A stretch of DNA of 64,000 bases. It comes from Haloarcula salinisoli. Lineage in GTDB: Archaea > Halobacteriota > Halobacteria > Halobacteriales > Haloarculaceae. The position numbers and the translations under genes are program-made. The stretch's first letter is position 1. Every line of letters begins with the position of its first letter. The stretch covers positions 434,001 to 498,000 of the forward strand of contig NZ_RKLQ01000002.1 of NCBI RefSeq assembly GCF_019599405.1. Reading direction: 5' to 3'. The notes beneath the pieces are model-generated. The model had not been told where the DNA came from, ran no database searches, and saw only the letters and a list, made by a program, of their open reading frames with translations. Positions 1-64,000 of the stretch are shown here, in pieces.

Positions 1-349
1 CTCGGATCTGGCGGTCGACTCCTACGAGGCCCGCGACGGCGTCCAGGCCTACGAGATGGCCGACGGTCGCCGGCTGAACGTGCTGGCGGAGGGCCGACTG
101 GTGAACCTGGCGACTCCCATCGCGCTGGGTCACCCAGTCGAAGTGATGGACCAGAGCTTCGGGATTCAGGCTGTCGTCGTTCGCGAACTGGTCGAGAACG
201 GCGACGCGTACGAGGCGGGCGTCCACGACGTACCCGACCGACTGGACAAGGAAGTCGCGGAGATAAAACTGGACGCCGAGGGCGTCGAGTTCGACGGGCT
301 GACCGAGACCCAGGCCGAGTATATGGATTCCTGGCAGCACGGGACGTAG
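1..349 (+). CDS. ahcY: Adenosylhomocysteinase, C-terminal part (5' end outside window)
   Basis: This is the C-terminal 115 residues or so of S-adenosylhomocysteine hydrolase, which splits SAH into adenosine and homocysteine and so recycles the product of methyl-transfer reactions in the cytoplasm. The open frame runs in from position 2 without a start. The visible part carries the family's end-of-protein signature: a segment reading NLATPIALGHPVEVMDQSF, then the tail with DRLDKEVAEIKL and a C-terminal region around EAEYMDSW. The stop codon TAG at 347-349 is also the first base pair of a 9-bp hairpin that starts the downstream repeat. Confidence 0.93.
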   Translation, partial: SDLAVDSYEARDGVQAYEMADGRRLNVLAEGRLVNLATPIALGHPVEVMDQSFGIQAVVVRELVENGDAYEAGVHDVPDRLDKEVAEIKLDAEGVEFDGLTETQAEYMDSWQHGT

Positions 350-556
350 GAGGAACTGAGCGTAGCGAAGTTCCTCCGAACTGCGCAGCGGTGACCGCAG
401 GGAACCGCGAGCATAGCGAGGTCACGAGCCTGCGAGTGACCTCGTACCGGAGCGGGGAACGCAGTGACCCGTGAGACCGAGCGAGGCCGCGACGGAGTGA
501 GCGTCTTGGTAACTGCGAGCCGTGAGCAGAGGACCCGCGAGTAGTACGCGGACCGG
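349..556 (+). repeat. Hairpin mosaic repeat downstream of ahcY
   Basis: This stretch is a chain of short inverted repeats with no believable ORF. The clearest units are 349-377 (9-bp stem GGAGGAACT/AGTTCCTCC, 11-nt loop GAGCGTAGCGA), 388-408 (5-bp stem GCGGT/ACCGC, loop GACCGCAGGGA), 417-444 (9-bp stem CGAGGTCAC/GTGACCTCG, shorter loop) and 453-471 (4-bp stem CGGG/CCCG, loop GAACGCAGTGA). Each 11-nt loop folds further as GA, two base pairs, a GNA triloop and GA. The first stem includes the last base of the ahcY stop codon, so the element may sit in the transcript's 3' end. Confidence 0.75.
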
Positions 557-616
557 TCCACACATCGTACGTGAGAGACAAACCGAAATCGATTACAGCC
601 GGGGGCTCCGCTGTTC

Positions 617-808
617 ATGTCAATGACTGGCGAACTCACTGTCGAGTTTCTCGCGCTCGAATCCGCCTTCATCATGGTCGGCTTCGCCGTCGCCGCACAG
701 GTCGCACCGCCGGACCCGTACTCACAGGTGCTCGGGACGCTGGTGATTCTGGCGGTGACGCTCCCGCTCTCGTACTGGCTGGTCTACCGGCGGGGGCTCT
801 CGCTGTGA
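617..808 (+). CDS. Small two-helix membrane protein (paralogue 1)
   Basis: This 63-residue protein has a short polar start, one hydrophobic segment around residues 14-30 and a second around residues 38-58, ending in LPLSYWLVYRRGLSL. I do not recognise a named family. The second copy of the gene lies at 1191-1370 and shares the C-terminal motif LPLSYWLVYxRG, so the two are tandem paralogues. A promoter-like sequence very similar to the one before priL follows this gene at 853-870. Function is unknown; the conserved ending and location before the primase gene are the only clues. Confidence 0.6.
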   Translation: MSMTGELTVEFLALESAFIMVGFAVAAQVAPPDPYSQVLGTLVILAVTLPLSYWLVYRRGLSL

Positions 809-852
809 GGGTGTGCCGACCGGCAGCCGCTGCCTGCTGACCGCCGCGACCG

Positions 853-870
853 GGGACGGCAATTTTGTTC
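853..870 (+). promoter_or_regulatory. Copy of the priL promoter sequence
   Basis: The sequence gggacggcaattttgttc matches 1395-1412, the probable priL promoter, at 17 of 18 positions. Here no gene starts at the expected distance, so this looks like a leftover copy from a duplication that included the small membrane gene and the promoter behind it. Confidence 0.5.
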
Positions 871-963
871 ATCCTCCACGCCGTGAACAGCGTGGCGTCG
901 GAAACGCCGCGAGCAGTCGGCCCCAGGCCGACGACGGCGGGAGAATCCCGTTGAATCAGATAG

Positions 964-1110
964 TGGGGCCGACCCAGGGAGACCCAGAAAGGGTGCGGAG
1001 AGGGACCGGAGGTCCCTCAAGCGGTCGGGTGGCGACCAGCGGGAGCCGTGAGTAGCGAGGAACTGCGCGCAGCGAATCCCTCCGAAATTGCAAGCGGGCG
1101 AGCGGTCGAG
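964..1110 (+). repeat. Degenerate copy of the hairpin mosaic repeat
   Basis: The stretch contains an 8-bp hairpin with a GGA triloop at 1000-1018 (GAGGGACC/GGTCCCTC). A decayed relative of the first unit behind ahcY follows at about 1059-1086: gaggaact, then gcgcgcagcga, then atccctcc. It lies between the two paralogous small membrane genes. I see no gene in 871-1190. Confidence 0.5.
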
Positions 1111-1190
1111 ACAGGGTTCGTTACAGAGAGAGTGGATGGAAAGCAAAATACCTACATTTAACGTCATTTATTCCCCAGAAGAATACAGCA

Positions 1191-1370
1191 ATGAGTGGAG
1201 AACGCTTGTTGGAGTTTGCTGGGGCCGTAGCCGCCTTCGGCACGGTCGGATTCTGGGTTGGCGCGTTCCTGGGACAGAATATCCCGGAGTTAGCGCTTCT
1301 CATATGGCTGATAAGTCTGGTGGTGGCCCTCCCGCTCTCGTACTGGCTGGTCTACGGGCGGGGGCGCTGA
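1191..1370 (+). CDS. Small two-helix membrane protein (paralogue 2)
   Basis: This 59-residue ORF begins MSGERLLEFAGAVAAFGTVG and ends LPLSYWLVYGRGR, with hydrophobic segments around residues 9-27 and 32-54. Its last dozen residues are almost identical to those of the 617-808 protein, so both descend from a duplication. The two copies have diverged strongly in the first half, which suggests an old event under protein-level constraint on the second helix. The gene ends 65 bases before priL. No function can be assigned from sequence. Confidence 0.6.
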   Translation: MSGERLLEFAGAVAAFGTVGFWVGAFLGQNIPELALLIWLISLVVALPLSYWLVYGRGR

Positions 1371-1394
1371 GGTCGCATCGAACCGCCCGGCACG

Positions 1395-1412
1395 GGGACG
1401 GCAATTTTATTC
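1395..1412 (+). promoter_or_regulatory. Probable priL promoter
   Basis: The A/T stretch gcaattttattc lies about 25-35 bases before the priL ATG, the usual spacing of a TATA box for a leaderless or near-leaderless haloarchaeal transcript. A near-identical copy lies at 853-870. Confidence 0.55.
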
Positions 1413-1435
1413 GGCCCCACGCGCAAGCGGTGTCC

Positions 1436-2521
1436 ATGCAGCCGCTCCACGCGCGCTACCCGTTCCTGGCCGCCGCCCGCGAGGCCGTCGAGACTGCGGC
1501 GGTCGACCTGGGCGAGGTCGTCGCGACCGACGAGGCCGTCACCGAGCGGGCCGTGGAGCGGGTCGAACACGCCATCACGGACGGTAGCGTCGGCGACCCA
1601 CACCGGCGCACCCGCGTCGAGTTGCTCTCCTACCCCGTCGCGCGCGTGCTCGTCTCGCTAGTCGATACGCACGTCTGTACCCGCAAGTACGCCCAGGCCG
1701 AGGCCGAGTCGGCCCAGGAGCGGTTCAGTCAGGAGTTCGCGGCGACGACGGAGTTCAAGTCCACCAGCACCGAGCGCGTGAGCCTCGACCAGTTGCTCGC
1801 GGAGTTCGACCTCGCGAGCGCCGTCACCGACGCCGCCGAGGGCTACTGGGTCGAGGTGGGGACCTATCTCGACCTGGCGGCCGACCAGCGGGGTGACCAC
1901 TGGCGGCTGGTCAACCGGCCGCTGGCGGACGGTCGGGTCCGAATCGGGTCCGAGGAGCTGCACGTCCTGCTGAAACAGGCCATCCGCCACCGGGTCGCCG
2001 AGGGGCTCCCCTTCCAGGTGCCCGACCCTATCGCCGACGAACTCGACGACGAGGTCGAGCGCTTAAACGAGGTGCTCGCAGAGCTCGATCTGACCCGGGA
2101 GATAGACACTGTCGTCCCGGAACTGTTCCCGCCGTGTATGCAGGCGCTGCTGGACAAGGTCCAGAAGGGCGAACACCTGGCCCACCACTCTCGCTTTGCT
2201 ATCGCCGCCTTCCTCACCAGTATCGGGATGACGACCGACGAGATTGTCGACCTGTTCAACGTCAACCCCGGCTTCGGCGAGGAGGCGACCCGGTACCAGG
2301 TCGACCACATCCGCGGCGACACCAGCCCGACGGAGTACTCGACGCCGGCCTGCTCGACGATGCAGTCCTACGGCGACTGTGTGAATATGGACGACCTCTG
2401 TGAGCGCATCTCCCATCCGATGGCCTACTACGAGCAGAAGATAGACGACGCCGAGGACGAGGAACTGGAGGACTGGCGCGACGAGAACGACGACGGCGAA
2501 GACGAAGCGGCCGAGGCCTAG
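1436..2521 (+). CDS. priL: DNA primase large subunit PriL
   Basis: This 361-residue protein is the regulatory subunit of the archaeal/eukaryotic-type primase. With PriS it makes the RNA primers for DNA replication, and it carries an iron-sulphur cluster in its C-terminal domain. The sequence starts MQPLHARYPFLAAAREAVE. It has candidate cluster cysteines in the C-terminal half: PPCMQALL near residue 235, PACSTMQSYGDC near 307-316 and LC shortly after. The conserved RFAIAAFL helix and the YQVDHIRG segment are also present. An in-frame frame extends further upstream, but the ATG at 1436 fits the family's N-terminus and the promoter. The acidic C-terminal tail overlaps the convergent gene at 2518 by four bases. 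Confidence 0.93.
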   Translation: MQPLHARYPFLAAAREAVETAAVDLGEVVATDEAVTERAVERVEHAITDGSVGDPHRRTRVELLSYPVARVLVSLVDTHVCTRKYAQAEAESAQERFSQEFAATTEFKSTSTERVSLDQLLAEFDLASAVTDAAEGYWVEVGTYLDLAADQRGDHWRLVNRPLADGRVRIGSEELHVLLKQAIRHRVAEGLPFQVPDPIADELDDEVERLNEVLAELDLTREIDTVVPELFPPCMQALLDKVQKGEHLAHHSRFAIAAFLTSIGMTTDEIVDLFNVNPGFGEEATRYQVDHIRGDTSPTEYSTPACSTMQSYGDCVNMDDLCERISHPMAYYEQKIDDAEDEELEDWRDENDDGEDEAAEA

Positions 2522-2727
2522 AACTGCGACCGTTCCAGCCAGATGCCCGCCCCGAGCATCACGACGACGAACAGCCCGATAGCGCCGACCAGCGCGGTGC
2601 CGCCCTGGGGCGTGAGTCCGCCGTTGGCCGAGTAGGTCGTGGCGACGTAGACGGTTGCCGCGACGAACGTCACGAGGGCGATGGCCGAGATAACGACCTG
2701 CACGATGGCCTCCCGCTCGATTTCCAT
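2518..2727 (-). CDS. Small haloarchaeal membrane protein (DUF7472-like)
   Basis: The 69-residue product begins MEIEREAIVQVVISAIALVT and has two transmembrane segments (about residues 9-28 and 43-62) separated by a short loop with GLTPQGG. It resembles a small haloarchaeal family that I remember as DUF7472; the number is tentative and no function is known. I place the start at 2727 rather than at an upstream ATG (2778) because the family begins with the MEIxRE motif. It is convergent with priL and overlaps its last codon. Confidence 0.6.
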   Translation of the reverse strand: MEIEREAIVQVVISAIALVTFVAATVYVATTYSANGGLTPQGGTALVGAIGLFVVVMLGAGIWLERSQF

Positions 2728-2925
2728 GTCCCGCGATATCCCCGGGGCGGGCAAAAGGGTGTCGAACCGCTCTAGCAACGGTTCGTGTCCGTGATCTAAA
2801 TAGTTCTGGCTGTTCGCGTACGCTCTGTCCGTCCACGAACACGCCTAGCCGCCGAGAGATTTAGGGTCGTTCGGGCCCTACGTTTCGACTGGACACATCG
2901 AGAAAAACAGCCGTGTCCGCCCGCT

Positions 2926-3558
2926 ATGACACTGATTACGCCCTCGGACGACACCGAGCCGACTGCACTGGCACCCGGCCCCGAGCGGCTCGACGCTCGC
3001 TCGCGTCGCGCCTGGACCGAGCGGATGCTGGTCGACCGCCGCGAGGACGACAGCTACGCCGTCACCACCGAGAGCGGCCACACCTACCGCGTCGACCTGG
3101 CCGAGCACAGCTGTAGCTGTCCGGACCACCGGATACGCGGCGAGCAGTGCAAACACCTGCGGCGAGTCGCCATCGAGATAACCGCCCGCCGTGTTGCCCC
3201 GCCCGGCCGCGAGCGGGCGCGCTGTGACGTCTGTGGCGGCGTCACGTTCGTCCCTCGGGACGCGGTTCCACCGCACCGCTGCCGGCGCTGCCGGCTCGTC
3301 CCCGGCGACGTCGTCGTCGACCGCGAGACGGGCAAGCGCCTCGTCGTCGCCCGGGTGCTCGACGAGCGGGCCGACGAGCACGTCATCCAGGCGACCGGGG
3401 AGACCGTCGCCGAGTACGAGCGCAACGACGGCTACCCGGCCGCGGATAGGGTGGTCGAGGCGACGTATCTGACCGACCGTCACCGGCGGAGGCGGCCCCG
3501 TCGCTATGCCTTCCCGCGGTCGCGGCTGGACCGGACCGACGAGCAACTGGTCGAGTAA
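2926..3558 (+). CDS. SWIM zinc-finger protein
   Basis: The 210-residue protein contains a SWIM-type zinc motif at about residues 62-77: CSCPDHRIRGEQCKH, that is CxC...CxH, expected to bind one zinc ion and mediate DNA or protein contacts. A second possible zinc site follows, CDVCGG near residue 100 paired with CRRCRL near 119. The remaining C-terminal region is arginine-rich with no named domain. SWIM proteins in haloarchaea are often free-standing and poorly characterised, so a nucleic-acid role is likely but unproved. It is transcribed alone. Confidence 0.75.
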   Translation: MTLITPSDDTEPTALAPGPERLDARSRRAWTERMLVDRREDDSYAVTTESGHTYRVDLAEHSCSCPDHRIRGEQCKHLRRVAIEITARRVAPPGRERARCDVCGGVTFVPRDAVPPHRCRRCRLVPGDVVVDRETGKRLVVARVLDERADEHVIQATGETVAEYERNDGYPAADRVVEATYLTDRHRRRRPRRYAFPRSRLDRTDEQLVE

Positions 3559-3681
3559 GCGTGCCGCCGTCGGTGCGTAGCGCCCCCAGGAGCGCGGCTA
3601 CGCACGGCGTGCCGGTTTGACCCTCCCTGCGACGGCGGCATGCCATCTGCTGCCGGTATCGTTGATAAACTCCCGCACGGC

Positions 3682-4203
3682 TCACTCCAGCATCGCCGCG
3701 GCCTCGTCTTTCGAGAGGTCGCCCCGCTCGAAGGCCGCAAGGATATCGAGTATCGCCTGGTCCGGCCCGCTATCGTCGGCGACCTCGTCGAGGGTCACTT
3801 TCCTCGTGTTGCCGACGAACTCGTCGAAGTCGGTGCCCTCGGCGATGGCGGTCTCCTTCTTGACGCGGTAGTTGCCGCCGTCGGTCGTGTAGAGGTCGCC
3901 CGGATGGAAGAAGTACCAGTCCTCGCGGTCGAAGCGGGCGGCGACGCGGGGTTTGGCGCCGAAGTTCCGCGCGAAAAAGAGCAGGGCCTCTATCTCCGCG
4001 CCGTCCAGATAGATTGGGTCACCGGCGCTGGATTTGGCCTCGATAGCGTAGAAGGTCTCCCCGTCGCCGGTCAGCACGTCCGGGAGCTCCCGCTCGGTCG
4101 CGCTGCCACTGGCCGGCGCCCGCATCACCGCGAAGCCCGCCTCGTCGAGTGCGTTGACCAGCTCCCGCTCGCGGCGGTCCCCCTTCGCGTTCGAGTTTGC
4201 CAT
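3682..4203 (-). CDS. hjc: Holliday junction resolvase Hjc
   Basis: This 173-residue protein belongs to the archaeal Hjc family, PD-(D/E)xK nucleases that cut four-way DNA junctions symmetrically during recombination and fork repair. The N-terminal part shows the family pattern: [20 protein letters not shown] with the first acidic residue, then [17 protein letters not shown] containing the catalytic Asp, and FYAIEAKSS with the ExK pair. The C-terminal extension of about 50 residues (KVTLDEV... [16 protein letters not shown]) is longer than in minimal Hjc proteins but common in halophiles. The start is placed at MANSNAKGD (4203) because the longer frame adds twelve residues absent from the family. 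Confidence 0.9.
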
Positions 4204-4322
4204 TATCAGATGGTGGTCCCATACCGGTAAAACGTTCACGTATAGCGTTTATTCGGTTCATCCACCCGGGCGGGGCTGAACGGTCGTGTTTGTATATATG
4301 GGTGTAGTCGTACGGAGTTGGC

Positions 4323-5162
4323 ATGGACCGACGGCAATTCCTCACTGCGACGACGGTGACCGGGACGACACTGCTTGCCGGCTGTGGCGGCTCGACTGAC
4401 ACGAACGGGACTGCGAGCGGGGACGGCACCCCCGGCGGTAGCACCGAAACGGCCATCGACGGGGGGACCGGTTCCACCACCGGCAGCTTCCGCCTGCTCA
4501 TCAGCGACCGGCCGGCAGATATCGGAGACTTCGACTCGCTGGACGTGACCTTCGACAGGGCCCGCGTCCACCGCCAGCAGTCGGACGACGACGACACCGA
4601 GACCGCCACAGCGACTGAGACGGCAACGGCGACGGAAACCGCGACGGCGACCGAGGAAATGGAAACCGACGACGGTGAGGCGGAGAGTGACTCTGACGAC
4701 GACGAGAGCGCCTCAGAGCGCGGCTTCACCGTCTTCGACCTGGATTCGCCGACTGTCGACCTGACACAGGTCGTCGGCGAGAAGGCCATCGGCGTCCTCG
4801 ATGGGAAGCTGGAGACCGGCGAGTACAGCAAGATAGAGCTGTACGTGAGCGACATCGAGGGCGTCGTCGACGGCGAGGCGGTGCCGGTGAAGCTCCCGAG
4901 CAACAAGCTCCAGATTCAGAAACCGTTCGAGGTGACGGCCGACGGGACCGTCGAGTTCGTCTTCGACATCAACGTCGTCAAGAAGGGGACGGGCGGCTAC
5001 AACCTCAAACCGGTCATCGGCGAGAGCGGGGTCGCGGGGAAGGACGTCGAGGTCGAGGAAGTCGACGCCGACGACGAGGACGAAACCGAGTCGTCGACGG
5101 AGAGCGACACTGCGACAGAGAGCGGAACGGAAACAGAGAGCGACACTGCGACCGAGGCGTAA
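4323..5162 (+). CDS. DUF4382-type lipoprotein
   Basis: The 279-residue protein starts with MDRRQFLTATTVTGTTLLAGC, a twin-arginine signal ending in a lipobox, so it should be exported folded by Tat and lipid-anchored at the Cys near residue 21. A threonine/serine/glycine-rich linker follows. The core, from GSFRLLISDRPADIGDFDSL to about LKPVIG, matches the DUF4382 fold found in prokaryotic lipoproteins and is interrupted by a T/E/A/D repeat (TETATATETATATE). A similar acidic low-complexity tail closes the protein. A TATA-like tgtatatatg lies at 4289-4298, about 25-34 bases upstream of the ATG. Ligand and role are unknown. Confidence 0.78.
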   Translation: MDRRQFLTATTVTGTTLLAGCGGSTDTNGTASGDGTPGGSTETAIDGGTGSTTGSFRLLISDRPADIGDFDSLDVTFDRARVHRQQSDDDDTETATATETATATETATATEEMETDDGEAESDSDDDESASERGFTVFDLDSPTVDLTQVVGEKAIGVLDGKLETGEYSKIELYVSDIEGVVDGEAVPVKLPSNKLQIQKPFEVTADGTVEFVFDINVVKKGTGGYNLKPVIGESGVAGKDVEVEEVDADDEDETESSTESDTATESGTETESDTATEA

Positions 5163-5192
5163 CAACGTCCCCGGTCGGCCGTTCGTCGCCGG

Positions 5193-5804
5193 CTACTCTT
5201 CGGCTCGGGATTCGAGTTCGCGGATGATCTGCTCGGTCTCGCCCCCGTCGCTGCGGATGGCCTTCGCGTAGCGCTGGTACTCCTCGCGGGTGACCGTCAC
5301 CGTCTGTTTCTTGCCCTTGCGGGTCAGCTCCAGTCGGACCATCCCCTGCGGGTTGTTACGAGTGCGGAAGCTCGCCATCGCGGTGAAGACGAACCAGAAC
5401 GCCAGGCCGGTGCCGACGAAGTACGCCATCGCCGTCTCGAAGGCGAGCGTCTCCGCCCCGGTCGTCCATCGCTCGGGGTAGGCCACCTGGAAGATGGCGA
5501 CACCGACCAGACAGAACCCGGCGCCGACGAGGACGCCGACGTTCTCGCGCCGGGACGAGGGGAGGACGGCGACGACGCCCAGAAACATCGCCGGGATACC
5601 CAGGCCGCCCAGCGTCCCGGCCAGCTTCTCGGCGGCCCGGAGGTCGCTCGCGCCCAGCCACGCGCCGACGGGCGTCGTCACGACCAGCAGGCCCAGCACG
5701 ACCGCCAGCGCGCCCAGCACGCCGAGCGCGGCCCCGGCGTAGACGCGACGCGGGTCCCGCCCCTCCCAGCGGCGGCCACCGTACGCGTCTCCGAGCTGCT
5801 CCAT
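5193..5804 (-). CDS. Haloarchaeal membrane protein (DUF7139-like)
   Basis: The 203-residue product has four predicted membrane spans (roughly residues 22-45, 60-78, 87-106 and 122-140). A positively charged cytoplasmic tail follows, containing RLELTRKGKKQTVTVTREEY. The tail is reminiscent of a small beta-hairpin module and ends in an acidic helix. I recall this arrangement as a haloarchaeal family of unknown function (DUF7139, number tentative). The start at 5804 (MEQLGDAYGG) is preferred over the GTG/ATG nine codons upstream. It follows the broken hydrolase gene on the same strand with a 36-nt gap, so both may share a transcript with pcn. Confidence 0.65.
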   Translation of the reverse strand: MEQLGDAYGGRRWEGRDPRRVYAGAALGVLGALAVVLGLLVVTTPVGAWLGASDLRAAEKLAGTLGGLGIPAMFLGVVAVLPSSRRENVGVLVGAGFCLVGVAIFQVAYPERWTTGAETLAFETAMAYFVGTGLAFWFVFTAMASFRTRNNPQGMVRLELTRKGKKQTVTVTREEYQRYAKAIRSDGGETEQIIRELESRAEE

Positions 5805-5840
5805 AGCAAGCCGTTGTATCCCGACCCACAAAACGGTACG

Positions 5841-6713
5841 TCAGACGGGCGTCGGACCGCGTAACGCGTGGCCGGCGGCCACACAGAGGGACCCCAGATG
5901 GTCGCTGTCGACCCGAACGAGGTCGGCCTCGGGGAGACGCTGGGCGAGTGCCTCGCCGGTCTCGGGTGCGACGTTGGTGTCATGCTGGCCCTGCACGACG
6001 GTGACTGGAACCGACACGTCCGCGAGGTCGAGGGGCCACGGCTGGGCGAGCAGGCCAAGTTCCCGGACGAAGCCCGAGGGCCCGCCCGCGGTCGCCGCCA
6101 GCACGTCGGCCTTGACGAGTCGGGCGATGTCGTCGGCCGAGAGCGCATCGGTCTCGGGCGGCGCCTGGGCCACCAGGTCCAGCGCTGCCTCGGGGTCCTG
6201 CCGGGCGAGTATCCGCCGCTGGAGCCGGACGAGCGGCGAGCAGAGCCACGGAACCGACCGGGCCAGTGCCCCCATCGCCTGCTGGGTTCGTCCCGTCTCG
6301 CCGACGCCAGGCGGGCCCACCCCGCTGACGAGGGTCACACCCTCGACAGCGTCCAGCCGGTGGCAGGCCAGGGTGAAGGGGGCACCGCCGGAGAAGCCCA
6401 GCACGCCGGCTCGGTCGGCGTCGACGTGGGAAAGCAGCGCGGCGGCGTCGTCGGGCCAGTCGTCGATACCGCCGTCGGCGTCGTCGGAGTCGCCGATGCC
6501 AGGCCGGTCGGGGGCGACGAGGTGGATGTCGCGCTCGGCCGCGGCGGCGGAAAGCAGGCGGCCCAGCAGCCGCGAGCCGGGCATCCCGTGACAGAAGAGG
6601 ACGGGACGCCCCGCCGGGTCGCCTTAGCTCGCGTAGGCGAGCTGTCGGCCGCCGCGGTCGAGGAACTCGGGCTCGGTCGCCCAGTCACCGGCAATCGATT
6701 CGGCGGAAGCCAT
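5841..6713 (-). pseudogene. Alpha/beta hydrolase interrupted by an in-frame TAA
   Basis: Reading from ATG 6713, the frame gives MASAESIAGDWATEPEFLDR..., reaches LAYAS, then hits TAA at 6624-6626. It continues in the same frame as GDPAGRPVLFCHGMPGSRLL. In the alpha/beta hydrolase family this junction normally reads LAYAxYGDPxGRPVLFxHGxPGSR, so the stop sits exactly where a tyrosine codon (TAT/TAC) is expected. The rest is intact: nucleophile motif GFSGGA, acid in GQHDTN and histidine in DSDHLGSL. The protein could only restart at the ATG inside the oxyanion-hole motif (6584), which would remove the first strands. A sequencing error is possible. The gene lies 44 bases behind pcn. Confidence 0.82.
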
Positions 6714-6757
6714 ACGCCATCGTACCGGACGCCAGCAAAAAAGGCTGAGCCTCGCGT

Positions 6758-7501
6758 CTAGTCGCTCTGGATGCGCGGGGCGAGCATGTAGGTGACCCGT
6801 CCCTGGCCCTCGGCGAAGTCGAAGTGCATCTTGACGGGGAACTCCTCGCCAAGTTCCATCTCGACCTCGGCGTCTTTCGGGATGGCCTTGTTCATGTTCT
6901 TCAGGTAGTCGAGCGAGAACAGGGAGTGGGCGTCGCCGGGCGTGAGGTCGATGAGGTCCTCCTGGGTCAGTTCGAGGTGGACGTCGTCTGTGTCGCCCTC
7001 GGCGTCGACGTAGAACAGCTCGTCGGTCGCGTCGACGCCCAGCGCGATGTGGTCGCTGACCATGTCCGCCGCGGTCACCGACCGGTTGATATCCTTCCCC
7101 TCGATGACGATGTGGGAGGACAGATCCAGATCGGGGAGGTCGGGCTCCTGGCGGATGGAGTCGGGGTCGATGAGCGCGAGCGTATATTCGAGGCCGTCGA
7201 TGGCGATGTGGAGCTTGCGGGTCTCTTCGTCGAGTTCGAGGTGGACGAGCTGGCCCGAGTCGGCCATCCCGGCGATATCTTCCAGCCGGGAGAGGTTGAC
7301 GCCGATGAGGCCGCCGTCGGTCTCGTAGGACTCGAAGGCCGCTGCGTCGAGTCGCAGGTCGACCATGCCGACGTTGGCCGGGTCCACCGCCCGAATCTCT
7401 AGCCCGTCGTCTTCGAGGTGGATCTTGCACTCGTCCACCAGCACGCTCACTGAGTCGAGAGCCGACTTGAGCGTGTCCGCACTCACGATGGCGTTGAACA
7501 T
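6758..7501 (-). CDS. pcn: DNA polymerase sliding clamp PCNA
   Basis: The 247-residue product is the archaeal PCNA, which forms a homotrimeric ring around DNA and tethers polymerases, FEN1 and ligase. It begins [20 protein letters not shown]. It contains the clamp landmarks [16 protein letters not shown] (near residues 40-55), an acidic interdomain region and a C-terminal LAPRIQSD, and it is highly acidic as in halophiles. Length is normal. The start at 7501 is fixed by the family N-terminus and by the TATA element at 7527-7535; a longer upstream frame is spurious. The hydrolase pseudogene follows on the same strand. Confidence 0.96.
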
Positions 7502-7526
7502 CTTGAACCGGGCTACGCCCCCATGC

Positions 7527-7535
7527 ATTAAAAAG
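7527..7535 (-). promoter_or_regulatory. pcn promoter TATA box
   Basis: On the minus strand the sequence ctttttaat lies about 26-34 bases before the pcn ATG, the position expected for a TATA box of a leaderless transcript. Confidence 0.6.
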
Positions 7536-7667
7536 TCCCTCATTGAATCCGCGTGCGCGCGGGCAGCGTCGGCCCACGCCCCGACCGTGACCGGGGCCAG
7601 TAGCGGGCCGGAGCGGTTGCAGACGCAGGCACCGCTCGTATGCGGGCGGCTCGATAAGGAGAGTGAC

Positions 7668-8279
7668 ATGAGCGACCCAGCCGACGACGGGGAGCGCCGC
7701 CGGTGGTGCCGACGAGCGGTGTTGCAGTCGGTCGCCGGCATCGGCGCTGTCGGGACCGCCGGTGTCGCTGCGGGCCAGACAGAGACCGGCGGTGGCAGCC
7801 AGGGCGGGCAACAGAAGGCCGTCATCCCCGAACAGCAACAGTACGGCCAGTCAGTGACGGGCTTTTTCGTCCACATCGGGCCGGGCGTCGACCCGACCGA
7901 GGCCAGTGTCGCCGACCAGTGTGACTTCGTCGACTGGAGCAACGACGAGACGCTGGCCTACGACGCCCAGCTCATCGACCGCGAGGCCGACCCCGAGCAG
8001 ACCCAGATAACGCTGTATCTCGACGACCGTGTCGACGTCGAGCCGGGGATGCTCTTTATCATCAACGACCGCGAGCAGTGCGAGAGCGGCTATCTGGGCA
8101 TCTATCTCGAACAGACCGGCGTCAACCTGGCCCAGCTTCGGAGCCGGGATTTCACGCCGAACCCCGAGAACCAGGGCGACGGTGGCGGGGTCGGGGCCGC
8201 CGGTCCGGGAGTGGGCGTCGCGAGCGGGCTGGCGGGCTTGCTGGGCGGCGGGTGGCTCTACGGCCAGCGTCGAGGGTAG
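7668..8279 (+). CDS. Secreted or anchored protein with Tat-like signal and C-terminal helix
   Basis: The 203-residue product starts [20 protein letters not shown], has a hydrophobic core [13 protein letters not shown] and an AGQ-type cleavage region near residue 37, so it is probably exported. The mature part has no domain I recognise. It contains [20 protein letters not shown] and a conserved-looking block with [19 protein letters not shown]. The C-terminus has a glycine-rich linker and one transmembrane helix ([17 protein letters not shown]) followed by QRRG, which would keep it membrane-bound. The start is set by a good ribosome-binding sequence aaggag at 7657-7662. The 278 bases after it hold no gene, only the promoter of the next one. 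Confidence 0.65.
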
Positions 8280-8528
8280 TTCTCGGGCTCCGCTGTGAGT
8301 GGGCTCGTCGCCGTCATACCGCCGAATCGGTCACCTGATACTGCTGGCTGTACCGAACTGACGGAATTCGACACCCCCGGGCGTCGAGTATCTCTACGAA
8401 CGTACAGAAAGCAGTATGCGCCAGCGATAGCGGGCCGGCAAGTCCCAAGCGAACCGTCAGTGTCCCTCCGAGCGGTGACGGGCGGCCGCCACGGCGCTGC
8501 TGCAACCGGGACTGCCCATATACATACG

Positions 8529-8537
8529 GTTATATAC
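8529..8537 (+). promoter_or_regulatory. TATA box of the 8558 lipoprotein gene
   Basis: The A/T-rich sequence ggttatata lies 21-29 bases before the ATG at 8558 and fits a leaderless promoter. Apart from this, I see nothing in 8280-8557. Confidence 0.5.
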
Positions 8538-8557
8538 CTTTAAAGCATTTATACTGC

Positions 8558-9196
8558 ATGGATAGTCAACGTAGCGAATATAAAGCATCTGCAACACTCT
8601 CCCGGCGAAAACTCCTCCTGGCGGCTGGTGTCGCCGGCGCGGCCGGCCTCGCGGGCTGTGGCGGTCTGACGAACCGGACCGTCACCGCGAGCGACGTGCA
8701 GATGGGCGATACGATGGCCGGCCTCGGTTTCGAACAGGGCGAGACCAAGACGTTCACGAACAAGGCCGAGCAGGAGGCCTTCGGCGTCTCGGGCTCCGTG
8801 ACCGCCGAGAGCAAGCTCACGGTGTTTGCGAACGCCGAGTCGGAACCCGACCCCACCGAGGAGGAGCGCTGGACCGAGAGCGACTCGACGATGGCCCAGT
8901 GGTCGGACAACACGCCAGTGCGAGCGGTTCGGGGCTCGGACGTCATCGACGGCGAGGGCATCACGCCCGCCGAGGGCGACCAGTTCGACCTGATGCCGAC
9001 CGAATCGACGACGCTACTGGTCCCCGATACCGACGGCGAGCCGGACCGCGTCATCTCGGCGACTCCGATGGCCGACATCGACTTCGGTGACCGGGTGACC
9101 GACGGCGAGGTCACGTTCGACCCGCCGGTCCCGTACGCCGAGGGCGAGTCGTTCGCGCCGGCTGGACTCGCGTTCGTCTCGGAGGGTGACCAATGA
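8558..9196 (+). CDS. Haloarchaeal Tat lipoprotein (DUF6517-like, uncertain)
   Basis: The 212-residue protein has a twin-arginine signal (LSRRKLLLAAGVAGAAGLAGC) with lipobox Cys at about residue 34. The mature domain is rich in beta-type sequence and Asp/Glu, with a central stretch VSGSVTAESKLTVFANAESE and a C-terminal VTFDPPVPYAEGESFAPAG. It resembles haloarchaeal lipoproteins that I remember as DUF6517, although I am not sure of that assignment. The stop overlaps the next start by four bases (ATGA at 9193-9196), so the two are translationally coupled. They probably function together at the cell surface. Confidence 0.6.
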   Translation: MDSQRSEYKASATLSRRKLLLAAGVAGAAGLAGCGGLTNRTVTASDVQMGDTMAGLGFEQGETKTFTNKAEQEAFGVSGSVTAESKLTVFANAESEPDPTEEERWTESDSTMAQWSDNTPVRAVRGSDVIDGEGITPAEGDQFDLMPTESTTLLVPDTDGEPDRVISATPMADIDFGDRVTDGEVTFDPPVPYAEGESFAPAGLAFVSEGDQ

Positions 9197-9990
9197 GCCA
9201 CGGTGTTGGCCCGCTGTTCCTGACTGCCCCTAACAATAGCCCCGTCATAAGGCCACTCGACACGATATCCAGAGAGGACCCCACACCCAACACTCTCGGA
9301 CTGGGCGAGGGCAACCGCGGTGACGACGGCGACATCACAATCGGCTCGACGACAATCGACACCCAACCTACCCCGAGCCTGCCCTTTATGTATCAGATAT
9401 ACTGGAACTACCTCGACACCGACTGGGCCGAGAACACCCAGACGACAGTCGCGGTGTTCACCACGCCGTCGGCGTCGGTGGGCGGCCGGTCGCTGAATCC
9501 CCTCTCGGAGGTCGACGAGAACGAATTCGTCACCGCCGACGGCGCCGAGTATCTCGAAGAGTCGGGCATCCGCGAGGCCGCCGGGCTCGGCTCGAACCTC
9601 TCGTGGGTGGTCGCCCCGGCCGAAGTCGCCTCGCGGTCGGTGACGTTCCTCGGGAACCAGACGCCCATGCGGAGCTACGTCGGCTACGTGACGACCAGCG
9701 ACTCCGAGATTCCACGGACGCTACTCATCAACCTCGCGACGACCGAGACCGGTGACGACATCGCCTTCGGCGTCACCGTCCAGCACCGCGCCATGTACAG
9801 CTTGAGCGAGAGCAACGCCACTCCACCGGGCACGGCGCTACTGTCGGGGATGTCGGTGCCGGACCTCGTCGGGGACGAGGCGAATAGCATTGTCAGTGTG
9901 GGCGAGAACATCACCCTCATCACCGACGCCGGTGTCACGACCAGCGCCGACCTCGCGGCGACGGCACTCGGGGACCTCTCGCTGGCCTGA
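9193..9990 (+). CDS. Partner protein of the 8558 lipoprotein
   Basis: The 265-residue product overlaps the lipoprotein gene by four bases. It lacks an obvious signal peptide, which is odd next to an exported partner. Its central part reads TTVAVFTTPSASVGGRSLNP, then VAPAEVASRSVTFLGNQTPM and a strand-rich region DDIAFGVTVQHRA. This pattern (a test-like beta domain with a FTTPxxxVxGRxxNP motif) is similar to haloarchaeal DUF6517-type proteins, so it may be a paralogous domain that stays inside or is carried by the lipoprotein. It could also be a misplaced start. Function is unknown. Confidence 0.55.
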   Translation: MSHGVGPLFLTAPNNSPVIRPLDTISREDPTPNTLGLGEGNRGDDGDITIGSTTIDTQPTPSLPFMYQIYWNYLDTDWAENTQTTVAVFTTPSASVGGRSLNPLSEVDENEFVTADGAEYLEESGIREAAGLGSNLSWVVAPAEVASRSVTFLGNQTPMRSYVGYVTTSDSEIPRTLLINLATTETGDDIAFGVTVQHRAMYSLSESNATPPGTALLSGMSVPDLVGDEANSIVSVGENITLITDAGVTTSADLAATALGDLSLA

Positions 9991-10152
9991 CCGGACAGCG
10001 AGACGGTCGTTTTCGGTGCGCTTACCATCTTGAGCGCACGCGGTCACGACTCACTCGCCACCACAGACCACGAGTCGGCACCCATTTGAGCGTCCGCGGC
10101 CTCGATATGTCTATGAACGATTCTTCGTGCGAACAGCGAGAGGTGCACTGAG

Positions 10153-10947
10153 ATGTCCGGTAAGGACGAATACTACAACAAGGCCAAGCAACAGGGCTAC
10201 CGCGCCCGGTCGGCGTACAAGCTCAAGCAGCTAGACGAGACCGCGGGCCTACTCGGCGACGGGCGCACCGTCGTCGACCTCGGTGCGGCTCCGGGCGGCT
10301 GGCTGCAGGTCGCCGCCGAGGAAGTGGGCGAACGGGGCACCGTCGTCGGCGTCGACCGCCAGCGCATCGAGCACCTGGCGGACCCCGAGCCGTCCGTCGA
10401 GTACGTCCGCGGGGACATGACCGAGGAGTCGACGAAACAGAAAGTACGGGACGTCGTCGGCGGAACCACCGACGAACGCGGCGGCCCCGTCGACGTGGTC
10501 ATCTCGGACATGGCGCCGAACATGAGTGGCGACTACGACCTCGACCACGCCCGCTCGGTTCACCTGGTCCGGCAGGCTTTCGAGGTCGCGACCGACCTGC
10601 TCGACTCGGGCGGGGACTTCGCGGCGAAGGTGTTCGACGGCCAGGACCTGCAGGACCTGAAAGCCGACATCGAGCCGGAGTTCGAGTACGTCCGCGAGAT
10701 CCGCCCGGACGCCTCCCGCGATTCGTCCTCGGAGCTGTATCTGGTCGCGAAACACCGCCTGACTGCGCCGGTCCGCGAGGGCGACGTGGTCGAGGTGACT
10801 ATCGACGACATGGGCGAGGAGGGCGACGGCATCGCGAAGGTCGACGGCTTCACCGTCTTCGTCAGCGGCGTCGAGGAAGGCGAGACGGTCGAGGTGCGTA
10901 TCGACGACGTGAAACCGCGCTTCGCGTTCGGGCAGCCGGCCGAGTAA
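10153..10947 (+). CDS. rlmE: 23S rRNA (uridine-2'-O-)-methyltransferase RlmE with TRAM domain
   Basis: This 264-residue protein is an FtsJ/RrmJ-type methyltransferase that 2'-O-methylates a uridine of the 23S rRNA A-loop using SAM. The N-terminal YYNKAKQQGYRARSAYKLKQ is the family start. The SAM site VVDLGAAPGGWLQVA is near residues 40-54, and the catalytic tetrad is traceable as K (RSAYKL), D (VVISDMAPNMSG), K (FAAKVFDG) and E (SSELYLVA). Unlike bacterial RlmE, it has a C-terminal TRAM domain (about residues 205-262: GDVVEVTIDDMGEEGDGIAK). This beta-barrel binds RNA and is the usual haloarchaeal form. A hairpin repeat begins right after the stop. Confidence 0.92.
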   Translation: MSGKDEYYNKAKQQGYRARSAYKLKQLDETAGLLGDGRTVVDLGAAPGGWLQVAAEEVGERGTVVGVDRQRIEHLADPEPSVEYVRGDMTEESTKQKVRDVVGGTTDERGGPVDVVISDMAPNMSGDYDLDHARSVHLVRQAFEVATDLLDSGGDFAAKVFDGQDLQDLKADIEPEFEYVREIRPDASRDSSSELYLVAKHRLTAPVREGDVVEVTIDDMGEEGDGIAKVDGFTVFVSGVEEGETVEVRIDDVKPRFAFGQPAE

Positions 10948-11001
10948 GCGGGGTCCGCGACTGCAGGGAGAACCCCGAGACGGTGAGCGGAGCGAGCCGT
11001 C
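10948..11001 (+). repeat. Hairpin repeat behind rlmE
   Basis: Directly after the stop, a 6-bp stem GACGGT/GCCGTC (10979-11001, one T-G pair) encloses the loop GAGCGGAGCGA, which folds as GA-GC-GGA-GC-GA. A related loop GACTGCAGGGA precedes it within a cggggt/aacccc stem. These match the architecture of the other hairpin repeats in the window. Confidence 0.65.
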
Positions 11002-11080
11002 GAGTAGATTCCCGGTGGTCGTTTTTTCAGGGCCTATCTGTAGCGGTCACTGCGGCACTGGCCACGGCCCGTCGTTCGGC

Positions 11081-11118
11081 GAAAGAATTTACGACTCCAT
11101 GCACGTACGTACATGCAT
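11081..11118 (+). promoter_or_regulatory. vapBC promoter with palindromic operator
   Basis: A TATA-like gaaagaatttac lies at 11081-11092. It is followed by a near-perfect 20-nt palindrome at 11099-11118, ATGCACGTACGTACATGCAT, with only one symmetric pair of mismatches around the core GTACGTAC. It lies between TATA box and start codon. Toxin-antitoxin complexes usually repress their own promoter through such sites, so this is the likely operator; that is inference from position. Confidence 0.6.
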
Positions 11119-11350
11119 GGGGACGACGACGATATCACTCAGGGATGAGGCATACGACCGACTCCGTGCGGCAAAGCGCGAGGGGGAGAGCTTCAGCGAC
11201 GTCGTGCTCCGACTCACCGATTCACCGACTACCGACGAACAGATAGCGGCACTCGCAGGCGGACTCGACGCCGACTTCGCCGACGCGGTGACGGAGTCGT
11301 CGGAACAGGTCGGCGCGTCGCTGGAGATGGAATCGGGCGAGACCGAATGA
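11117..11350 (+). CDS. vapB: VapB-type antitoxin (DUF7557-like)
   Basis: The 77-residue product begins MGTTTISLRDEAYDRLRAAK and contains GESFSDVVLRL, the pattern of a ribbon-helix-helix or AbrB-like haloarchaeal antitoxin family (remembered as DUF7557). The acidic C-terminal half would wrap the toxin. The stop overlaps the start of the PIN-domain gene by four bases, a standard antitoxin-first arrangement. The start at 11117 is preferred because it lies 25-35 bases after the TATA box and overlaps the palindromic operator. The frame extending further upstream is not protein-like. Confidence 0.82.
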   Translation: MGTTTISLRDEAYDRLRAAKREGESFSDVVLRLTDSPTTDEQIAALAGGLDADFADAVTESSEQVGASLEMESGETE

Positions 11351-11748
11351 AACTGCTAGACACCAACGTTCTGGCAAAATGGGGACATCCCGACGACCAT
11401 CCTGAGGTCGTCCCGTACCTGCAGCGACACGCTGACGACCAGTTCGTCACGTCCTCGCTCGTCGTGTTCGAGTTCTTCAGACCGGCCGCGCGGCGGTCGA
11501 ACAGTCAGGCGGTCCACGCGTGGCTGTCGAAGGTGCTCGACGGCATCGAACCGTTCACCGAGAGCGCCGGGCTGACGGCGACGGCCGTCGAAGCGAATCT
11601 AGCGACCCAGGACAGAGAACTAGCGATGCGTGACCTCCTCATCGCGTCACACGCCCACGATCTGGACGCGACGTTCGTGACCCTGGACAAGGGTGATTTC
11701 GAGAACGAGCCGGTCCGGCAGTTGCTCGACGTCGACGTGATAGCCTAG
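11347..11748 (+). CDS. vapC: VapC PIN-domain ribonuclease toxin
   Basis: The 133-residue protein is a PIN nuclease, which cleaves RNA (often tRNA or rRNA) with a Mg-binding acidic cluster. The first acidic residue is in MKLLDTNVLAKW (Asp5). The second is the Glu of VVFEFFRPA near residue 42. The third is in RDLLIASHAHDL (Asp near 98), and the last acidic position is in ATFVTLDKGDFEN near 116-120. All four are present, so the toxin looks active. It is coupled to the antitoxin by an ATGA overlap. A second, unrelated VapBC pair lies at 44261-44895. Confidence 0.87.
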   Translation: MKLLDTNVLAKWGHPDDHPEVVPYLQRHADDQFVTSSLVVFEFFRPAARRSNSQAVHAWLSKVLDGIEPFTESAGLTATAVEANLATQDRELAMRDLLIASHAHDLDATFVTLDKGDFENEPVRQLLDVDVIA

Positions 11749-12137
11749 CTTGTCTCTCAGTACGTTCGGTTCCTCGCTGCTGCTACGCGGTTCCCTGCGG
11801 TCACCGCTCCGCTTCGAGACGATTCGCTCCGCTCATCGTCTCGCTACTGCTCTGCGGCTCCCGTCGGTCGCCGCATCGCTTTCGAGGCCTCCCTGCGGTC
11901 GGCCTCGCTACTGCTTGCGGGTCACTGCGGGCTCGCGGCGCTGCCGCTCGCCTTCGAGGCGCTTCGCGCCTCGCTTTCCCCGCTCGCAATCCGAGACACC
12001 TCCCCTCGTCGTCGGGCGGCTTTGCCGCCCGACTGCTTGGGGGACCTTCGGTCCCTCTCTGGTCGATGTCTCGCTTGCTCCACGGCTCACTCCGTTCGCC
12101 GTTCCGTCGAGGGTTCTCCTTTCAGTCGAACCCTCGC
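11749..12137 (-). repeat. Hairpin mosaic between vapC and the convergent transporter gene
   Basis: No gene is credible in this 389-base stretch. It is a chain of inverted repeats read best on the minus strand: 11787-11807 (GCGGT stem, loop GACCGCAGGGA), 11815-11843 (9-bp CGAGACGAT, loop GAGCGGAGCGA) and 11883-11907 (7-bp CGAGGCC, loop GACCGCAGGGA). Further units are 12009-12031 (10-bp stem, 3-nt loop), 12082-12102 (5-bp ACGGC, loop GAACGGAGTGA) and 12108-12136 (9-bp CGAGGGTTC, loop GACTGAAAGGA). The last one ends one base from the stop codon of the transporter gene. A 19-nt hairpin with a GAA triloop lies near 11953-11971. Confidence 0.75.
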
Positions 12138-12833
12138 TCACCACGGCGACGGCCGAGCGGCCTGCTCCCGACCGCGGGCGAAGGCGACCACGGCGTAGAC
12201 GAAGGGGGTGTCGACCAGTGCGATGGCGAGTTTCAGGAGGTACTGGCCGATGACCAGCGCCAGCGCGCCCGACAGCGAGACGTCCCCGAAGACGACGAAC
12301 GCGACGCCGATGAAGATTACAGTGTCGAGCAGCTGGCTCGACGCTGTGGAGCCGATGTTGCGCAGCCAGAGGTGGTCACCGTCGGTGAACTCGCCGATGG
12401 CGTGGAAGACGAACACGTCCCAGTTCTGGGAGACGACGTAGGCCGCGAGGCTGGCGGCGACGATGCCCGTACTCGCTGCGAGCACCTGCCGGAACGCCGC
12501 CGGCTCGATGGGCTGTGCGGCCGCGGGGAGGCCTGGCGCGTAGATAGTGCTCCAGACAAGCCCCAGCAACACGAAGTTCATCGCGAAGCCGACGTTGACG
12601 ACGATGGTCGCGGCCCGGCGGCCGTACAGCTCCGTGTAGCTATCGGAGGCGAAGAACGTCAGCGCGTAGGCTACCGCCGAGCCGGGCATCACAAGCTGGG
12701 CGCCGACGACCGGGAGCGCAACTGGGAGCGAGAAGGCAAGCAGCTTCGAGGCGGTGAACTGTGCGACCACCAGCGACGTGACGAACAGGGCGACGAGCCC
12801 GATTCGCAGGGGGTCCTCGCCGCTACTGCTCAT
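12138..12833 (-). CDS. YhhQ/DUF165 family transporter (probable queuosine/archaeosine precursor uptake)
   Basis: The 231-residue product is an integral membrane protein with about six helices. It contains the family landmarks LVVAQFTASKLL, AYALTFFASDSYTELYGR, YVVSQNWDVFVFHAI and LDTVIFIGVAFVVFGD. Bacterial YhhQ imports queuosine precursors; in archaea a role in uptake of 7-deazapurines such as preQ0 for archaeosine is plausible but not shown here. The gene starts at 12833, overlapping the 3' end of the RHH regulator gene by eleven bases, so they are one operon. The downstream region is the hairpin repeat. Confidence 0.8.
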   Translation of the reverse strand: MSSSGEDPLRIGLVALFVTSLVVAQFTASKLLAFSLPVALPVVGAQLVMPGSAVAYALTFFASDSYTELYGRRAATIVVNVGFAMNFVLLGLVWSTIYAPGLPAAAQPIEPAAFRQVLAASTGIVAASLAAYVVSQNWDVFVFHAIGEFTDGDHLWLRNIGSTASSQLLDTVIFIGVAFVVFGDVSLSGALALVIGQYLLKLAIALVDTPFVYAVVAFARGREQAARPSPW

Positions 12834-12999
12834 CGTCGAGCCGTCCCTGTCGCTCGTCGATGTCGTCGAGCATATCGAGCGTCTTGCGGATGGAGGCCCG
12901 GATGGCCTCGCTGCGGTTGACGAACTTCCCGTCCTCCCCGACGTGGTCGTCGAGGTCATCGAGGAGTTCGGCGGGCACTTCGACGCTTATCTTGGGCAT
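12823..12999 (-). CDS. Ribbon-helix-helix regulator (CopG-like), 58 residues
   Basis: The short ORF reads MPKISVEVPAELLDDLDDHV, then GKFVNRSEAIRASIRKTLDML and an acidic tail. The amphipathic N-terminal strand followed by two helices is the ribbon-helix-helix fold of haloarchaeal CopG-like DNA-binding proteins, which bind palindromes as dimers. A TATA-like ttaaat lies at 13024-13029 and a perfect 10-nt palindrome AGAATATTCT at 13006-13015, between promoter and start. This suggests autoregulation and control of the transporter gene it overlaps by eleven bases. It is too short for most automatic callers. Confidence 0.8.
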   Translation of the reverse strand: MPKISVEVPAELLDDLDDHVGEDGKFVNRSEAIRASIRKTLDMLDDIDERQGRLDDEQ

Positions 13000-13005
13000 A
13001 CCGTG

Positions 13006-13029
13006 AGAATATTCTGACTCGGCTTAAAT
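13006..13029 (-). promoter_or_regulatory. Promoter and candidate operator of the RHH-transporter operon
   Basis: Read on the minus strand, the atttaa TATA-like element (13024-13029) is followed by the perfect palindrome AGAATATTCT (13006-13015) and then the ATG at 12999. An RHH dimer bound here would block transcription initiation. Confidence 0.55.
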
Positions 13030-13044
13030 CGCTCGCTGTCGGTC

Positions 13045-15258
13045 CTAATCGGCCGGCTCGCCCCGGCTCTTGGGCGCGCGGCGCCCGCCCAGCGTGTACA
13101 CCCACAGGATAGCCAGCCCCAGAAGGTACGCAAGCGAGACGGGGATGCCGACCAGGAACATGGTGAAGATGCCCTGGGGAGACAGAATCGCCGAGAGGGT
13201 GATGATACCGATGACGACCTCGCGCCACCGCTCGTACATCAGCGTGAAGGGGACGATGCCGCCCCGATGGAACAGGAACATCGTGATGGGTATCTCCGCG
13301 AGCAGGCCGATGCCGACCGTGAGGAAGAACACGAGCCAGCCGAAGCTGCTGATGCGGTAGGAGATTATCATGTTGGCCTGCAGCTGGTCGCGGGCGATGG
13401 CCGAGATGGTCACCGGCGCGACGTAGAGAAAGCCCACGAGACTGCCGACGATGAGCGCGCCAAACAGCGACCCGCCCCAGACCAGCAGTATCTTCCGGTC
13501 GCCGACGACGAGTCCGCGCTCTTTCAGCGCCGGCCACGCGAAGTACGCGACCAGCGGAATCACCGAGACGGCGCCGATGATGGTCGAGAACTTCACGATG
13601 AACACGAGGTGCTCGACGGGGTGCAGGGTCACGATGTTCACGCCGGCGCGCATCCCCTCGGGGAGGCGGCTGACGAACACTTCCCGGATTGCGCCGATAC
13701 CACCCTGGTAGAGGAAGAGGAAGACGCCGGCCAGCACGGCCCCGAACACGCCCATTATCCAGAACGCCTTCGACAGCAGCGAATCCAGGATGAAGCGGAT
13801 GTCGTAGTAGTAGCCGCCGATGTCGTCCTCGGTGGTCTCCTCTTCGGTGAAGGCGTCGGCCATCCCGGCCGTGGTCGAGGTGAAGATGCCACCGCCGTCC
13901 TCGGACTGGTCCTCGGCCTCGGAGGCCGCCCCCTCCCCGCCCGTTTCGCTTTCGGGCCCGCCGTCCTCGTGGACGGCGTCCCAGCGGTCGAGGACGGCCT
14001 GGGCCTTCTCCTGGTCGTCGTTCGACAGCGCCCGGTCGGCGTGGTTCAGCGCCTCCTCCTCGGTCATGACCTCGAAGGCCTCCTCGGGCGCGACCCTGAC
14101 CGCCGAGGCGTCCAGTTCGCCGATGTCGATGGCCGTCGGGTCGCCGTGACGCCGGCCGGTGGGGACGGCGCTCTCGGAGAGCGCCTGCAGGACGTGGTAG
14201 TACAGAACGACCGCCGCGCCCGCGACCCCGACGACGGCGCCGATGGCGAGGGCGGTCTCGGTCGTCGAGAGGCCGAAGAGGTCGGGACGGGCGAGGTTCC
14301 CCTTCAGGCTGCTCGAATAGGGCGCGGCGGCGGCGTCGACGGCCCGGAGCGCCTCGAAGGCCGACGTGGTCAGGAGGAGGTACATCGCGCCGCCGCTCAG
14401 GACGGCCGCCCCGAGGACGGTGTTCCACTGCTCGCGGGCGACCCGGCGGGTGCTGATGAGGTCGCCCGAGCGCTTGATCGTCACCGCGAGTTTCGAGAGC
14501 GCGAGGCTGAAGCCGTAGAGCCCACACAGCGGCAGGGCCCACATAATCTGGGTGAACGGGTCCGGCGGCGAGAACAGCGCCCCGAAGCCGAAGATAGCGA
14601 GCACGGCCAGGCGCCACTTCTCGCGAAACGTCTCGTAGGGGACGATGCCCGTATACGAGAGCACCGTCATCATGAGCGGGAGCTGGGCCGCTAGACCAAA
14701 GGAAACTGCCAGCAGGAAGACGAACTGGAACCACTTGACGATGGAGTACTGCGGGGTGAAGCCGGCGGCCAGCGCGTTGCCGGCCAGGAAGTTGAACATG
14801 ATGGGGAAGAACAGCTCGTAGGCGTAGGCGACGCCGACGGCGAACAGTCCCAGCGCGGTGATAACGAACAGCGCGCCCTTCCAGGCGGGGATGTGTTCGG
14901 TGGGCCACCAGCCCCGGCGCCGAAGCCCGTCTCGACCGAAGAAAATGAGCAGCGGCAGCGACATCAGAATCCCGATGACGGCCCCGATTTTCACCTGCAA
15001 GAGGATGACGTCGAAAGGCGTCACGGCGACGATGTTCGTCGCCTGCGAGGTCGTCAGGTCCATCTGGGAGTACAGCAGGTCCGCCCGCAGGCGGTCCCAG
15101 ACCCCGTACTGCAGCGCAAGGATGGTCCCGATCATGCCGACGACGAAGACGATAAAGACCTTCTGCAGGTTCGACTGGGCGGCCGAAAGCATCGCCCCCA
15201 GCGTCTCACGGCCGCTCTGGACTGTGCGGACCGTGTCCTCGTCGATGGCGCTAGACAT
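13045..15258 (-). CDS. tatC2: TatCt, double-domain twin-arginine translocase subunit
   Basis: This 737-residue membrane protein is the halophile-specific TatC with two TatC domains in one chain, known as TatCt, part of the translocase that exports folded proteins. The first domain covers about residues 25-300 and contains VKIGAVIGILMSLPLLIFFG. The second covers about 455-720 and has FSTIIGAVSVIPLVAYFAWP and a final LVGIPVSLAYLLGLA. A variable acidic cytoplasmic linker with EEEALNHADRALSNDDQE separates them, giving about 14 helices. The start at 15258 (MSSAIDEDTV) is chosen over an upstream frame that would add a Cys/Arg-rich non-family segment. It is divergent from tatCo, sharing a 101-base control region. 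Confidence 0.9.
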   Translation of the reverse strand: MSSAIDEDTVRTVQSGRETLGAMLSAAQSNLQKVFIVFVVGMIGTILALQYGVWDRLRADLLYSQMDLTTSQATNIVAVTPFDVILLQVKIGAVIGILMSLPLLIFFGRDGLRRRGWWPTEHIPAWKGALFVITALGLFAVGVAYAYELFFPIMFNFLAGNALAAGFTPQYSIVKWFQFVFLLAVSFGLAAQLPLMMTVLSYTGIVPYETFREKWRLAVLAIFGFGALFSPPDPFTQIMWALPLCGLYGFSLALSKLAVTIKRSGDLISTRRVAREQWNTVLGAAVLSGGAMYLLLTTSAFEALRAVDAAAAPYSSSLKGNLARPDLFGLSTTETALAIGAVVGVAGAAVVLYYHVLQALSESAVPTGRRHGDPTAIDIGELDASAVRVAPEEAFEVMTEEEALNHADRALSNDDQEKAQAVLDRWDAVHEDGGPESETGGEGAASEAEDQSEDGGGIFTSTTAGMADAFTEEETTEDDIGGYYYDIRFILDSLLSKAFWIMGVFGAVLAGVFLFLYQGGIGAIREVFVSRLPEGMRAGVNIVTLHPVEHLVFIVKFSTIIGAVSVIPLVAYFAWPALKERGLVVGDRKILLVWGGSLFGALIVGSLVGFLYVAPVTISAIARDQLQANMIISYRISSFGWLVFFLTVGIGLLAEIPITMFLFHRGGIVPFTLMYERWREVVIGIITLSAILSPQGIFTMFLVGIPVSLAYLLGLAILWVYTLGGRRAPKSRGEPAD

Positions 15259-15359
15259 CTGCTCGGTGGTAGCCGACTGACTGTTATCAATTTGTTCATG
15301 GCCCGCGCCCCTCGCTCGAAAAGAAAGTTTACAACAGCCTCCGTCTAAGCCCGTCACAG
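15259..15359. promoter_or_regulatory. Divergent control region between the two tatC genes
   Basis: The 101-base region carries a plus-strand TATA-like gaaagtttaca at about 15322-15332, 28-38 bases before tatCo. A minus-strand A/T patch (ttatcaatttgttcat, about 15284-15299) lies 26-41 bases before tatCt. The shared region suggests coordinated expression. Confidence 0.5.
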
Positions 15360-16784
15360 ATGGCCGACGGGACCGACGGGGACGACCGCGAGTGGGAGAT
15401 GCCACGCCGCGAGAGCGATGTCTATCCCAACCTGGAGATGCCCGGGTCCCCGACGCCGGCGGCCGACGCGGGATCGGCCCCGTCGACGACCGAGAGCGCG
15501 CCGGCCCCGGAGCCAGCGGGGTCGGGCGGGGAGTTCGACGGGGCGCCTGACGACGAGGAGATGCCCCTGGCCGACCACGTCGAGGAGATGGCCACGCGGC
15601 TGTTCATCGTCCTGGCCGTGATGGCCGGGGTCGCCGTCCTCGCCCTGCCGTACTCGGACGAACTCATCAACTTCCTCTGGTACTCCTTCCTCGACGGGCC
15701 GGCGGAGAACTGCGCCCGCATCGCCGTCGACGCCGCCCAGGGCGGCCAGGCGGCCGGCCCGTCCGGCGCGGACTGCCCCCACGTTTACAGCCCGCTCGCG
15801 CTCCTTCTCGCGCGACTGAAGGTCGCCTCGCTGGTGGGTCTCATCGTTGCTCTGCCCGTCTTCGTCTACCAGACCTATCTGTTCATGCGCCCGGGACTGT
15901 ACCCCAACGAGCGCCGCTACTACCTGGCCGCGGTGCCGACGAGTCTGGTGCTCGCGGCGGTCGGCGTCGCCTTCGCGTACTTCCTCGTCCTGCGGGCGAT
16001 GTTCGACTACTTCATCACCTATTCGGACCGCGCCGCCGACCTCGCCTTCGGCCTGAGCGAAACGTTCAACCTCATCATCCTGATGTTGGGCTTTTTCGCC
16101 ATCGTCTTCCAGATTCCGCTCTTCGTGATGCTGGCCATCATGATGGGTCTCGTGACCCGGCAGTGGCTGGTCCAGCGCCGCCTCTACTTCTGGGGTGCGT
16201 TCGCGGCTATCGCCTTCGTCTTCAGCCCGGACCCGACCGGGATGGCGCCGCTGATGGTCGCGGTGACCATGATCGGGCTCTTCGAGGGAACGTTGCTCCT
16301 GCTGAAGTGGACCGGCACCAGTTCGCCAATCCCGTCGAGCGAGACCCTGGTGAACCGTCGCCCCTACGCCTACCTCCTCTTTGCGCTCGTCGGCTACGTC
16401 CTCAGCCCGCTGCCGGTGCCGACGGGCTACTACGGCGCCCTGCCGAGCGCGCTCACGGGGCCGCTCGCTGCCATCGGCTTCGCCCCGTCTATCGTCGTCG
16501 GCGGGGGCATCATCGGCCTGTTCGAGCTGACGGCCTATCTCAACAAGAACTACTACGGCAGCGCGAAGCTGTGGCGCGGCCTCCGCCGGGTCCGGCTGCC
16601 GGTCTGGACGGTCGCCATCGTCGTCGGCTACCTCTCGACGCCCGACCCGACGCTGTTCCGGCTGGTCGACCAGTTCGGTCTGCCGCTCTCGGCCGCCGCC
16701 GGGACCGCCGTCGCGCTGCTGCTACTCTTCGAGGGCAGCCTGCTCGTCGTCCGGCGCGGGTCGAGTGAGGGTAGCGAGGAATGA
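15360..16784 (+). CDS. tatC1: TatCo, twin-arginine translocase subunit TatC
   Basis: The 474-residue protein starts with a long acidic/proline-rich cytoplasmic tail (about 65 residues). Then comes the TatC domain, beginning EMPLADHVEEMATRLFIVLA and continuing with VASLVGLIVALPVFVYQTYL and FIMRPGLYPNERRYY, the loop that binds the RR signal. A conserved NLIILMLGFFAIVFQIPLF and RRLYFWGAFAAIAFVFSPDP follow. Extra hydrophobic helices extend the C-terminus beyond the usual six, as in haloarchaeal TatCo. The window contains several RR-signal proteins that this system should export. The stop overlaps the next start by four bases. Confidence 0.92.
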   Translation: MADGTDGDDREWEMPRRESDVYPNLEMPGSPTPAADAGSAPSTTESAPAPEPAGSGGEFDGAPDDEEMPLADHVEEMATRLFIVLAVMAGVAVLALPYSDELINFLWYSFLDGPAENCARIAVDAAQGGQAAGPSGADCPHVYSPLALLLARLKVASLVGLIVALPVFVYQTYLFMRPGLYPNERRYYLAAVPTSLVLAAVGVAFAYFLVLRAMFDYFITYSDRAADLAFGLSETFNLIILMLGFFAIVFQIPLFVMLAIMMGLVTRQWLVQRRLYFWGAFAAIAFVFSPDPTGMAPLMVAVTMIGLFEGTLLLLKWTGTSSPIPSSETLVNRRPYAYLLFALVGYVLSPLPVPTGYYGALPSALTGPLAAIGFAPSIVVGGGIIGLFELTAYLNKNYYGSAKLWRGLRRVRLPVWTVAIVVGYLSTPDPTLFRLVDQFGLPLSAAAGTAVALLLLFEGSLLVVRRGSSEGSEE

Positions 16785-17398
16785 CAACATTGCTGCTCGT
16801 GCGCCACGGCGAGACACACTGGAACCGCGAGGGGCGGGTCCAGGGGTGGGCCGCGACGGGGTTGACCGACCGCGGTCGCGAGCAGGCCCGAGCGCTGGGT
16901 GCGTGGCTCGGCGGGGCCCACACTGTCGACCGCGTGCTGTCTTCGGACCTCGAACGGACCCGAGCCACTACCGCGGCTGTCCGCGAGACGGCCGACGGGC
17001 TGCCGTCCCCAGCGTTCGACCCGTCGCTCCGCGAGCGCGGGTTCGGCGTCTATCAGGGTTTTCTGGCCGAGGAAATGGCCGACCGCTTCCCCGACCACGA
17101 CCGCTCGAAGAGCTTTCTCACCCTCGCGGTCGACCCGCTGAACGGGGAGTCCGTCACGGACTTCCGCGACCGCGTCGAGCGCGCCTGGGACGGCCTCACC
17201 GACACGGTGGCCGACGGCGAGACGGCCGTCGCCGTCACGCACGGCGGCGTGTTGAAGCTGGTCCGGGCGATACTGACCGCCCGGGACCCGCAGGCGACAC
17301 TGGCGCAGTCCTCGCCGCCGAACTGTTCGGTCACCGAGGTCGGACTCGACGGGACGCCCGAGCTGGTCCGCTACGGCGCCACGCCGTGGCGCGACTGA
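16781..17398 (+). CDS. Histidine phosphatase superfamily protein
   Basis: The 205-residue product begins MTTLLLVRHGETHWN, the RHG signature of phosphoglycerate-mutase-like phosphatases, where the His is phosphorylated during catalysis. Other family residues follow: an Arg in SSDLERTRATTAA (near 54-56), Glu in LRERGFGVYQG (near 84) and the second catalytic His in AVTHGGVLKL (near 152). The substrate cannot be read from sequence; related proteins act on sugar phosphates, alpha-ribazole phosphate or other small phosphates. It overlaps tatCo by four bases, so it is cotranslated with it, but a functional link is not obvious. Confidence 0.85.
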   Translation: MTTLLLVRHGETHWNREGRVQGWAATGLTDRGREQARALGAWLGGAHTVDRVLSSDLERTRATTAAVRETADGLPSPAFDPSLRERGFGVYQGFLAEEMADRFPDHDRSKSFLTLAVDPLNGESVTDFRDRVERAWDGLTDTVADGETAVAVTHGGVLKLVRAILTARDPQATLAQSSPPNCSVTEVGLDGTPELVRYGATPWRD

Positions 17399-17411
17399 GG
17401 ACGCCGCCCGC

Positions 17412-18281
17412 TCACTCCGCGCTCGGGTAGTCGGCGTCGAACACGTCGCTCACCACGTCCTCGCCCTGTTCCGCATCTTCGGGGCTCACACTTCCTGTCC
17501 GATAGCCGTGTAAATCCAGCGTCACGTGGTCGAAGCCACAGTCCCCGATGTGGTCACGGGCCGCCCGGACGAAGTCGGGGTCGAGCGCCGCCTCTAGCTC
17601 GCTCTCGCCCACCTCGATACGCGCCAGCCCGTCGTGGTCCCGGACCCGGAACTGCTCGAAGCCCCAGGTTCGCAGCAGGCGTTCGGCCTTCTCGACGCGG
17701 GAGAGGCGTTCCTCGGTCACGGAAAGTCCCGTCGGGATGCGCGATGAGAGACACGCCATCGAGGGTTTGTCGGCCACGGAGAGGTCGTATTCGCGGGCAA
17801 TCGCCCGGACCTCGTCTTTCTCGATGCCGTGTTCCAGCAGCGGTGAGTAGGCGTCCAGTTCCTCGACGGCGCGCAGCCCCGGCCGGTGGCCCTCGCCGGC
17901 GTCGGAGGCGTTGGTGCCGTCACACACCACGTCGATACCGAGTTCGCGGGCGCGGTCGAACATCGCGCCCAGGCGCATCGACCGGCAGTGATAGCAGCGC
18001 TGCTCGTCGTTGTCGACGAACTCCTGACTATCGAGTTCGGAGAACTCCACGAGCTCGTGGCGGATGCCGATCTCCTCGGCGACCCGCACCGCGTCGTCGA
18101 GTTCCGCCGCGGGCAGGGTCTCGGATTTGGCGGTACAGGCGACGGCGTCCTCGCCCAGCGCGTCGTGGGCCAGCGCCGCCACCACGCTGGAGTCGACGCC
18201 CCCGGAGAACGCGACGAGAACGCCGTCCCGGTCGGCGAGGTCCTCGCGAACGGCGGCGACGGTCTCGACAACAGCAGACAT
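17412..18281 (-). CDS. larE: LarE, ATP-dependent sacrificial sulfur transferase
   Basis: The 289-residue product matches LarE, which activates pyridinium-3,5-biscarboxylic acid mononucleotide with ATP and transfers sulphur from its own cysteine to make the nickel-pincer cofactor of lactate racemase-type enzymes. The PP-loop LVAFSGGVDSSVVAALAHD lies near residues 21-39. The motif DNDEQRCYHCR, near 88-98, includes the candidate sacrificial cysteine, and a further Cys sits in SMACLSSRIPTG. The start at 18281 gives the expected length. The companion gene larB lies far away at 61544-62311; larC is not in the window. Confidence 0.9.
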   Translation of the reverse strand: MSAVVETVAAVREDLADRDGVLVAFSGGVDSSVVAALAHDALGEDAVACTAKSETLPAAELDDAVRVAEEIGIRHELVEFSELDSQEFVDNDEQRCYHCRSMRLGAMFDRARELGIDVVCDGTNASDAGEGHRPGLRAVEELDAYSPLLEHGIEKDEVRAIAREYDLSVADKPSMACLSSRIPTGLSVTEERLSRVEKAERLLRTWGFEQFRVRDHDGLARIEVGESELEAALDPDFVRAARDHIGDCGFDHVTLDLHGYRTGSVSPEDAEQGEDVVSDVFDADYPSAE

Positions 18282-18370
18282 ACGGTCTGGTACTGGGTGG
18301 ACGGGCAAAACGCCTTCGCGTCGAACGCCCCGCTCCGTTGACCGGTGTCTTGCACGCGTCATACTGGGGA

Positions 18371-18380
18371 TTTTTAATCT
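18371..18380 (+). promoter_or_regulatory. Promoter of the MinD-like gene
   Basis: The sequence tttttaatct lies 25-34 bases before the ATG at 18405, a clear haloarchaeal TATA box for a leaderless transcript. Confidence 0.65.
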
Positions 18381-18404
18381 TATGGCATGAAACAAATCGG
18401 ATAG

Positions 18405-19139
18405 ATGCGGGGTCACTGTTACGCGGTCGCAAGCGGCAAAGGCGGCGTCGGAAAGACGACGACAGCAGTCAATACGGCCACCGAGTTGGCAGGGCGGGGC
18501 TACGACGTCGTGGTGGTCGACGCCGACCTCGCGATGACGAACCTGGGTCGGGTCGTCGGCGTCGACCACGAGCCGACGCTACACGACGTGCTGGCCGGCG
18601 ACGCGTCGCTCGAAGCGGCGATACACGACGACGGTGAGTTCGCCGTCGTTCCGGGCACCGACGATATCGGCAAGATACGGGACGCCGAGCCCGCGGAGCT
18701 GCGCCGCGTCATCAAGCGGCTACAGACGGGCTTCGAGGTCGTCATCGTCGACACCGGCGCCGGCGTGGACCACGAGACGATGGTGGGCTGCGGACTGGCC
18801 GACGACGTGGTGCTCGTGACGACGCCCGACGAGACGGCGCTGACGGACACGAAAAAGAGCCGGGAGATGGTCGAGACAGTCGACGGCAACGTGCTGGGCG
18901 TGGTCGTCACGCGGGTCCCGAACGCGGCCGCGGCGACGTCGGCCGCCGACGAACTGGGGGCCGAGCTGCTCGGTGCGGTGCCCGAGGCCCCCGAGGTCGT
19001 CGGCGACGAGCCGGTCGTCACCACGGCCCCGGACTCGGTCGTCGCCGCGGCCTACGGCGACATCGCCGAGCGGCTCACGGCCGCGGTCGACGCCGCGGGC
19101 ACCGCCGCCGCGGACGAGCAGGCCGTCGGCGACGACTAG
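18405..19139 (+). CDS. minD: MinD/ParA-like ATPase
   Basis: The 244-residue protein is a deviant-Walker ATPase of the MinD family. The deviant Walker A reads ASGKGGVGKTTTAVN (residues 9-23, with the signature lysine), followed by VVVVDADLAMTNLG (switch region, near 37-50) and VVIVDTGAGVDHET (Walker B, near 112-125). Haloarchaea have several MinD homologues whose roles include positioning of archaella and chemosensory arrays rather than division-site selection, and some act in genome partitioning. No partner such as MinE is nearby. The C-terminus lacks an evident membrane-binding amphipathic helix and ends in an acidic tail. The named symbol reflects the family, not a proven function. Confidence 0.8.
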   Translation: MRGHCYAVASGKGGVGKTTTAVNTATELAGRGYDVVVVDADLAMTNLGRVVGVDHEPTLHDVLAGDASLEAAIHDDGEFAVVPGTDDIGKIRDAEPAELRRVIKRLQTGFEVVIVDTGAGVDHETMVGCGLADDVVLVTTPDETALTDTKKSREMVETVDGNVLGVVVTRVPNAAAATSAADELGAELLGAVPEAPEVVGDEPVVTTAPDSVVAAAYGDIAERLTAAVDAAGTAAADEQAVGDD

Positions 19140-19243
19140 AGCGACGAGGCCGTCGTCTCCCGACGGCCCCGTCGATGACGCCGGCCGACCGTATCAGGGC
19201 ACCACGGGAGGTTTTTTCTCGTCGGCCGCGAATGAGCCGACAG

Positions 19244-21223
19244 ATGGAGCTCGAATCGGTACCGGGTGTCGGGGCGAAGACGGCCGAGGCGTTGCGCGAA
19301 CTCGACGACCCCGAGCGGGCCCTGAGCGAGGGGGACGTGGCCGCGCTCTCGCGGGCCCCGGGAATCAGCGAGGGCCGGGCTGCCCACATCGCACGCGGCG
19401 CGATTCGGGCCGAACACGACGACCCCGGCGGCTTCGCCGCCACACCGCGGACCCGGGAGCTGTACGAGGCGGCGCTGTCCCTGCTCCAGGAGCGCACCGT
19501 CACCGACTACGGCGCCAAACGCCTGGAGACGCTGTATCCCAGCGGCGTCCGGAGCCGCATCGACGAGGTCCGGGCGTTCACCGAGCGAGCGCTCGAACGC
19601 GAGCCGACGCCCGCGGTCTGCGAGGCGCTTTCTGGCGTCGAACCACTCGTCGAGCCCGGCGACGTGCGGGTCCGGGACCGCTGTCTGGCGACCGGCGACG
19701 CCGAGACGTACGCCGCGGCCCAGTCCGCGATTCCGGAGGTGAGCGTCGAACTCGTCGACGACGCCCGCCAGCTCGCCGAGCTGGCCCGCTCCTATGCGAC
19801 CGTCGTCGTCCTCGACGAGGCCTTCGCCGGCGTCGACGTCGAGGGGGACGTTCGCGTCGAACCCGACGCCCTGGAAGAGCCCGCGTCGGTCGTCCCCGAG
19901 CGCGTCCTGACCTTTTTCGCCCGGAACCGCGACGCCGTGCGGGCCGCCGTCGCGGTCCACCGCGAGGCCGACCTCGAGGCCCCCTGTGACCTCGACGCGC
20001 TCGCGTCAGCACTCGACCAGCTCGACGAGGACGGTTCGGTCAGGGGCGACGAGGAACTCGACCGGCTCACGACCGCCGTGGACGACCTCGACGCCGCCGT
20101 CTCGGCCGCCGAGAGCGTCGCCAACGACCACCTGCGGGCGGCCATCGAGGAGCGGGACGTCACCATCGAGGGGACGGACCTGCTGTCGCTGGTCGAACGG
20201 GGCGCGGGCGTGGACTCGCTGCTCGACCGGGAACTGGCCGACGAGTACGCCGCCGCGGTCGACCGGGCGCGGGACCACCTCGTCGACGCGCTCCAGTTGC
20301 GTGACACGGAGGCGATGGCCCGCCGGGCGTTCCCCGACGAGCCGACCTACCCGGTCGAACACGAGGAGCGCGTCGTCTCGCGGTTGCGCGAGGAGCTGAC
20401 CGCGACGCGGGACCGCCGGGCGACCCAGCGCAAACGCGCGATAGCGGACGAACTCGCGTCCGTGCGAGGCGCCGCCCAGGCGCTGGTCGATGCCGCACTC
20501 GAACTCGACGTGGAACTCGCCGTCGCCAGATTCGCCGCCGACTTCGAGGCCACGCTACCCGAACTGACCGACGAGCCCGGCTTCGACATCGAGGGCGGTC
20601 GGTCGCCGCTGCTCGATGTCCCCTTCGAAGACGTCGAACCCGTCGACTACCGCGTCGACGGCGTCACCGTCCTCTCGGGGGTCAACAGCGGGGGCAAGAC
20701 CTCGACGCTGGACCTGGTCGCGCTGGTGACCATACTGGCCCACATGGGGCTGCCAGTCCCCGCCGAGTCCGCTCGTGTCGGCCGCATCTCGGAACTCCAC
20801 TACCACGCCAAGACCCAGGGGACCCTGGACGCGGGCGCCTTCGAGACGACCCTCAGAGACTTCGGCGAACTCGTCACCGACGTGACCGCCGACCGCCCCG
20901 TCCTGGTGCTGGTCGACGAACTCGAATCCATCACCGAGCCGGGCGCCGCCGCGACCATCATCGCCGGCATCCTCGAGTCGCTCACCGAGCGGGAGGCCGC
21001 CGGCGTCTTCGTCTCCCACCTCGCCGAGGACATCGTCGAGGCCGCCGACGCCGACCTCTCGGTCGACGGAATCCAGGCCGAGGGGCTGGTCGACGGCGAA
21101 CTCCGGGTGAATCGGTCCCCGGTGAAGGGGGAGCTGGCCCGCTCGACACCGGAGCTCATCGTCGAGAAGCTCGCCGAGGACGGCGACGGGTTCTACGCCG
21201 GGTTGCTGGAGAAATTCGAGTAG
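19244..21223 (+). CDS. MutS-family ATPase with N-terminal HhH domain
   Basis: The product (659 residues from this start) begins MELESVPGVGAKTAEALREL, a helix-hairpin-helix DNA-binding motif. A second HhH-like segment with APGISEGRAAHIAR follows. The C-terminal third is the MutS ATPase: Walker A GVNSGGKTSTLDL near residue 480, Walker B VLVLVDELESITEPG near 555, and GVFVSHLAEDI. It lacks the mismatch-recognition N-terminal domain of MutS1 and has no Smr nuclease domain, so it belongs with the MutS2/MutS5-type haloarchaeal proteins, probably acting on branched or recombining DNA. An earlier ATG at 19232 is possible. A poly-T TATA-like stretch at 19211-19218 favours 19244. Confidence 0.75.
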   Translation: MELESVPGVGAKTAEALRELDDPERALSEGDVAALSRAPGISEGRAAHIARGAIRAEHDDPGGFAATPRTRELYEAALSLLQERTVTDYGAKRLETLYPSGVRSRIDEVRAFTERALEREPTPAVCEALSGVEPLVEPGDVRVRDRCLATGDAETYAAAQSAIPEVSVELVDDARQLAELARSYATVVVLDEAFAGVDVEGDVRVEPDALEEPASVVPERVLTFFARNRDAVRAAVAVHREADLEAPCDLDALASALDQLDEDGSVRGDEELDRLTTAVDDLDAAVSAAESVANDHLRAAIEERDVTIEGTDLLSLVERGAGVDSLLDRELADEYAAAVDRARDHLVDALQLRDTEAMARRAFPDEPTYPVEHEERVVSRLREELTATRDRRATQRKRAIADELASVRGAAQALVDAALELDVELAVARFAADFEATLPELTDEPGFDIEGGRSPLLDVPFEDVEPVDYRVDGVTVLSGVNSGGKTSTLDLVALVTILAHMGLPVPAESARVGRISELHYHAKTQGTLDAGAFETTLRDFGELVTDVTADRPVLVLVDELESITEPGAAATIIAGILESLTEREAAGVFVSHLAEDIVEAADADLSVDGIQAEGLVDGELRVNRSPVKGELARSTPELIVEKLAEDGDGFYAGLLEKFE

Positions 21224-21550
21224 GGCGAGGCGCCGAACGGAGTGAGGCGCCTCGAGGCGGAGCGGGGAACGGAGTGACCCGCGGAGCAAGCGAGGAATCG
21301 ACCGCAGGGATATTCCTCGAAAGCGACGCGGTGAGCGAAGCGAACCGCGGAGTAGCGCGAGACGTTCCCGACCGTGTCGGGAACGCCTCGAACGCGAACA
21401 GTGAAACCGTAAGCGACAGGGGGAGCGCGGGGCGTCGAACGCTGTGAAGTACCCCGGAAACAGCGACCGGCAGTGCCAGTATCCGGCGCGGTCGCTTTCG
21501 GGCTGTAACACCGCTTTCGGCCGACGGTACGAAAAATGGTCGCGAGTCGG
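21224..21550 (+). repeat. Hairpin mosaic repeat behind the MutS-like gene
   Basis: Two bases after the stop codon a series of hairpins begins. Units are 21226-21254 (9-bp CGAGGCGCC/GGCGCCTCG, loop GAACGGAGTGA), 21262-21282 (GCGGG/CCCGC, same loop), 21291-21319 (8-bp CGAGGAAT/ATTCCTCG, loop GACCGCAGGGA) and 21327-21349 (6-bp CGCGGT/ACCGCG, loop GAGCGAAGCGA). At about 21364-21386 lies a 10-bp CGTTCCCGAC hairpin with a 3-nt loop. The same CGTTCCCGA arm recurs in the repeat at 35817. No gene is visible in the remaining bases up to 21550. Confidence 0.78.
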
Positions 21551-22642
21551 TTAGTCGTCGCGTCGGACGGCCAGCAGCGCGGCCGCGACGAGCGCGAGCA
21601 GCGCGAGCACGACGGTGAAGCCGGGACCGCTCCCGTCCGTCGTGGCTTCCGGCTCGTCGTCGGTCGGCGTGTCTTCGCTGGCCGTCTCACCGTCCGACGT
21701 CGGTCCGTCCTCGTCCGGCGTGTCCGGTGTCGGCGTCCCCGGCGTCGGCGTTCCCGGCGGTTCGATCTGCCCCGGGTCCGTCGCGAAGACTGCGTACTCG
21801 GAGAAGCCGTCCGGCTGTGCCTCCAGCACGACTCGGAGGTCGTTCTGTCCGACCACCGTCGTGTCGAGTTCCGACCACTCACCGGTGGTCTCGTCCAGGT
21901 GGTAGATCGACAGCTGGTCCGCCGTGACGCCGAGCTCGTCGAGTCGGGACTGCTTGACTCCGATCCGAACGGTCTCGACGCCGTCACTGCTACCGAAGAT
22001 GAACTCGATGTCAGCCCCGGTGGCGAAGGTCCTGTTCGCGGGGCCTTCTGCCACCGGACCGGTTCGTTCGGTGATTGTGACCGTGGCGCTGAGGTTAGTC
22101 TGGCTGGTGAAGCCGACCTCGCTCAGACTCTCGCCATCGATGGGGACGGTCGCGTTGGTCCCCGAGATTCTGGCCGTGACCGTGACGACATCGTCGCCGT
22201 CGTCGCCACCACCGACGCTACCGCCACCGCCTGCGTCACTGTCGTCGTCCGGCGAGGACGGGTCGCTCCCGTCCTCACCGCCGGTGTCGGCGTCCACGCT
22301 GAAGTCGAGCTGTTCGGACGTCCCGGACGCGAAGGCAGTCGTTTCCGACGCGCCTTCGACCGATACGGTCAGGGTGTCACCGGACTCCTGTTCCTCGGCC
22401 GGGACCGAGATTTCGTAGTACCCGTTGGCGCCCGTCGTCGCCGTGTAGCTGTTACCGTCGGGGCCGGTCACAGTGACGGTCGCGTCACTGACTGCGTTGC
22501 CGTTCTGGTCGGTAACAGTCCCGAACACCTCGTGTGGCGGACTCGGAACTGCGGTGGCAGTTGCCGGTGCGAACGCTGTGAGCACGACGACTACGACCAC
22601 CAGATACCGCAAACTCCGTCTCTCCGTACTATTGTGTAGCAT
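21551..22642 (-). CDS. PGF-CTERM surface protein with carboxypeptidase-regulatory-like domain
   Basis: The 363-residue protein has an N-terminal signal (hydrophobic LRYLVVVVVVLTAFAPATATA) followed by an incomplete-barrel beta domain starting EVFGTVTDQNGNAVSDATVT, typical of regulatory-like CNA-B folds. An acidic/glycine spacer and a PGF-pre-PGF-like domain (EFIFGSSDGVETVRIGVKQS) come next. The tail is a Thr/Pro/Asp linker ending SGPGFTVVLALLALVAAALL-AVRRDD. The PGF motif, helix and basic end are the archaeosortase A recognition signal, so it should be cleaved and lipid-attached at the cell surface. It lies 39 bases behind the giant surface protein gene and may share its transcript. Confidence 0.85.
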   Translation of the reverse strand: MLHNSTERRSLRYLVVVVVVLTAFAPATATAVPSPPHEVFGTVTDQNGNAVSDATVTVTGPDGNSYTATTGANGYYEISVPAEEQESGDTLTVSVEGASETTAFASGTSEQLDFSVDADTGGEDGSDPSSPDDDSDAGGGGSVGGGDDGDDVVTVTARISGTNATVPIDGESLSEVGFTSQTNLSATVTITERTGPVAEGPANRTFATGADIEFIFGSSDGVETVRIGVKQSRLDELGVTADQLSIYHLDETTGEWSELDTTVVGQNDLRVVLEAQPDGFSEYAVFATDPGQIEPPGTPTPGTPTPDTPDEDGPTSDGETASEDTPTDDEPEATTDGSGPGFTVVLALLALVAAALLAVRRDD

Positions 22643-22681
22643 GAGTGATGTAACTAAAAATTTGGAATTTGGGTTTGGTGG

Positions 22682-25600
22682 TTAGTCGACCTGGCGCACC
22701 GGTTCACCGAATCCCGGTCCCTCGTTCGGATACTCGGCCTCGGTGTAGACTTCGTCGTCCTCGACGAAGACCCAGTAGGCCTCACCAGGCACGAAGGGCG
22801 CGCGGTCGAGGGTCTGGTACTGGTAGCCAGTACCGTCCTGCGCGTAGATGGCCGTCGCGTCACTCAGGGACTCGATAGTGTCGAGTGCGACAGGCTGGGG
22901 CTGTACGCCTTCCTGCCAGTGGCCGACGAGGTTCCACCCTTCGGAGAGTGACTGCGCTCCGGGGGTCGCTTCCTCGGCCGAGCCACCGGTCGGGACGTTG
23001 TTGACGTTGACGTCAGCAACGGCCTCGGAGTTCAGGGTCACGATGTACCCCTGGCCGCCTTCGAGTTCGGTGAAGTCGTTCTCGCTCGCGTCGGGGTTGT
23101 AGGACTCCCACGAACCCGACTCGTAGGTCCAGATGACCTCGATGTTGTCCGACCCGACCTGACTCTCCAGTTCACTCACGTCGAGCGTGCCGGAGGCGGC
23201 CGGGACGGAGACGAAGTTCTGGCCCTCGTCGAGGTCGAGCTTGGTGGTGTGGACCACCGTGGAGCCCTGTGGCGTGTCACCGTCACCGTGGGCCTCGAAG
23301 AGTTCGCCGGACTCGTAGCTGACTTCCGGACTGTCGCCGGTCTGGAAGTTCGCCGGTGCTCGCAGCACCACGACGTTGTCTTGGGTCCTCACGACGTCGG
23401 CTTCCGTACCGCCGACGGTGAAGGTCGGCGTCTCACCGAACGCTTCGACGACGGGCTCGTCGAACGAGACGGCGATGGCCGTTCCTCCCCCGTTCGCGTT
23501 CACGATGTACGCGTCGGTGACGCTCGGATCCTTCTCGTCGACGACGACGTCGACGAAGTCGAAGCCGGAGTTACCGGCACCGTCCTGACCGCTCGCGGAC
23601 AGCTCGTACTCCCCGTCACGCGGCGCGTCGTAGGTCGTCTCGTAGGTGTAGGAGCCGTCGTCGTTCTCCGTCGCGGAGAAGTTCTCGATGGTGAGCTCCG
23701 TCTCCGAGTTGTCCGAGACACCGGGGAAGACGTCCTCGACGAAGACGGGCTCGAGGAAGATGCCCTCGGGTGCGGTCGTGCTCTCCGTGTCGATATCGAG
23801 GTCCAGACTGCTGAGCTGTTCGCTGGACTCGACGGTGATGTCAAGCACCGAGTCGGAGTCGCCGCGCTCGACGGACATATCGAGCACGGGGTCGACGTTG
23901 TCGCCCAGCGCGATGGACGTCCGTGCGATGTCGTTACCGACGGCGTCGTACGCGCCGTCCGCGAGGACGGCTATCTTGTCGCTACCGATCTCGTTGCTCG
24001 CGACGTCGGCATCGAGGGTGATAATCGCCGTCGTGGAACCGGCGGTGTGATCGACGCTCTCGACGGCGGACGCGCCGCCGGCGGTGTTGTTGACGTAGGC
24101 GAAGTCACTCGCGTTCAGCGCGCCGGTCGCGTCCGCGTTCGCGAACGCCGACTCGTCGAACTCGACCGTGACCTGGTCCGAGTCGACCTCCGCCTGGAGG
24201 CCGGTGAACTCGATGGTCGAACGGTCCGTGACGTCGGCCTCGTTGTCGACGTCGTTACCGACGAGGTCGGTGACGTCGGACGTCGAGACACTGGCCGCGC
24301 TATCGTCGAAGTCAGCGGCGGTGAGGTCGTCGGCGAGTTCGAGGCGGTACTCGTTGTCTCCCAGGTCCTCGACCTCGTCGACGGTGATGTCGGTGCCGTC
24401 ACCGGCCGTGACCGCGATGTCGAATTCGTTGAAGTAGCCGACCTCCTCGTCGAAGGTGACGTAGACGTCGCTCGTCCCCGCGTCGGCCTGTGCCGAGTCG
24501 ATGGACGGCGCGTCGGTGTCCTTGGTCACCGTCGTCGAGGCGTCTTCCGTGTTCCCGCCCGCGTCGGTGCGGGTCACGTCGATGGTGACCGTGCCGTCGT
24601 CGAGGTCACTGACGTTGAAGTCGGACGGCGTTCCCTGACCGTCGAAGCTGACGAACGTGTCGCTCGCACCGACAGGGACGTCGGTCTGTGACACAGCGGT
24701 GCCGTTGGGTCCGGTGAGCGTCACGTCGACGCTGCCGGGTTCGGCGGTACGCAGGTCGAGGTCCACCGAGTAGCTATCAGCGTTCTGGATGTTGACGTCA
24801 CCAGCGGTGATGAACGGTGCGTCGGGGGCCGTGGTGTCCGAAAGCGGGACGCCGGCGACGCTCACGTAGCTGTCAGCGTCGTCGGAGTCCACGATGGCGT
24901 TTTCACGCACGCCGATGAGGTCGCTGCCGAGGTCGTTACTCCCCACGTCGTTGTTCAGACGGAGCGTCGCCGTCTCGATAGCCTGGTCGCCCTCGCTATC
25001 CTCGACGAACGTCTCGTCGATCACTGCGTCGACCGCCGAGGCGTCGCCCTCTCTGACGTCTTCGTAGGTGAAGTCGTCGGCGCTGAGGTCGCCGTCAGCG
25101 GCGTCGACCGGGTCCGAGAAGGTGACGGTAACCGTGTCGTCGGCCGCGTCGGTCTCGGTGGTCATCGACGGCGTCTCGGCGTTGACCGTGAACTGCACGC
25201 TGGTGTCACCCAGGTTGCCCTGGTTGTCGGCTGCCTCCACGTCGAAGACGAGGTCACCGTCTTCGGGGTACTCGATACCGGCATCGCCGGGGGTGAACGT
25301 GAGCGTGTTGCTCTGACCGTCCCAGCTCACACCGTCGCTTTCGATGCCCTCGTTGGACAGGAGAACATCGTTTTCGGCGCTGTCGCGGAGGTGGATGACC
25401 GTCAGTTCGGCCGAGTCCTCGTCGACGCCGGTGGTGTCGTCAGCGATCGCGCTGGTCGCCGGGTTGTCGTCGATGTCGATGCTGAACGTCGACTCCGTAC
25501 TCGACGTGTCGAGCTCAGGACTCGAGAACTCCGGTGCCGTCGTGTCGACGCGGACGTTCTCGCCGTCCTGGCTGATGGTGTTGGTGTTGCTCACTTCGTC

Positions 25601-26629
25601 GGTCGCGACGACCTGAATCGCGTACGTGCTGTCTTCGACCGCCGAGCCGTCAGCGCCCTCACTGGAACTGTCGAAGTCAGTCAGGTCGAGCGTGACCGTC
25701 TTCTTGGTCCCGTCGTCGACGTAATCGCTATCCTGGATGCCCCAGGTGTAGGTCGCACTATCGTCGCTGTCGACGAGCTGAATCTGGGCGATGTCCGGGA
25801 ACTCGTCGGTGTACTCGTAGCCGACCTGGAGCGTCTCCGTGGTCGGGTCACTGATGGTGACTTCCTCGGCCGGGACAGGGATACTGCCCTCCGGGTCGGT
25901 CGTGTCGACGGTCACGGAGTCGCTCTGTCCATCGGCACCGTCGTTACCGAGCGCGTCCGCGGCCGTATCGAGCGTGATGGTGTACTCGCCGTCAGTTTCG
26001 GCGGTGTAGGTCGCCGTGTAGGTGTACGAACCATCGTCGTTCCGGGTCTCAGTGAACTGTTCGTCAGTGAGCGTAAGCGTGGCGTTCTCGGCCCCGCTCA
26101 CCGTCGCCTCGACGGTTTCGAGTTGCTCGTTGGAGCCGAAGGTCACCTCGACGCCCGAGTCGCTCGTCGGGTCGTCGTTGGTGATTTCGTACCCGCTAAC
26201 CGACGGCACGTCGCCGTCGATGGTGAGGGTCGTCGCTTCGTCGTAGTCAGCAACGGCCGAGGGGTACTCGCTTCCTTCGGCGACGTAGACTGTGTAGTCA
26301 CCGTTCCCGTCGGAGACGTACTCACTCGTCACGAACGAAGTCGAGCCCTCTCCGGTTTCAGCGTCGGAAGTAACGGTGGCGATCTGTTCGTCCTGGGTTA
26401 TCTCGTCGTCGCCGTCACTGTCGATGGCGAAACTGAGGTCGTTTCCTGCGTTCCCTGCCTGTGCGCTGACTGTGACACTCACGTCCCCTGCTGGGTTCGG
26501 GTTCACAGAGAGTTCGTTCGCGGCTGCGGCCGCACTCCCGCTCAGTGCTACGGTCGCTCCGAAGACGGAGACGACCATGAGCACCGAGAGGAAGACGGCG
26601 CGCAACTTCTCGTGGCTATTGCTTGTCAT
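22682..26629 (-). CDS. Large surface glycoprotein-like protein with Ig-like repeats
   Basis: The 1,315-residue protein opens MTSNSHEKLRAVFLSVLMVV-SVFGATVALSGSAAA, the haloarchaeal surface-glycoprotein signal peptide (TIGR04207 type). The mature chain is very acidic and made of serial beta domains. Several are cadherin/bacterial-Ig-like (with NDDGSYTYTATYTAETDGEYT and a similar NDDGSYTYETTYDAPRDGEY). At least two are SwmB-like blocks (VTVTFSDPVDAADGDLSADD; VTVEFDESAFANADATG). The C-terminus has two related modules around LDEGQNFVSVPAASG and LSEGWNLVGHWQEG. No transmembrane helix or PGF-CTERM motif ends the protein, so anchoring must be by another route. An upstream ATG (26671) would spoil the signal. 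Confidence 0.82.
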   Translation of the reverse strand: MTSNSHEKLRAVFLSVLMVVSVFGATVALSGSAAAAANELSVNPNPAGDVSVTVSAQAGNAGNDLSFAIDSDGDDEITQDEQIATVTSDAETGEGSTSFVTSEYVSDGNGDYTVYVAEGSEYPSAVADYDEATTLTIDGDVPSVSGYEITNDDPTSDSGVEVTFGSNEQLETVEATVSGAENATLTLTDEQFTETRNDDGSYTYTATYTAETDGEYTITLDTAADALGNDGADGQSDSVTVDTTDPEGSIPVPAEEVTISDPTTETLQVGYEYTDEFPDIAQIQLVDSDDSATYTWGIQDSDYVDDGTKKTVTLDLTDFDSSSEGADGSAVEDSTYAIQVVATDEVSNTNTISQDGENVRVDTTAPEFSSPELDTSSTESTFSIDIDDNPATSAIADDTTGVDEDSAELTVIHLRDSAENDVLLSNEGIESDGVSWDGQSNTLTFTPGDAGIEYPEDGDLVFDVEAADNQGNLGDTSVQFTVNAETPSMTTETDAADDTVTVTFSDPVDAADGDLSADDFTYEDVREGDASAVDAVIDETFVEDSEGDQAIETATLRLNNDVGSNDLGSDLIGVRENAIVDSDDADSYVSVAGVPLSDTTAPDAPFITAGDVNIQNADSYSVDLDLRTAEPGSVDVTLTGPNGTAVSQTDVPVGASDTFVSFDGQGTPSDFNVSDLDDGTVTIDVTRTDAGGNTEDASTTVTKDTDAPSIDSAQADAGTSDVYVTFDEEVGYFNEFDIAVTAGDGTDITVDEVEDLGDNEYRLELADDLTAADFDDSAASVSTSDVTDLVGNDVDNEADVTDRSTIEFTGLQAEVDSDQVTVEFDESAFANADATGALNASDFAYVNNTAGGASAVESVDHTAGSTTAIITLDADVASNEIGSDKIAVLADGAYDAVGNDIARTSIALGDNVDPVLDMSVERGDSDSVLDITVESSEQLSSLDLDIDTESTTAPEGIFLEPVFVEDVFPGVSDNSETELTIENFSATENDDGSYTYETTYDAPRDGEYELSASGQDGAGNSGFDFVDVVVDEKDPSVTDAYIVNANGGGTAIAVSFDEPVVEAFGETPTFTVGGTEADVVRTQDNVVVLRAPANFQTGDSPEVSYESGELFEAHGDGDTPQGSTVVHTTKLDLDEGQNFVSVPAASGTLDVSELESQVGSDNIEVIWTYESGSWESYNPDASENDFTELEGGQGYIVTLNSEAVADVNVNNVPTGGSAEEATPGAQSLSEGWNLVGHWQEGVQPQPVALDTIESLSDATAIYAQDGTGYQYQTLDRAPFVPGEAYWVFVEDDEVYTEAEYPNEGPGFGEPVRQVD

Positions 26630-26707
26630 ATCGTAGTTGTCGTATAATCGCGATTGTTCGTCAGCCGACACCTTCCCGAAGCGGCGCGCGGAGCACCGGA
26701 CTGCCTA

Positions 26708-26884
26708 TCAGTCCATGTCATAGTACTCTTGGAGCACCTCTTCGAGCTTCTCCGAGACGTTCTGTCCCTCAGCGACGGCGTCACTGCGCACCTGTCGCCA
26801 GACGTCACGGTCGACCTCGATAGTCGTCCGTGTCGTGGCGCTGTCGTCCCCACCGTCATCTGAGGCTGTCATTGTCGTTCCCAT
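26708..26884 (-). CDS. Small RHH/CopG-like protein upstream of the surface glycoprotein
   Basis: The 58-residue ORF begins MGTTMTASDDGGDDSATTRT and continues TIEVDRDVWRQVRSDAVAEG with QNVSEKLEEVLQEYYDMD. An acidic tail-like N-terminus precedes a strand (TTIEVDRD) and two helices, the pattern of a ribbon-helix-helix regulator. A second in-frame ATG at 26872 gives a 54-residue version. It is 78 bases ahead of the surface-protein gene on the same strand, so it could regulate it. The evidence is the fold pattern only; it is absent from typical gene calls because of its size. Confidence 0.6.
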   Translation of the reverse strand: MGTTMTASDDGGDDSATTRTTIEVDRDVWRQVRSDAVAEGQNVSEKLEEVLQEYYDMD

Positions 26885-26974
26885 ACCCTTCCATTACCTT
26901 CTGGTTGGTTCCGGTGACTACTGCAGCGTTCAGTAGCACCTCGTGTATGCCATTGGGACAACAATAATTAAATC

Positions 26975-27147
26975 TACTGGTGGTATATGCTTATGGTACT
27001 GGTTAGTAGTATGTGGGCATATTGGATTCAAAACGGTCTATAACGGCGGTTTATTGTCGGAGCGTGTGCGGCCGAATAGGCCGATATTGGGGAGATGTTT
27101 TATTTTGGAGTTCGAATATGTAAATACAAAATCCATCTCTGCCTCTC
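26975..27147 (+). other. A+T-rich region with a promoter-like copy
   Basis: No gene is visible in 26885-27147. The stretch near 26978-27005 (ggtatatgcttatggtactggttagtag) resembles 27352-27383 before the wHTH gene, consistent with a duplicated promoter. Base composition is clearly lower in G+C than the flanks. Confidence 0.4.
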
Positions 27148-27290
27148 ATGGTCCTCTCCGATTCAGACCCGCCGAAAACCGAGGCCGAGACTACGGACTG
27201 TTCACGTCGACGGGGCCGGCACCGACCGGCGTGTCCGACGAAATCACTGGCCGGGGACGGGCGACGCTCCGCGGGCGTGAACGATGCGGT
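27148..27290 (+). pseudogene. Decayed copy of the 27427 winged-helix gene
   Basis: One frame reads RDYGLFTSTGPAPTGVSDEI and then TGRGRATL, which aligns with KDYGLVETIGPAPTSGLYEI and TDKGRVAAA of the intact protein at 27427-27726. The first codons (VLSD) match in another frame and the middle of the domain is missing, so this is a frameshifted, internally deleted relic. Together with the promoter-like copy upstream it indicates a tandem duplication of about 0.4 kb. Confidence 0.7.
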
Positions 27291-27426
27291 CGGGACCAGG
27301 CGGGGTTCGGTGTCGTGGCCGGAGACTCGGAGCCTGTCGTGCGTTTGTGTATAGTATATACTTATAGAATCAGGAAGGATATATGCCAGCCTTCGGAACA
27401 GGTGCCCATACCGAACAGGTCATCGC

Positions 27427-27726
27427 ATGAAGCTAGTAACACCGACAGATTTCGATATACTCGCTGTACTCTCCGACGGCAAGCGAAACAACGCAGTCAA
27501 TATCGCACACGAGCTGGACCGGAACAGGGCCTACATCAACACGCGGCTCCCGGTGCTGAAAGACTACGGCCTGGTCGAGACAATCGGTCCGGCACCCACG
27601 AGCGGGCTCTACGAGATCACCGACAAGGGACGTGTCGCCGCCGCGAACCAATCGGTCTACGAGGACGACGAGACGGATTTCGAGGCGTTTCTCGATGCGG
27701 AGTGTGGGGCGGACGGGGACGCGTAG
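27427..27726 (+). CDS. Winged-helix DNA-binding protein (phiH1-repressor-like)
   Basis: The 99-residue protein starts MKLVTPTDFDILAVLSDGKR and has a winged helix-turn-helix over residues 1-75: helix 1 TDFDILAVLSDG, helices 2-3 NAVNIAHELDRNRAYINTRL, then a wing EITDKGRVAAA. This is the fold of haloarchaeal phage phiH1 repressor-like regulators, which are widespread on chromosomes and proviruses. A TATA-like gtatatacttata lies at about 27353-27365, implying a short leader. The acidic C-terminus may be for dimerisation or charge. It may be a remnant of a mobile element, since a broken copy lies just upstream and G+C is lower here. Confidence 0.78.
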   Translation: MKLVTPTDFDILAVLSDGKRNNAVNIAHELDRNRAYINTRLPVLKDYGLVETIGPAPTSGLYEITDKGRVAAANQSVYEDDETDFEAFLDAECGADGDA

Positions 27727-27799
27727 CCTGGTACAGCGCGCCGAATTGCTCTCAGTGTCACCTGCGGCGTGACGCGAACCCCTGTCCCGCCGTGTGAGT

Positions 27800-28096
27800 T
27801 TACTCGGTCTGCTGGTCGAGTTCCTCGATTGCGTCCAGCGCCAGGTTGATGTCCTCTTTCGCTGCCTCCAGGGACTGCCGTATGTTTTCGAGATTCCGAT
27901 TCCCGAATCCGTCGTACTTTCGCTCTGTAGACGTCTGCTGGTACTGGAACAGACTCGACTGCGTAGCGACGTCGTTACACGACTGCGATGCAGTGAGCAA
28001 CGACACCGAAACAATCCACAGTAACTCCTCGGACGTCGTTTCTCCCCTGTCTACCTCCCCCGCGGTATCCCTTGCCGACTTAACCTTTCCACCCAT
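27800..28096 (-). CDS. Hypothetical acidic helical protein
   Basis: The 98-residue ORF starts MGGKVKSARDTAGEVDRGET, contains a moderately hydrophobic segment ELLWIVSVSLLTAS near residues 24-37 and ends with a predicted helix NIRQSLEAAKEDINLALDAI-EELDQQTE. I do not recognise a family. The helix-like acidic C-terminus argues for a real protein, but lower G+C and position in a region of relics make it uncertain. A shadow ORF on the plus strand covers the same bases and looks less protein-like. Confidence 0.45.
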   Translation of the reverse strand: MGGKVKSARDTAGEVDRGETTSEELLWIVSVSLLTASQSCNDVATQSSLFQYQQTSTERKYDGFGNRNLENIRQSLEAAKEDINLALDAIEELDQQTE

Positions 28097-28375
28097 TGCG
28101 TATCAGGTCTGGGGTATTACAAGAACAAAATAGTTTGCATCGAATCATATGTTCAGGTAGGGGAGTCATACTTTGGCATTAGAGGCCGTACAGCTCAAAA
28201 ATATACTCCTGAATGAATGCAAAAATAACTAATAGAAACGGATTACACAGTGGCACGAACTGTCTGTTCTCTGAGTTAAATGTGCTGGTACCGATACGGT
28301 AGCTGTGTGGCTGATGTCGACTGCCGCCAATTCGCTGTCGCGACTGACCGTCCTCACCGCGTTCACTGTCAGTTT
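28097..28375. other. A+T-rich intergenic region before orc
   Basis: No gene can be supported in these 279 bases. I looked for haloarchaeal origin-recognition boxes on both strands and saw none that matched convincingly, so an origin of replication cannot be claimed. Confidence 0.4.
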
Positions 28376-28430
28376 CACTTTCACTATCGGTGGCAAATGG
28401 TTAAGTGGGCAGCGAAGCTCGGTGAAAGTG
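28376..28430 (+). promoter_or_regulatory. orc promoter flanked by a 9-bp inverted repeat
   Basis: The TATA-like ggttaagt lies at 28399-28406, about 25-32 bases before the ATG. It is bracketed by CACTTTCAC (28376-28384) and GTGAAAGTG (28422-28430), perfect inverted copies separated by 37 bases, the second ending exactly at the start codon. This layout suggests an autoregulatory site for the Orc protein or another repressor. Confidence 0.5.
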
Positions 28431-29558
28431 ATGAGTGATAATCCTGAGGAGGACATGCTGGGCTGGGACGAGTCCGTCTTCAGGGACGAACACGTCTTCG
28501 AGATAGACTGGCTGCCGGAGACGTTCAAACACCGCGAGACCCAGATGGAGACGCTGAAGTACGCGCTCCGCCCCGCAGTCCGGGGGTCTCGCCCGCTGAA
28601 CGTCATCGCCCGGGGCCCGCCCGGCACTGGCAAGACCACCTCGACCCAGATTCTCTTCGACGAGCTGACCGCCCAGACGGACGTTCAGGCGGTGCGGGTC
28701 AACTGCCAGGTCGACTCGACGCGGTATGCGGTGTTCTCACGGCTCTTTGCCGAAATCTTCGACTACGAACCCCCCTCGTCGGGCATCTCCTTCAAGAAGC
28801 TGTTCTCCCAGATAACGGACAAGCTCGTCGAGGAAGACGAGGTGCTCGTCGTGGCGCTGGACGACGTGAACTACCTCTTCTACGAATCGGAGGCCAGTGA
28901 CACGCTGTACTCCCTTCTCAGAGCACACGAGGCCCACTCGGGCGCCCGCGTCGGTGTCATCTGTGTCTCCTCGGACCTCGAACTCGACGTCATCGAGGAG
29001 CTCGACACCCGCGTGCAGTCGGTGTTCCGGCCCGAAGAGGTCTACTTCAACAAGTACGGGCAGGCCGAAATCGTCGATATCCTCGACGAGCGCGTCGAGC
29101 GCGGGTTCAACGAGGGCGTCGTCGGCACCCAGGTACTGGACCGCGTCGCCGAACTCACCGCCGAGCAGGGCGGCGACCTGCGGGTGGGTATCGACCTCCT
29201 GCGGCGGGCCGGGATGAACGCCGAGATGCGCGCCTCCCGCTCTGTCGAGCTGGAAGACGTCGAGTCGGCCTACGACAAGTCCAAGTACGTCCACCTCTCG
29301 CGTCGACTGCGGGAACTCTCGGATTCCGAGCGGGCGCTGGTCGAGGTCATCGCCGAGCACGACGGCAAGCAGGCCGGCGACATCTACGACGCGTTCAACG
29401 ACGCCAGCGGCCTCGGGTACACTCGCTACTCCGAGATAATCAACAAGCTCGACCAGCTTGGCATCATCGACGCCGACTACACCGAAGTGGAGGGTCGCGG
29501 GCGCTCCCGGCAGCTGACGCTCAACTACGACGCCGACGCGGTGCTGGAACGGCTGTGA
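28431..29558 (+). CDS. orc: Orc1/Cdc6 family replication initiation protein
   Basis: The 375-residue protein is an archaeal AAA+ initiator. The ATPase domain has Walker A RGPPGTGKTTSTQ near residues 62-74, Walker B VLVVALDDVNYL near 138-149 and a sensor-1 region GVICVSSDLELD near 174-185. Residues LDTRVQSVF include the arginine-containing box. A winged-helix domain follows (SDSERALVEVIAEHDGKQAG to the end), used to bind origin DNA. Haloarchaea carry many such paralogues; only some act at origins, and no adjacent ORB cluster is visible here. Hence the function could be initiation or regulation. The start (MSDNPEEDMLGWDE) fits the TATA box; the upstream frame is spurious. Confidence 0.88.
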   Translation: MSDNPEEDMLGWDESVFRDEHVFEIDWLPETFKHRETQMETLKYALRPAVRGSRPLNVIARGPPGTGKTTSTQILFDELTAQTDVQAVRVNCQVDSTRYAVFSRLFAEIFDYEPPSSGISFKKLFSQITDKLVEEDEVLVVALDDVNYLFYESEASDTLYSLLRAHEAHSGARVGVICVSSDLELDVIEELDTRVQSVFRPEEVYFNKYGQAEIVDILDERVERGFNEGVVGTQVLDRVAELTAEQGGDLRVGIDLLRRAGMNAEMRASRSVELEDVESAYDKSKYVHLSRRLRELSDSERALVEVIAEHDGKQAGDIYDAFNDASGLGYTRYSEIINKLDQLGIIDADYTEVEGRGRSRQLTLNYDADAVLERL

Positions 29559-29606
29559 ATCCGGCCGAGATTTTAAGTACGAATCCGTGGCCAGGCCCGG
29601 CTTACC

Positions 29607-30458
29607 ATGCACCGGCGAGCGTATCTCACAGCGCTGGGGGCTGCTGCCGCGGCCGTCAGCGGCTGTAGCGAGGGCGACAGTACAGGGACGGCGACCACGA
29701 CCGACACGGCGGCCGACGGGACAGCCACGCCGACCGAGCGGGGCACTGCGACGCCCGAACAGCCCGACCCGGACCCGACGCCGAGCGTGACCGACGCCGG
29801 GCTGTTGCTGGACCGGGGCGAGTACGCGACCCTCGGCGACATCGACAGCGTCGGTCAGGGCGGCCCACTCGTCGTCGGGGTCGAGTACGACCTTCCGGCC
29901 AGCGAGGGCAGTGCGCGCGGGCTCGTCGAAACGCGTGTGTTCGACGACCAGGGCACTCGCCTCGAAACCAACACCACCGAGGTGGACGTCGTCGCCGACG
30001 GCGACAGTGTGAGCCGACGTGCCTGGTTCGCGTTCGACACAATCGACTGGGAGCAGGGCAGCTACACCGCCGAGGTGCTGGTCAACTCCGATAGCTACGG
30101 GACGACGGCGTCGACAGAGGTGGCGTTCGACATCGTCGAACCGCTGGGTGAAGGCGAGGCCGAGATGTTCCTCGCCGAGTTCCCGGACGACGCCGTCGCA
30201 CGGGAGAATTTCGACTGGACACTCGGCTTCCGGAATCTGAGTGACCGCGACAGCAGCGTCGTCACCGGCATCGTCACACTCGACCCCGCCGGCGCTGACC
30301 CAGTCGCACTCGATTCCCCGTACCGCGAGAACGTTCCGGCCGGCGGGGCGATTCAGGTCGAAAAAACGGATTTCGGGATCAACCGGCCGGGCACGTACAC
30401 CTACGAGATTGCACGGATAGACGCGGACGTTACCTTCACTATCGGTCCGCCGGAGTGA
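29607..30458 (+). CDS. Haloarchaeal lipoprotein
   Basis: The 283-residue protein starts MHRRAYLTALGAAAAAVSGC, a twin-arginine-like signal with a lipobox ending in Cys20. A Thr/Asp/Pro-rich linker of about 35 residues leads into a beta-rich domain from VTDAGLLLDRGEYATLGDID. This domain includes a CARDB-like fold repeated twice (GGPLVVGVEYDLPASEGS... and ENFDWTLGFRNLSDRDSSVV). These Ig-type domains are common in extracellular archaeal proteins and may bind other surface components. A TATA-like attttaagta lies at 29570-29579. The role is unknown. Confidence 0.72.
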   Translation: MHRRAYLTALGAAAAAVSGCSEGDSTGTATTTDTAADGTATPTERGTATPEQPDPDPTPSVTDAGLLLDRGEYATLGDIDSVGQGGPLVVGVEYDLPASEGSARGLVETRVFDDQGTRLETNTTEVDVVADGDSVSRRAWFAFDTIDWEQGSYTAEVLVNSDSYGTTASTEVAFDIVEPLGEGEAEMFLAEFPDDAVARENFDWTLGFRNLSDRDSSVVTGIVTLDPAGADPVALDSPYRENVPAGGAIQVEKTDFGINRPGTYTYEIARIDADVTFTIGPPE

Positions 30459-30467
30459 CGACGATCG

Positions 30468-30550
30468 CTGCTCGATGGTCGTCTCGACCCACCGAACGCC
30501 GTAGTCGGCGCTGTCCGGCGCTGCAATCGGGAGTGCCAGGACCGTGGCGG
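30468..30550 (-). pseudogene. Relic of the C-terminal tail of the 31225-32010 gene
   Basis: On the minus strand the frame reads LALPIAAPDSADYGVRWVET and TIEQ, closely matching the end of the intact protein (LELPAPFAALDT... GADYAVRWAEKTIEQ). Only about 30 codons are conserved and the stop is lost. A 15-nt direct repeat, GCCAGGACCGTGGCG, lies at 30535-30549 and 30575-30589 at its edge. Confidence 0.6.
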
Positions 30551-30624
30551 CTGGCACCGAAACCGGGTACGGACGCCAGGACCGTGGCGCCCGACTGGAG
30601 AACCGTGTCCCGACCGCCGGCAGT

Positions 30625-31131
30625 TCAGGCCCGCCCGTTCAGCGGGCAGTTGAAGTAGTTCGGCGGGCCGAAGCCGGGGCGGTTCAGCTCCGTCTCGATG
30701 TAGTCGGCCTCGAGCACCGCCGCCGCCGTCGTCAGCGGCGCGTCCTCGTTGAACGCCTCGACGTCGGTGACCTCGGCGCTGAAGTGCGTCCACTGGCCGC
30801 CGTTCCAGTCCCGGTCGCCCGGCGCGGCCTCCGAGACGAACGGCGAGGCCTGGGCGTCACTGACGTCGTCGCGGGCGACCAGGGATTTCTCCCCGTCGTG
30901 CAGGAAGTATATTCTGTCCTCGGGGTCGGGCCGGTCGTCGAGGACGTTCACGACGTTCGTCCGCCACAACTCGCCGTTAGCGTACACACGGCCGAACGAC
31001 TTGCCGTTGTCACTCTTGTCGTTGCCCTTGCCGGCAGCCGCGCTGCCGACCGTTCCGAATCCGGCCGCGGCCACCGCGAGCCCCGCACCGGTCTTGACGA
31101 TACTCCGTCTGGTTGGGTTCGAATCGTCCAT
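30625..31131 (-). CDS. Tat-exported protein of unknown function
   Basis: The 168-residue product begins MDDSNPTRRSIVKTGAGLAV and AAAGFGTVGSAAAG, a clear twin-arginine signal with an Ala-x-Ala cleavage region near residue 33. The mature part carries GRVYANGELWRTNVVNVLDD, a segment with IYFLHDGEKSLVARDDVSD and a C-terminal ADYIETELNRPGFGPPNYFN-CPLNG. I do not recognise the fold. The lone cysteine near the end may be surface-exposed or form a disulphide with another chain. No neighbour shares its direction closely, so it is probably transcribed alone. Confidence 0.65.
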   Translation of the reverse strand: MDDSNPTRRSIVKTGAGLAVAAAGFGTVGSAAAGKGNDKSDNGKSFGRVYANGELWRTNVVNVLDDRPDPEDRIYFLHDGEKSLVARDDVSDAQASPFVSEAAPGDRDWNGGQWTHFSAEVTDVEAFNEDAPLTTAAAVLEADYIETELNRPGFGPPNYFNCPLNGRA

Positions 31132-31224
31132 GCTCCGCGTGGAACGGCGAACGGGTGGCTAAAGGCCGTTTTTCGAACTCCAACTCGACTCTCTTCCGGG
31201 TCCGGACCAACTCCGTTCCAAAAC

Positions 31225-32010
31225 TCACGCCAGCTGCTCGATGGTCTTCTCGGCCCACCGGACGGCGTAGTCGGCCCCGTGGTCCTCGTAGGCCGCCGTA
31301 TCGAGCGCCGCGAATGGTGCGGGCAGTTCCAGGTCGTGTTTGACGGCGCTGCAGGCCAGCTCCGCGGCGGCCGCGAAGTCGGTCTGGCCGCGGGCGACCT
31401 CGCCCGGGAGGTCCGACAGGCGCGGTCGCAGCCGCTCGCCGGCGTCGGCCCAGGCGTCGTAGCAGTCGGGGTAGTCGTCGGCCCACGTCTCGAAGGCCAC
31501 GCGGGTCTGCAACCCGAGGTAGGCGTCGTACAGCGCCACGGCGAGCTGGTAAGTGCCCGTCGGCCCGACGTGTGGGTCGGTGACAGCCGCGAGGTGCCGG
31601 TAGCGGTCGCCGAAGAACGAGACGAACTGTTCGGGCTCGCCGAGGCTCGTCTCGACGATGGCCTCGGCGACGAGGAAGTCCACGAAGGATTCCGGGGAGG
31701 TCTCCAGTCGCGGTTTGACGATGACACAGGCCGGCTCGGTCTGGGTGGTCCAGGCGACGCCGCCGTCGCCGGGCAGGCCGACGGTGAAGTCCCCGCCGAC
31801 GTAGCGCTGGAGCTGTGCCGGCGCGCTGTCGGGGAGCCACGACGGGTCGAGTGTGAGTGGGTCGACCGAGTCGGTGACCAGCAGGAGGTCCTCGGCCGCC
31901 GCTGGGTCCAGCGTCTCGAAGTCCGTCGCCGCGTTCAGGACGACGACGTCGGGGGCGTACGCGTCCCGGACCGCTGTGACGTCCCCGTCTACGGCGCGCT
32001 CGCTGAACAT
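31225..32010 (-). CDS. Conserved haloarchaeal protein (DUF7089-like)
   Basis: The 261-residue product starts MFSERAVDGDVTAVRDAYAP and has a short Rossmann-like N-terminal part (VVVLNAATDFETL, LLLVTDSVDP). A helical C-terminal half follows, with AETIVETSLGEPEQFVSFFG-like, GTYQLAVALYDAYLGLQTR and ending GADYAVRWAEKTIEQLA. I remember it as a family restricted to haloarchaea (DUF7089, number tentative) with no known function. Its ATG at 32010 abuts the stop of the tiny membrane gene upstream, so they are translated together. A decayed duplicate of the last 30 codons lies at 30468-30550. Confidence 0.65.
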   Translation of the reverse strand: MFSERAVDGDVTAVRDAYAPDVVVLNAATDFETLDPAAAEDLLLVTDSVDPLTLDPSWLPDSAPAQLQRYVGGDFTVGLPGDGGVAWTTQTEPACVIVKPRLETSPESFVDFLVAEAIVETSLGEPEQFVSFFGDRYRHLAAVTDPHVGPTGTYQLAVALYDAYLGLQTRVAFETWADDYPDCYDAWADAGERLRPRLSDLPGEVARGQTDFAAAAELACSAVKHDLELPAPFAALDTAAYEDHGADYAVRWAEKTIEQLA

Positions 32011-32106
32011 CTACGCCGAGAACACGATGAGGTTCGCGATGATAGCGACCGAGAGCAGTGCGGAGACAGCGATGGTACCCAGGACGATTTTCGTTGCCGT
32101 ACTCAT
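32011..32106 (-). CDS. Single-helix small membrane protein, 31 residues
   Basis: The ORF MSTATKIVLGTIAVSALLSV then AIIANLIVFSA is almost entirely one transmembrane helix with a Lys on the cytoplasmic side. Its stop codon is directly followed by the ATG of the 31225-32010 gene (TAGATG), a layout that implies coupled translation. Nothing further can be said of function; it may anchor or modulate its neighbour. Confidence 0.55.
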   Translation of the reverse strand: MSTATKIVLGTIAVSALLSVAIIANLIVFSA

Positions 32107-32169
32107 GTGGATGGCTATCGCAGGCCGGACATTAAACCTTGAGAAAGCCGCCAGGCTCGCGGCTGTTTC

Positions 32170-33105
32170 TCACTCCTCGCGGTCCTCGAAGGTCCCCTGT
32201 GGCACGGCGTCGTCGTCGCTGCCGGGCGCGGTGTCCTCGTTGTCCTGCGGGGTGGCGTACTCGCGGACGTACGCGAGCAGTTCCTCGGGCGTCGTCTCGA
32301 CGCCCTGCCGGGCGAAGAAGTTCGAGATGTTGCGACAGTCCCGTTCGAGGAACTCGTCGGCGTTGGGGTGATGGATCGTCACCGCCTGTCCGAGGTCGAT
32401 GATGTACAGCTGCCCCTCGTGGAAGACGATGTTGTACTCCGAGAAGTCGCCATGTACCAGCCCGGCGTCGTAGAGCCGCCGGAGGTACTCCTTGACGACC
32501 TCGTACGCTGTATCTGGATTCTCGATGTGGACCTCGCTCAGACGCTTCGCTCTCCCGTCCTCGGTCCCCAGATACTCCATCACGAGGACGTTGCGCTCGA
32601 CCGCGATGGGCTTCGGGGTGCGGACGCCGGCCCGGCGGGCCCGCTTGAGGTTCGAGGACTCCTTGCGGACCCACGCGGTGACGACCTTCTTCTTGTCCGA
32701 GCCGATGCCCTCGAAGCGCGGGTCGCCGTCGAGGTAGCCCCGCATGTCGGTGAAGTCGGAGGCGTTGATGCGGTAGACCTTGACCGCGACCTCGTGGTCA
32801 CCGGAGAGGGCGGTGTAGACGTTGGCTTCCTTGCCCGTCGAGATGGGGCCGCCGAAGGCGTCGATGTGGCCGTCCTGGACGAGCTTGTATAAGGCGCCGT
32901 AGGTGGCGTCGTCGAAGACGCTGGCCTCGACCTTGAACTGGTCTGCGTCCTTGATTCGCTTGCGGAACTCGCTGAACTCGCGGTCCCGCTTGCGGGCGAT
33001 GCGGTCGGCGTCAGTGTCGCTGACGTCTATCTCCTCCCACTCGTCGCCGACACCGTCGACCTCCTCGGTCTCGAGCAGCCCGAAATCGTCCTCGCTGTCG
33101 GTCAC
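32170..33105 (-). CDS. rio1: RIO1-type serine/threonine protein kinase
   Basis: The 311-residue protein is an archaeal Rio1 kinase/ATPase, needed for late maturation of the small ribosomal subunit. The RIO domain has the flexible P-loop FGGPISTGKEANVYTAL, the catalytic lysine in VAVKVYRI, the loop VHGDFSEYNIVFHEG with catalytic Asp and Asn, and the metal motif IIDLGQAV. I chose a GTG start at 33105 (VTDSEDDFGLLETEE) because a clear GGAGG lies seven bases before it; the region upstream gives no protein-like sequence. The gene follows eif1A on the same strand by 41 bases, the usual haloarchaeal translation operon. Confidence 0.9.
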   Translation of the reverse strand: MTDSEDDFGLLETEEVDGVGDEWEEIDVSDTDADRIARKRDREFSEFRKRIKDADQFKVEASVFDDATYGALYKLVQDGHIDAFGGPISTGKEANVYTALSGDHEVAVKVYRINASDFTDMRGYLDGDPRFEGIGSDKKKVVTAWVRKESSNLKRARRAGVRTPKPIAVERNVLVMEYLGTEDGRAKRLSEVHIENPDTAYEVVKEYLRRLYDAGLVHGDFSEYNIVFHEGQLYIIDLGQAVTIHHPNADEFLERDCRNISNFFARQGVETTPEELLAYVREYATPQDNEDTAPGSDDDAVPQGTFEDREE

Positions 33106-33146
33106 GTCGGGGCCTCCGTCGACGCTGTGGCGCGGTGCATTCGGCG

Positions 33147-33434
33147 CTACTCCTTGATGTGGCCCTCCTCGCGGAGCTGGTCGGCGTCCTGTTTCTCGTA
33201 GCGCCAGGTGATGTCGGCCTTCTCGTCTTGCCAGTCCCACGGCTCGACGAGGACGACGTCGTCCTCGCGAATCCAGATGCGTTTCTGCATCTTGCCCGGA
33301 ATCCGGGCTGTGCGTTCCACGCCGTCCATACAGCGTACTTTCACACGATTCGCCCCGAGCATGTTGGTGACGACGGCGAACACCTCGCTGTCGTCCGGCA
33401 TCCGCAGGTCCTTCCGGCCCTCGTTGTCGCTCAT
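33147..33434 (-). CDS. eif1A: Translation initiation factor aIF1A
   Basis: The 95-residue protein is aIF1A, an OB-fold factor that binds the A site of the small ribosomal subunit and helps the initiator tRNA find its start codon. It begins [20 protein letters not shown], carries the OB core [17 protein letters not shown] and [20 protein letters not shown], and ends with EEGHIKE. Length is normal. The start at 33434 matches the family. It is the first gene of the pair with rio1. Confidence 0.94.
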
Positions 33435-33553
33435 ACGCGGGTGTTCGGTCCCGGGAGGGTTAAGTTTTGTACGATTGGCTGCGGCGCGAGCAGTGGCGCA
33501 GGGCCCGCCGAGAAGTGGCAAGGCCCAAGACCCGGCCAGCAGAACGGTCGCCA

Positions 33554-33967
33554 ATGACATTGACACTGCCGGCTGACGCCGCTGCGTGGGCCGACGTGTG
33601 GCGCGACCGTATCAACGACAGCGAGGCGTTCGCGGCTGCCGCCGCCGATTTCGAGGCTACCTTCCGCTTCGAGATACAGGCCGACGAGCGCTACGACGGT
33701 GAGCCTGTTCGCATCCTCGTCACGCTCGCCGACGGCGCCTGTACCGACACCGCACTCGTCGACGGCGACGCCGACTACGACTTCGCCATGCGTGGCCCCT
33801 ACGACGCGTGGGCAGACCTGCTCTCGGGCGAGCTCGACGTCTCCGAATCCGTGATGGACGGCACCTTCGACGTGGTCGGCAACACGATGACGCTGATGCG
33901 TCGCCAGGATGCCATCTCCGAGATGGTCGGGGCCGCCCAGTCAATCGACACCCAGTTCGAGTACTGA
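33554..33967 (+). CDS. SCP2 sterol-binding-like domain protein
   Basis: The 137-residue product begins [20 protein letters not shown] and shows the SCP2 fold pattern: an N-terminal helix, strands [26 protein letters not shown] and [20 protein letters not shown], then a final helix. SCP2 domains bind hydrophobic ligands in eukaryotes and bacteria; in haloarchaea the ligand is unknown. The start at 33554 is chosen because the upstream frame is arginine-rich and not protein-like. It lies divergent from eif1A. The long tandem repeat begins 94 bases after its stop. Confidence 0.75.
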
Positions 33968-34060
33968 GCGTCGCCGCAGCGCGGCACCGCAGCCGCGCTG
34001 TGGGCGGGTCTGGACGGCACGACAGCCGTACAGGACGCCACTTCAGCGCGGCACCGCAGC

Positions 34061-34207
34061 CGCCCGGACCCGCTGTCCCGTGCGGCTGCCCTGCCGCCCG
34101 GACCCGCTGTCCCGTGCGGCTGCCCTGCCGCCCGGACCCGCTGTCCCGTGCGGCTGCCCTGCCGCCCGGACCCGCTGTCCCGTGCGGCTGCCCTGCCGCC
34201 CGGACCC
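34061..34207. repeat. 34-nt perfect tandem repeat
   Basis: Four identical copies of a 34-base unit (cgcccggacccgctgtcccg + tgcggctgccctgc) occupy 34061-34196, and a partial fifth copy (11 bases) follows to 34207. An 18-base phrase agcgcggcaccgcagccg before it occurs twice (near 33978 and 34044). The unit is not a multiple of three and lies between two genes, so it is not coding. Copy number probably varies between strains. Confidence 0.9.
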
Positions 34208-34252
34208 GGCGGGCTTCGACGGCCTTTTTCGCCCGCCGGCCGGAACTCGGAT

Positions 34253-34441
34253 ATGCTTGACAAACTCGGTGTCGCCGGCGTCGCCGGTATCGTCGTCCTC
34301 CTTGCGGGTATCGGTCTCGTGGCGTGGCAGAACCTGATTCTGGCCGCCGGGCTCGGCCTTGTCGTCAGCGGCCTCGGCCTGGTCGTCTACGGGCTCGTGA
34401 CCAGCCTGCTCTCCTCGTTCGGGCTGGGCGGGATGCCCTAG
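34253..34441 (+). CDS. Small haloarchaeal membrane protein (DUF7470-like)
   Basis: The 62-residue protein begins MLDKLGVAGVAGIVVLLAGI and has two closely spaced hydrophobic helices joined by AWQNL, ending SSFGLGGMP. It matches a small haloarchaeal family that I recall as DUF7470 (tentative). The start at 34253 is taken from the family N-terminus; the upstream frame is repeat-derived. It overlaps the convergent kinase gene by four bases. No function is known. Confidence 0.65.
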   Translation: MLDKLGVAGVAGIVVLLAGIGLVAWQNLILAAGLGLVVSGLGLVVYGLVTSLLSSFGLGGMP

Positions 34442-35430
34442 ACGGCGAACTCGAAGCGAGCGCCGCCACTCGCCGCCTCGGTCACCGACACGTCCCAGCC
34501 GTGGGCTGTTGCGATGGTGCGCACGATGTACAGGCCAAAGCCCGTCCCGCCCGCGGCGTCGCTCACGCCGGGGTCGAAGACCTGGTCCCGAACCGCGGCG
34601 TCGATACCGGGGCCGTCGTCTTCGACGGCGAACCCGTCGGCCGTCGCTTCCAGTCGCACCGTCACCGGCGTCTCGTCGTCCGTCTGTCCGTGTTCGATCG
34701 CGTTTCGAAAGAGGTTCTCGAACAGCCGCAGGAGCCGGTCGGCGTCCGCGTCGAGCCGGAACTCTTCGGGCCCCTCGAAGACGGCGTCGTCGGTGTCGAC
34801 GTACTCCCACGCTTCGCGGGCCACCCACGCGATGTCGGTCGGTTCGATGTCAGTCGCCAGCGTCCCCTCCCGGGTCGCCAGGCGGATGTCGGTGATGATG
34901 CGGTCGATACGTTCGTGGGCCGCCTCGATGGCGTCGAGGGACCCCACATCGCCGTCGCGGGCCAGCGCGAGGTGGCCGCTCGCGACCGAGAGCGGGTTCC
35001 GAATGTCGTGGGCCAGCAGGTCCGCGAACTCCGCGAGGCGTTCGTTGTGCTGGCTGAGCTGGCCCGCCTGCTCGTAGCGCTCGGTCACGTCCCGGCCGAT
35101 GCCGGCGAAGCCGATCACCTCGCCGTCCTCGTCGGTGAGTTGCCGCCCCGTCAGCTCGAAACGGACGGGCCCCTCCGTCGTCTGGCTCACCGCCTCGACG
35201 GTCGTCTCGCCCGTCTCGCGTATCTCGTCGAGGGCCGCCTCGACCGCCGGTCGGTCGGCCGGTCCGAAGAACTCCGTCGCCGCCATCCCGTCGAGCTCCG
35301 CGTCGCTCAGGCCGTACAGCTCGTTCAACCGCTGGTTCCAGTAGACAAGTCTAGCTGTCTCGTCGTAGATGTAGATAACGTCGTCCAAGGTGTCTAACGC
35401 CCGCTCGACAACGTCCCCCTCGACACTCAT
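34438..35430 (-). CDS. PAS-domain histidine kinase
   Basis: The 330-residue soluble kinase has one PAS sensor domain (residues 5-115, with YDETARLVYWNQRLNELYG). A dimerisation box follows, ADLLAHDIRNPLSVASGHL, with the phospho-acceptor His near residue 141. The HATPase domain has N-box LFENLFRNAIEHG, G1 EDDGPGID and G2 GGTGFGLYIVR. No transmembrane helix is present, so it senses an intracellular cue. No cognate response regulator lies next to it, which is common in haloarchaea. The start (MSVEGDVVERALD) is chosen from the PAS layout; an upstream frame is not protein-like. Confidence 0.88.
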   Translation of the reverse strand: MSVEGDVVERALDTLDDVIYIYDETARLVYWNQRLNELYGLSDAELDGMAATEFFGPADRPAVEAALDEIRETGETTVEAVSQTTEGPVRFELTGRQLTDEDGEVIGFAGIGRDVTERYEQAGQLSQHNERLAEFADLLAHDIRNPLSVASGHLALARDGDVGSLDAIEAAHERIDRIITDIRLATREGTLATDIEPTDIAWVAREAWEYVDTDDAVFEGPEEFRLDADADRLLRLFENLFRNAIEHGQTDDETPVTVRLEATADGFAVEDDGPGIDAAVRDQVFDPGVSDAAGGTGFGLYIVRTIATAHGWDVSVTEAASGGARFEFAV

Positions 35431-35593
35431 GGTATCTGTACGTGACCGCCGCTCATAACCGTTGGCAGGATATCGAGGAACAACTCGTAAACACGGGCAT
35501 AAAGTTTTGCTTACGGAACAAATCAGAACAAAAGTTCGATAATATGGACTTTCGTGTCTGACTGTATATTTCCTCACACGATGGCCTGCGTGC

Positions 35594-35850
35594 CGCCTGG
35601 CGGGCGTCGTTCTGCCGGGGCGGTTCGCTCACCGCTTCGTTTCGAGGGCCGCACACTCCGTTCGCGCCCCTCGCGCTCCACGGGTCACTGCGTTCCCCGC
35701 TTTGTTTCGAGGCATCTTGCTGCGCTCGATTCCTCGCGCTCCACGGGTCGCTTCGCGCTCGCGGTTACACCGCTCGCTTTCGGGACGCTTCGCGTCCCGC
35801 TCTCCCCGTTCCGTTTCGAGGCGTTCCCGACGGGTCGGGAACGCCTCGCT
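35594..35850 (-). repeat. Hairpin mosaic repeat at the 3' end of the Bat-like gene
   Basis: Two bases beyond the stop codon lies a 14-bp perfect hairpin, 35817-35848 (CGAGGCGTTCCCGA/TCGGGAACGCCTCG). Further units are 35643-35673 (9 bp with one mismatch), 35681-35699 (CGGG/CCCG, loop GAACGCAGTGA read on the minus strand), about 35717-35745 (8 bp with one mismatch) and a 19-nt hairpin with GAA triloop near 35780. The 35431-35593 region before it shows only A/T-rich sequence before the kinase gene. Confidence 0.72.
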
Positions 35851-38250
35851 CTACTCGAACAACTCTTCGTACACCTTCTGCTGTGCGGCCCGCAGATGCT
35901 GGTGGTACGTGGGCCGGGAGATGTCCATCGCCTGGGCGAGTTCGTCGCCGTCGACCTCGCGGGGCCAGTCGAAGAAGCCGCCGAGATACGCGGTTCGAAG
36001 CGCCGTCTCCTGGCGGTCGGTAAAGCGCTCGGAGAGCGAGGCCTGGAACTCCTGTTGGGTCTGGACCGGCCGCTCGTGCTCGTGGTAGCCCACCAGGTCG
36101 GTGCCGTCGTAGTTGTCCTCGACCAGCGAGAACACCTCGCGGGCGTCGCCCTCGTATGGGAGTTCGATGGTGTAGCGGGCGACGCCGTTCTCGCCGGTTA
36201 TCTCCTTGGGTACCGCGCCGTGGTCGACCAGCGTCGCCAGCAGCGACTCCCCCACGGTGACCTCGAACAGCGCCGACCCCTCGTGTTCGGCAACCTGCGT
36301 GACGCTGCGGACGGCGTCGTCGTCCTGGAGTGCCGTCAGAACGGCCTCGGTGTCGCCGCCCTCGGCGTCGAGATACACCCGCAGCGACCCGTCGTCTTGC
36401 GTGACAGTCCCGGCGGAAGTCAGCGTTGTGTCGGTCGACGCCGAGAGCCGGCTCATCAGCAGGTCGCGGTCGGTGACGGTGAACTCCAGCTCGATGACCT
36501 TGTCCGCCGACAGGATCTTGCCGCTCTCGATGGCGTTGATGGCGTTGGCGACGGCCCGGCCCAGCGCCTCCAGGACGACCTGCTCGCGGTCGTCGAACGC
36601 GTCGGGGCGGTCCGAACAGACGAACAACACGCCGTAGGTCGAGTCGGTATAGGCCAGCGGGACGACCATCATCGACGCGACGCCGGCCTCGTGGACCCAC
36701 TGGACCCACTCGACGTCGCTGGCGCTGAGGTCGTCGATAATCTCGCTGCGTCCCTCGGCCAGCGCCGTCGCGCCCGGCGTCCCGTCGGCGACCGGTATCG
36801 ACTCGCCGTCGGCCACGACGCCGGCCTCGCCGGCCCACTCGCTGACGTCGAGGTTGTCCCCGTGGACGGCGGGACGGCCCACCCACGCGAGCGTGTACGG
36901 CTCCGTCGCCGCCAGTTCCGCACAGACGCCGGCCTCGACGGCCTCCCGTGTCGTCGCCTCGACCAGCACCTCGACGGTGTTCTCGATGAGGCCGTTGATG
37001 CGGTCGAGGATGGTCGCGATGCGCTCTCTGGTCTCTCTGACCTCCTGTTCGCGTTTCGCGCGGTTGCAGGCCGCGGCGGCGTTGGTCGCAAGCAAGGCGA
37101 CGACCTGTCGGTCGATGTCGTCGAAGGCGTCTTCCTCGGTCGAGAGCACGCTCAGGGTTCCGTGGACGCCGACAGGCATGTACAGTCCCGAGCCGACGGT
37201 CGTCCCGCTGTCGTCGAGCGCGTGACTGGTGCTGTAGCTCGCCGTCTCGCCGGAGGCAAAGACCTGGCCGGCCTCCCCCTCGTTGAGGCCGTACACCGGC
37301 CGTTCGCCCAGAGCCTCGACGACCGCGTCGGTCGCCGCCGCCGGCCGGAGCACCCGCTCGTCGGCGTCGTACAGCCGGACGACGGCCATGTCGAGGCCGA
37401 GCACCCGCTCGGTCGCTGCGGCGACGATGCTGGCCACGTCCTCGCGGCTCGGCGCCTGCATCAGGCTCCGGGAGGTCTCCTGCAGGGCCGAGAGCAGCTC
37501 TTCGCGGCGCTTGCGCTCGGAGATGTCACGGATGACGCCGGCCGTTCCCCGGAATTCGCCATCTGGGCCGTACAGCACCGTCATGTGATCCTCACAGGCG
37601 ATAGTCCGTCCGTCGGCACGCCGGAGCTCCAGCTCGAAGGTCGTCCCGACGTCGTCCCGGCCCGACGACGAGAGCAGCTCCCGCAGTTTCGACTCGGCGA
37701 GTTCGACCGTCTCGCGGTCCTTGATGATGATGGTGTGTTCGCCCAGCAGTTCCTCGATGTCGTAGCCCGTCAGCTCCGCCAGCGCCTCGTTGGCGAAGAT
37801 GAACTCTCCTTCGTCGTCGAGCGCGTACACGCCATCGTCGAGCGCCTCGATGACTTCGCCGTAGCGGTCGAACGCCCCCATCGCCGTCGGGCCGTCGTCG
37901 CTCGCCACCGACGCGATACGGTGGGCCAGTTCGACGTACTGCGTGTCGCCGCCCGGCCGGAGGTACGCCAGCGTGTCGTCGGCCAGCACCTCGCTGACCT
38001 GCTCTGGCCCCCCGTCGGCGAACACCACTATCGGTAGCGTCGGGCGCTCCGCCCGGAGCTGCGTGACCAGCTCGGGCAGCTCGAACGCCAGGCTGACGAC
38101 ACAGTCGACCCCGTCGACCGAGTCGGCCGCTGCCTGACCGGTCGCCGTTCGAACGGTCAGTCCCGCCTCGGCTGTGTCGAGGCTCGCCGCCGTCTCCGCA
38201 ACCCGTTCCTCGTCGTCCCCACACACGAGGACGGTGTGCCCGCAGTCCAT
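35851..38250 (-). CDS. Bat-type regulator with PAS, GAF and HTH-10 domains
   Basis: The 799-residue protein has, in order, a degenerate receiver-like domain (1-115), a PAS domain (about 125-245, GVYALDDEGEFIFANEALAE), two GAF-like domains (about 255-405 and 420-580), a bacterioopsin-activator N-terminal-like region and a C-terminal HTH-10. In the HTH-10, the segment LSERFTDRQETALRTAYLGG is followed by DELAQAMDISRPTYHQHLR. This architecture is that of haloarchaeal Bat-family transcription activators, which combine redox/light-related sensing with DNA binding. The target genes are unknown. A small zinc-finger gene lies 39 bases upstream on the same strand, echoing the Brz-Bat pairing. The start at ATG 38250 has good spacing. 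Confidence 0.85.
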   Translation of the reverse strand: MDCGHTVLVCGDDEERVAETAASLDTAEAGLTVRTATGQAAADSVDGVDCVVSLAFELPELVTQLRAERPTLPIVVFADGGPEQVSEVLADDTLAYLRPGGDTQYVELAHRIASVASDDGPTAMGAFDRYGEVIEALDDGVYALDDEGEFIFANEALAELTGYDIEELLGEHTIIIKDRETVELAESKLRELLSSSGRDDVGTTFELELRRADGRTIACEDHMTVLYGPDGEFRGTAGVIRDISERKRREELLSALQETSRSLMQAPSREDVASIVAAATERVLGLDMAVVRLYDADERVLRPAAATDAVVEALGERPVYGLNEGEAGQVFASGETASYSTSHALDDSGTTVGSGLYMPVGVHGTLSVLSTEEDAFDDIDRQVVALLATNAAAACNRAKREQEVRETRERIATILDRINGLIENTVEVLVEATTREAVEAGVCAELAATEPYTLAWVGRPAVHGDNLDVSEWAGEAGVVADGESIPVADGTPGATALAEGRSEIIDDLSASDVEWVQWVHEAGVASMMVVPLAYTDSTYGVLFVCSDRPDAFDDREQVVLEALGRAVANAINAIESGKILSADKVIELEFTVTDRDLLMSRLSASTDTTLTSAGTVTQDDGSLRVYLDAEGGDTEAVLTALQDDDAVRSVTQVAEHEGSALFEVTVGESLLATLVDHGAVPKEITGENGVARYTIELPYEGDAREVFSLVEDNYDGTDLVGYHEHERPVQTQQEFQASLSERFTDRQETALRTAYLGGFFDWPREVDGDELAQAMDISRPTYHQHLRAAQQKVYEELFE

Positions 38251-38289
38251 GCCTAACTGGTTAGCCAGTCTGGCACATGAATGTGCGGG

Positions 38290-38439
38290 TCAGGCACCGC
38301 GCTGGGACAGCCCCTCGCGCATCCGCGGATGACAGCCCGCACAGAGGTGCTCCTCACGCCGGTACGTCATCGTCTCCGTCGGCCGCCGGTGCTTCCATAC
38401 GTGGCCCACCTCGTCGTTGCAGTTGTCACAATCTACCAT
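38290..38439 (-). CDS. Small CxxC zinc-finger protein upstream of the Bat-like gene
   Basis: The 49-residue ORF starts MVDCDNCNDEVGHVWKHRRP and ends ELHLCAGC-type: EEHLCAGCHPRMREGLSQRG. Two CxxC pairs (CDNC, CAGC) plus histidines would bind one zinc ion. It is 39 bases upstream of the regulator gene in the same direction and a TATA-like element (ctttatga, about 38471-38478) precedes it. Brz, the zinc-finger partner of Bat in Halobacterium, is similarly small and adjacent; whether this is homologous or merely analogous cannot be settled here. It is below common length cut-offs. Confidence 0.72.
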   Translation of the reverse strand: MVDCDNCNDEVGHVWKHRRPTETMTYRREEHLCAGCHPRMREGLSQRGA

Positions 38440-38604
38440 GGGTGTATCTGTCGTGTGTGGTATTATCTATCATAAAGCTCCCGTCTAGTTCTGTTTAAGG
38501 AATACTAACTGGACGGACGCTCGCTTCGACACTCCCTGGGTCTGCCGTGCTTCAATTCCCTCAGTTCCGCATACACGGCTCTCACGTCCGTTCGAGCCGA
38601 GAGA

Positions 38605-38671
38605 TGCGCCGTCCGGGAGTGAGCAACCGCGGAGCGGTTGCGAGCTACGGACGGCAAACGACCGCAGGGAG
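38605..38671 (-). repeat. Nested hairpin with a copy of the tRNA-Gly 3' end
   Basis: TGCGCCGTCCGGGA (38605-38618) repeats the last 14 bases of the tRNA gene that starts at 38672. Between them lies a nested hairpin: outer stem CCGTCCG/CGGACGG, then GA, an 8-bp inner stem GCAACCGC/GCGGTTGC with GGA triloop, then GA. Next comes another loop, GACCGCAGGGA, that can pair with the tRNA acceptor arm. This follows the architecture of the other hairpin repeats and may be a trace of insertion at the tRNA. Confidence 0.6.
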
Positions 38672-38742
38672 TGCGCCGTCCGGGAATTGAACCCGGGCTC
38701 TAGCCTTGGGAAGGCTATGTCCTACCACTGGACCAACGGCGC
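38672..38742 (-). tRNA. tRNA-Gly (anticodon CCC)
   Basis: The 71-base gene folds as a full cloverleaf on the minus strand. The acceptor stem is GCGCCGT/ACGGCGC with discriminator A. The anticodon stem TAGCC/GGCTA carries the 7-base loop TTCCCAA, so the anticodon CCC reads GGG (glycine). The T arm is CCGGG-TTCAATT-CCCGG. No intron or encoded CCA is present. Confidence 0.93.
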
Positions 38743-38958
38743 ACGGCACTCACTACGTTCACACCGCGCATCGCGAACACTCCGTGTTCGCTCACAACGG
38801 CGCGCCCGTTGCACTCGAAACGTCACACGGCGCGCACTTGAACGTAGCGCTTCGGCCGCTGTGGACACTGGGCCCGAAACCCGACCTCCTGATGGACGCA
38901 CGTCCGAAAATACCGCACCGATAGATGGCTATTTGTCGCCTGCGGCCCAGGTTTCGGT

Positions 38959-39792
38959 ATGGCCGACGCCGAAACCGTCATGCGGGCGACGGACCCGCTC
39001 GACCTCTCCTTCTCGGAGGCCGAACTCGAGGCGCACCGCGAGCACATCACCGCGTTCATCGAGGGCCAGCTCGACGCGGCGGGGGTCGACCGCGCAGTCC
39101 TGGGACTATCGGGCGGTATCGACAGCACGCTCGTCTCCCATCTGGCCGTAGAGGCGCTGGGTCGGGACGCCGTCCACGGGCTGGTCATGCCCAGCGAGGT
39201 CAACGCCGCGGACAACATGAGCGACGCCGAGCGGGTCGCCAACGACCTGCTGGGTATCGACTACGACGTCATCGAGATCAACCCGCTCGTCGACGCCTTC
39301 CTCGAGGCCTATCCTGAGGCCGAGGGCGACCAGCTCGCCGTGGGGAACCTCCGGGTGCGCTGTCGCGCCGTCCTCAACTATCTCGTCGGGAACCACGAGG
39401 ACGCGCTGGTTCTGGGGACCGGCAACCGCAGCGAGGCGCTGGTGGGCTACTATACGAAGTACGGCGACGGCGCCGTCGACTGTCACCCTATCGCGACCCT
39501 GTACAAACAGCAGGTCCGCCAGCTGGCCAAACACGTCGGCGTCCCCGACGACCTCGCCGAGAAGACCGCCAGCGCCGAGATGTGGGCCGGTCAGACCGAC
39601 GCCGGAGAGATGGGGATGACCTACGACACGCTCGACTCGATTCTGGCGCTCCATATCGACGGCGGCGTGCCCAAGGACGCCACCGCCGACCACATCGGCG
39701 TCCCGCCCAGCGTCGTCGACCAGGTCCGTGAGATGTACGAGACCAGCGCGCACAAGCGCGCGATGCCGCCGGGACCAGAGCCACTTTACTGA
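38959..39792 (+). CDS. nadE: NH3-dependent NAD+ synthetase
   Basis: The 277-residue product makes NAD+ from deamido-NAD+, ATP and ammonia in the last step of NAD biosynthesis. The PP-loop VLGLSGGIDSTLVSHL lies near residues 46-61. Other family segments are HGLVMPSEVNA, LRVRCRAVLNYL, the dinucleotide-site LVLGTGNRSEALVGYYTKYG and CHPIATLYKQQVRQLAK. No amidotransferase domain is fused, so it uses free ammonia. The start codon is the ATG at 38959, 216 bases from the divergent tRNA. The branched inverted-repeat element begins 83 bases after the stop. Confidence 0.93.
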   Translation: MADAETVMRATDPLDLSFSEAELEAHREHITAFIEGQLDAAGVDRAVLGLSGGIDSTLVSHLAVEALGRDAVHGLVMPSEVNAADNMSDAERVANDLLGIDYDVIEINPLVDAFLEAYPEAEGDQLAVGNLRVRCRAVLNYLVGNHEDALVLGTGNRSEALVGYYTKYGDGAVDCHPIATLYKQQVRQLAKHVGVPDDLAEKTASAEMWAGQTDAGEMGMTYDTLDSILALHIDGGVPKDATADHIGVPPSVVDQVREMYETSAHKRAMPPGPEPLY

Positions 39793-39874
39793 GGTAGAGT
39801 TTCGCGCTCGTCTTTTGCTATCGAGGCACACAGTCAGCAAGCACCGCTAGCAGTGGACGCCGACAACACTGCAA

Positions 39875-40142
39875 ACAGCCAGAAAGCCCCGACCAGCTAC
39901 ACTCGGGGGGCTCGCTGCGCTCCTCGCTCGTTTTCACTCGCTGTGGTGCTTACGTCGCCCGCCTTCGTGTAGCTGGCCGCCCCTTTCAGTCCCACCCAGT
40001 GCTGTTTACCCAGCCGGCATGGGGTGGACTGAAAGGGGCCGGTGGCTCGACGAACCCGGACGACGAAAGCACTGGACCGAACGCAGTGAGGGAAGCGCGC
40101 AGCGAGTCCTGGGAGTCGAGCCACCGGGGGCTTTCTGGCTGT
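39875..40142. repeat. Branched inverted-repeat element able to form a four-way junction
   Basis: Four nested pairs of arms were found. The outer helix is ACAGCCAGAAAGCCCC (39875-39890) with its complement at 40127-40142, 16 bp perfect. Inside are three hairpins: CCAGCTACAC (39893-39902) with 39967-39976, 10 bp; GCCCCTTTCAGTC (39979-39991) with 40027-40039, 13 bp; and CCGGTGGCTCGAC (40039-40051) with 40115-40127, 13 bp. The third also pairs further inside and holds a GAACGCAGTGA loop. The arms meet almost without gaps, so the strand can fold as a four-way junction. ORFs reading through it look spurious. It may be a structured RNA or a mobile, non-coding DNA repeat. Confidence 0.8.
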
Positions 40143-40219
40143 CCACAAATTTTCTCGTATAGCTATCTCTCCCTGCTAGCGCCACCGCACTTTATTTAGC
40201 AGCCGTCCGACGCTCCGGT

Positions 40220-40609
40220 ATGTCATACCGCGCGAACTACGCCCGCTGTTCGTTCCAGCAACATCTCGGTCCGTCGGCGGACTCGCTGGACGTGGCGTGG
40301 GCGGACTTCTCCGGAGACACCACCGACCAGGTCACGTTCACTGTCCCGACCGACGCGCCGGTCGAGCCGTACGTCCAGATGCAGGTGTACGACGTCGGCG
40401 AGTTCAGTCACGAGATACGGGTCAACGGGACCGAACTGACGGGCTTTGACATCGCACCCGGCGAGGGCTGGCAGTACTGGATGGACACCATCGCCGACAC
40501 ACAGCTCCAGCAGGGGGAAAACACCATTCAGTTCCGACGGGACCGGGACACCGACGACGCGTTCATCGTCGGCACGGCCGTCGTCCACTGGAAGGAACCC
40601 GTCGAGTAA
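40220..40609 (+). CDS. Conserved haloarchaeal protein (DUF7383-like)
   Basis: The 129-residue protein begins MSYRANYARCSFQQHLGPSA and has a jelly-roll-like set of strands: DQVTFTVPTDAPVEPYVQMQ, VYDVGEFSHEIRVNGTEL, then GWQYWMDTIADTQLQQGENT, and it ends VVHWKEPVE. The pattern resembles a carbohydrate-binding-like beta sandwich, and I remember a haloarchaeal family of this kind (DUF7383, tentative). No signal peptide is present. A TATA-like ttatttagc lies about 21-29 bases before the start. Function is unknown. Confidence 0.6.
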   Translation: MSYRANYARCSFQQHLGPSADSLDVAWADFSGDTTDQVTFTVPTDAPVEPYVQMQVYDVGEFSHEIRVNGTELTGFDIAPGEGWQYWMDTIADTQLQQGENTIQFRRDRDTDDAFIVGTAVVHWKEPVE

Positions 40610-40750
40610 CTATTTAAAACGCTCCGCTGACGGTCGCCAATCTGTGCGAAACAGTCACACGATATAGCGTCGTTCCGACCGCAGTGGTGGGGTTTCGGTG
40701 GGGAGACACGGTGGCGAGCTATCGGCGTCCGTCGGCCGCTATCCCATACT

Positions 40751-40758
40751 TTTATATA
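40751..40758 (+). promoter_or_regulatory. Thermosome gene promoter
   Basis: The strong TATA box tttatata lies 28-35 bases before the thermosome ATG. A highly expressed, heat-responsive promoter is expected for this gene; the heat-response part is known of the family, not visible. Confidence 0.65.
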
Positions 40759-40785
40759 GAACCACAGACAATCAATCGACTGATT

Positions 40786-42459
40786 ATGAGCCAGCGTCAG
40801 ATGCAGGGCCAGCCGATGATCATCCTGGGAGAGGACTCCCAGCGGATGAAAGACAAGTCTGCACAGGAACACAACATCTCGGCCGCCCGGGCGGTCGCCG
40901 AGTCCGTTCGCTCGACACTCGGTCCCAAGGGGATGGACAAGATGCTCGTCTCCTCGATGGGCGACGTAACCGTCACGAACGACGGCGTCACCATCCTCCA
41001 GGAGATGGACATCGACAACCCGACAGCCTCGATGATCGTCGAGGTCGCCGAGACACAGGAGGACGAGGCCGGTGACGGCACAACCTCCGCCGTCGCCATC
41101 GCGGGCGAACTCCTGAAAAACGCCGAGGACCTGCTGGAGCAGGACATCCACCCGACGGCCATCATCAAAGGGTTCGACCTGGCCGCGACGGAGGCCAAGG
41201 CCGCCGTCGAGGACATCTCGACCGAAGTCGACCCCGACGACGAGGAACTCCTGAAGAAGGTCGCCGAGACCTCGATGACCGGCAAGGGCGCCGAGCTCAA
41301 CAAGGAGCTGCTCGCCCAGATCATCGTCGACGCGGTCAACGCCGTCACCGTCGAGACCGAGGACGGCGAACACGTCGTCGACCTCGAGTACCTCAACGTC
41401 GAGACCCAGACCGGCAGCGCCGCCGGGGAGTCCGAACTGCTCGAAGGCGCCGTCGTCGACAAGGACCCGGTCCACGAGGAGATGCCGACCACGGTCGAGG
41501 ACGCGAAGGTCATGCTGATGGACACCGCCATCGAGCTGGAGGAGACCGAGGTCGACGCCCAGCTTTCGGTCGACGACCCGAGCCAGCTCCAGAACTTCCT
41601 CGACAAGGAAGAACAGCAGCTCAAGGACCTCGTCGACAAGGTCGAGGCCACCGGCGCCAACGTCCTGTTCTGCCAGAAGAACATCGACGACATGGCCCAG
41701 CACTACCTCGCACAGAAGGGCATCCTCGCCGTCAAGCGCTCGAAGAAGTCCGACATCGAGTTCCTGAAAGAGGTCCTGGGTGCCAACGTCGTCTCCGACC
41801 TCGATTCGGCCAGCGAGGCCGACCTCGGCCACGGGTCGGTCACCCGTGACGAGGCCGAGGGCCTGTTCTACGTCGAGGGGTCCAACGAGGACGCCCACGG
41901 CGTCACCCTCCTCCTGCGTGGCTCCACCGACCACGTCGTCGACGAGCTCGAGCGCGGCGTCATGGACGCCCTCGACGTCGTCGCCGCCACCGTCACCCAG
42001 GGCCAGGTCCTGGGCGGCGGCGGTGCCCCCGAGGTCGAGGTCGCTCGTCGCCTCCGTGACTTCGCCGACGGCGTCGAGGGCCGCGAACAGCTCGCCGTCG
42101 AAGCCTTCGCCGACGCGCTGGAGATCATCCCGCGCACGCTCGCGAAAAACGCCGGCCTGGACGGCATCGACACGCTGGTCGACCTGCGCGCCGCCCACGA
42201 GGACGGCCAGGTCAGCGCCGGCCTGAACGTCTTCACCGGCGACGTCGAGGACACCCTCGAAACCGGCGTCGTCGAGCCGTCCCACGCCAAGCGCCAGGCC
42301 ATCTCCTCGGCTGCAGAGGCCGCGAACCTCGTGCTCAAGATCGACGACATCATCGCCGCGGGCGACCTCTCGACCTCCGGTGACGGGGACGAGGGCGGCC
42401 CCGGCGGCCCAGGCGGCGCCCCCGGCGGTATGGGCGGCGGCATGGGCGGGATGATGTAA
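40786..42459 (+). CDS. ths: Thermosome subunit (group II chaperonin)
   Basis: The 557-residue protein is an archaeal CCT-like chaperonin that folds proteins in an ATP-driven double-ring chamber. It begins MSQRQMQGQPMIILGEDSQR and has the ATP-site segments LGPKGMDKMLVSS (near 47-59) and DGTTSAVAIAGELL (near 98-111). The closing GGGAPEVEVARRL (near 412-424) and the C-terminal Gly/Met tail GGMGGGMGGMM are also present. All standard domains are complete. It is transcribed alone. A T-tract (42466-42470) and a strong hairpin follow the stop. Confidence 0.95.
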   Translation: MSQRQMQGQPMIILGEDSQRMKDKSAQEHNISAARAVAESVRSTLGPKGMDKMLVSSMGDVTVTNDGVTILQEMDIDNPTASMIVEVAETQEDEAGDGTTSAVAIAGELLKNAEDLLEQDIHPTAIIKGFDLAATEAKAAVEDISTEVDPDDEELLKKVAETSMTGKGAELNKELLAQIIVDAVNAVTVETEDGEHVVDLEYLNVETQTGSAAGESELLEGAVVDKDPVHEEMPTTVEDAKVMLMDTAIELEETEVDAQLSVDDPSQLQNFLDKEEQQLKDLVDKVEATGANVLFCQKNIDDMAQHYLAQKGILAVKRSKKSDIEFLKEVLGANVVSDLDSASEADLGHGSVTRDEAEGLFYVEGSNEDAHGVTLLLRGSTDHVVDELERGVMDALDVVAATVTQGQVLGGGGAPEVEVARRLRDFADGVEGREQLAVEAFADALEIIPRTLAKNAGLDGIDTLVDLRAAHEDGQVSAGLNVFTGDVEDTLETGVVEPSHAKRQAISSAAEAANLVLKIDDIIAAGDLSTSGDGDEGGPGGPGGAPGGMGGGMGGMM

Positions 42460-42841
42460 ACCCACTTTTTGCACTTCACTCGCGCCGCTTCGCGGCGCTC
42501 GTTCAGGCAAAAACTTGGGGAAAATCGCGGCTTCGCCTCCTGTCGCGCGCCTTCGGCGCGCGGTAGTCGGCTCGCCGCGGGAGAACCGGCGCGCTGAGCG
42601 CGCCGGATGCTTGCGACCGCAGTTCCCTCGTCTCTAGAACGCTATAGAACGGTCCGTAGGGTGTTGATTTTGTATCGTTTAGAGTGAATCCCCTCCCAGT
42701 CAATTTGCCTGCGAACCAACCACTGTATTTCCCATCAGATAAGGCAAATGTTCTCAGAGTCGTGCAAGATACAGCGCGCGTACTACTCACTATGAAATTT
42801 CGCGGGGAATTTTTACTTGAGCGGGCTTTAAATTCTGGCTA
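42460..42841. other. Terminator-like and hairpin region before the HNH gene
   Basis: After the thermosome stop, a T-run (42466-42470) opens a nested hairpin. Outer arms are cccactttttgc and gcaaaaacttggg. The inner 7-bp GCGCCGC/GCGGCGC has a TTC loop (GAA on the minus strand) flanked by GA on the minus strand. A second 7-bp hairpin GCGCGCC-TTC-GGCGCGC lies near 42545-42561. The remainder to 42841 becomes A/T-rich and shows no convincing gene; a minus-strand ORF here is Ser/Arg-rich and unlikely to be real. Confidence 0.55.
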
Positions 42842-44101
42842 ATGGTGGTTTGCCCATCCTGTGGTAAGGATGATTTTGACAGTGAACGCGCTATGAAGAT
42901 TCACCATGCAACTGCGCATGGTGAGAAGCTTGCTCAAGTGACTAATGTCTGCGTGCAATGTGATAAGGAATATAATATTACGGAAGCGAAGGCAGAGCGT
43001 TCGCGTTTTTGTTCTAACGAATGTAAAAGCGAATGGCAAAAAGAGGCACAATCGGGAGAGAACAACCCCAGATGGAGCGGCGGAAAAATTTCGTTAGAAT
43101 GTGAATTTTGCGGGCGGAACTATAATGTAACAGCAGCCCGCGAAGAGAAGTCACGGTTCTGTTCGAGGGATTGTCTGGATAAGTGGCGCTCAAAATATAG
43201 GTCTGGATCTAACTCACATATGTGGGAGGGCGGTAGCGAAATTGTGACGTGTGAATACTGTGGTGGGGAATACGAAGTCCGCCCCTCGCGTGTTGACACA
43301 ACACGGTTCTGCTCAACTGAGTGCAAAAACGAGTGGCAAGCAGACCATCTCACAGGAGAGAATAATCCATTCTGGCAAGGTGGTAAAGTACAATTGGAAT
43401 GTACTCAATGCGAGGACACTTATAGCGTGAAATCAGCAAATGAGGCCGTTTCTCGATTCTGCTCCCGAGACTGTCAACACGATTGGCAGGCAGAACATTG
43501 GGTCAGTGAAGATGCTCCTGCTTGGGATGGCGGAACAGTGTCAGTTGAGTGTGTTCAATGTGGAGAGACATTTGTGACGAAGAAGTCGACAGCTGATTCT
43601 CGGAAATTTTGTTCAAACGAGTGTATGGGAGATTGGCGTAGCAAGAACCGTTCAGGGAAGAATGCACCATCGTGGAAGGGGGGCAAAGTTAGAGTTGAAT
43701 GCGAAAGGTGTGACACCGAATTCGATGTGAAGCCGGTTCGTGCAAACAAAGCTCGATTCTGCTCGTATGCATGCCGAAATGAATGGCTGACGACTCAAAC
43801 TGGCCAAGACCACCCGAACTGGAAAGGTGGAAGGCATTTGAGAAATATCGTGGTGAAGCAATTACATGGCCCTTCTTGGACTACTATTAGAGAAGAACAC
43901 GTATCTTCGGAGTGTCAGAATTGTGGGATAGATGAATCTCAGTTTGACAGGGGGTTAGATTTGCATCATATTGTTCCAATTCAGGCAGGCGGTACTAATC
44001 AGGGATATAATCTGATTACGCTTTGTCGGTCCTGTCATAAGAAGGCAGAATCATATACAACCGATTTTACAGAATCGGTACTGTCACCAACGGAGATTTA
44101 G
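42842..44101 (+). CDS. HNH endonuclease with six tandem 50-residue zinc repeats
   Basis: The 419-residue protein begins with a C2H2-like finger (CPSCGKDDFDSERAMKIHHATAH). Then come six repeats of exactly 50 residues, their first cysteines at 37, 87, 137, 187, 237 and 287. Each repeat follows the pattern CxxC - FCSxxC - W - GxxxPxWxGG, so each can bind one zinc in a treble-clef-like fold. The C-terminal HNH domain has ECQNCGIDESQF, the catalytic LDLHHIVPI and LITLCRSCHKK, a complete metal site. The gene's G+C is well below its flanks and its codons are A/T-rich, so it is foreign. A homing or phage-type nuclease whose zinc repeats read DNA in modules is likely, but this is inference. Confidence 0.82.
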   Translation: MVVCPSCGKDDFDSERAMKIHHATAHGEKLAQVTNVCVQCDKEYNITEAKAERSRFCSNECKSEWQKEAQSGENNPRWSGGKISLECEFCGRNYNVTAAREEKSRFCSRDCLDKWRSKYRSGSNSHMWEGGSEIVTCEYCGGEYEVRPSRVDTTRFCSTECKNEWQADHLTGENNPFWQGGKVQLECTQCEDTYSVKSANEAVSRFCSRDCQHDWQAEHWVSEDAPAWDGGTVSVECVQCGETFVTKKSTADSRKFCSNECMGDWRSKNRSGKNAPSWKGGKVRVECERCDTEFDVKPVRANKARFCSYACRNEWLTTQTGQDHPNWKGGRHLRNIVVKQLHGPSWTTIREEHVSSECQNCGIDESQFDRGLDLHHIVPIQAGGTNQGYNLITLCRSCHKKAESYTTDFTESVLSPTEI

Positions 44102-44260
44102 GATCTGTTGAAACTCTCAACCGCAGATAGTTTGTCGGGGATATGCTGGATACAACCTCTATATCTTGCGAGCGAAATTAGCTGGATTCCTGACGAGTGC
44201 GCGCTCTCGTTGTTCGCTACCTCGCCTGTACTGGCCAATTCAGCCACCGCTTCCTCTTCA
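44102..44260. other. A+T-rich gap with no clear gene
   Basis: Nothing credible is encoded in these 159 bases. The minus-strand frame ends AVESFNRS, a sequence I associate with haloarchaeal insertion-related ends, and cgttgaaac-type repeats are visible, but neither is strong enough to call an insertion sequence. Confidence 0.35.
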
Positions 44261-44677
44261 CTACTCGCCGACGTCTACAATATCAATCTCCAGCAATTCC
44301 TGGACCGGGGCCCTACCGAAAGCGGCCGCGTCACAGGTGACGAAGGTCGCATCGTGCTCGCGTGCGGTCGCGGCGTGGAGGAGGTCCGCGAGGTTGAGCC
44401 TGATATCCTGCTGGTCGAGTGAGTGTTCCAGCAGCACCGCTTCGACCGCGACACCCTCGGTCAGCGGGAGGACACGCTCGATTCGCTGGGTGAGCGCGTG
44501 GTGGTGCTGGTGGACCGCGGACGCCTCGCTGTAGTATCGGAGGTACTCGAACAGCACGGTGGCGGGGATTGCCCACGCCTCGGAGGCGTTGCGCTGTAGA
44601 TACGAGACGACGCTGGAATCGGGGTCCGGTCGTGCGAACTTTGCGACGACGCTGTTGTCGAGACACAGCAAAGTCAT
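44261..44677 (-). CDS. vapC: VapC-like PIN-domain toxin (second module)
   Basis: The 138-residue protein has the PIN pattern MTLLCLDNSVVAKFARPDPD with the first acidic residue (Asp7). The Glu of VLFEYLRYYSE lies near residue 43, the acidic helix LNLADLLHAATAREH carries Asp near 97, and AATFVTCDAAAFG-like ATFVTCDAAAFGR supplies the last Asp near 116. The set is complete, so RNase activity is expected. It is preceded by its antitoxin gene with a 4-bp overlap. This module is unlike the one at 11117-11748 (PIN domains differ), so cross-talk is not assumed. Confidence 0.82.
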   Translation of the reverse strand: MTLLCLDNSVVAKFARPDPDSSVVSYLQRNASEAWAIPATVLFEYLRYYSEASAVHQHHHALTQRIERVLPLTEGVAVEAVLLEHSLDQQDIRLNLADLLHAATAREHDATFVTCDAAAFGRAPVQELLEIDIVDVGE

Positions 44678-44895
44678 CGACGGCTGTTCTCGTCGAGCGA
44701 GTCGGACAGCTCTTCGTTCGTCTGTTTCATGTGTTCCTCGATTCCCTCCTCAGCGAATCCAGCCATTTCACGTACGTCTTCCTCAGTTCGGGTGATTGCG
44801 AGTCGGTCCAGCAACTCGTCGAACGTCTCGTCGTCCTGTTTCACCGCCTCGAGTTTCGCTTTCGTCTCCTCAGAGATGCGAATCGACGTGCTCAT
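44674..44895 (-). CDS. vapB: RHH antitoxin (VapB-like)
   Basis: The 73-residue protein begins MSTSIRISEETKAKLEAVKQ and continues with DDETFDELLDRLAITRTEED, a ribbon-helix-helix DNA-binding half followed by a toxin-binding acidic helix ending LSDSLDENSRR. It overlaps vapC by four bases. An 11-base palindrome ATACATTGTAT (44900-44910) lies just before the start, a candidate operator. The start at 44895 is chosen from the RHH strand; the long upstream extension is not protein-like. Confidence 0.78.
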   Translation of the reverse strand: MSTSIRISEETKAKLEAVKQDDETFDELLDRLAITRTEEDVREMAGFAEEGIEEHMKQTNEELSDSLDENSRR

Positions 44896-45034
44896 GCGAA
44901 TACATTGTATGCAGCGTGTGGTAGATGTTTCGCCGTCTCGAGCAGCGCTGGAATACGGCGTGAAACTGCATATCACGGCAACGACTCGCAGTCCAGTACA
45001 CCGCGAGCACGAGCACGGCTTCGAGCGGGCCGCT

Positions 45035-46438
45035 CTACCGCGAGTCCGAATTGACCTGTCCGTTCTCGTGGGTATCGCCGACGTCGGTCGCCAGGGGGAG
45101 CCTGAGCGTGATGGTGGTCCAGCCGTCAGACCGGTCGTAGGAAACCGTCCCGTCGGCCGATTCGACGATCCACCGGACGACCCACAGTCCGAGCCCGCTC
45201 CCGTGTTTGAGCTGGGTGACGTCCGCGCCATCGAATATGACGGCCTGTTCGTACTCGGGGATTCCGGGGCCGTCGTCTTCGATCGTGATGACGACGTTCT
45301 GGCCGGTCGCTCTGGTGGTCGCGTGGATCGGCGTCTCCGTCCGCGTGCTCACCCGGACGGTCGGTGAGCCGGTGTTGTGCGTGACCGCGTTCTCCACGAG
45401 GTTCTCCAGGGCGTCCCTGATTTCGAGCCCCGTCGACACGGGGACGGGCGTCTCGATGTCTGTCTCGATAGTCGCGTCGTGCCACTTCCGCCGTGCGTCT
45501 GCGACCACTTCGGTGGCCACACCGCCGATCTCCACTATCGTATCGGACGGGGACTCACCGAGCATGTTCTCCGCCATGCGAGCCTTCTCGCTGACGCCTG
45601 CGAGGTCCTCGGCGTGGGAGATAATCCGGGACGCGGCGTCCGTGACCTCGGTCGTGGTCCCCTTGTCGGCTATCTGCTCGGCCATCCCCAGGATGACGGT
45701 CAGGTCGTTGCGGACGTTGTGGCGTAACACGCGATGGAGGACGTGGAGGTGCTGTCTGGCGTGTTGGGTCTCGGTCATGTCGGCGTAGATCGCCAGCCCG
45801 TAGAGGTGCCCCTCCGTGCGGTCGATGGGGAGCCCTCGGTAGGAGAACTCCTGGACGCCGTTGGTGGTCTGTCGCCTGACCAGCTCCGTCGTCACGTTCC
45901 CGTCGGCGACCTGCTCGTCGAACCGCGCGGCTTCCGTCTGATACTCCGCCGGGACGATGTAATCGTTCAGGGACTCTCCGACGATGAACTCCGGCTGGTA
46001 GCCAAAGGTCCCTTCGAACGCGGAGTTGACGGCCTGGACGAGTGGTTCGCCATCGACGAGTTCGTAGACGACCGCAGCGTCGTCCAGCAGTTCGATGAAA
46101 TTACGCAGTCGCACCAGCTGTGCGGACGGACGCTCTTCCGGAATCGTCTCTCGGTGTACCGTGCCGATGACCGTCCCGAGTGTCGACTCCGGCGCAACGG
46201 GGGCGAGCTCGATTCTGACCGGGATCGTCTCACCAGCGACCTCGAAGCGACAGGTAACCGTCTGGCTCGTCTGTGTGTCTATCACCTGACTGAGCGCGGT
46301 TTGCAGGGCCCCGACGTCCGCCTCTGCGACGACGGCCGTCACCGGCTCTCCGAGCAGCGCTTCGTGTCCCTGGTCTAACCACTCGGCTAGCGTGCCGGCG
46401 ATTCGGGTAATCCGCAAGTCTTCGTCTAGAAAGAACAT
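45035..46438 (-). CDS. PAS-domain sensor histidine kinase
   Basis: The 467-residue cytoplasmic kinase has an N-terminal PAS-like domain starting MFFLDEDLRITRIAGTLAEW and a second PAS (about 110-225, ELLDDAAVVYELVDGEPLVQ). The H-box LHRVLRHNVRNDLTVILGMA (His near 240) is typical of haloarchaeal kinases. The HATPase domain has N-box ENLVENAVTHN, G1 IEDDGPGIP and G2 HGSGLGLWVV. It lacks transmembrane segments. A response regulator is not adjacent. It is transcribed towards the second VapBC module and away from the alanine dehydrogenase gene. Confidence 0.88.
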   Translation of the reverse strand: MFFLDEDLRITRIAGTLAEWLDQGHEALLGEPVTAVVAEADVGALQTALSQVIDTQTSQTVTCRFEVAGETIPVRIELAPVAPESTLGTVIGTVHRETIPEERPSAQLVRLRNFIELLDDAAVVYELVDGEPLVQAVNSAFEGTFGYQPEFIVGESLNDYIVPAEYQTEAARFDEQVADGNVTTELVRRQTTNGVQEFSYRGLPIDRTEGHLYGLAIYADMTETQHARQHLHVLHRVLRHNVRNDLTVILGMAEQIADKGTTTEVTDAASRIISHAEDLAGVSEKARMAENMLGESPSDTIVEIGGVATEVVADARRKWHDATIETDIETPVPVSTGLEIRDALENLVENAVTHNTGSPTVRVSTRTETPIHATTRATGQNVVITIEDDGPGIPEYEQAVIFDGADVTQLKHGSGLGLWVVRWIVESADGTVSYDRSDGWTTITLRLPLATDVGDTHENGQVNSDSR

Positions 46439-46693
46439 GAGACGGACGCTGTCTGGGGTAGCAGCGATTCCCTTACTGGACCGTGCTGTGCCGTGCCTGT
46501 CATCGTGTCGAACGCTCTAACAGGTCAACGACGCTATCGGGTAAACATATTGTGGCTGTTTCGGACCGTGACATGCCGGCCGCTGGTCGCTGCCGGCCCG
46601 GCCGAGGACAGCGACGTGCCCCACCAGCGTCGCGGTCCAGTGCCGGAGTCCGCCGGCTTGGTAGTTAAGTGCAACCGCACCCCACACTAGCGT

Positions 46694-47689
46694 ATGCAGA
46701 CGCTGTTGCTCGGTCCCGACGACGTGCGCGAGTTCGCGGACCTCCCGTCGGTCGTCGACGCCGTCTCGGACGCCTTCGCCGCAGACGCCAGGGGAGACAC
46801 CATCATGCCGGCGAAATCCTACATCGACCTCCCGGCGTACAACGGCGACTTCCGGTCGATGCCGGCCTACGTCCACGCCGGCGACTGGGACGCCGCGGCG
46901 GTGAAGTGGGTCAACGTCCACCCGGACAACCCCACCGACCACGACCTCCCGACCGTGCTGGGCACGCTCATCTACTCGGACCCCGAGACGGCGTTCCCGC
47001 TGGCGGTGATGGACGGGACGAACCTGACTCGCCTGCGGACGGGTGCCGCGGCAGCCGTCGCGACAGACCACCTCGCCGTTCCCGACGCCGATTCGCTTGG
47101 GCTCGTCGGTGCGGGCGTCCAGTCGTACACCCAGCTGGCGGCCATCGCCGCGGTGCGGGACATCCAGCGAGTGATAATTGCCGACCAGAACGCCGAGAAA
47201 CAGCAGGCGTTCGTCGACCACTTCTCGGACCGGTTCGACGTTCGCGCGGGCAGTATCGCCGAGGCCGCCGCCTGTGACGTGCTCTCGACGATTACCCCAG
47301 TGGAGTCGCCCATCGTCGACCGGGCGTGGCTGGGCGAGCACACGCACGTCAACGCCATCGGGGCCGACGCAGAGGGCAAGCACGAACACGACGACCAGAC
47401 GCTGCTGGACGCGAAGCTCGTCATCGACGATTACGAGCAGTGTACTCACTCGGGCGAAATCAACGTCCCCTGGAGCGAGGGGACACTGGACGAGGACGAC
47501 ATCTACGGGGAACTGGGCGCTATCGTCGCCGGCGAGATTCCGGGCCGCGAGTCCGGGGACGGAATCACACTGTTCGATTCGACGGGGCTGGCGATTCAGG
47601 ACGTGGCGGCGGCCCACGTCGCCTACGAGAACGCGCGAGCAGCGGGCGAGGGCACCGACTTCTCGCTGGTCGGCACGGGGGCGAGCTAG
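46694..47689 (+). CDS. Ornithine cyclodeaminase/mu-crystallin family (alanine dehydrogenase-like)
   Basis: The 331-residue protein matches the ornithine cyclodeaminase/mu-crystallin family. Archaeal members such as the Archaeoglobus enzyme are NAD-dependent alanine dehydrogenases, and others act on ornithine or imino acids. Family segments are DAVSDAFAADARGDTIMPAK, KWVNVHPDNP, LTRLRTGAAAAVATDHLA and the Rossmann glycine cluster LGLVGAGVQSYTQLAAI. Further ones are ANAIGADAEGKHEHD-like HVNAIGADAEGKHE and DSTGLAIQDVAAAHVAY. The substrate cannot be decided from sequence. The TATA-like agttaagtg (46663-46671) lies about 23-31 bases before the ATG. Confidence 0.82.
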   Translation: MQTLLLGPDDVREFADLPSVVDAVSDAFAADARGDTIMPAKSYIDLPAYNGDFRSMPAYVHAGDWDAAAVKWVNVHPDNPTDHDLPTVLGTLIYSDPETAFPLAVMDGTNLTRLRTGAAAAVATDHLAVPDADSLGLVGAGVQSYTQLAAIAAVRDIQRVIIADQNAEKQQAFVDHFSDRFDVRAGSIAEAAACDVLSTITPVESPIVDRAWLGEHTHVNAIGADAEGKHEHDDQTLLDAKLVIDDYEQCTHSGEINVPWSEGTLDEDDIYGELGAIVAGEIPGRESGDGITLFDSTGLAIQDVAAAHVAYENARAAGEGTDFSLVGTGAS

Positions 47690-47692
47690 CTC

Positions 47693-47805
47693 GGTGTCAG
47701 CGATGGAGTCTATCCCCTTGTCGGGGTGCGTTCGCGAGGACGGCGTCACCGTCCGAAGTGTTTCGGCAGGACAGCGCTACCGGACTCGTCAGCGTCACCT
47801 GACAT
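47693..47805 (-). pseudogene. Frameshifted copy of the DUF7535-like gene start
   Basis: From the ATG at 47805 the minus strand reads MSGDADESGSAVLPKHF, and after a frame change TLRTVTPSSRTHPDKGIDSI-AD. This matches the intact gene just downstream (MSDADDGDDSRLPEPLRTVT then PPSGTHPNAQMDAIG) in order, so it is the decayed N-terminal part of a tandem duplicate. Only the hydrophobic C-terminal half is missing. Confidence 0.65.
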
Positions 47806-47817
47806 CGTTCTCGCTAG

Positions 47818-48027
47818 TCAGCGCTGCCCCAGTGCGTCGCTGGCTCGCGAGATGAGCCAGACGACCAGAAGCAGGGGGAGGACGGGGGCCAATAGGATGA
47901 GCAGCCCCAGAAATATCAGCCAGCCGATGGCGTCCATCTGGGCGTTGGGGTGCGTTCCCGACGGCGGCGTCACCGTTCGGAGTGGCTCCGGCAGCCTCGA
48001 ATCGTCGCCGTCGTCGGCATCACTCAT
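47818..48027 (-). CDS. Small haloarchaeal membrane protein (DUF7535-like)
   Basis: The 69-residue product starts MSDADDGDDSRLPEPLRTVT and PPSGTHPNAQMDAIGWLIFL, with one strongly hydrophobic helix (WLIFLGLLILLAPVLPLLLVVWLI) near residues 36-59 and a basic end. It resembles a haloarchaeal family I remember as DUF7535 (tentative). It is divergent from leuS, sharing 93 bases of upstream region, and a frameshifted duplicate of its first half lies immediately downstream on the same strand. Confidence 0.6.
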   Translation of the reverse strand: MSDADDGDDSRLPEPLRTVTPPSGTHPNAQMDAIGWLIFLGLLILLAPVLPLLLVVWLISRASDALGQR

Positions 48028-48120
48028 ACTCGTTGATAGGTCTCTCGTTCGGATAAGGCCACTGTCGGTCTTCCCCGCTGAAGGGAAAGCTATAGCAACG
48101 TCGGTCTCGGACCACCTATC

Positions 48121-50841
48121 ATGACTACGACTGGTGAGGAACGCGAGCGGGCCTTCGACCACGGCGAGGTCGAGCCCCGCTGGCAAGCGGCCTGGGACGA
48201 GGCCGACGTGTTCCGCATCGACGACGACGCCACCGACCCCGAGTACGTGCTGGCGATGTTCCCCTACACCTCGGGGCAACTGCACATGGGCCACGTCCGG
48301 AACTACACTATCACGGACGCCTTCGCCCGCTTCGAGCGGATGCGCGGCGAGGACGTGCTCCACCCGATGGGGTGGGACTCCTTTGGCCTGCCCGCCGAGA
48401 ACGCCGCCGAGGAGCGGGACACCAACCCCCGAGACTGGACGATGCAGTGTATCGACCAGATGCGCGACCAGTTCGTCGAGATGGGCTTTGGCTACGACTG
48501 GGAGCGCGAGGTCACCACCTGCGAACCGGAGTACTACCAGTGGAACCAGTGGCTGTTCAAACAGTTTCGAGCGGCGGGCCTCGTCGAGCGCCAGGGCGCG
48601 GAGCTGAACTGGTGTCCCTCCTGTGAGACCGTGCTGGCCGACGAACAGGTCGAGGGCGAAGACGAACTCTGCTGGCGCTGTGACACCCCCATCGACCACC
48701 GCGAGATGGACCAGTGGTTCCTCACCATCACCGACTACGCCGAGGAGCTGCTCGAAGCCCTCGATGGGCTCGACGGCTGGCCCAACAACGTCCGGGAGAT
48801 GCAGCGCAACTGGATCGGCCAGCAGGAGGGGGCAAGCGTCGCCTTCGAGGTGGGTGACTACGGCGCCGTGGACATCTTCACCACGCGACTCGACACTATC
48901 CACGGCGCGACCTACTTCTCGCTGGCACCGGGCCATCCCGTCGCCCAGCAGATTGCCGAGGACAACGACGAGGTCGCCGAGTACGTCGAGATGGCCGAGC
49001 AGGCCGACGAGGACGACCTCGAGGTCACCTCGGGCGTGTTCACCGGCGAGTACGCCACGAACCCGGCCACCGGCGAGGAGATTCCGGTCTACGTCGCCGA
49101 CTACGTCCTGACCGACGTCGGGACGGGCGCACTCTACGCCGTCCCGGCCCACGACGACCGCGACCACGAGTTCGCACAGTACCACGACATCGATATCCAG
49201 CAGGTCGTCGAACCGAGCGACGACGCCGACGCCGACCCCGACGACGTGGACGTGCAGGAGGCCGCCTACACCGAGGACGGCGTACTCGTCAACAGCGGCG
49301 AGTTCGACGGGCTCACGAGCGCCGAGGCCCGCGAGGAGTTCGTCGAGGTCTTCGACGGCGAACACCGCACCGAGTACAACCTCCGGGACTGGGGTATCTC
49401 CCGACAGCGCTACTGGGGCACCCCGATTCCGATGATTCACTGCGAGGACTGTGGCTACGTCGAGGTCCCCGACGAGGACCTCCCCGTCGAACTGCCCGAG
49501 TTCGTCCACACCACCGGAAACCCCCTCGATGCCGCCGAGGAGTGGAAACACGTGGACTGCCCCGACTGCGGGGCCGACGCGGTCCGCGAGACGGACACGA
49601 TGGACACCTTCGTCGACTCCTCGTGGTACTTCCTTCGCTACGTCTCGCCGGACCTCGAGGATGCGCCCTTCGACACCGAGCGGGCCAGCGACTGGCTGCC
49701 AGTCGACCGCTACGTCGGCGGCATCGAACACGCCGTTATGCATCTGCTGTACGCCCGCTTCTTCACGAAGGTCGTCGACGACGTCGACCTGCTCGATGGG
49801 GTCCGCGAACCCTTTGTCAACCTCACCAACCAGGGGATGGTGCTGGGCGAGAACGGCAACAAGATGTCCAAGAGCAAAGGAAACGGCGTCTCGCCACAGC
49901 GCATCATCGAGGAGTACGGCGCCGACACCGCCCGCCTGTTCATCATGGAGGCCGCCCAGCCAGAGAAGGAGTTCGCCTGGAGCCCCGAGGGCGTCCAGTC
50001 CGCCCATAGCTTCCTGCAGAACATCTACCGGTTGACCGGTGAGTTCGCGGATGGCGAGGCGCTACGCGCCTCGGATAACGCGAGCGGTGGAACCGCGAGC
50101 GACGGCGAGATTACGTTCGGCAGCGAGGGAGAGATAGCCGACTACGTCGCCCGCGAAATCGACGCCACGGCCGCTCGCGCCACCGAAGAGTACGAGAAGT
50201 TCCGCTTCAACCACGCGTTGCAGGCCGTGCGTGAACTCGTCTCCCTGCTGCGGCGCTACCGGGAGGCCACCGACCCCGACGCCGAGACGTTCGAGCGCGG
50301 GCTGGTGACCGCCGCGAAGCTGCTGGCACCGGTCGCGCCCCACGTCGGTGAGGAGCTGTGGGAGCAACTGGAGAGCGACGGACTCGTCGCCGAGGCCGCG
50401 TGGCCGAACGCCGACGCGCCCGCAGACTACGACATCGAGCGCCGCCTCGTCGAGAACACCCGCGAGGACGTCCGCGACATCGTCGACACCGTCGGTATCG
50501 AGGACCCCGAGACCATCACGCTCGCCGTCGCGCCCGAGTGGAAACACGACGTGGTGGCTATCGCTCGCGAGGCCGACAACGTCGTCCCCGCCGTGATGCA
50601 AAACGAGGAGCTCCAACAGTACGGCGAGGCCGCCGCCGACTTCGCGAAGACGCTGGCGGGCCGGGCCAACATCGACGAGCATCTGCCGCCCGAGCGGGAA
50701 CTGGCCGCACTCGAACGGGCGGCCTGGCTCGTAGAGCGTGAGTTCGGGGCCGACGTGGTGGTCCAGTCGGCCGACGAGGCCGACGACGGGCTGGCGTCGA
50801 AGGCCGAGCCGGGGCGTCCGGCTATCGATATCGCGGAGTAA
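48121..50841 (+). CDS. leuS: Leucyl-tRNA synthetase
   Basis: The 906-residue enzyme charges tRNA-Leu with leucine and edits mischarged tRNA. The class I signatures are YTSGQLHMGHVRNYT (HIGH motif, near residue 55) and NKMSKSKGNGVSP (KMSKS, near 585). The CP1 editing domain lies between them (GTGALYAVPAHDDRDHEF), with zinc-type cysteine pairs CPSC, CWRC, CEDC and CPDC. The C-terminal anticodon-binding domain is complete. A short insertion around residues 643-668 (EALRASDNASGGTASDGEIT) coincides with a hairpin repeat in the DNA and interrupts the normal alignment between EFADG and the next helix. It remains in frame. Confidence 0.93.
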   Translation: MTTTGEERERAFDHGEVEPRWQAAWDEADVFRIDDDATDPEYVLAMFPYTSGQLHMGHVRNYTITDAFARFERMRGEDVLHPMGWDSFGLPAENAAEERDTNPRDWTMQCIDQMRDQFVEMGFGYDWEREVTTCEPEYYQWNQWLFKQFRAAGLVERQGAELNWCPSCETVLADEQVEGEDELCWRCDTPIDHREMDQWFLTITDYAEELLEALDGLDGWPNNVREMQRNWIGQQEGASVAFEVGDYGAVDIFTTRLDTIHGATYFSLAPGHPVAQQIAEDNDEVAEYVEMAEQADEDDLEVTSGVFTGEYATNPATGEEIPVYVADYVLTDVGTGALYAVPAHDDRDHEFAQYHDIDIQQVVEPSDDADADPDDVDVQEAAYTEDGVLVNSGEFDGLTSAEAREEFVEVFDGEHRTEYNLRDWGISRQRYWGTPIPMIHCEDCGYVEVPDEDLPVELPEFVHTTGNPLDAAEEWKHVDCPDCGADAVRETDTMDTFVDSSWYFLRYVSPDLEDAPFDTERASDWLPVDRYVGGIEHAVMHLLYARFFTKVVDDVDLLDGVREPFVNLTNQGMVLGENGNKMSKSKGNGVSPQRIIEEYGADTARLFIMEAAQPEKEFAWSPEGVQSAHSFLQNIYRLTGEFADGEALRASDNASGGTASDGEITFGSEGEIADYVAREIDATAARATEEYEKFRFNHALQAVRELVSLLRRYREATDPDAETFERGLVTAAKLLAPVAPHVGEELWEQLESDGLVAEAAWPNADAPADYDIERRLVENTREDVRDIVDTVGIEDPETITLAVAPEWKHDVVAIAREADNVVPAVMQNEELQQYGEAAADFAKTLAGRANIDEHLPPERELAALERAAWLVEREFGADVVVQSADEADDGLASKAEPGRPAIDIAE
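50055..50101 (+). repeat. Hairpin repeat inside the leuS coding sequence
   Basis: Two units fit the hairpin family: CGAGGCGC/GCGCCTCG with a TAC loop (GTA on the minus strand) at 50055-50073, and CGC-GA-GCGGT-GGA-ACCGC-GA-GCG at 50079-50101. The second shows all parts of the architecture: outer stem, GA, inner stem, GGA triloop, GA. The sequence remains in frame and codes for a low-complexity insertion in leucyl-tRNA synthetase. Confidence 0.65.
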
Positions 50842-50929
50842 CTGGGCTCACCGCGCCGGCCTACGTCCGGGCGGGCCGTGCCAGGCCTCTCCGCCAGTGT
50901 TTATTTCACCGGGCCATTGAGTGACTCAT

Positions 50930-51358
50930 ATGACCGTTGAGAGTACGGGGAAGTCGGAGGTTCGAGGGGGGCTCAACACCGACCGAAAACACGTTCTCAT
51001 CGCCTCCGCGGTGCTGTTTGTCATCTCGCTGGGCGTGTTGATTCCCGCACTCGGTATCGTCCTGGGCTGGTTGTTCACCATCACCGGAGGTATCGCAGGT
51101 GGTATCACTATCGGTGCGCTCCGCCGGCGCGGCGGACGAGACGGTGCGAAGTACGGTGCTATCGTCGGTGTCGTCGGTGGGCTCGCGTCGTCGATAGTCG
51201 GCGTGGTCGTCGGGACCCTCACGAACTTCGTTCTCGCGCCGGATGCGAGTCTCGGATTTCTGTTCGTCGCGGCCTTCGGGTTCGTCTCGGGGATGCTGTT
51301 CAAAATCATCGGGGCCGCCGTCGCCGGCGCGCTGACCGGTGCGGTACTCGAATCGTAG
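50930..51358 (+). CDS. DUF5518-like membrane protein
   Basis: The 142-residue protein begins MTVESTGKSEVRGGLNTDRK and has four hydrophobic segments, with a glycine-rich motif GGIAGGITIGALRRRGGRDGAKYGAIVG in the middle. This is the pattern of DUF5518, a haloarchaeal family of small membrane proteins of unknown role. The ATG at 50930 is favoured over the GTG at 50921 because of the TATA-like gtttatttc (50899-50907). It is transcribed alone after leuS. Confidence 0.65.
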   Translation: MTVESTGKSEVRGGLNTDRKHVLIASAVLFVISLGVLIPALGIVLGWLFTITGGIAGGITIGALRRRGGRDGAKYGAIVGVVGGLASSIVGVVVGTLTNFVLAPDASLGFLFVAAFGFVSGMLFKIIGAAVAGALTGAVLES

Positions 51359-51368
51359 GCTGTCGCGA

Positions 51369-51818
51369 CTACGTCCCGAGCAGCCCGGCCTCGCCGAGGT
51401 CCCGGAGCACGTCTTTCGCGTGGCCGTCAGGGCGCACGCCCTCGTACAGCCCGACGACCTGGTTGTGGGCGATGACGAACGTCGTCCGCCGGGCGTGGCC
51501 GTCGGTCAGTTCGACGCCGAAGGCCTCGGCGACGTTCCCGTCGGGGTCCGCCAGCATGTCGAAGGAGAGCCCTTCGTTGTCAGCGAACGCGCGGTGGCTC
51601 TCGACGTCGTCGGTCGAGACGCCGTACACCGAGACGCCGTAGGTCTCGTAGCGCTCGCTCTCGGCCTCGAACTGGGTGGCCTCGGTCGTACAGCCTGGCG
51701 TATCGTCTTTCGGGTAGAAGTACAGCACCGTCGGGGTCGAAAAGTCGGGCCGGACCCGCTCACCGTGCTGGTTCTCGGCGACCACGTCGGGGACGCTATC
51801 GCCAGGGACGAGGGCCAT
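51369..51818 (-). CDS. Bcp/PrxQ-type peroxiredoxin
   Basis: The 149-residue protein reduces hydrogen peroxide and organic peroxides. The active-site motif YFYPKDDTPGCTTEATQFEA carries the peroxidatic cysteine near residue 43. The resolving cysteine found five residues later in many PrxQ proteins is replaced (TPGCTTEAT), so it may act as a one-Cys enzyme or use an external thiol. The rest (GVSTDDVESHRAFADNEGL and DPDGNVAEAFGV) is typical. It begins one base after the hsp20 stop, in the same direction, so the two form an operon. Confidence 0.87.
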   Translation of the reverse strand: MALVPGDSVPDVVAENQHGERVRPDFSTPTVLYFYPKDDTPGCTTEATQFEAESERYETYGVSVYGVSTDDVESHRAFADNEGLSFDMLADPDGNVAEAFGVELTDGHARRTTFVIAHNQVVGLYEGVRPDGHAKDVLRDLGEAGLLGT

Positions 51819-51819
51819 C

Positions 51820-52221
51820 TCAGTTCACCGGGATGGACGTGCCGTCGTCGGCGGCGGTTGCCTTCGGCAGTGTGACGGTGAGCACGCCGTCCTCGTAGCT
51901 CGCCGCCGTCTCGCTCTCGGTGACGGCCTCCGGGAGGCTGACTGTTCGCGAGAGCGACTGCTGTCGTCGCTCGCGCTGGACGTAGCGCCCGTCGGTCGTC
52001 TCGCTTTCCTCGCTGTGCTCGGCGCTGATGGTGAGGCTCCGGCCCTCGGACAGCTGGACGTCGATGTCGTCGCTGTCGTAGCCCGGCAGCTCCGCGTGGA
52101 CGACGAAGCTGTCGCCCTGGTCGACGATGTCGGTCGGGACGGTGCCGGCGGCGACGCCGAACTGGTCGCCCAGGACGTCGAAGGCGCGCTCTATCTCCGA
52201 TAGTGGGTCGCGGTCGCTCAT
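51820..52221 (-). CDS. hsp20: Small heat-shock protein Hsp20/alpha-crystallin
   Basis: The 133-residue product is a small heat-shock protein that binds unfolding proteins. The alpha-crystallin domain starts VPTDIVDQGDSFVVHAELPG and continues with DDIDVQLSEGRSLTISAEH, then SLSRTVSLPEAVTESETAA and SYEDGVLTVTLPKA, and ends ADDGTSIPVN. The conserved A-x-x-x-n-GvL-type ending is present; the C-terminal IxI is IPV. Start at 52221 (MSDRDPLSEIERA). It is followed by the peroxiredoxin gene in a stress-related pair. Confidence 0.85.
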   Translation of the reverse strand: MSDRDPLSEIERAFDVLGDQFGVAAGTVPTDIVDQGDSFVVHAELPGYDSDDIDVQLSEGRSLTISAEHSEESETTDGRYVQRERRQQSLSRTVSLPEAVTESETAASYEDGVLTVTLPKATAADDGTSIPVN

Positions 52222-52283
52222 GGACGGGCGTACACGCTCGTGGGACTTAAGCGCTGAAGACCAGTTCCGCTGTGGCGAGTCCG

Positions 52284-53096
52284 TCAGTCGATGACGGTCT
52301 CGGTGTCGTACGAGCCGAGATGGCGGACCCAGCCGTTCTCGGCCAGCTCCTCGATGTCGGCCAGCGCGGCCTGGCACCGTTCCTCGTAGAGACCGGCGGC
52401 CGCGTCGAGGTGGAAGACGTAGTCGCCCAGTCGCTCGCCGCTCGGTCGGGACTCGATGCGGGTGAGGTTGATGTCGCGGTCGGCGAAGGCTTCCAGCAGT
52501 TCCAGCAGGAGGCCGGGGTAGTCGGCGTTCGGATAGATGATGAAGGAGGTCTTCCCGCCGCCCTCCTTGCGTTCGCTGGCGGGTGCGACGGCGACGAAGC
52601 GGGTCGCGTTCGAGGACTGGTCCTGGATGTCCTCGGCGAGCAGGTCCAGACCGTCGCCGGCGTTGTCCGGGTGGCCGATGGCGGCGACGTCGGGGTTCTC
52701 GCGGGCGCGCTCGACGCCGCGAGCGGTGGAAGCGACGGCTTCGACGTCGACGCCGGGGTAGTGCTCTTCGAGCCAGCCGCGACACTGGGCCAGCGCCTGG
52801 GCGTGGCTGGCGACGAGCGAGAAGGAGTCGTCCTGTGCCAGCAGTGCGTGACGGATGGGCGTGATTATCTCGCGGACGACGGCGACGTCGTACTCGGTGA
52901 AAGCGTCCAGAGACTCCGTGACGGAGCCTTCGATGCTGTTCTCGACGGGCACGACGCCGCGGTCGGCCGTGCCCTCGGCGACGGCCTCGACGATGGCGGT
53001 CATCGATTCGGCGAAGTCGATGTCGCCGTCGTCGGCGACCGCGCGGGCGGCCCGGTGGGAGTAGGTTCCCGAGGGGCCCAGCGTGATAGTCGTCAT
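52284..53096 (-). CDS. pheA: Prephenate dehydratase
   Basis: The 270-residue enzyme converts prephenate to phenylpyruvate in phenylalanine synthesis. It has the PDT domain (MTTITLGPSGTYSHRAARAV, GVVPVENSIEGSVTESLDAF and the TRF motif NATRFVAVA). An ACT domain follows (KTSFIIYPNADYPGLLLELL and INLTRIESRPSGERLGDYVF), used for feedback inhibition by phenylalanine; the ESRP motif is intact. The start at 53096 is the family N-terminus; upstream extension is spurious. It is in the same direction as the hsp20-peroxiredoxin genes but separated by 62 bases. Confidence 0.92.
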   Translation of the reverse strand: MTTITLGPSGTYSHRAARAVADDGDIDFAESMTAIVEAVAEGTADRGVVPVENSIEGSVTESLDAFTEYDVAVVREIITPIRHALLAQDDSFSLVASHAQALAQCRGWLEEHYPGVDVEAVASTARGVERARENPDVAAIGHPDNAGDGLDLLAEDIQDQSSNATRFVAVAPASERKEGGGKTSFIIYPNADYPGLLLELLEAFADRDINLTRIESRPSGERLGDYVFHLDAAAGLYEERCQAALADIEELAENGWVRHLGSYDTETVID

Positions 53097-53137
53097 GTGG
53101 CTCGCTACTCCGTTCGAGGACAAAAGGCCGGTGGTCG

Positions 53138-53968
<831 letters not shown>

Positions 53969-54017
53969 CGCTCCGGTGTAGGGTTCCGGGCCTGAAATGC
54001 GGCCGGGTCGCGGCCGT

Positions 54018-54647
54018 CTAGTTCCCGCGCCGGCGGGCCTGTGACAGCCGGACCGAGAGGTAGCCCCCGGCGTAGAAGAGGACGACGCTGGCGACGAAGG
54101 CCACCAGCGAGACGGCGACGATGGGGAGCCCGAACCCGGAGGCGACGAACGGGTTGGCGCCCGCGGTCCCGACGTAGGTGTCGACGGCCGCCCCGCCGCC
54201 CAGCCCCACCGCGAACACACACACCGTCAGCAAGATGGCGAGCCCCCCGGTCCCGAGCCCGACGTACCGCGCGAAGTCCTCGACGTCGAGCATCGTGTGG
54301 GCCTGGGACTCGGTCAGCGGCGCGCGACGCACGCGGTACAGCGCTGTCCCGACAAGCAGCGTCGCGCCAAGCAGTTCCAGTAGCCCGCCGAAAACGCCAA
54401 GTAACAGGACCTTCGGCGAGGCGACGCTGGGGTCTGTCGCGGGGAGGTAGCCCGCGACACTCGCCGGGAAGAGCCCGTACATCGGGAGGAGTGCGACCAG
54501 CAATCCCAACAGTGCGCTCTGGAGCATCAGCGTGCGCGGGACCGACTGTCGGAGGAACGCGTGGCGCTGGTACCTGACTTTCTCGTACGTGCTACCCGAG
54601 CAAATGGCGCTCGCGATATGGTCGTCCGTCGGGGGGTCGGTAGTCAT
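54018..54647 (-). CDS. Haloarchaeal multi-pass membrane protein (unknown)
   Basis: The 209-residue product has a polar N-terminus (MTTDPPTDDHIASAICSGST) and five predicted membrane spans, with the motif YEKVRYQRHAFLRQSVPRTL before the first. No domain with known function is visible; I believe this is a haloarchaeal family without assigned role. The ATG at 54647 is selected because the upstream frame is arginine-rich and lacks coding character. The gene ends 49 bases before the reductase gene in the same direction. Confidence 0.6.
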   Translation of the reverse strand: MTTDPPTDDHIASAICSGSTYEKVRYQRHAFLRQSVPRTLMLQSALLGLLVALLPMYGLFPASVAGYLPATDPSVASPKVLLLGVFGGLLELLGATLLVGTALYRVRRAPLTESQAHTMLDVEDFARYVGLGTGGLAILLTVCVFAVGLGGGAAVDTYVGTAGANPFVASGFGLPIVAVSLVAFVASVVLFYAGGYLSVRLSQARRRGN

Positions 54648-54774
54648 ATATGTTGCCGGTTCTGGCGGTGATTTTTCAGACGAGAACATAACCTTTGTGC
54701 CTGCCCCGAAAACTGCCTTCGTGGGCCGCTGGCGGTGGTATACCGGCTCGCTGGAACTGGCTACTATCCCGGTG

Positions 54775-56196
54775 TCACCTGGTGTGAATCGCCTCACCGC
54801 GGGCGGCCGCGGCGGCCTCGTGGACCGCCTCGGAGAGGGTCGGATGGGTGTGGATCGTCCCTGCGATATCTTCGAGCCGGGCGCCCAGTTCGATGCCCAG
54901 CCCGACCTCGGCGACGAGTTCGGACGCCTCCGGCCCGACTATCTGTGCGCCCAGCAGGAACTCCGTGTCGGCGTCGGCGACGATACGAACGAACCCCTCG
55001 CGCTCGTTCAGCGTCAGCGCCCGGCCGTTGGCTCTAAGGGGCATCTGGCCGACCACGGGGGAAAAGCCCGCCTCGCTCGCTTCGGCCTCGGTCATCCCTA
55101 CCGTGCCGATTTCGGGGTCGGTAAAGACCGCCGCCGGAATCGCCTGGTGGTCGAGTGCCGCGGGCTCGCCGGCCGCGACCTCGGCGGCCACCTCGCCCTC
55201 GGCCATCGCCTTGTGGGCCAGCATCGGCTCGCCGGCCACGTCGCCGACGGCGAAGATATGGTCGAGGTCGGTCCGGGCCTGCTCGTCGGTCGCCAGGATG
55301 CCGTTCTCGTCTGGGTCCAGGTCGATATTCTCGAGGCCCAGTGTGTCAGTCACTGGCTCGCGACCGACCGCGACGAGGCACGTATCGGCGTGGTACTCCT
55401 CGACTCTGTCGTCCTCGTCGGTCGTCGCCACGCGGATGCGCCCGTCGTCGAGTTCTTCCCAGTCGCTCGCGGCCTCGCCGAACGCGAAGTCGATGCCAAG
55501 CGACGCGGCGCGCTCGCGGACGACCTCGGCCACGTCGTCCTCGTAGCCCGGCAACACGTCTTCGAGCATCTCCACGACGGTGACTTCGGCGCCCAGTTTC
55601 GCGAACACCGTCGACAGCTCCATCCCGATGTAGCCCGCCCCGACCACGAGTAGCTCGTCGGGGACCGTCTCCAGGGCCAACGCCGCCCGCGAGGAGAGGA
55701 TGTGCTCGCCGTCGAACTCGAAGCCCGGAATCTCGATGGGTCGACTCCCGGTGGCGACGATAGCGTGCTCGAAGGCGATGGTTTCCGAGCCCTGGCCCTC
55801 GCCGCCGTGTGCCACCCGGGCCGTCTCCTCGTCGACGAACTCGGCGGTCCCCTCGACCAGGTTGACACCCGCCGATTTACAGAGCGACTCGACGCCCCGG
55901 GTCAGCCGGGTGACCACGCCGTCCTTCCAGTCGGTCATCGCGTCCATGTCGACGGCGGGGTCCGCGAAGATGCCCATGTCCTCGGCCTCGCGAGCGTCGT
56001 GGGCGATGTCGCTCGCCGAGATGAGCGCCTTCGAGGGGATGCAGCCGTGGTTCAGGCAGGTCCCGCCGTAGGCGTCCCGTTCGACCAGCGTCGTATCGAG
56101 CCCGAGTTGCGCACCGCGGATGGCGGCGACGTAGCCGCCCGGACCCCCGCCGATGACCAGTACCTCAGTTCCCGTCGTGACGTCTCCGACGACCAT
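54775..56196 (-). CDS. lpdA: Dihydrolipoyl dehydrogenase
   Basis: The 473-residue flavoprotein is the E3 subunit that reoxidises dihydrolipoamide of 2-oxoacid dehydrogenase complexes. It has the FAD glycine motif VLVIGGGPGGYVAAIRG, the redox-active disulphide GGTCLNHGCIPSKAL, the NAD site VVGAGYIGMELSTVFAKLG and the C-terminal catalytic HTHPTLSEAV. Full length is present. In many haloarchaea the gene lies in a pdh operon; here no E1 or E2 gene is adjacent within the window. The start at 56196 (MVVGDVTTGTEVLV) is taken from the family. Confidence 0.92.
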   Translation of the reverse strand: MVVGDVTTGTEVLVIGGGPGGYVAAIRGAQLGLDTTLVERDAYGGTCLNHGCIPSKALISASDIAHDAREAEDMGIFADPAVDMDAMTDWKDGVVTRLTRGVESLCKSAGVNLVEGTAEFVDEETARVAHGGEGQGSETIAFEHAIVATGSRPIEIPGFEFDGEHILSSRAALALETVPDELLVVGAGYIGMELSTVFAKLGAEVTVVEMLEDVLPGYEDDVAEVVRERAASLGIDFAFGEAASDWEELDDGRIRVATTDEDDRVEEYHADTCLVAVGREPVTDTLGLENIDLDPDENGILATDEQARTDLDHIFAVGDVAGEPMLAHKAMAEGEVAAEVAAGEPAALDHQAIPAAVFTDPEIGTVGMTEAEASEAGFSPVVGQMPLRANGRALTLNEREGFVRIVADADTEFLLGAQIVGPEASELVAEVGLGIELGARLEDIAGTIHTHPTLSEAVHEAAAAARGEAIHTR

Positions 56197-56285
56197 AGGC
56201 GACTCTCGCCGCCCGCACCTATAAAAGGGACGAGCGAACCGCTGTCGGCCACCCTCGACGGCCTGCTCGCTGTCGCCGGGTCCCC

Positions 56286-56549
56286 CTACTCGTAGATGTC
56301 TCCACCGTAGCTCTCGACGAGTTCGTCCAGCGAGTCGCGCTGCTCCCGGCCGGTTTCCACGCTCCGGTCGGCCGCCTCCGATCGCCGGCCTGCCGAACCT
56401 ACCCACGCCCGTAGCGCATCCCGGATTGCCTCGGAACGAGACGTGTACCCGCGGTCCTCGTACTCCGCGTCGATTCTGTCGACCAGCTGCGACGGAACGC
56501 GAACGGCAATCTTCGTTGACCCTCCTTGGCTGTCGGTACTGCTGCTCAT
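56286..56549 (-). CDS. CopG/RHH-type transcriptional regulator
   Basis: The 87-residue protein has the ribbon-helix-helix core at residues 11-50: KIAVRVPSQLVDRIDAEYED then RGYTSRSEAIRDALRAWVG. An acidic tail of about 35 residues follows. It is transcribed towards lpdA, with a gap of 89 bases, and could act on it or elsewhere. The A/T-rich sequence upstream (aaattatgggtccag) may hold its promoter. Confidence 0.78.
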   Translation of the reverse strand: MSSSTDSQGGSTKIAVRVPSQLVDRIDAEYEDRGYTSRSEAIRDALRAWVGSAGRRSEAADRSVETGREQRDSLDELVESYGGDIYE

Positions 56550-56677
56550 AAATTATGGGTCCAGTGTGGCACAAATATATCCACTGGCCAGATTTCTCCG
56601 CCGCGAAAATACAGTGTGGCTGTCACGAACCCCTTCCAGCCGACACACTGAAGCCGGTAATCCGGCTACACAGGCGC

Positions 56678-56878
56678 ATGAACGTCACCGTCGAGGTGGC
56701 CGGCGAGGACACCCACGAACTCGACGTCGCCGAGGACGCCACCTACGCCGACCTGCTGGCTCCCTTAGACCTCTCGCCGCACGCGGTGTCGGTGCTGGTC
56801 GACGAGCGAACGGTGCCGACGAACCAGCCCGTCGAGAGCGACCACGTGCGTGTGGTGCGACTCATCAAGGGCGGATGA
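56678..56878 (+). CDS. samp2: SAMP2 ubiquitin-like protein
   Basis: The 66-residue protein begins MNVTVEVAGEDTHELDVAED and ends VRVVRLIKGG. This is the small archaeal modifier SAMP2, with a beta-grasp fold and a C-terminal Gly-Gly that is adenylated by UbaA. In Haloferax it conjugates to protein lysines and also carries sulphur for tRNA thiolation. The sequence is close to known SAMP2 at start and end. The ATG at 56678 gives the right length; the upstream frame is not SAMP-like. No other sulphur-relay genes are next to it. Confidence 0.9.
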   Translation: MNVTVEVAGEDTHELDVAEDATYADLLAPLDLSPHAVSVLVDERTVPTNQPVESDHVRVVRLIKGG

Positions 56879-56903
56879 GTAGGGTCGGGAGCCGTCCAGG
56901 GAC

Positions 56904-57308
56904 TCAGCTGAGCGTATCGAGGAAGTTCGCCCACCGTCTGTGGTCCTCGATGGCGGCCGTCCGGGCCGTCTCGCCGTAGTCCGGCTTCCGGATGTTCTCC
57001 AGGGCGTGCAGCGCCCGGTCGAGGCCGACAATCTCGTCGGCCAGCCGCTCCGCCGTCTCGCGGTCCAGCGGGTCGGACTCCAGGCGTTCCAGCCGACGGG
57101 CGCGCTCGTTTCGGAGGGTTCTCTTGGCGTCTGCGAGCAGCTCCCGGTGTTCGGGCGGGACGCCCGGCACCTTTCTGGTCTCGATGACGAACTCCGCCAG
57201 CGAGAGCTCCTCGCCGTCGACGGTGACTGTCTCCGGGAGCGAGGCACCGATTGTCGCGCCCTGTCGGTTGACCCGGGCCAGGAGCTTCTCACGCACCGCG
57301 TCGTCCAT
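56904..57308 (-). CDS. Conserved haloarchaeal protein (DUF5788-like)
   Basis: The 134-residue protein has an N-terminal MDDAVREKLLARVNRQGATI and GASLPETVTVDGEELSLAEF followed by helices with RRLERLESDPLDRETAERLA and GLDRALHALENI. It resembles a haloarchaeal family that I recall as DUF5788 (tentative), made of a small fold and a helical tail, without known function. It is convergent with samp2 (25 bases apart) and divergent from the redoxin gene at 57421. The start at 57308 matches the family. Confidence 0.65.
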   Translation of the reverse strand: MDDAVREKLLARVNRQGATIGASLPETVTVDGEELSLAEFVIETRKVPGVPPEHRELLADAKRTLRNERARRLERLESDPLDRETAERLADEIVGLDRALHALENIRKPDYGETARTAAIEDHRRWANFLDTLS

Positions 57309-57420
57309 ACCGGCACGTGGGCCGTGGGACGGAAAAGTCACGGGCCGCCCTCGCTGCTGTCGCCGTCGGGTCACCACCCCGTAACCCCCCGTTTTTGCCG
57401 GTCGAGCGTCTACATCGGGT

Positions 57421-57912
57421 ATGTCAATCGAGGCCACTGACTTCTCCTTGCCCAACGTCGGGCCGGGGCCCGACCCGCTGTCGCTGTCGGCGCTCGCGGC
57501 TGACCACGACTTTGCCCTGTTGCTCTTCCAGCGGGACCACTACTGTACGAACTGCCGAAAACAGGTCCAGACCGTTGCGGGCCGCTACGAGGAGTTCGCC
57601 GAGCGAGAGACGGAGGTCGTCTCCATCGTCCCCGAGCCCCCCGAGAACGTCCGCGAGTGGCAGGACAGCTACGACCTCCCCTATCCGCTCGTCGCCGACC
57701 CGGAGACGGAGGCGGGTGACGCGTACGACCAGCCGGTCCGTTTCGGCTTTCTGGGCGACTGGAGCGACTTCCTGGGGCGGATGCCCGAGGCGGTCCTCAT
57801 CGACCTGCGTAGCTCCCCCGAAATCGTCTGGCAGTACCGGAGCAAATCCACGTTCGACCGGCCCAGCGTCGACGACCTGCTGGCGGCCATCGACGACGCT
57901 CGCGACGGATGA
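57421..57912 (+). CDS. Peroxiredoxin-like (AhpC/TSA) redoxin
   Basis: The 163-residue protein has a thioredoxin-like redoxin fold with a CxxC active site, LFQRDHYCTNCRKQVQTVAG (cysteines near residues 42 and 45). An AhpC-type core follows, EVVSIVPEPPENVREWQDSY, with a further conserved LPYPLVADPETEAGDAY. A CxxC instead of a single peroxidatic Cys suggests thiol-disulphide exchange or peroxide reduction. The acetyltransferase gene overlaps its stop by four bases, so the two are coexpressed. Confidence 0.8.
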   Translation: MSIEATDFSLPNVGPGPDPLSLSALAADHDFALLLFQRDHYCTNCRKQVQTVAGRYEEFAERETEVVSIVPEPPENVREWQDSYDLPYPLVADPETEAGDAYDQPVRFGFLGDWSDFLGRMPEAVLIDLRSSPEIVWQYRSKSTFDRPSVDDLLAAIDDARDG

Positions 57913-58283
57913 CTGCTGTTCGCGACGCCACGGTCTCGGACCTCCCGGACGTAATGAACATCCTCGACGGCGCGGTACTGCGGGCCGACGCGGCAGCCGT
58001 CCAGGACCACATCGGCGACGACGAGGTACTGGTGGCGGTCTCCACGGACGGGGAGCGCGTTCTCGGTGCGCTGGTACTTTCGGGCCACCACATCGACGCC
58101 GTGGCGGTCCGGCGCCGTCGCCGTGGCCAGGGTATCGGGTCGGCGCTGGTCGAGGCGGCCGCCGACCGCCGGGAGCGGCTCACTGCCGAGTTCGACGCGG
58201 ACCTGCGGTCGTTCTACGAGGGGCTGGGATTCACCATCGAGCAGACCGACGAGTCAGGGCGGCTGTGGGGCGAGCGCGACTAG
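57909..58283 (+). CDS. GNAT-family N-acetyltransferase
   Basis: The 124-residue protein begins MTAVRDATVSDLPDVMNILD. The acetyl-CoA loop is RRRRRGQGIGSALVEAAADR (near residues 65-85, matching R/QxxGxG/A), and the fold ends with FYEGLGFTIEQTDESGRLW. The acceptor is unknown. It overlaps the redoxin gene by four bases and the convergent oxidoreductase gene by four bases at its end. Confidence 0.82.
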   Translation: MTAVRDATVSDLPDVMNILDGAVLRADAAAVQDHIGDDEVLVAVSTDGERVLGALVLSGHHIDAVAVRRRRRGQGIGSALVEAAADRRERLTAEFDADLRSFYEGLGFTIEQTDESGRLWGERD

Positions 58284-58732
58284 TTCTGTCGGCCCGTGAT
58301 GGCGTCGGGCTCCAGTTCGTACAGCGTCAGCGCCACCTCGTCGTGGGCCTCGTCGAAGATTCGGATGGGCGCGAACTGCTCGTTGATAGACTCGATGTCG
58401 TAGGCGGGGTGGGACGGCGGGACTCGCCGGATGGGGCCACGCGCGATGACGCTCCACCCTCGCTCTTCGGCCGGTCCGGCCGTCTCCTCGGCCTCGAAGA
58501 CGACGTAGGTCGCCGTCTCGGTGGTCTCGATGTAGTCGGCCTTGCTGTCATCGGGCGTCTCGCCCAGTCGGAAGAAGAGCTGTCCGTCCTCGTAGTGGTG
58601 GTACAGCGGGATGGCGTAGCTCTCGTTGCCGTCGGCCAGCGAGAGGACGCCGTGACCGACGTCGCGGAGCGCCGATTCGATCTCGTCGTCGCTCATCGCT
58701 CGCGTGTAGGCAAAGCGGGCGTCGGGGTCCAT
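58280..58732 (-). CDS. Pyridoxamine 5'-phosphate oxidase-fold flavoprotein
   Basis: The 150-residue protein begins MDPDARFAYTRAMSDDEIES. The FMN-binding split-barrel is recognisable from GVLSLADGNESYAIPLYHHY, DGQLFFRLG and ATYVVFEAEETAGPAEERGW-SVIARGPI. In haloarchaea such proteins are usually FMN- or haem-binding proteins of unknown substrate. It is convergent with the acetyltransferase gene. The start at 58732 is kept because the pattern YxYTxxM matches relatives. Confidence 0.75.
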   Translation of the reverse strand: MDPDARFAYTRAMSDDEIESALRDVGHGVLSLADGNESYAIPLYHHYEDGQLFFRLGETPDDSKADYIETTETATYVVFEAEETAGPAEERGWSVIARGPIRRVPPSHPAYDIESINEQFAPIRIFDEAHDEVALTLYELEPDAITGRQN

Positions 58733-58804
58733 AGCAAACCTACGAGGGTTGATAGGTTAAACCACTGGCTCGCCCGGTAGACCCGTGGGGGCGGACACCG
58801 CCAG

Positions 58805-59359
58805 TCAGCCCAGAAGGTACCGCATCCACGGGTACCGCTCCACGAGTGCCACGCCACCGACCTCGTAGTCCTCGATGTACTGGTCTAGACCCATGATGCG
58901 GCCCGCGCCGAAGGCCGCCACGGAGAGGAACACGAGCATATACGCGAAGTCCCCGTTGATGTAGCCGTGGGCGACGTCCCAGTTCCCGAGGTAGAACAGG
59001 AGCATCATGAACGCGCCCCAGAACGCCGCCAGCCGGGTGAGCGCGCCGACGATGAGCCCCAGTCCGATGAGTACCTCGCCCCACGGGACGGCGACGTTGA
59101 CGAACTCGACGAACGCGGCGTTACTTCCCATCGCGGTGAACAGGCCAGCCGCGGGGCTCCCGTTGGCCTGCGGGGCGTTCATGAGGTAGCCCGAGGCGCT
59201 GAAACTGCCCGATAGCACCTTCTCGAATCCGCTCTGGAAGAACGCGACGCCCATCATTATCCGGAGGGCGAGGATGAACCAGACGGAAAGCGTGTGGAGT
59301 CGACCTTCGGCGGTGAACCCGCCGACGCTGCTTCGAAGTGATACTTCCTGTGAAGACAT
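58805..59359 (-). CDS. DoxX/MauE family membrane protein
   Basis: The 184-residue product begins MSSQEVSLRSSVGGFTAEGR. It has four transmembrane segments with the DoxX pattern LRIMMGVAFFQSGFEKVLSG, VPWGEVLIGLGLIVGALTRL, FMMLLFYLGNWDVAHGYING and FAYMLVFLSVAAFGAGR. Such proteins are found with terminal oxidases, thiosulphate oxidation or as unknown redox helpers. No partner is adjacent, so the role is open. The start at 59359 is taken from the signal-free N-terminus. Confidence 0.75.
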   Translation of the reverse strand: MSSQEVSLRSSVGGFTAEGRLHTLSVWFILALRIMMGVAFFQSGFEKVLSGSFSASGYLMNAPQANGSPAAGLFTAMGSNAAFVEFVNVAVPWGEVLIGLGLIVGALTRLAAFWGAFMMLLFYLGNWDVAHGYINGDFAYMLVFLSVAAFGAGRIMGLDQYIEDYEVGGVALVERYPWMRYLLG

Positions 59360-59451
59360 ATGAAGAGGTACTACAGGTATGGTGGTAAGTACGTAGCACT
59401 GTTCCCGCATTCGGAGAATGGGTCCGCAGCCAGGCGAAAACGGTCGTCAGC

Positions 59452-60840
59452 TCAGACCAGCGGTTCGACCAGGTCGCGGCCGGCCTCGAGCAGCTCCTCG
59501 ACGCGGTCCTCGCTGCCGGCTTCGGCGTAGATACGGAGTTTCGGCTCGGTACCCGAGGGACGCATCAGCAGCCAGGTGCCGTCTTCCAGACGGACCTTGA
59601 ACCCGTCGATGGTGTTGATGCCGTCCACGTCGACGCCGGCGACGGTCTCGGGGAGCTCCGTCTCCAGGTCCGAGAGCACCGGCCCCTTCCGGTCGTCGGG
59701 ACAGTCGACGCTGATTCGGGACTGGTGGATCTCGCCGTAGGCGTCGATGAGGTCGTCGACGCGTGCGTCGAGCGGTTTCTCCGACTCGGCGGCGGCCGCC
59801 ACCAGCGCGATCAGGACGCCGTCCTTGTTCCGGAGGTGGTCGGTCAGGCCGAAGCCGCCCGACTCCTCGCCGCCGAAGAGGGCGTCGTGTTCACGCATCG
59901 CCTCGGCGACCCACTTGAAGCCGACGGCGGTCTCGTGGACGTCCTGGTCGTGGGCCTCGGCGACGCGGTCGACGATGCTCGAGGATGAGACTGTCCGGAC
60001 CACGTCGCCCTCGCGCGTCTCGAGCAGGTAGTCGTACATCGCGGCGAGGAACAGGTTCGGGTCCAGAAAGCCCCGTTCGGGCGTGACGATACCCAGGCGG
60101 TCGGCGTCGCCGTCGTTGACGAAGCCGATGTCGGCGTCGCCCTCGGTCACTTCCTCGATGAGTTCGCCGACCTTCTCGGCTGTGGGTTCCGGCGAGCTGC
60201 CGCCGAACTCGGGGTCGAGGTAGTCCCGCATCGCGGTGACGTCGGCGCCGGCCCGTTCGAGCAGGGTGTTCGTGACGCCGCGGCCGCTGCCGTACATCGC
60301 GTCGTAGGCAACCGTGAGCCCGTCGAGGTCGGCGTCAGCGTACTCGATGGCGTGGTCCTCGTAGTCCGCGATGAGGTCGCGCTCGGTGACCTCACCGTGT
60401 TCGTCCTCGGGGAGGCTCTCGGGGTCGGCGAGGTTGCTCTCGACTTCCTCGGTGAGGTCGGGGAGTGCGGGCGCGCCCTCGCCGGGGATGAACTTCACGC
60501 CGTTGTACTCGGGCGGGTTGTGACTCGCGGTTATCTGGAGTGCGCCGTCGTGGCCGCCCTCCTTGGCCGTCCAGGCGACGATGGGCGTCGGTGTGTCACG
60601 CTCGGGTAGCACCACGTCGAACCCGTTGGCACAGAACACGCGGGCCAGTTCCTCTGCGAAGCCCCGCGACGTCTCGCGGGCGTCGTAGCCGACGACGACC
60701 GAGTCGTCGTGGCCGCGGTCACGGAACGTCGTCGCGAGGGCCTGGCCGACGATTCGCACCCGCGGTTCGGTGAACACGTCGAGGGTCGCTCGCCAGCCGT
60801 CGGTTCCGAAACGTATCGCTTCGGCATCAGCTTCGTCCAT
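59452..60840 (-). CDS. Phosphoglucomutase/phosphomannomutase family protein
   Basis: The 462-residue alpha-D-phosphohexomutase has the four family motifs. These are the phosphoserine loop QITASHNPPEYNGVK (near residue 102), the metal site NDGDADRLGIV (near 240), the sugar loop GGEESGGF (near 325) and the phosphate site RPSGTEPKLRIY (near 435). The exact sugar (glucose, mannose or glucosamine) cannot be decided. A second member of the superfamily starts at 63862 and has a distinct N-terminus. The gene has a good ATG at 60840 and appears to be monocistronic. Confidence 0.88.
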   Translation of the reverse strand: MDEADAEAIRFGTDGWRATLDVFTEPRVRIVGQALATTFRDRGHDDSVVVGYDARETSRGFAEELARVFCANGFDVVLPERDTPTPIVAWTAKEGGHDGALQITASHNPPEYNGVKFIPGEGAPALPDLTEEVESNLADPESLPEDEHGEVTERDLIADYEDHAIEYADADLDGLTVAYDAMYGSGRGVTNTLLERAGADVTAMRDYLDPEFGGSSPEPTAEKVGELIEEVTEGDADIGFVNDGDADRLGIVTPERGFLDPNLFLAAMYDYLLETREGDVVRTVSSSSIVDRVAEAHDQDVHETAVGFKWVAEAMREHDALFGGEESGGFGLTDHLRNKDGVLIALVAAAAESEKPLDARVDDLIDAYGEIHQSRISVDCPDDRKGPVLSDLETELPETVAGVDVDGINTIDGFKVRLEDGTWLLMRPSGTEPKLRIYAEAGSEDRVEELLEAGRDLVEPLV

Positions 60841-60884
60841 ACGTGAATTCTCTCATGGGCCCTTCAAAAAGGTCACCCCCTGGG

Positions 60885-61172
60885 TCAGGGCGAGAACTCG
60901 GTCTCGGCCCCGTCTCCTCGGACCAGCGTCTCCTTCTCGGTCCGCGACAGCTGTTTTATTTCGTACTCGCGAGACATCGCTGCCGACTTGGAGTCGAACC
61001 GCTCGACGTGGACGAGTTCGACGGGCGTCCGGCCGCGGGTGTACTTCGCGCCCTCGTCGGCGTCGTGTTCACGAACCCGGCGCTCCACGTCGGTCGTGTA
61101 GCCGGTGTAAAAAGTATCGTCGCTGCACCGAACCACGTAGGCGTAGTGGTCAGGGCTCCGCGTGGTGGTCAT
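60885..61172 (-). CDS. GIY-YIG nuclease-domain protein
   Basis: The 95-residue protein has the single-domain GIY-YIG nuclease. The core reads YAYVVRCSDDTFYTGYTTD with the two tyrosines, followed by the conserved arginine in VERRVREH and the glutamate in REYEIKQLSRTEKETL. Such short proteins (UPF0213/YhbQ-like) are common in bacteria and haloarchaea and probably act on DNA in repair or are inactive. It lies 44 bases upstream of the mutase gene on the same strand. Confidence 0.85.
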   Translation of the reverse strand: MTTTRSPDHYAYVVRCSDDTFYTGYTTDVERRVREHDADEGAKYTRGRTPVELVHVERFDSKSAAMSREYEIKQLSRTEKETLVRGDGAETEFSP

Positions 61173-61280
61173 CGCACGATGCGGGGGGCCCAGTGGGCCT
61201 CGTACGGATTGTTGTAGTCATTTACCGGTGTGTGCCGACCGGTGTCGGCGTCCGCCGTAAATACTCTACAACGGTCCGTA

Positions 61281-61430
61281 TCACGCTTCGTGGGCGCGCT
61301 CTTTCGACACCTCGGCGATGCCAGCGTTCGCCGAGCAGTTCGGGCAGGCCCGGATGTGTCCGTACTCGTCCGCGAACACACGGGCGAACTGGTCTGAGAC
61401 GTGCGCGCCGCAGTGATTGCATTCGGGCAT
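61281..61430 (-). CDS. Small CxxC zinc-finger protein (DUF7563-like)
   Basis: The 49-residue ORF begins MPECNHCGAHVSDQFARVFA and DEYGHIRACPNCSANAGIAE. Two CxxC pairs plus a histidine between them make a compact zinc site. I associate this with a haloarchaeal family (DUF7563, number tentative). It is shorter than common cut-offs and may be missed by callers. The rest of 61173-61280 holds no gene; upstream (61431-61543) is an A/T-rich stretch that may hold the promoter. Confidence 0.75.
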   Translation of the reverse strand: MPECNHCGAHVSDQFARVFADEYGHIRACPNCSANAGIAEVSKERAHEA

Positions 61431-61543
61431 CGTATTCGTCGGCGACACCACCGCCGACATACAAACAGAGGTGTTCTAGTCCTATATTGCTTTACCCAAA
61501 TGGTTTGGTATCCATCTGGGCTGACAGATGTTTCACCCATCAG

Positions 61544-62311
61544 TCACCCCCCTCGCGCCGCCGCGACCCGGCGGGCGATGAGTCCCGCCTGCGTGCCCGC
61601 GGTAAAGCCCGCGTCGACGTTGACGACCGACAGCGCCGTGCAGGACTGGAGCATCCCCGAGAGCGCGGCCTCGCCCTCGCCGCCGTGGCCGTACCCGGTC
61701 GAGACGGGGAGGCCGATAACCGGCGTGTCCACCAGTCCGGCGACGACGGTGGGCAGGGCGCCCTCCCGACCGGCGGCGACGACGAGGACGTCCTGTTCGC
61801 GCAGGCGGGACACGGCGTCGATGGTCCGGGCCAGACTGGCGACACCCACGTCGTCGATTCGGGTCACGTCGGCGCCCAACTCGGCGGCTATCATGGCCGC
61901 CTCGCCCGCCGGGACGGCGTCGGAGGTCCCGGCCGTGACGACGCCGACGCGGGCGTCGACGTCGGGTCGCTCGAACGCGGGGGCCGTGGCCACGAGCCAG
62001 TTCGACCGCTCGTCCCACCGGATGGTGGCCTTCGGAGCGTTCTCGGCCAGCTGTCGGCGGACGGCCCCTGCACCGGCCGCGTCGATGCGGGTGACGATCG
62101 CTCGCCCGGTCGTCTCGACGGCCGTCGCCGCGAGGTCGGCTATCTCCTCGACTGTCTTCCCGCTGCCCAGCACCGCCTCGGGGACGCCCGAACGGGCCTT
62201 GCGGGCCGCGTCGAAGCGGCCGGCGCCGGTCGTGGCGTAGCCGGCCAGTTCCGACTCGGCCTCGGCGGGGGTCAGTTCACCCGCCGCGACCGCCTCCAGT
62301 ATCTCGCGCAT
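61544..62311 (-). CDS. larB: LarB, nickel-pincer cofactor biosynthesis
   Basis: The 255-residue protein is a LarB homologue, which carboxylates nicotinic acid adenine dinucleotide to start the nickel-pincer cofactor pathway. The C-terminal half is PurE-like: VVTAGTSDAVPAGEAAMIAA, EQDVLVVAAGREGALPTVVA and DTPVIGLPVSTGYGHGGEGE. The N-terminal half has MREILEAVAAGELTPAEAES. LarE is in the same window at 17412-18281. The racemase LarA and LarC are not seen, so the pathway may be complete elsewhere. The start is the ATG at 62311. Confidence 0.92.
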   Translation of the reverse strand: MREILEAVAAGELTPAEAESELAGYATTGAGRFDAARKARSGVPEAVLGSGKTVEEIADLAATAVETTGRAIVTRIDAAGAGAVRRQLAENAPKATIRWDERSNWLVATAPAFERPDVDARVGVVTAGTSDAVPAGEAAMIAAELGADVTRIDDVGVASLARTIDAVSRLREQDVLVVAAGREGALPTVVAGLVDTPVIGLPVSTGYGHGGEGEAALSGMLQSCTALSVVNVDAGFTAGTQAGLIARRVAAARGG

Positions 62312-62523
62312 GTGTCCCCCTCTGGGGGCCGGCTACTCCTATCCGTCGGTCTCCAGCGCCAGCGCGCGCGAGACGGCGGGATAGGGCCGCCCGCTCCTCA
62401 CATATCAATTATGTGGCCACACCCCTCGCGATAGCGGAAAAATCAGCCTTATTTATATGGGTCTGAATGGCCGAAACGCCCTGAAACCCCCGTCAGTACC
62501 GGTGAGAGCGACCCAATTGGGGA

Positions 62524-62534
62524 AAGTATTTAAA
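62524..62534 (+). promoter_or_regulatory. Promoter of the histone-fold gene
   Basis: The sequence aagtatttaaa lies about 25-35 bases before the ATG at 62559, a clear TATA box for a leaderless gene. Confidence 0.6.
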
Positions 62535-62558
62535 CAATCCCTTCGCACAGCGGAGTGT

Positions 62559-62726
62559 ATGGCAGACCTAATCGTCAAAGCCGCCGTGAAGGAAGAGCTC
62601 GATGACATGAACGTTGCGTCGGACTTCTACGATGCACTCGACGCCGAAGTCGAGGAACTGCTCGCCGACGCCGCTCGACGAGCTGACGCTAACGACCGAA
62701 AGACAGTCCAGCCGCGAGACCTGTAA
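62559..62726 (+). CDS. DUF1931 histone-fold protein
   Basis: The 55-residue protein MADLIVKAAVKEELDDMNVA and its following helices match the DUF1931 family, which has a histone-like fold in some archaea and bacteria. The last part (RRADANDRKTVQPRDL) is a basic, DNA-contact-like loop. It is too short and acidic to be a canonical haloarchaeal histone. Function is unknown: it may be a DNA-binding or a protein-interaction module. A TATA box precedes it. A T-rich stretch (62742-62750) after the stop looks like a terminator. Confidence 0.85.
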   Translation: MADLIVKAAVKEELDDMNVASDFYDALDAEVEELLADAARRADANDRKTVQPRDL

Positions 62727-62863
62727 GGTCGTTTCCACCCGTTTTTCTTTCAGCAACGTCCCGTAGCGACGGCGTCGTTCGCCGATAGCCAGCTCCTGCT
62801 CCGCGGCTCGCTACGCTCTCCGCGTCGCTTTCGAGGCGTCTCCCGACGTCGACGCCTCGCTCG
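62727..62863 (-). repeat. Terminator-like T-tract and hairpin repeat between the histone-fold gene and rpiA
   Basis: The T-tract gtttttcttt ends at 62750. It is followed by two hairpins on the minus strand: 62802-62824 (CGCGG/CCGCG, loop GAGCGTAGCGA with one mismatched pair next to it) and 62832-62859 (9-bp CGAGGCGTC/GACGCCTCG). The last one ends four bases from the rpiA stop codon. No gene is visible. Confidence 0.7.
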
Positions 62864-63544
62864 CTACAGCTCTCGGACCGTCACGCCCTCCTCGCTACCG
62901 ACGTGGACCTCGTCGGCCAGCCCGACGAACAGCCCGTGTTCGACGACGCCGGGCAGCGACGCCAGGTCCCGCCCCAGCGCCGCCGGCTCGTCGATATCGC
63001 CGAAGGCACAGTCCAGCACGAGGTTCCCGTTGTCGGTGACGACGGGGCCGTCCTTGCGCTCGGCCTGCCGCAGCGTCGGCTCGCCGCCCAGTTCCCGGAC
63101 CGACTCGGCGACGGTGGTCCGGGCCGCCGACAGCACTTCCACCGGCACTGGGTGGGAGAGCGTCTCGGCTTCCTTCGTCGGGTCGGCGACGACGAGCAAG
63201 CGGTCGGCGCTCGCGTCGACGATCTTCTCGCGGGCGTGGGCCGCCCCGCCGCCCTTTATCAGGTCACCGCCGGCCACCTCGTCGGCGCCGTCGATGGCCA
63301 GGTCGACGCTCACTTCGTCCAAATCGGCAAGCGGGATGCCGGCCTCGCGGGCCAGTTCGCGGGACTGGAAGGAGGTCGGGACGCCGACGATGTCGAGGCC
63401 GGCGTCGACCTGCCGGCCGATGGCGCGAATCGCGTGGGCCGTCGTGGACCCGGTGCCCAGCCCGACGACCATGCCGTCCTCGACCGCCTCGGCCGCCGAC
63501 TCGCCGGCCGCGCGTTTCGCCGCGTCTGAGCCGCCCTGTTTCAT
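62864..63544 (-). CDS. rpiA: Ribose-5-phosphate isomerase A
   Basis: The 226-residue enzyme interconverts ribose-5-phosphate and ribulose-5-phosphate. Family features are VVGLGTGSTTAHAIRAIG (phosphate-binding loop), the catalytic acidic pair in VDLAIDGADEVAG and the lysine in LIKGGGAAHAREKIVD. GPVVTDNGNLVLDCAFG and VEHGLFVGLADEVHVGSEEG follow. The start at 63544 (MKQGGSDAAKRAAG) agrees with the family; the longer frame adds a basic, unlikely N-terminus. In archaea it provides ribose phosphate for nucleotides. Confidence 0.93.
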   Translation of the reverse strand: MKQGGSDAAKRAAGESAAEAVEDGMVVGLGTGSTTAHAIRAIGRQVDAGLDIVGVPTSFQSRELAREAGIPLADLDEVSVDLAIDGADEVAGGDLIKGGGAAHAREKIVDASADRLLVVADPTKEAETLSHPVPVEVLSAARTTVAESVRELGGEPTLRQAERKDGPVVTDNGNLVLDCAFGDIDEPAALGRDLASLPGVVEHGLFVGLADEVHVGSEEGVTVREL

Positions 63545-63602
63545 GTGCGGACTCTCACTGGAGGCGGACAAAACGTTTGTTCTCCTGGCCGGAACGGACG
63601 GT

Positions 63603-63776
63603 ATGGACTGCACCTACTGCGGCTGTGCCGTCGAGGCCCACGACCCGGTGTATCTCTCGACGGAACCGGACGGCGAGCCGACCAGCCAGTTCTGTAACTA
63701 CGGCTGCCTGTCGGCACATATCGAGACCGCGGAGCTGACCACGGGGACGGCCTGCAACTGGTCGCCGGCAGAGTGA
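63603..63776 (+). CDS. Small zinc-binding protein
   Basis: The 57-residue product begins MDCTYCGCAVEAHDPVYLST and has a second cluster QFCNYGCLSAHIETAEL, so two CxxC-like pairs (CTYC, CNYGC) plus histidine can bind a zinc ion in a treble-clef-like fold. Ser-rich C-terminus ends NWSPAE. It is transcribed divergently from rpiA. No function is known. Confidence 0.7.
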   Translation: MDCTYCGCAVEAHDPVYLSTEPDGEPTSQFCNYGCLSAHIETAELTTGTACNWSPAE

Positions 63777-63861
63777 TACTGCCGGCTGTAACTGGGTCGA
63801 GATAGCCGACAGCCGGTCGTACGAACAGTATACTTTTGCCCGCCCGCTTCGCCCTGAGAGT

Positions 63862-64000
63862 ATGACACTCTTCGGAACGAGCGGCATCAGAGGGCCGGTC
63901 GGCGAGACGGTGACAGCCGACCTGGCGCTGTCGATGGGACGAGCGCTGGGCGTCGACTGCGACAGGGTCGTCGTCGGTCGGGACCCGCGTGCGAGCGGCG
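63862..64000 (+). CDS. glmM: Phosphoglucosamine mutase-like protein, N-terminal part
   Basis: The gene begins MTLFGTSGIRGPVGETVTAD and continues to GVDCDRVVVGRDPRASG before the window ends. The FGTSGIRG start and the VVGRDPRxSG segment are typical of archaeal GlmM-like phosphosugar mutases, which convert glucosamine-6-phosphate to glucosamine-1-phosphate. Only about 46 residues are visible, so the exact substrate stays open. Confidence 0.85.
   Translation, partial: MTLFGTSGIRGPVGETVTADLALSMGRALGVDCDRVVVGRDPRASG

Follow-up and report, generated by a model that had tools for sequence, protein, structure and literature searches.

HTH_10/Bat proteins are numerous in haloarchaea, and known sites or targets are, to our knowledge, few. 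The closest described system is that of Halobacterium salinarum, in which Bat, Brz and Brb are required for induction of the bacterio-opsin gene bop and have been proposed to cooperate at the protein level (PMC3184054), brz lies directly upstream of bop (PMC2253796), and mutagenesis revealed an upstream activating sequence (UAS) 5' to bop, with UAS sites also near brp and crtB1 (PMC1447603). Small zinc fingers near bat homologues were likewise published in 2008 and 2011, namely boa4-OE2447F, boa2-OE3131F (one gene apart) and HQ1083B-bat of Haloquadratum (PMC2253796, PMC3184054), together with small basic proteins. Such neighbours give a precedent to the idea, raised in an earlier note on the present DNA, of a small zinc-finger gene paired with a bat-type one, and the case described below is a separate, lineage-specific instance. 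The finger-beside-bat arrangement is already in print; the new part is the regulator's candidate DNA site.

We analysed a window of 64,000 nucleotides from Haloarcula salinisoli (C2:434001-498000), in which a 49-aa CxxC/CxxCH open reading frame lies 39 nt (stop to start) before a 799-aa regulator on the same strand. This layout, which the earlier note had likened to Brz-Bat and suspected to be a general two-gene unit, is confirmed, and the small gene proves to be a real one that is conserved and keeps its place beside a Bat-type regulator, but neither the likeness to Brz nor the generality held up. The features of the locus are as follows:
35851-38250, minus strand: gene of the Bat-like regulator, 799 aa, with PAS (residues 130-243), two GAF, BAT (583-737) and HTH_10 (743-794) domains by Pfam
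38253-38264, minus strand: palindrome CTAACCAGTTAG, at -14 to -3 from the regulator ATG, a proposed autoregulatory operator of bop-UAS type, noted for its recurrence across loci
38273-38286, minus strand: core-promoter-like inverted repeat GCACATTCATGTGC at the TATA position of the regulator gene (-36 to -23), from cross-genome comparison
38290-38439, minus strand: gene of the 49-aa zinc-knuckle protein, C-x2-C-x25-C-x2-C-H-P (MVDCDNCNDEVGHVWKHRRPTETMTYRREEHLCAGCHPRMREGLSQRGA), from the list of open reading frames, homologues and dN/dS
38471-38476, minus strand: TATA-like TTTATG of the zinc-finger gene, kept or nearly kept (TTTATG, TTTATA or TTATAT) in 8 of 10 genomes and different in G017 and G012
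38493-38499, minus strand: CTTAAAC element, 16 nt upstream of that TATA-like box, in 7 of 10 genomes, degenerate in G008 and absent from G017 and G012
38671-38742, minus strand: tRNA-Gly(CCC) found by tRNA scan, upstream, so that the finger lies between tRNA and regulator

The regulator is of the Bat type, with BAT (PF15915, 1.6e-46) and HTH_10 (PF04967, 1.4e-19) domains following a PAS match and two GAF stretches; NCBIfam adds above its cut-off only a general PAS-domain match, and the N-terminal stretch, free of Pfam matches, looks receiver-like. Orthologues occur in 16 of 32 genus genomes (at least 66% identity, with the next matches at no more than 37% over comparable length) and in 58 of 146 genomes of the family, spread over 11 of its 22 genera. 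Judged by these sequences, the regulator predates its pairing with the finger. A candidate orthology with the bop activator itself was rejected: identity to Bat of the Halobacterium-type genome G106 is 31% over the C-terminal 415 residues, and 15 of 60 surveyed non-orthologous HTH_10 loci score above G106 Bat against the window's regulator. Downstream of the regulator and on the same strand lies a gene for a PAS-HisKA-HATPase histidine kinase (window 34438-35436), and a GC-rich perfect tandem repeat of 34 bp in 4.4 copies spans 34059-34208.

The small open reading frame begins with ATG, carries the knuckles CDNC and CAGCHP, and matches no Pfam family above cut-off. Among 60 whole genomes of relatives that were searched, 10 gave strong homologues (E < 1e-14), these ten belonging to one genus; a single weaker homologue came from another family (E 6e-10), and G024 gave only a damaged match. 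All ten genus homologues retain the ATG start, both knuckles and a W-(K/R)-(H/Y)-RR-(P/A) core, so that the conservation on which the earlier note had made its proposal depend is found in 10 of 32 genus genomes. Furthermore, dN/dS lies below 1 in all 45 pairwise comparisons (range 0.08-0.62). Spurious frames are indeed many in GC-rich haloarchaeal genomes, with 64 open reading frames of at least 40 aa in 9 kb here, but the start, four cysteines and core shared by ten genomes, together with purifying selection in every pair, already refute a chance open frame, to which we assign a practically nil probability; by these comparisons the small frame is a real gene. Its AlphaFold2 model (mean pLDDT 67.9) shows a hairpin of strands 14-20 and 27-33 and a helix, residues 38-46, at the second knuckle. 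The candidate considered for this model was a zinc-binding treble clef, which would set two Cys pairs around a hairpin with the second pair where a helix begins. Against PDB folds the model gave no significant match, the top hits being PARP1 N-terminal domains at E = 2.1, and the finger likewise gave no significant solved relative.

Like the C(P)XCG micro-proteins of Haloferax volcanii, the finger is shorter than 70 aa and has two Cys knuckles (PMC11241148); its knuckles CDNCN and CAGCH differ from theirs in lacking the P or G of the motif, and its zinc binding is predicted. The window's finger falls outside the CPxCG rule of PMC2253796, whereas its relatives in G017 and G012, with CDHCG, fall within it, so the family straddles the definition.

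Linkage to the regulator is strict within the genus. An intact finger is present in 10 of the 16 genomes with a regulator orthologue and in none of the 16 without one, an association for which treating the genomes as independent, an assumption that does not hold, gives 1.2e-4; all ten lie directly upstream of the orthologue on the same strand, at gaps of 39-160 nt. In a tree of 21 regulator sequences, the deepest split within the genus group has finger-bearing loci on either side, and a single gain with about four losses (G013 with G020, G014, G024, and G029) therefore fits best. The regulator stands without any finger in G013, G014 and G020, decayed remnants of the frame persist in G024 and G029, and the contig of G010 begins within the regulator.

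The gaps bear on whether the small frame could be a leader or upstream reading frame whose translation or transcript controls bat in cis. Seven of ten are short (39-50 nt), as such a leader would have it, but those of G008, G012 and G017 measure 87-160 nt, selection acts on the finger's amino-acid sequence, and a core promoter and operator belonging to bat itself are present even where the frame is absent; we therefore regard a leader as very improbable. At the TATA position of the regulator, finger-bearing genomes show a ATTCNTGTG-like element (variants ATTCTTGTG and CTTCATATG), and three finger-less ones show TTGTTATACC or CTTTGTACC. The finger's promoter, with its CTTAAAC and TTTATG elements, differs from that of the regulator, and a shared transcript is thus not required.

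In 14 loci of other genera (L275-L288) no small two-knuckle frame was found upstream of the regulator within the stretch read, the regulator frame of L282 and L287 being open to the end of the available upstream sequence. Nor is the pair a general two-gene unit, as had been suggested: small two-knuckle frames lie directly upstream of none of 60 other HTH_10 genes, taken as 60 of the first 62 among 224 matches in 11 genomes with two left out, the gene of the window itself and a row that contains an internal stop. The same rule recovered 10 of 10 known pairs and called none at 5 loci without an intact finger. One surveyed HTH_10 gene has, 398 nt away, the end of a reading frame that we take to be RNA polymerase subunit P. 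By this survey, the pairing is confined to a single group of relatives and is not general.

With a profile of the finger, by comparison, relatives turn up in 49 of the 392 genomes searched across the order, and 40 of those 49 belong to other genera. Neighbourhoods were read for 21 of these 40, up to about 4 kb or more on each side, some shortened by contig ends, and none (G056 included) contains a BAT or HTH_10 domain. Many of the distant homologues are fused to a second CPxC..C domain, and they sit at unrelated places, in one case behind a gene presumably encoding the small subunit of DNA polymerase D. Together with the separate conserved promoters of the two genes, these observations lend some weight to a functionally unlinked finger, an autonomous member of a widespread haloarchaeal family that came to lie between tRNA-Gly and bat by chance. 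The tRNA points the same way: a 14-nt copy of its end (TGCGCCGTCCGGGA; 38605-38618 versus 38672-38685) stands 67 nt from it, of the kind that integration at tRNA genes can leave, which may explain how the finger arrived. A tRNA-Gly precedes the locus in the same orientation at 12 of 15 scanned genus loci and at 2 of 3 from a second genus. However, every intact genus copy has stayed beside the regulator despite drift of the gap from 39 to 160 nt, and none of the 16 genus genomes lacking the orthologue has a copy, so that we hold the absence of any functional link to be doubtful, though well short of negligible.

Compared with Brz-Bat(-Brb) of H. salinarum, the locus likewise encodes a small zinc-knuckle protein near a GAF/PAS/HTH_10 activator, and its site class matches opsin promoters (PMC2253796, PMC3184054). 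The proposed likeness to Brz fails on two counts, in that brz lies directly upstream of bop and not of bat, and in that the finger has no detectable similarity to Brz. In G106, bat and brp run on one strand and brz, followed by the bop opsin gene, on the other, so that brz is found across brp from bat; the G106 Brz has the GTG start, Cys-11 and Met-21 given in PMC2253796. Homology of the finger to Brz was rejected, with no BLASTP alignment to G106 Brz and a profile comparison at 12.6% probability over 12 columns. The finger furthermore lacks CPxCG and an opsin neighbour, and the 39-nt gap contains no separate basic-protein frame. As the earlier note had observed, the window contains no opsin gene; the nearest of the genome's three opsin matches, C2:799896, is on the same contig about 300 kb outside the window, and the finger does not lie directly upstream of bop. 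Compared by arrangement, the locus resembles bp4-OE2447F-boa4 of H. salinarum and HQ1083B-bp-bat of Haloquadratum walsbyi, where a finger likewise precedes a bat homologue in the same direction; those units add a small basic-protein reading frame (PMC3184054).

The candidate site of the regulator emerges from its own start. Of the 15 genus loci in which the regulator start is visible, 13 have exact CTAACNNGTTAG just before the ATG, whether or not a finger is present; in G026 and G001, finger and regulator are retained and half of the start-site palindrome is lost. A second genus has it exactly in 2 of 6 loci and with one mismatch in the other 4, loci of more distant genera, where the regulator's N-termini differ, show it in 0 of 8, and the finger's own promoter contains no bop-type palindrome.

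Elsewhere in the genomes the same letters recur at a fixed position. The 16 orthologue-bearing genus genomes contain 47 exact copies of CTAACNNGTTAG, against 11 for a reversed-pattern control, and 13 of the 47 are the regulator's own promoter; the other 16 genus genomes have 13 copies, against 8 for the control. Away from the bat promoter, 30 of 34 sites in orthologue-bearing genomes were fetched (the other four are sites of a gene that we call gene A, seen separately), and in 19 of these 30 the ATG of an acidic reading frame follows 37-42 nt downstream, a spacing for which random positions give a background of 1.7% per strand at 38-41 nt; the remaining 11 show no such frame. Among genomes without the orthologue, 10 of 13 sites were fetched and none has an acidic frame at that spacing.

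Recurring targets are gene A, a HalOD1-domain protein, and helical-looking proteins of 88-102 aa without a Pfam match above cut-off. Gene A encodes an acidic protein of 71-75 aa (MSxSQSxDRxxELGDIFVxVTG...) that belongs to no Pfam family; the example at L184:2551-2769 has about 71 residues. With at most one mismatch, the site stands at -53 of gene A in 14 of 15 orthologue-bearing and 0 of 14 orthologue-less genus genomes, setting aside G007 (58% complete), where the site is present and the orthologue undetected. Outside the genus, strong matches to gene A itself (E <= 2e-11) come from 14 of the 16 orthologue-bearing genomes and from none of the 13 others; CCAACTCAGTTAGG and CCAAACTAGTTTGG are examples of the variant sites that its promoters carry there, at -50 to -56. 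It is important to note that, within the genus, genomes with and without the orthologue may form one or two clades, so that these counts are not independent events. An initial statement that the palindrome occurs only with this regulator was softened, given variants at gene A in other genera and in genus members lacking the orthologue (CCAAACTGATTCGG).

The palindrome also leads back to the opsins. A matrix built from gene A sites alone was applied to 400 nt upstream of opsin genes. In 21 of 29 promoters its top-scoring site falls at -53 to -57 relative to an in-frame ATG, the set comprising 29 of 30 loci (L319, at a contig start, was dropped) and including several near-copies from one genus. 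The control regions elsewhere, three of the same size per locus, are partly coding and make a weak comparison, and the clustering of positions is the stronger result. Sites recovered in this way include that of a Halobacterium-type bop (CCATACTGATTGGG) and that of the window genome's opsin at C2:799896 (CCCAACTGATTGGG). The match of the gene A matrix to opsin promoters is the basis on which the palindrome appears to belong to the bop-UAS class, an assignment made through these matches and not through published UAS letters. As in the bop UAS, the target genes have a CCNAACNNGTTNGG-like palindrome about 40 nt before the start codon and upstream of the TATA position, of the same class and at the same distance as in haloarchaeal opsin promoters; in contrast to the bop UAS, it stands here before genes of small proteins other than opsins and also at the start codon of the regulator itself, where the position departs from the bop type.

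Whether the window's regulator is the protein that reads this site must be weighed against a paralogue. Another Bat-type protein, such as an opsin activator, might read the palindrome, drive gene A and control the bat-like gene of the window, whose product would then read some other site. The genome has 38 HTH_10 matches, and genomes that lack this orthologue still have the site class in their opsin and gene A promoters, so that other Bat paralogues can use it. Outside the genus, the 16 genomes with the orthologue contain 13 copies of CCWAACNNGTTWGG (control 2) and the 13 genomes without it contain three (control 1); the latter three (L369, L370 and L372, one genus) read CCAAACCAGTTTGG and lie 43-45 nt before the ATG of a 287-aa gene that we take to be halorhodopsin-like. 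Against a paralogue, the occurrence of the strict CTAACNNGTTAG and of the targets at fixed spacing follows that of this orthologue, as does, outside the genus, the occurrence of gene A itself; we therefore consider such a reader unlikely, if by no means far-fetched. The opsin match supports binding of the palindrome by the window's regulator, short of proof, and a paralogue could bind as well.

Together, these data lead us to propose, with confidence evenly divided, that a Bat-like regulator works through a bop-type UAS palindrome and that a small zinc-finger companion gene modulates it. The regulator would recognise a palindrome of the bacterio-opsin UAS class, CCWAAC-NN-GTTWGG, which at -53 to -42 of its target genes, just upstream of the TATA position, would lead to activation of gene A (71-75 aa), the 88-102-aa proteins and the HalOD1-domain protein. 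The same site at the regulator's own start (-14 to -3) would limit its expression, since overlap with the expected transcription start implies negative autoregulation. The finger, with its own promoter, came to lie once between tRNA-Gly and the regulator in the ancestor of this Haloarcula-type clade and was later lost about four times, and we infer that it is most likely a dispensable modulator at the protein level, as proposed for Brz and Brb with Bat; its dispensability in evolution speaks against a partner role. More tentatively, and with somewhat less than even confidence, we suggest that Bat-type regulators are not opsin specialists, and that one such protein of the Haloarcula-type clade controls, through a bop-type UAS, a non-opsin regulon of small acidic proteins, regulates itself, and has recruited a zinc-finger partner of its own independently of Brz.

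In the open-licence literature we recognised no work on the finger, gene A or the regulator's sites. What deserves to be followed up is the non-opsin regulon predicted for a Bat-type protein: a position-fixed palindrome links the regulator's start codon, recurrent small-protein genes and opsin promoters and so opens the DNA-binding specificity of HTH_10/Bat proteins to direct tests, and the lineage history offers natural comparisons, with and without the finger, for the contribution of a small zinc-finger partner. Copies of CTAACNNGTTAG also occur near position 2501 of L166, L168, L182 and L183, each beside a DUF6276 gene. These intergenic DUF6276/prf1 sites have no acidic frame at the fixed spacing and no Rfam family; three of them also adjoin the end of prf1, two have a TATA-like stretch, and they possibly mark an unrecognised RNA.

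Follow-up and report, generated by a model that had tools for sequence, protein, structure and literature searches.

What kind of sequence occupies the interval between nadE and a small conserved gene in Haloarcula salinisoli, and what does its elaborate secondary structure represent? An earlier note on the 64,000-nucleotide stretch of DNA analysed here (the window) placed a non-coding element capable of forming a four-way junction at positions 39875-40142, between these two genes, and the positions of the neighbours are as described. Homologous copies and the compensatory changes among them support the existence of a real non-coding element with four helices. The element is one copy of a widespread DNA repeat of conserved structure, dispersed and subject to gain and loss, and is most likely a folded-DNA mobile repeat. 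If this is the case, haloarchaea harbor a widespread element that is recognised via a perfect four-way DNA junction whose arms are interchangeable, which would provide a direct test bed for the reading of DNA shape by enzymes.

The outer stem of the predicted fold, P1, consists of the terminal inverted repeats ACAGCCAGAAAGCCCC (39875-39890) and GGGGCTTTCTGGCTGT (40127-40142), which are, as claimed for this 16-bp repeat, exact reverse complements. Stem A (39891-39902 and 39967-39978) encloses loop A (39903-39966); stem B, with the conserved arms GCCCCTTTCAGTCC (39979-39992) and GGACTGAAAGGGGC (40026-40039), encloses loop B (39993-40025); and stem C (40040-40051 and 40115-40126) encloses loop C (40052-40114), which contains GAACGCAGTGAG. 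The arms of stems A and C are nearly free in sequence and always paired. The four stems meet with zero unpaired bases at the junction, in agreement with the "almost no" of the earlier note. Of the stem lengths given there (10, 13 and 13 bp), the first corresponds to the 10 contiguous pairs of stem A, the 12 positions of which also include an A.C mismatch and one further pair; the division between B and C was off by one pair, these stems comprising 14 and 12 bp, respectively, both without mismatch. The element extends beyond this core, through a left tail (39851-39874, minus strand) and a right tail (40143-40175, plus strand), each a triplet-phased variable spacer, to CTAG sites at 39847-39850 and 40176-40179 that form its limits. 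The start codon of the following gene, at 40220, is a short distance downstream of the right CTAG.

The 268 bases between the outer ends of P1 fold as DNA with an energy of -90.8 kcal/mol (z -9.2) that was matched by 0 of 200 shuffles, so that the nesting is indeed unlikely to be due to chance. Loops A and C are near reverse complements of each other as well, and the DNA model without constraints therefore folds into a long rod, relative to which the four-way form is 8.6 kcal/mol weaker; the greater predicted stability of the rod in isolation is a point against a folded junction. The four-way form was chosen on the strength of covariation in homologues, not of energy. Two short motifs had been highlighted as shared with other repeats of the window. 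One of these, GAACGCAGTGAG, recurs at 8 sites with at most one mismatch, compared to 0.4 expected, whereas the likeness of GACTGAAAGG to a motif at 12117 is at chance level (4 sites versus 1.4 expected) and sits in the loop of another hairpin.

Smaller hairpins are also common in these genomes. Double-hairpin elements, that is, paired perfect hairpins with stems of 8-13 bp and 3-base loops, mostly 4-7 bases apart, were observed in the Haloarcula rara blocks L143-L222, at L116, L126, L127, L131 and L139, and in the window at approximately 12013-12060. Altogether, 1.6 Mb contain 254 triloop hairpins, compared to about 49 in shuffled sequence; 37% have GNA/TNC loops, 60 adjacent pairs are formed, and 26% lie within 400 bp of an end motif, a zone that makes up 3% of the sequence. 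The same hairpin pair recurs inside several copies of the four-armed element.

Copies of the element were found throughout Halobacteria, as anticipated in the earlier note, which had proposed the search. In the H. salinisoli genome, BLAST yields 93 matches, many of them full length, distributed over about 50 places; the P1 end motif (an exact match to 13 of its bases) occurs 135 times and the inner motif 83 times, compared to 0 and 1, respectively, for the reversed controls. The family is present in 44 of the 60 relatives searched with BLAST, with end-motif counts that are very uneven among related genomes, from 0 to more than 150. A scan of 84,980 species with stem B returned, among the matches listed, haloarchaea only, and in a phylum-wide sample there were only stray matches outside Halobacteria; no match was detected in the phage records searched. 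The copies are typically intergenic, with 84 of 98 end motifs outside predicted genes, the gene calls in the relative being those of a crude script. The closest copy to that in the window within the same genome is 85% identical, and the genome contains no near-identical pairs of copies, which is odd for an active mobile element and counts against mobility.

Presence and absence of the element at orthologous sites was assessed by comparison with about half of the chromosome, approximately 1.6 Mb, of one relative, Haloarcula rara. Site L108 spans 452 bp in H. salinisoli and 2 bp in H. rara, and site L018 spans 314 bp and 4 bp, respectively; L133 is the reverse case, with the element in H. rara and an empty site in H. 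salinisoli. No target duplication was seen at sites that are empty in one species. At the empty L108 site in H. rara, a single CTAG consists of the overlapping stop codons of two convergent genes, and CTAG sites beside elements frequently serve as the stop codon for a convergent gene. At L007, L012, L017, L111 and the nadE site, the element is found in both species between conserved flanking genes, and the arms, loops and tails are largely unrelated. Local rewriting or conversion must therefore matter as much as jumping, and the loci can be old while their letters are young. Other hairpins inserted inside the element are tolerated.

Dispersed intergenic copies with a conserved structure could also be expected of a REP/BIME-like site with a chromosomal function, for example, as a target of a nucleoid protein, a topoisomerase or a resolvase such as Hjc, or as a recombination hot spot, for which movement would be incidental. 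The natural substrate of Hjc is a four-way DNA junction, which agrees with this possibility in general terms. However, end motifs are distributed so unevenly between related genomes, and copies are missing at orthologous sites, so we consider a chromosomal site of this kind unlikely.

Evidence on the structure itself comes from the 31 full-length copies, which were aligned without reference to structure and then scored for pairing. The fold is conserved: 98.0% of the 1659 pair cells are paired, compared to only 33-50% when the structures are slid by 1-3 columns. The requested covariation check on the helices gave 261 two-sided changes, compared to 74.8+-6.2 in shuffles, and the result was repeated in the copies from other genomes; because copies within one genome are related, the number of cells does not equal the number of events. 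P1 and stem B are nearly invariant in the 31 copies and thus uninformative alone. Stems A and C show about 250 two-sided cells and 2 one-sided cells, and the two-sided changes affect 23 of their 24 pairs. At most positions, the 109 distinct A/C arm pairs include each of the four Watson-Crick combinations, and G.T pairs amount to about 1%. In 112 matches from other genomes that were picked by stem B alone, at least 10 of 12 pairs are formed in 89% of the A stems and 81% of the C stems, compared to an average of 5.2-5.6 of 12 pairs in the swapped-arm control. The copies thus keep the fold while almost freely changing two arms, which points to recognition by shape rather than by letters. The scarcity of wobble intermediates suggests that pairing is maintained at the DNA level, via selection or via arm-to-arm copying, and the conserved structure is most likely that of DNA.

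Under the second of these routes, the arms would be re-made rather than selected: template switching or hairpin repair during replication would copy one arm onto the other (quasi-palindrome correction), keeping the arms perfect while they drift. Two-sided changes without intermediates, the wholesale replacement of arms and loops at shared sites, and the many perfect pairs of triloop hairpins that these genomes contain are all compatible with such copying. However, the arms obey position-specific rules, with T at position 8 in 96% and C at position 7 in 81%, and the junction lacks unpaired bases in copy after copy, both of which point to a selected function and make copying improbable as the sole source of the pairing.

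A structured non-coding RNA that contains a four-way junction and spread as a repeat, with the helices kept for a function in trans or as a terminator, would likewise be expected to show strong covariation, and the RNA folding energy of the 268 bases is very low (z -11.0, with 0 of 200 shuffles as low). RNA helices are, however, expected to contain more wobble pairs than stems A and C, where such intermediates are nearly absent. Furthermore, the unit is quasi-palindromic, so that both strands fold alike, insertion of hairpins inside the unit is tolerated, and no Rfam family matches above the gathering score, the best being miRNA families far below the threshold. An RNA function for the family accordingly appears quite unlikely. 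Derivation from a coding transposon, which the terminal inverted repeats and dispersed copies might suggest, is highly improbable: the element does not look like a transposon fragment, its length varies without respect to frame, the single Y1 transposase gene in the genome does not have these ends, and none of the open reading frames across this non-coding element, already judged not to be protein-like in the earlier note, is kept among the copies.

The explanation that we favour as probable is that this is a non-autonomous, non-coding, interspersed haloarchaeal DNA element that acts via its folded shape and is moved in trans. Folding would occur in single-stranded DNA or in an extruded cruciform, where the conserved end repeats would pair as stem P1, the conserved GGACTGAAAGGGGC arms would pair as stem B, and the hairpins A and C, nearly free in sequence, would complete a fully paired four-way junction. 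A trans-acting recombinase would recognise the junction together with the conserved flanks, and would insert the unit into intergenic DNA or remove it, often beside a CTAG and without target duplication. Movement in the folded state and reading of the junction by a protein are the parts of this scheme that we infer. That no transposase with these ends was found counts against the scheme; near the end motifs read, no autonomous transposon sharing them was seen. As a candidate mover, the canonical IS200/IS605 transposase TnpA was rejected: the H. salinisoli genome has a single Y1_Tnp gene, the 3.4 kb surrounding it contain no end motif, and Y1_Tnp is absent from the genomes G182 and G242, which contain 20-48 end motifs. 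In support of a mobile repeat, other families contain end units arranged in tandem and a version with one hairpin. The latter, GGACTGAAAGGGGC-hairpin-GGGGCTTTCTGGCTGT, is a half element that occurs commonly in one such family (L224-L249, in G182 and G209), and the four-armed element resembles two of these halves placed face to face around stem B.

Several known systems resemble the element in part. REP/BIME sequences are described as many-copy intergenic palindromes, with hairpin pairs in inverted orientation, that are proposed to move as folded single-stranded DNA through TnpA-REP (RAYT). REPs, however, are 20-40 bp long and have a conserved stem and a tag, GTAG or CGTC, whereas the element comprises 268 bp, with a conserved junction and free stems. 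It contains no palindrome of 20-40 bp tagged with GTAG or CGTC, its conserved feet being GAAAGCCCC and GGACTGAAAGGGGC, and no associated Y1 (TnpA-REP) transposase was found at the Y1 locus of its own genome or in G182 and G242. The attC sites of integrons are recombination sites that are recognised as folded single strands, with complementarity kept while the sequence varies. By analogy, the element may be recognised in a similar manner, but an attC site forms one imperfect hairpin, carries R boxes and lies beside cassette genes, whereas the element would fold into a four-way junction, has long inverted ends and comes without a cassette.

Like MITEs, the element has terminal inverted repeats (16-bp exact ends), but no target site duplication, a usual although not universal feature of MITEs, was found at two empty sites. 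In the openly accessible literature, we found no description of this repeat family. Its nearest described counterparts are the small mobile repeats (SMRs) SMR-A and SMR-B of Haloquadratum walsbyi, which, like the element, are haloarchaeal and non-coding and have inverted ends but no target duplication. SMRs are about 110 bp long (80 bp in one family), occur in up to 54 copies, with those of the same type commonly more than 95% alike, have inverted terminal repeats unrelated to known transposons and an unknown mode of movement, and, in the case of SMR-A, target PATEs and IS605-type elements (PMC3119063). No four-way junction, free arms or phased tail is described for SMRs, from which the element is set apart by description, not by sequence (HqIRS40, 41, 42, 43 and 55). 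PATEs (palindrome-associated transposable elements) also are non-coding haloarchaeal elements with palindromes, but they differ from the element in having no inverted repeats at their termini and in their relationship to IS605-type ends (PMC3119063).

The most surprising part of the element is the register of three in the tails, which is not predicted by a folded-DNA repeat. Starting from an end motif (at most one mismatch allowed), a tail leads away from the core as far as a CTAG; this tetranucleotide is about sevenfold depleted in the H. rara genome. The offset of the first CTAG equals 1 modulo 3 at 56 of 60 ends in H. salinisoli, 52 of 58 in H. rara and 23 of 25 in other genomes (131 of 143 in all three sets), and the register holds at 39 of 49 ends in further genomes. 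Both tails of the window copy obey it, with offsets of 40 (left) and 49 (right). Over most of the tail, one position in three carries a pyrimidine in 74-78% of cases, and this preference extends to families in which the CTAG is mostly missing. The length difference between orthologous tails is a multiple of three in 17 of 18 comparisons; tails of equal length are 33-89% identical, compared to 93-100% for the adjoining host DNA. The register is strong and recurs across independent genomes, and any haloarchaeal genome can serve to check it.

The register has no established explanation. Coding was rejected as the simple answer: between orthologous tails, all three codon positions show substitutions at even frequency, and neither a start codon nor a conserved peptide was seen in the tails; stop codons are mildly depleted (16 versus 34 expected from composition), a general depletion that affects all frames. 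A single template of the DGR type does not fit, C and T being mixed at each tail place, and copying from elsewhere yielded no convincing matches in the 1.6 Mb and the loci examined. Hypermutation was also discarded: 5 of the 9 equal-length orthologous tails are 59-89% alike, so that drift with occasional replacement is the simpler account. Nor was later selection for the third-base pyrimidine borne out, with transitions and transversions equally frequent there. That a machine stepping along DNA by triplets causes the register is a guess. A tentative and rather doubtful extension is a class of mobile elements read by DNA shape, in which the junction would be the recognition unit, with two sequence-free arms, and the distance from the end to the CTAG would be counted in threes, with pyrimidines favoured at each third position, by something such as a protein filament or another triplet-advancing machine, not the ribosome. 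Tandem arrays of the end motif and tail were observed in the flanks of L011, at the H. rara site of L007 and at G209:C1:1889822-1890161; their units, 45 bp in Haloarcula and 54 or 57 bp in another family, mostly fit the register.
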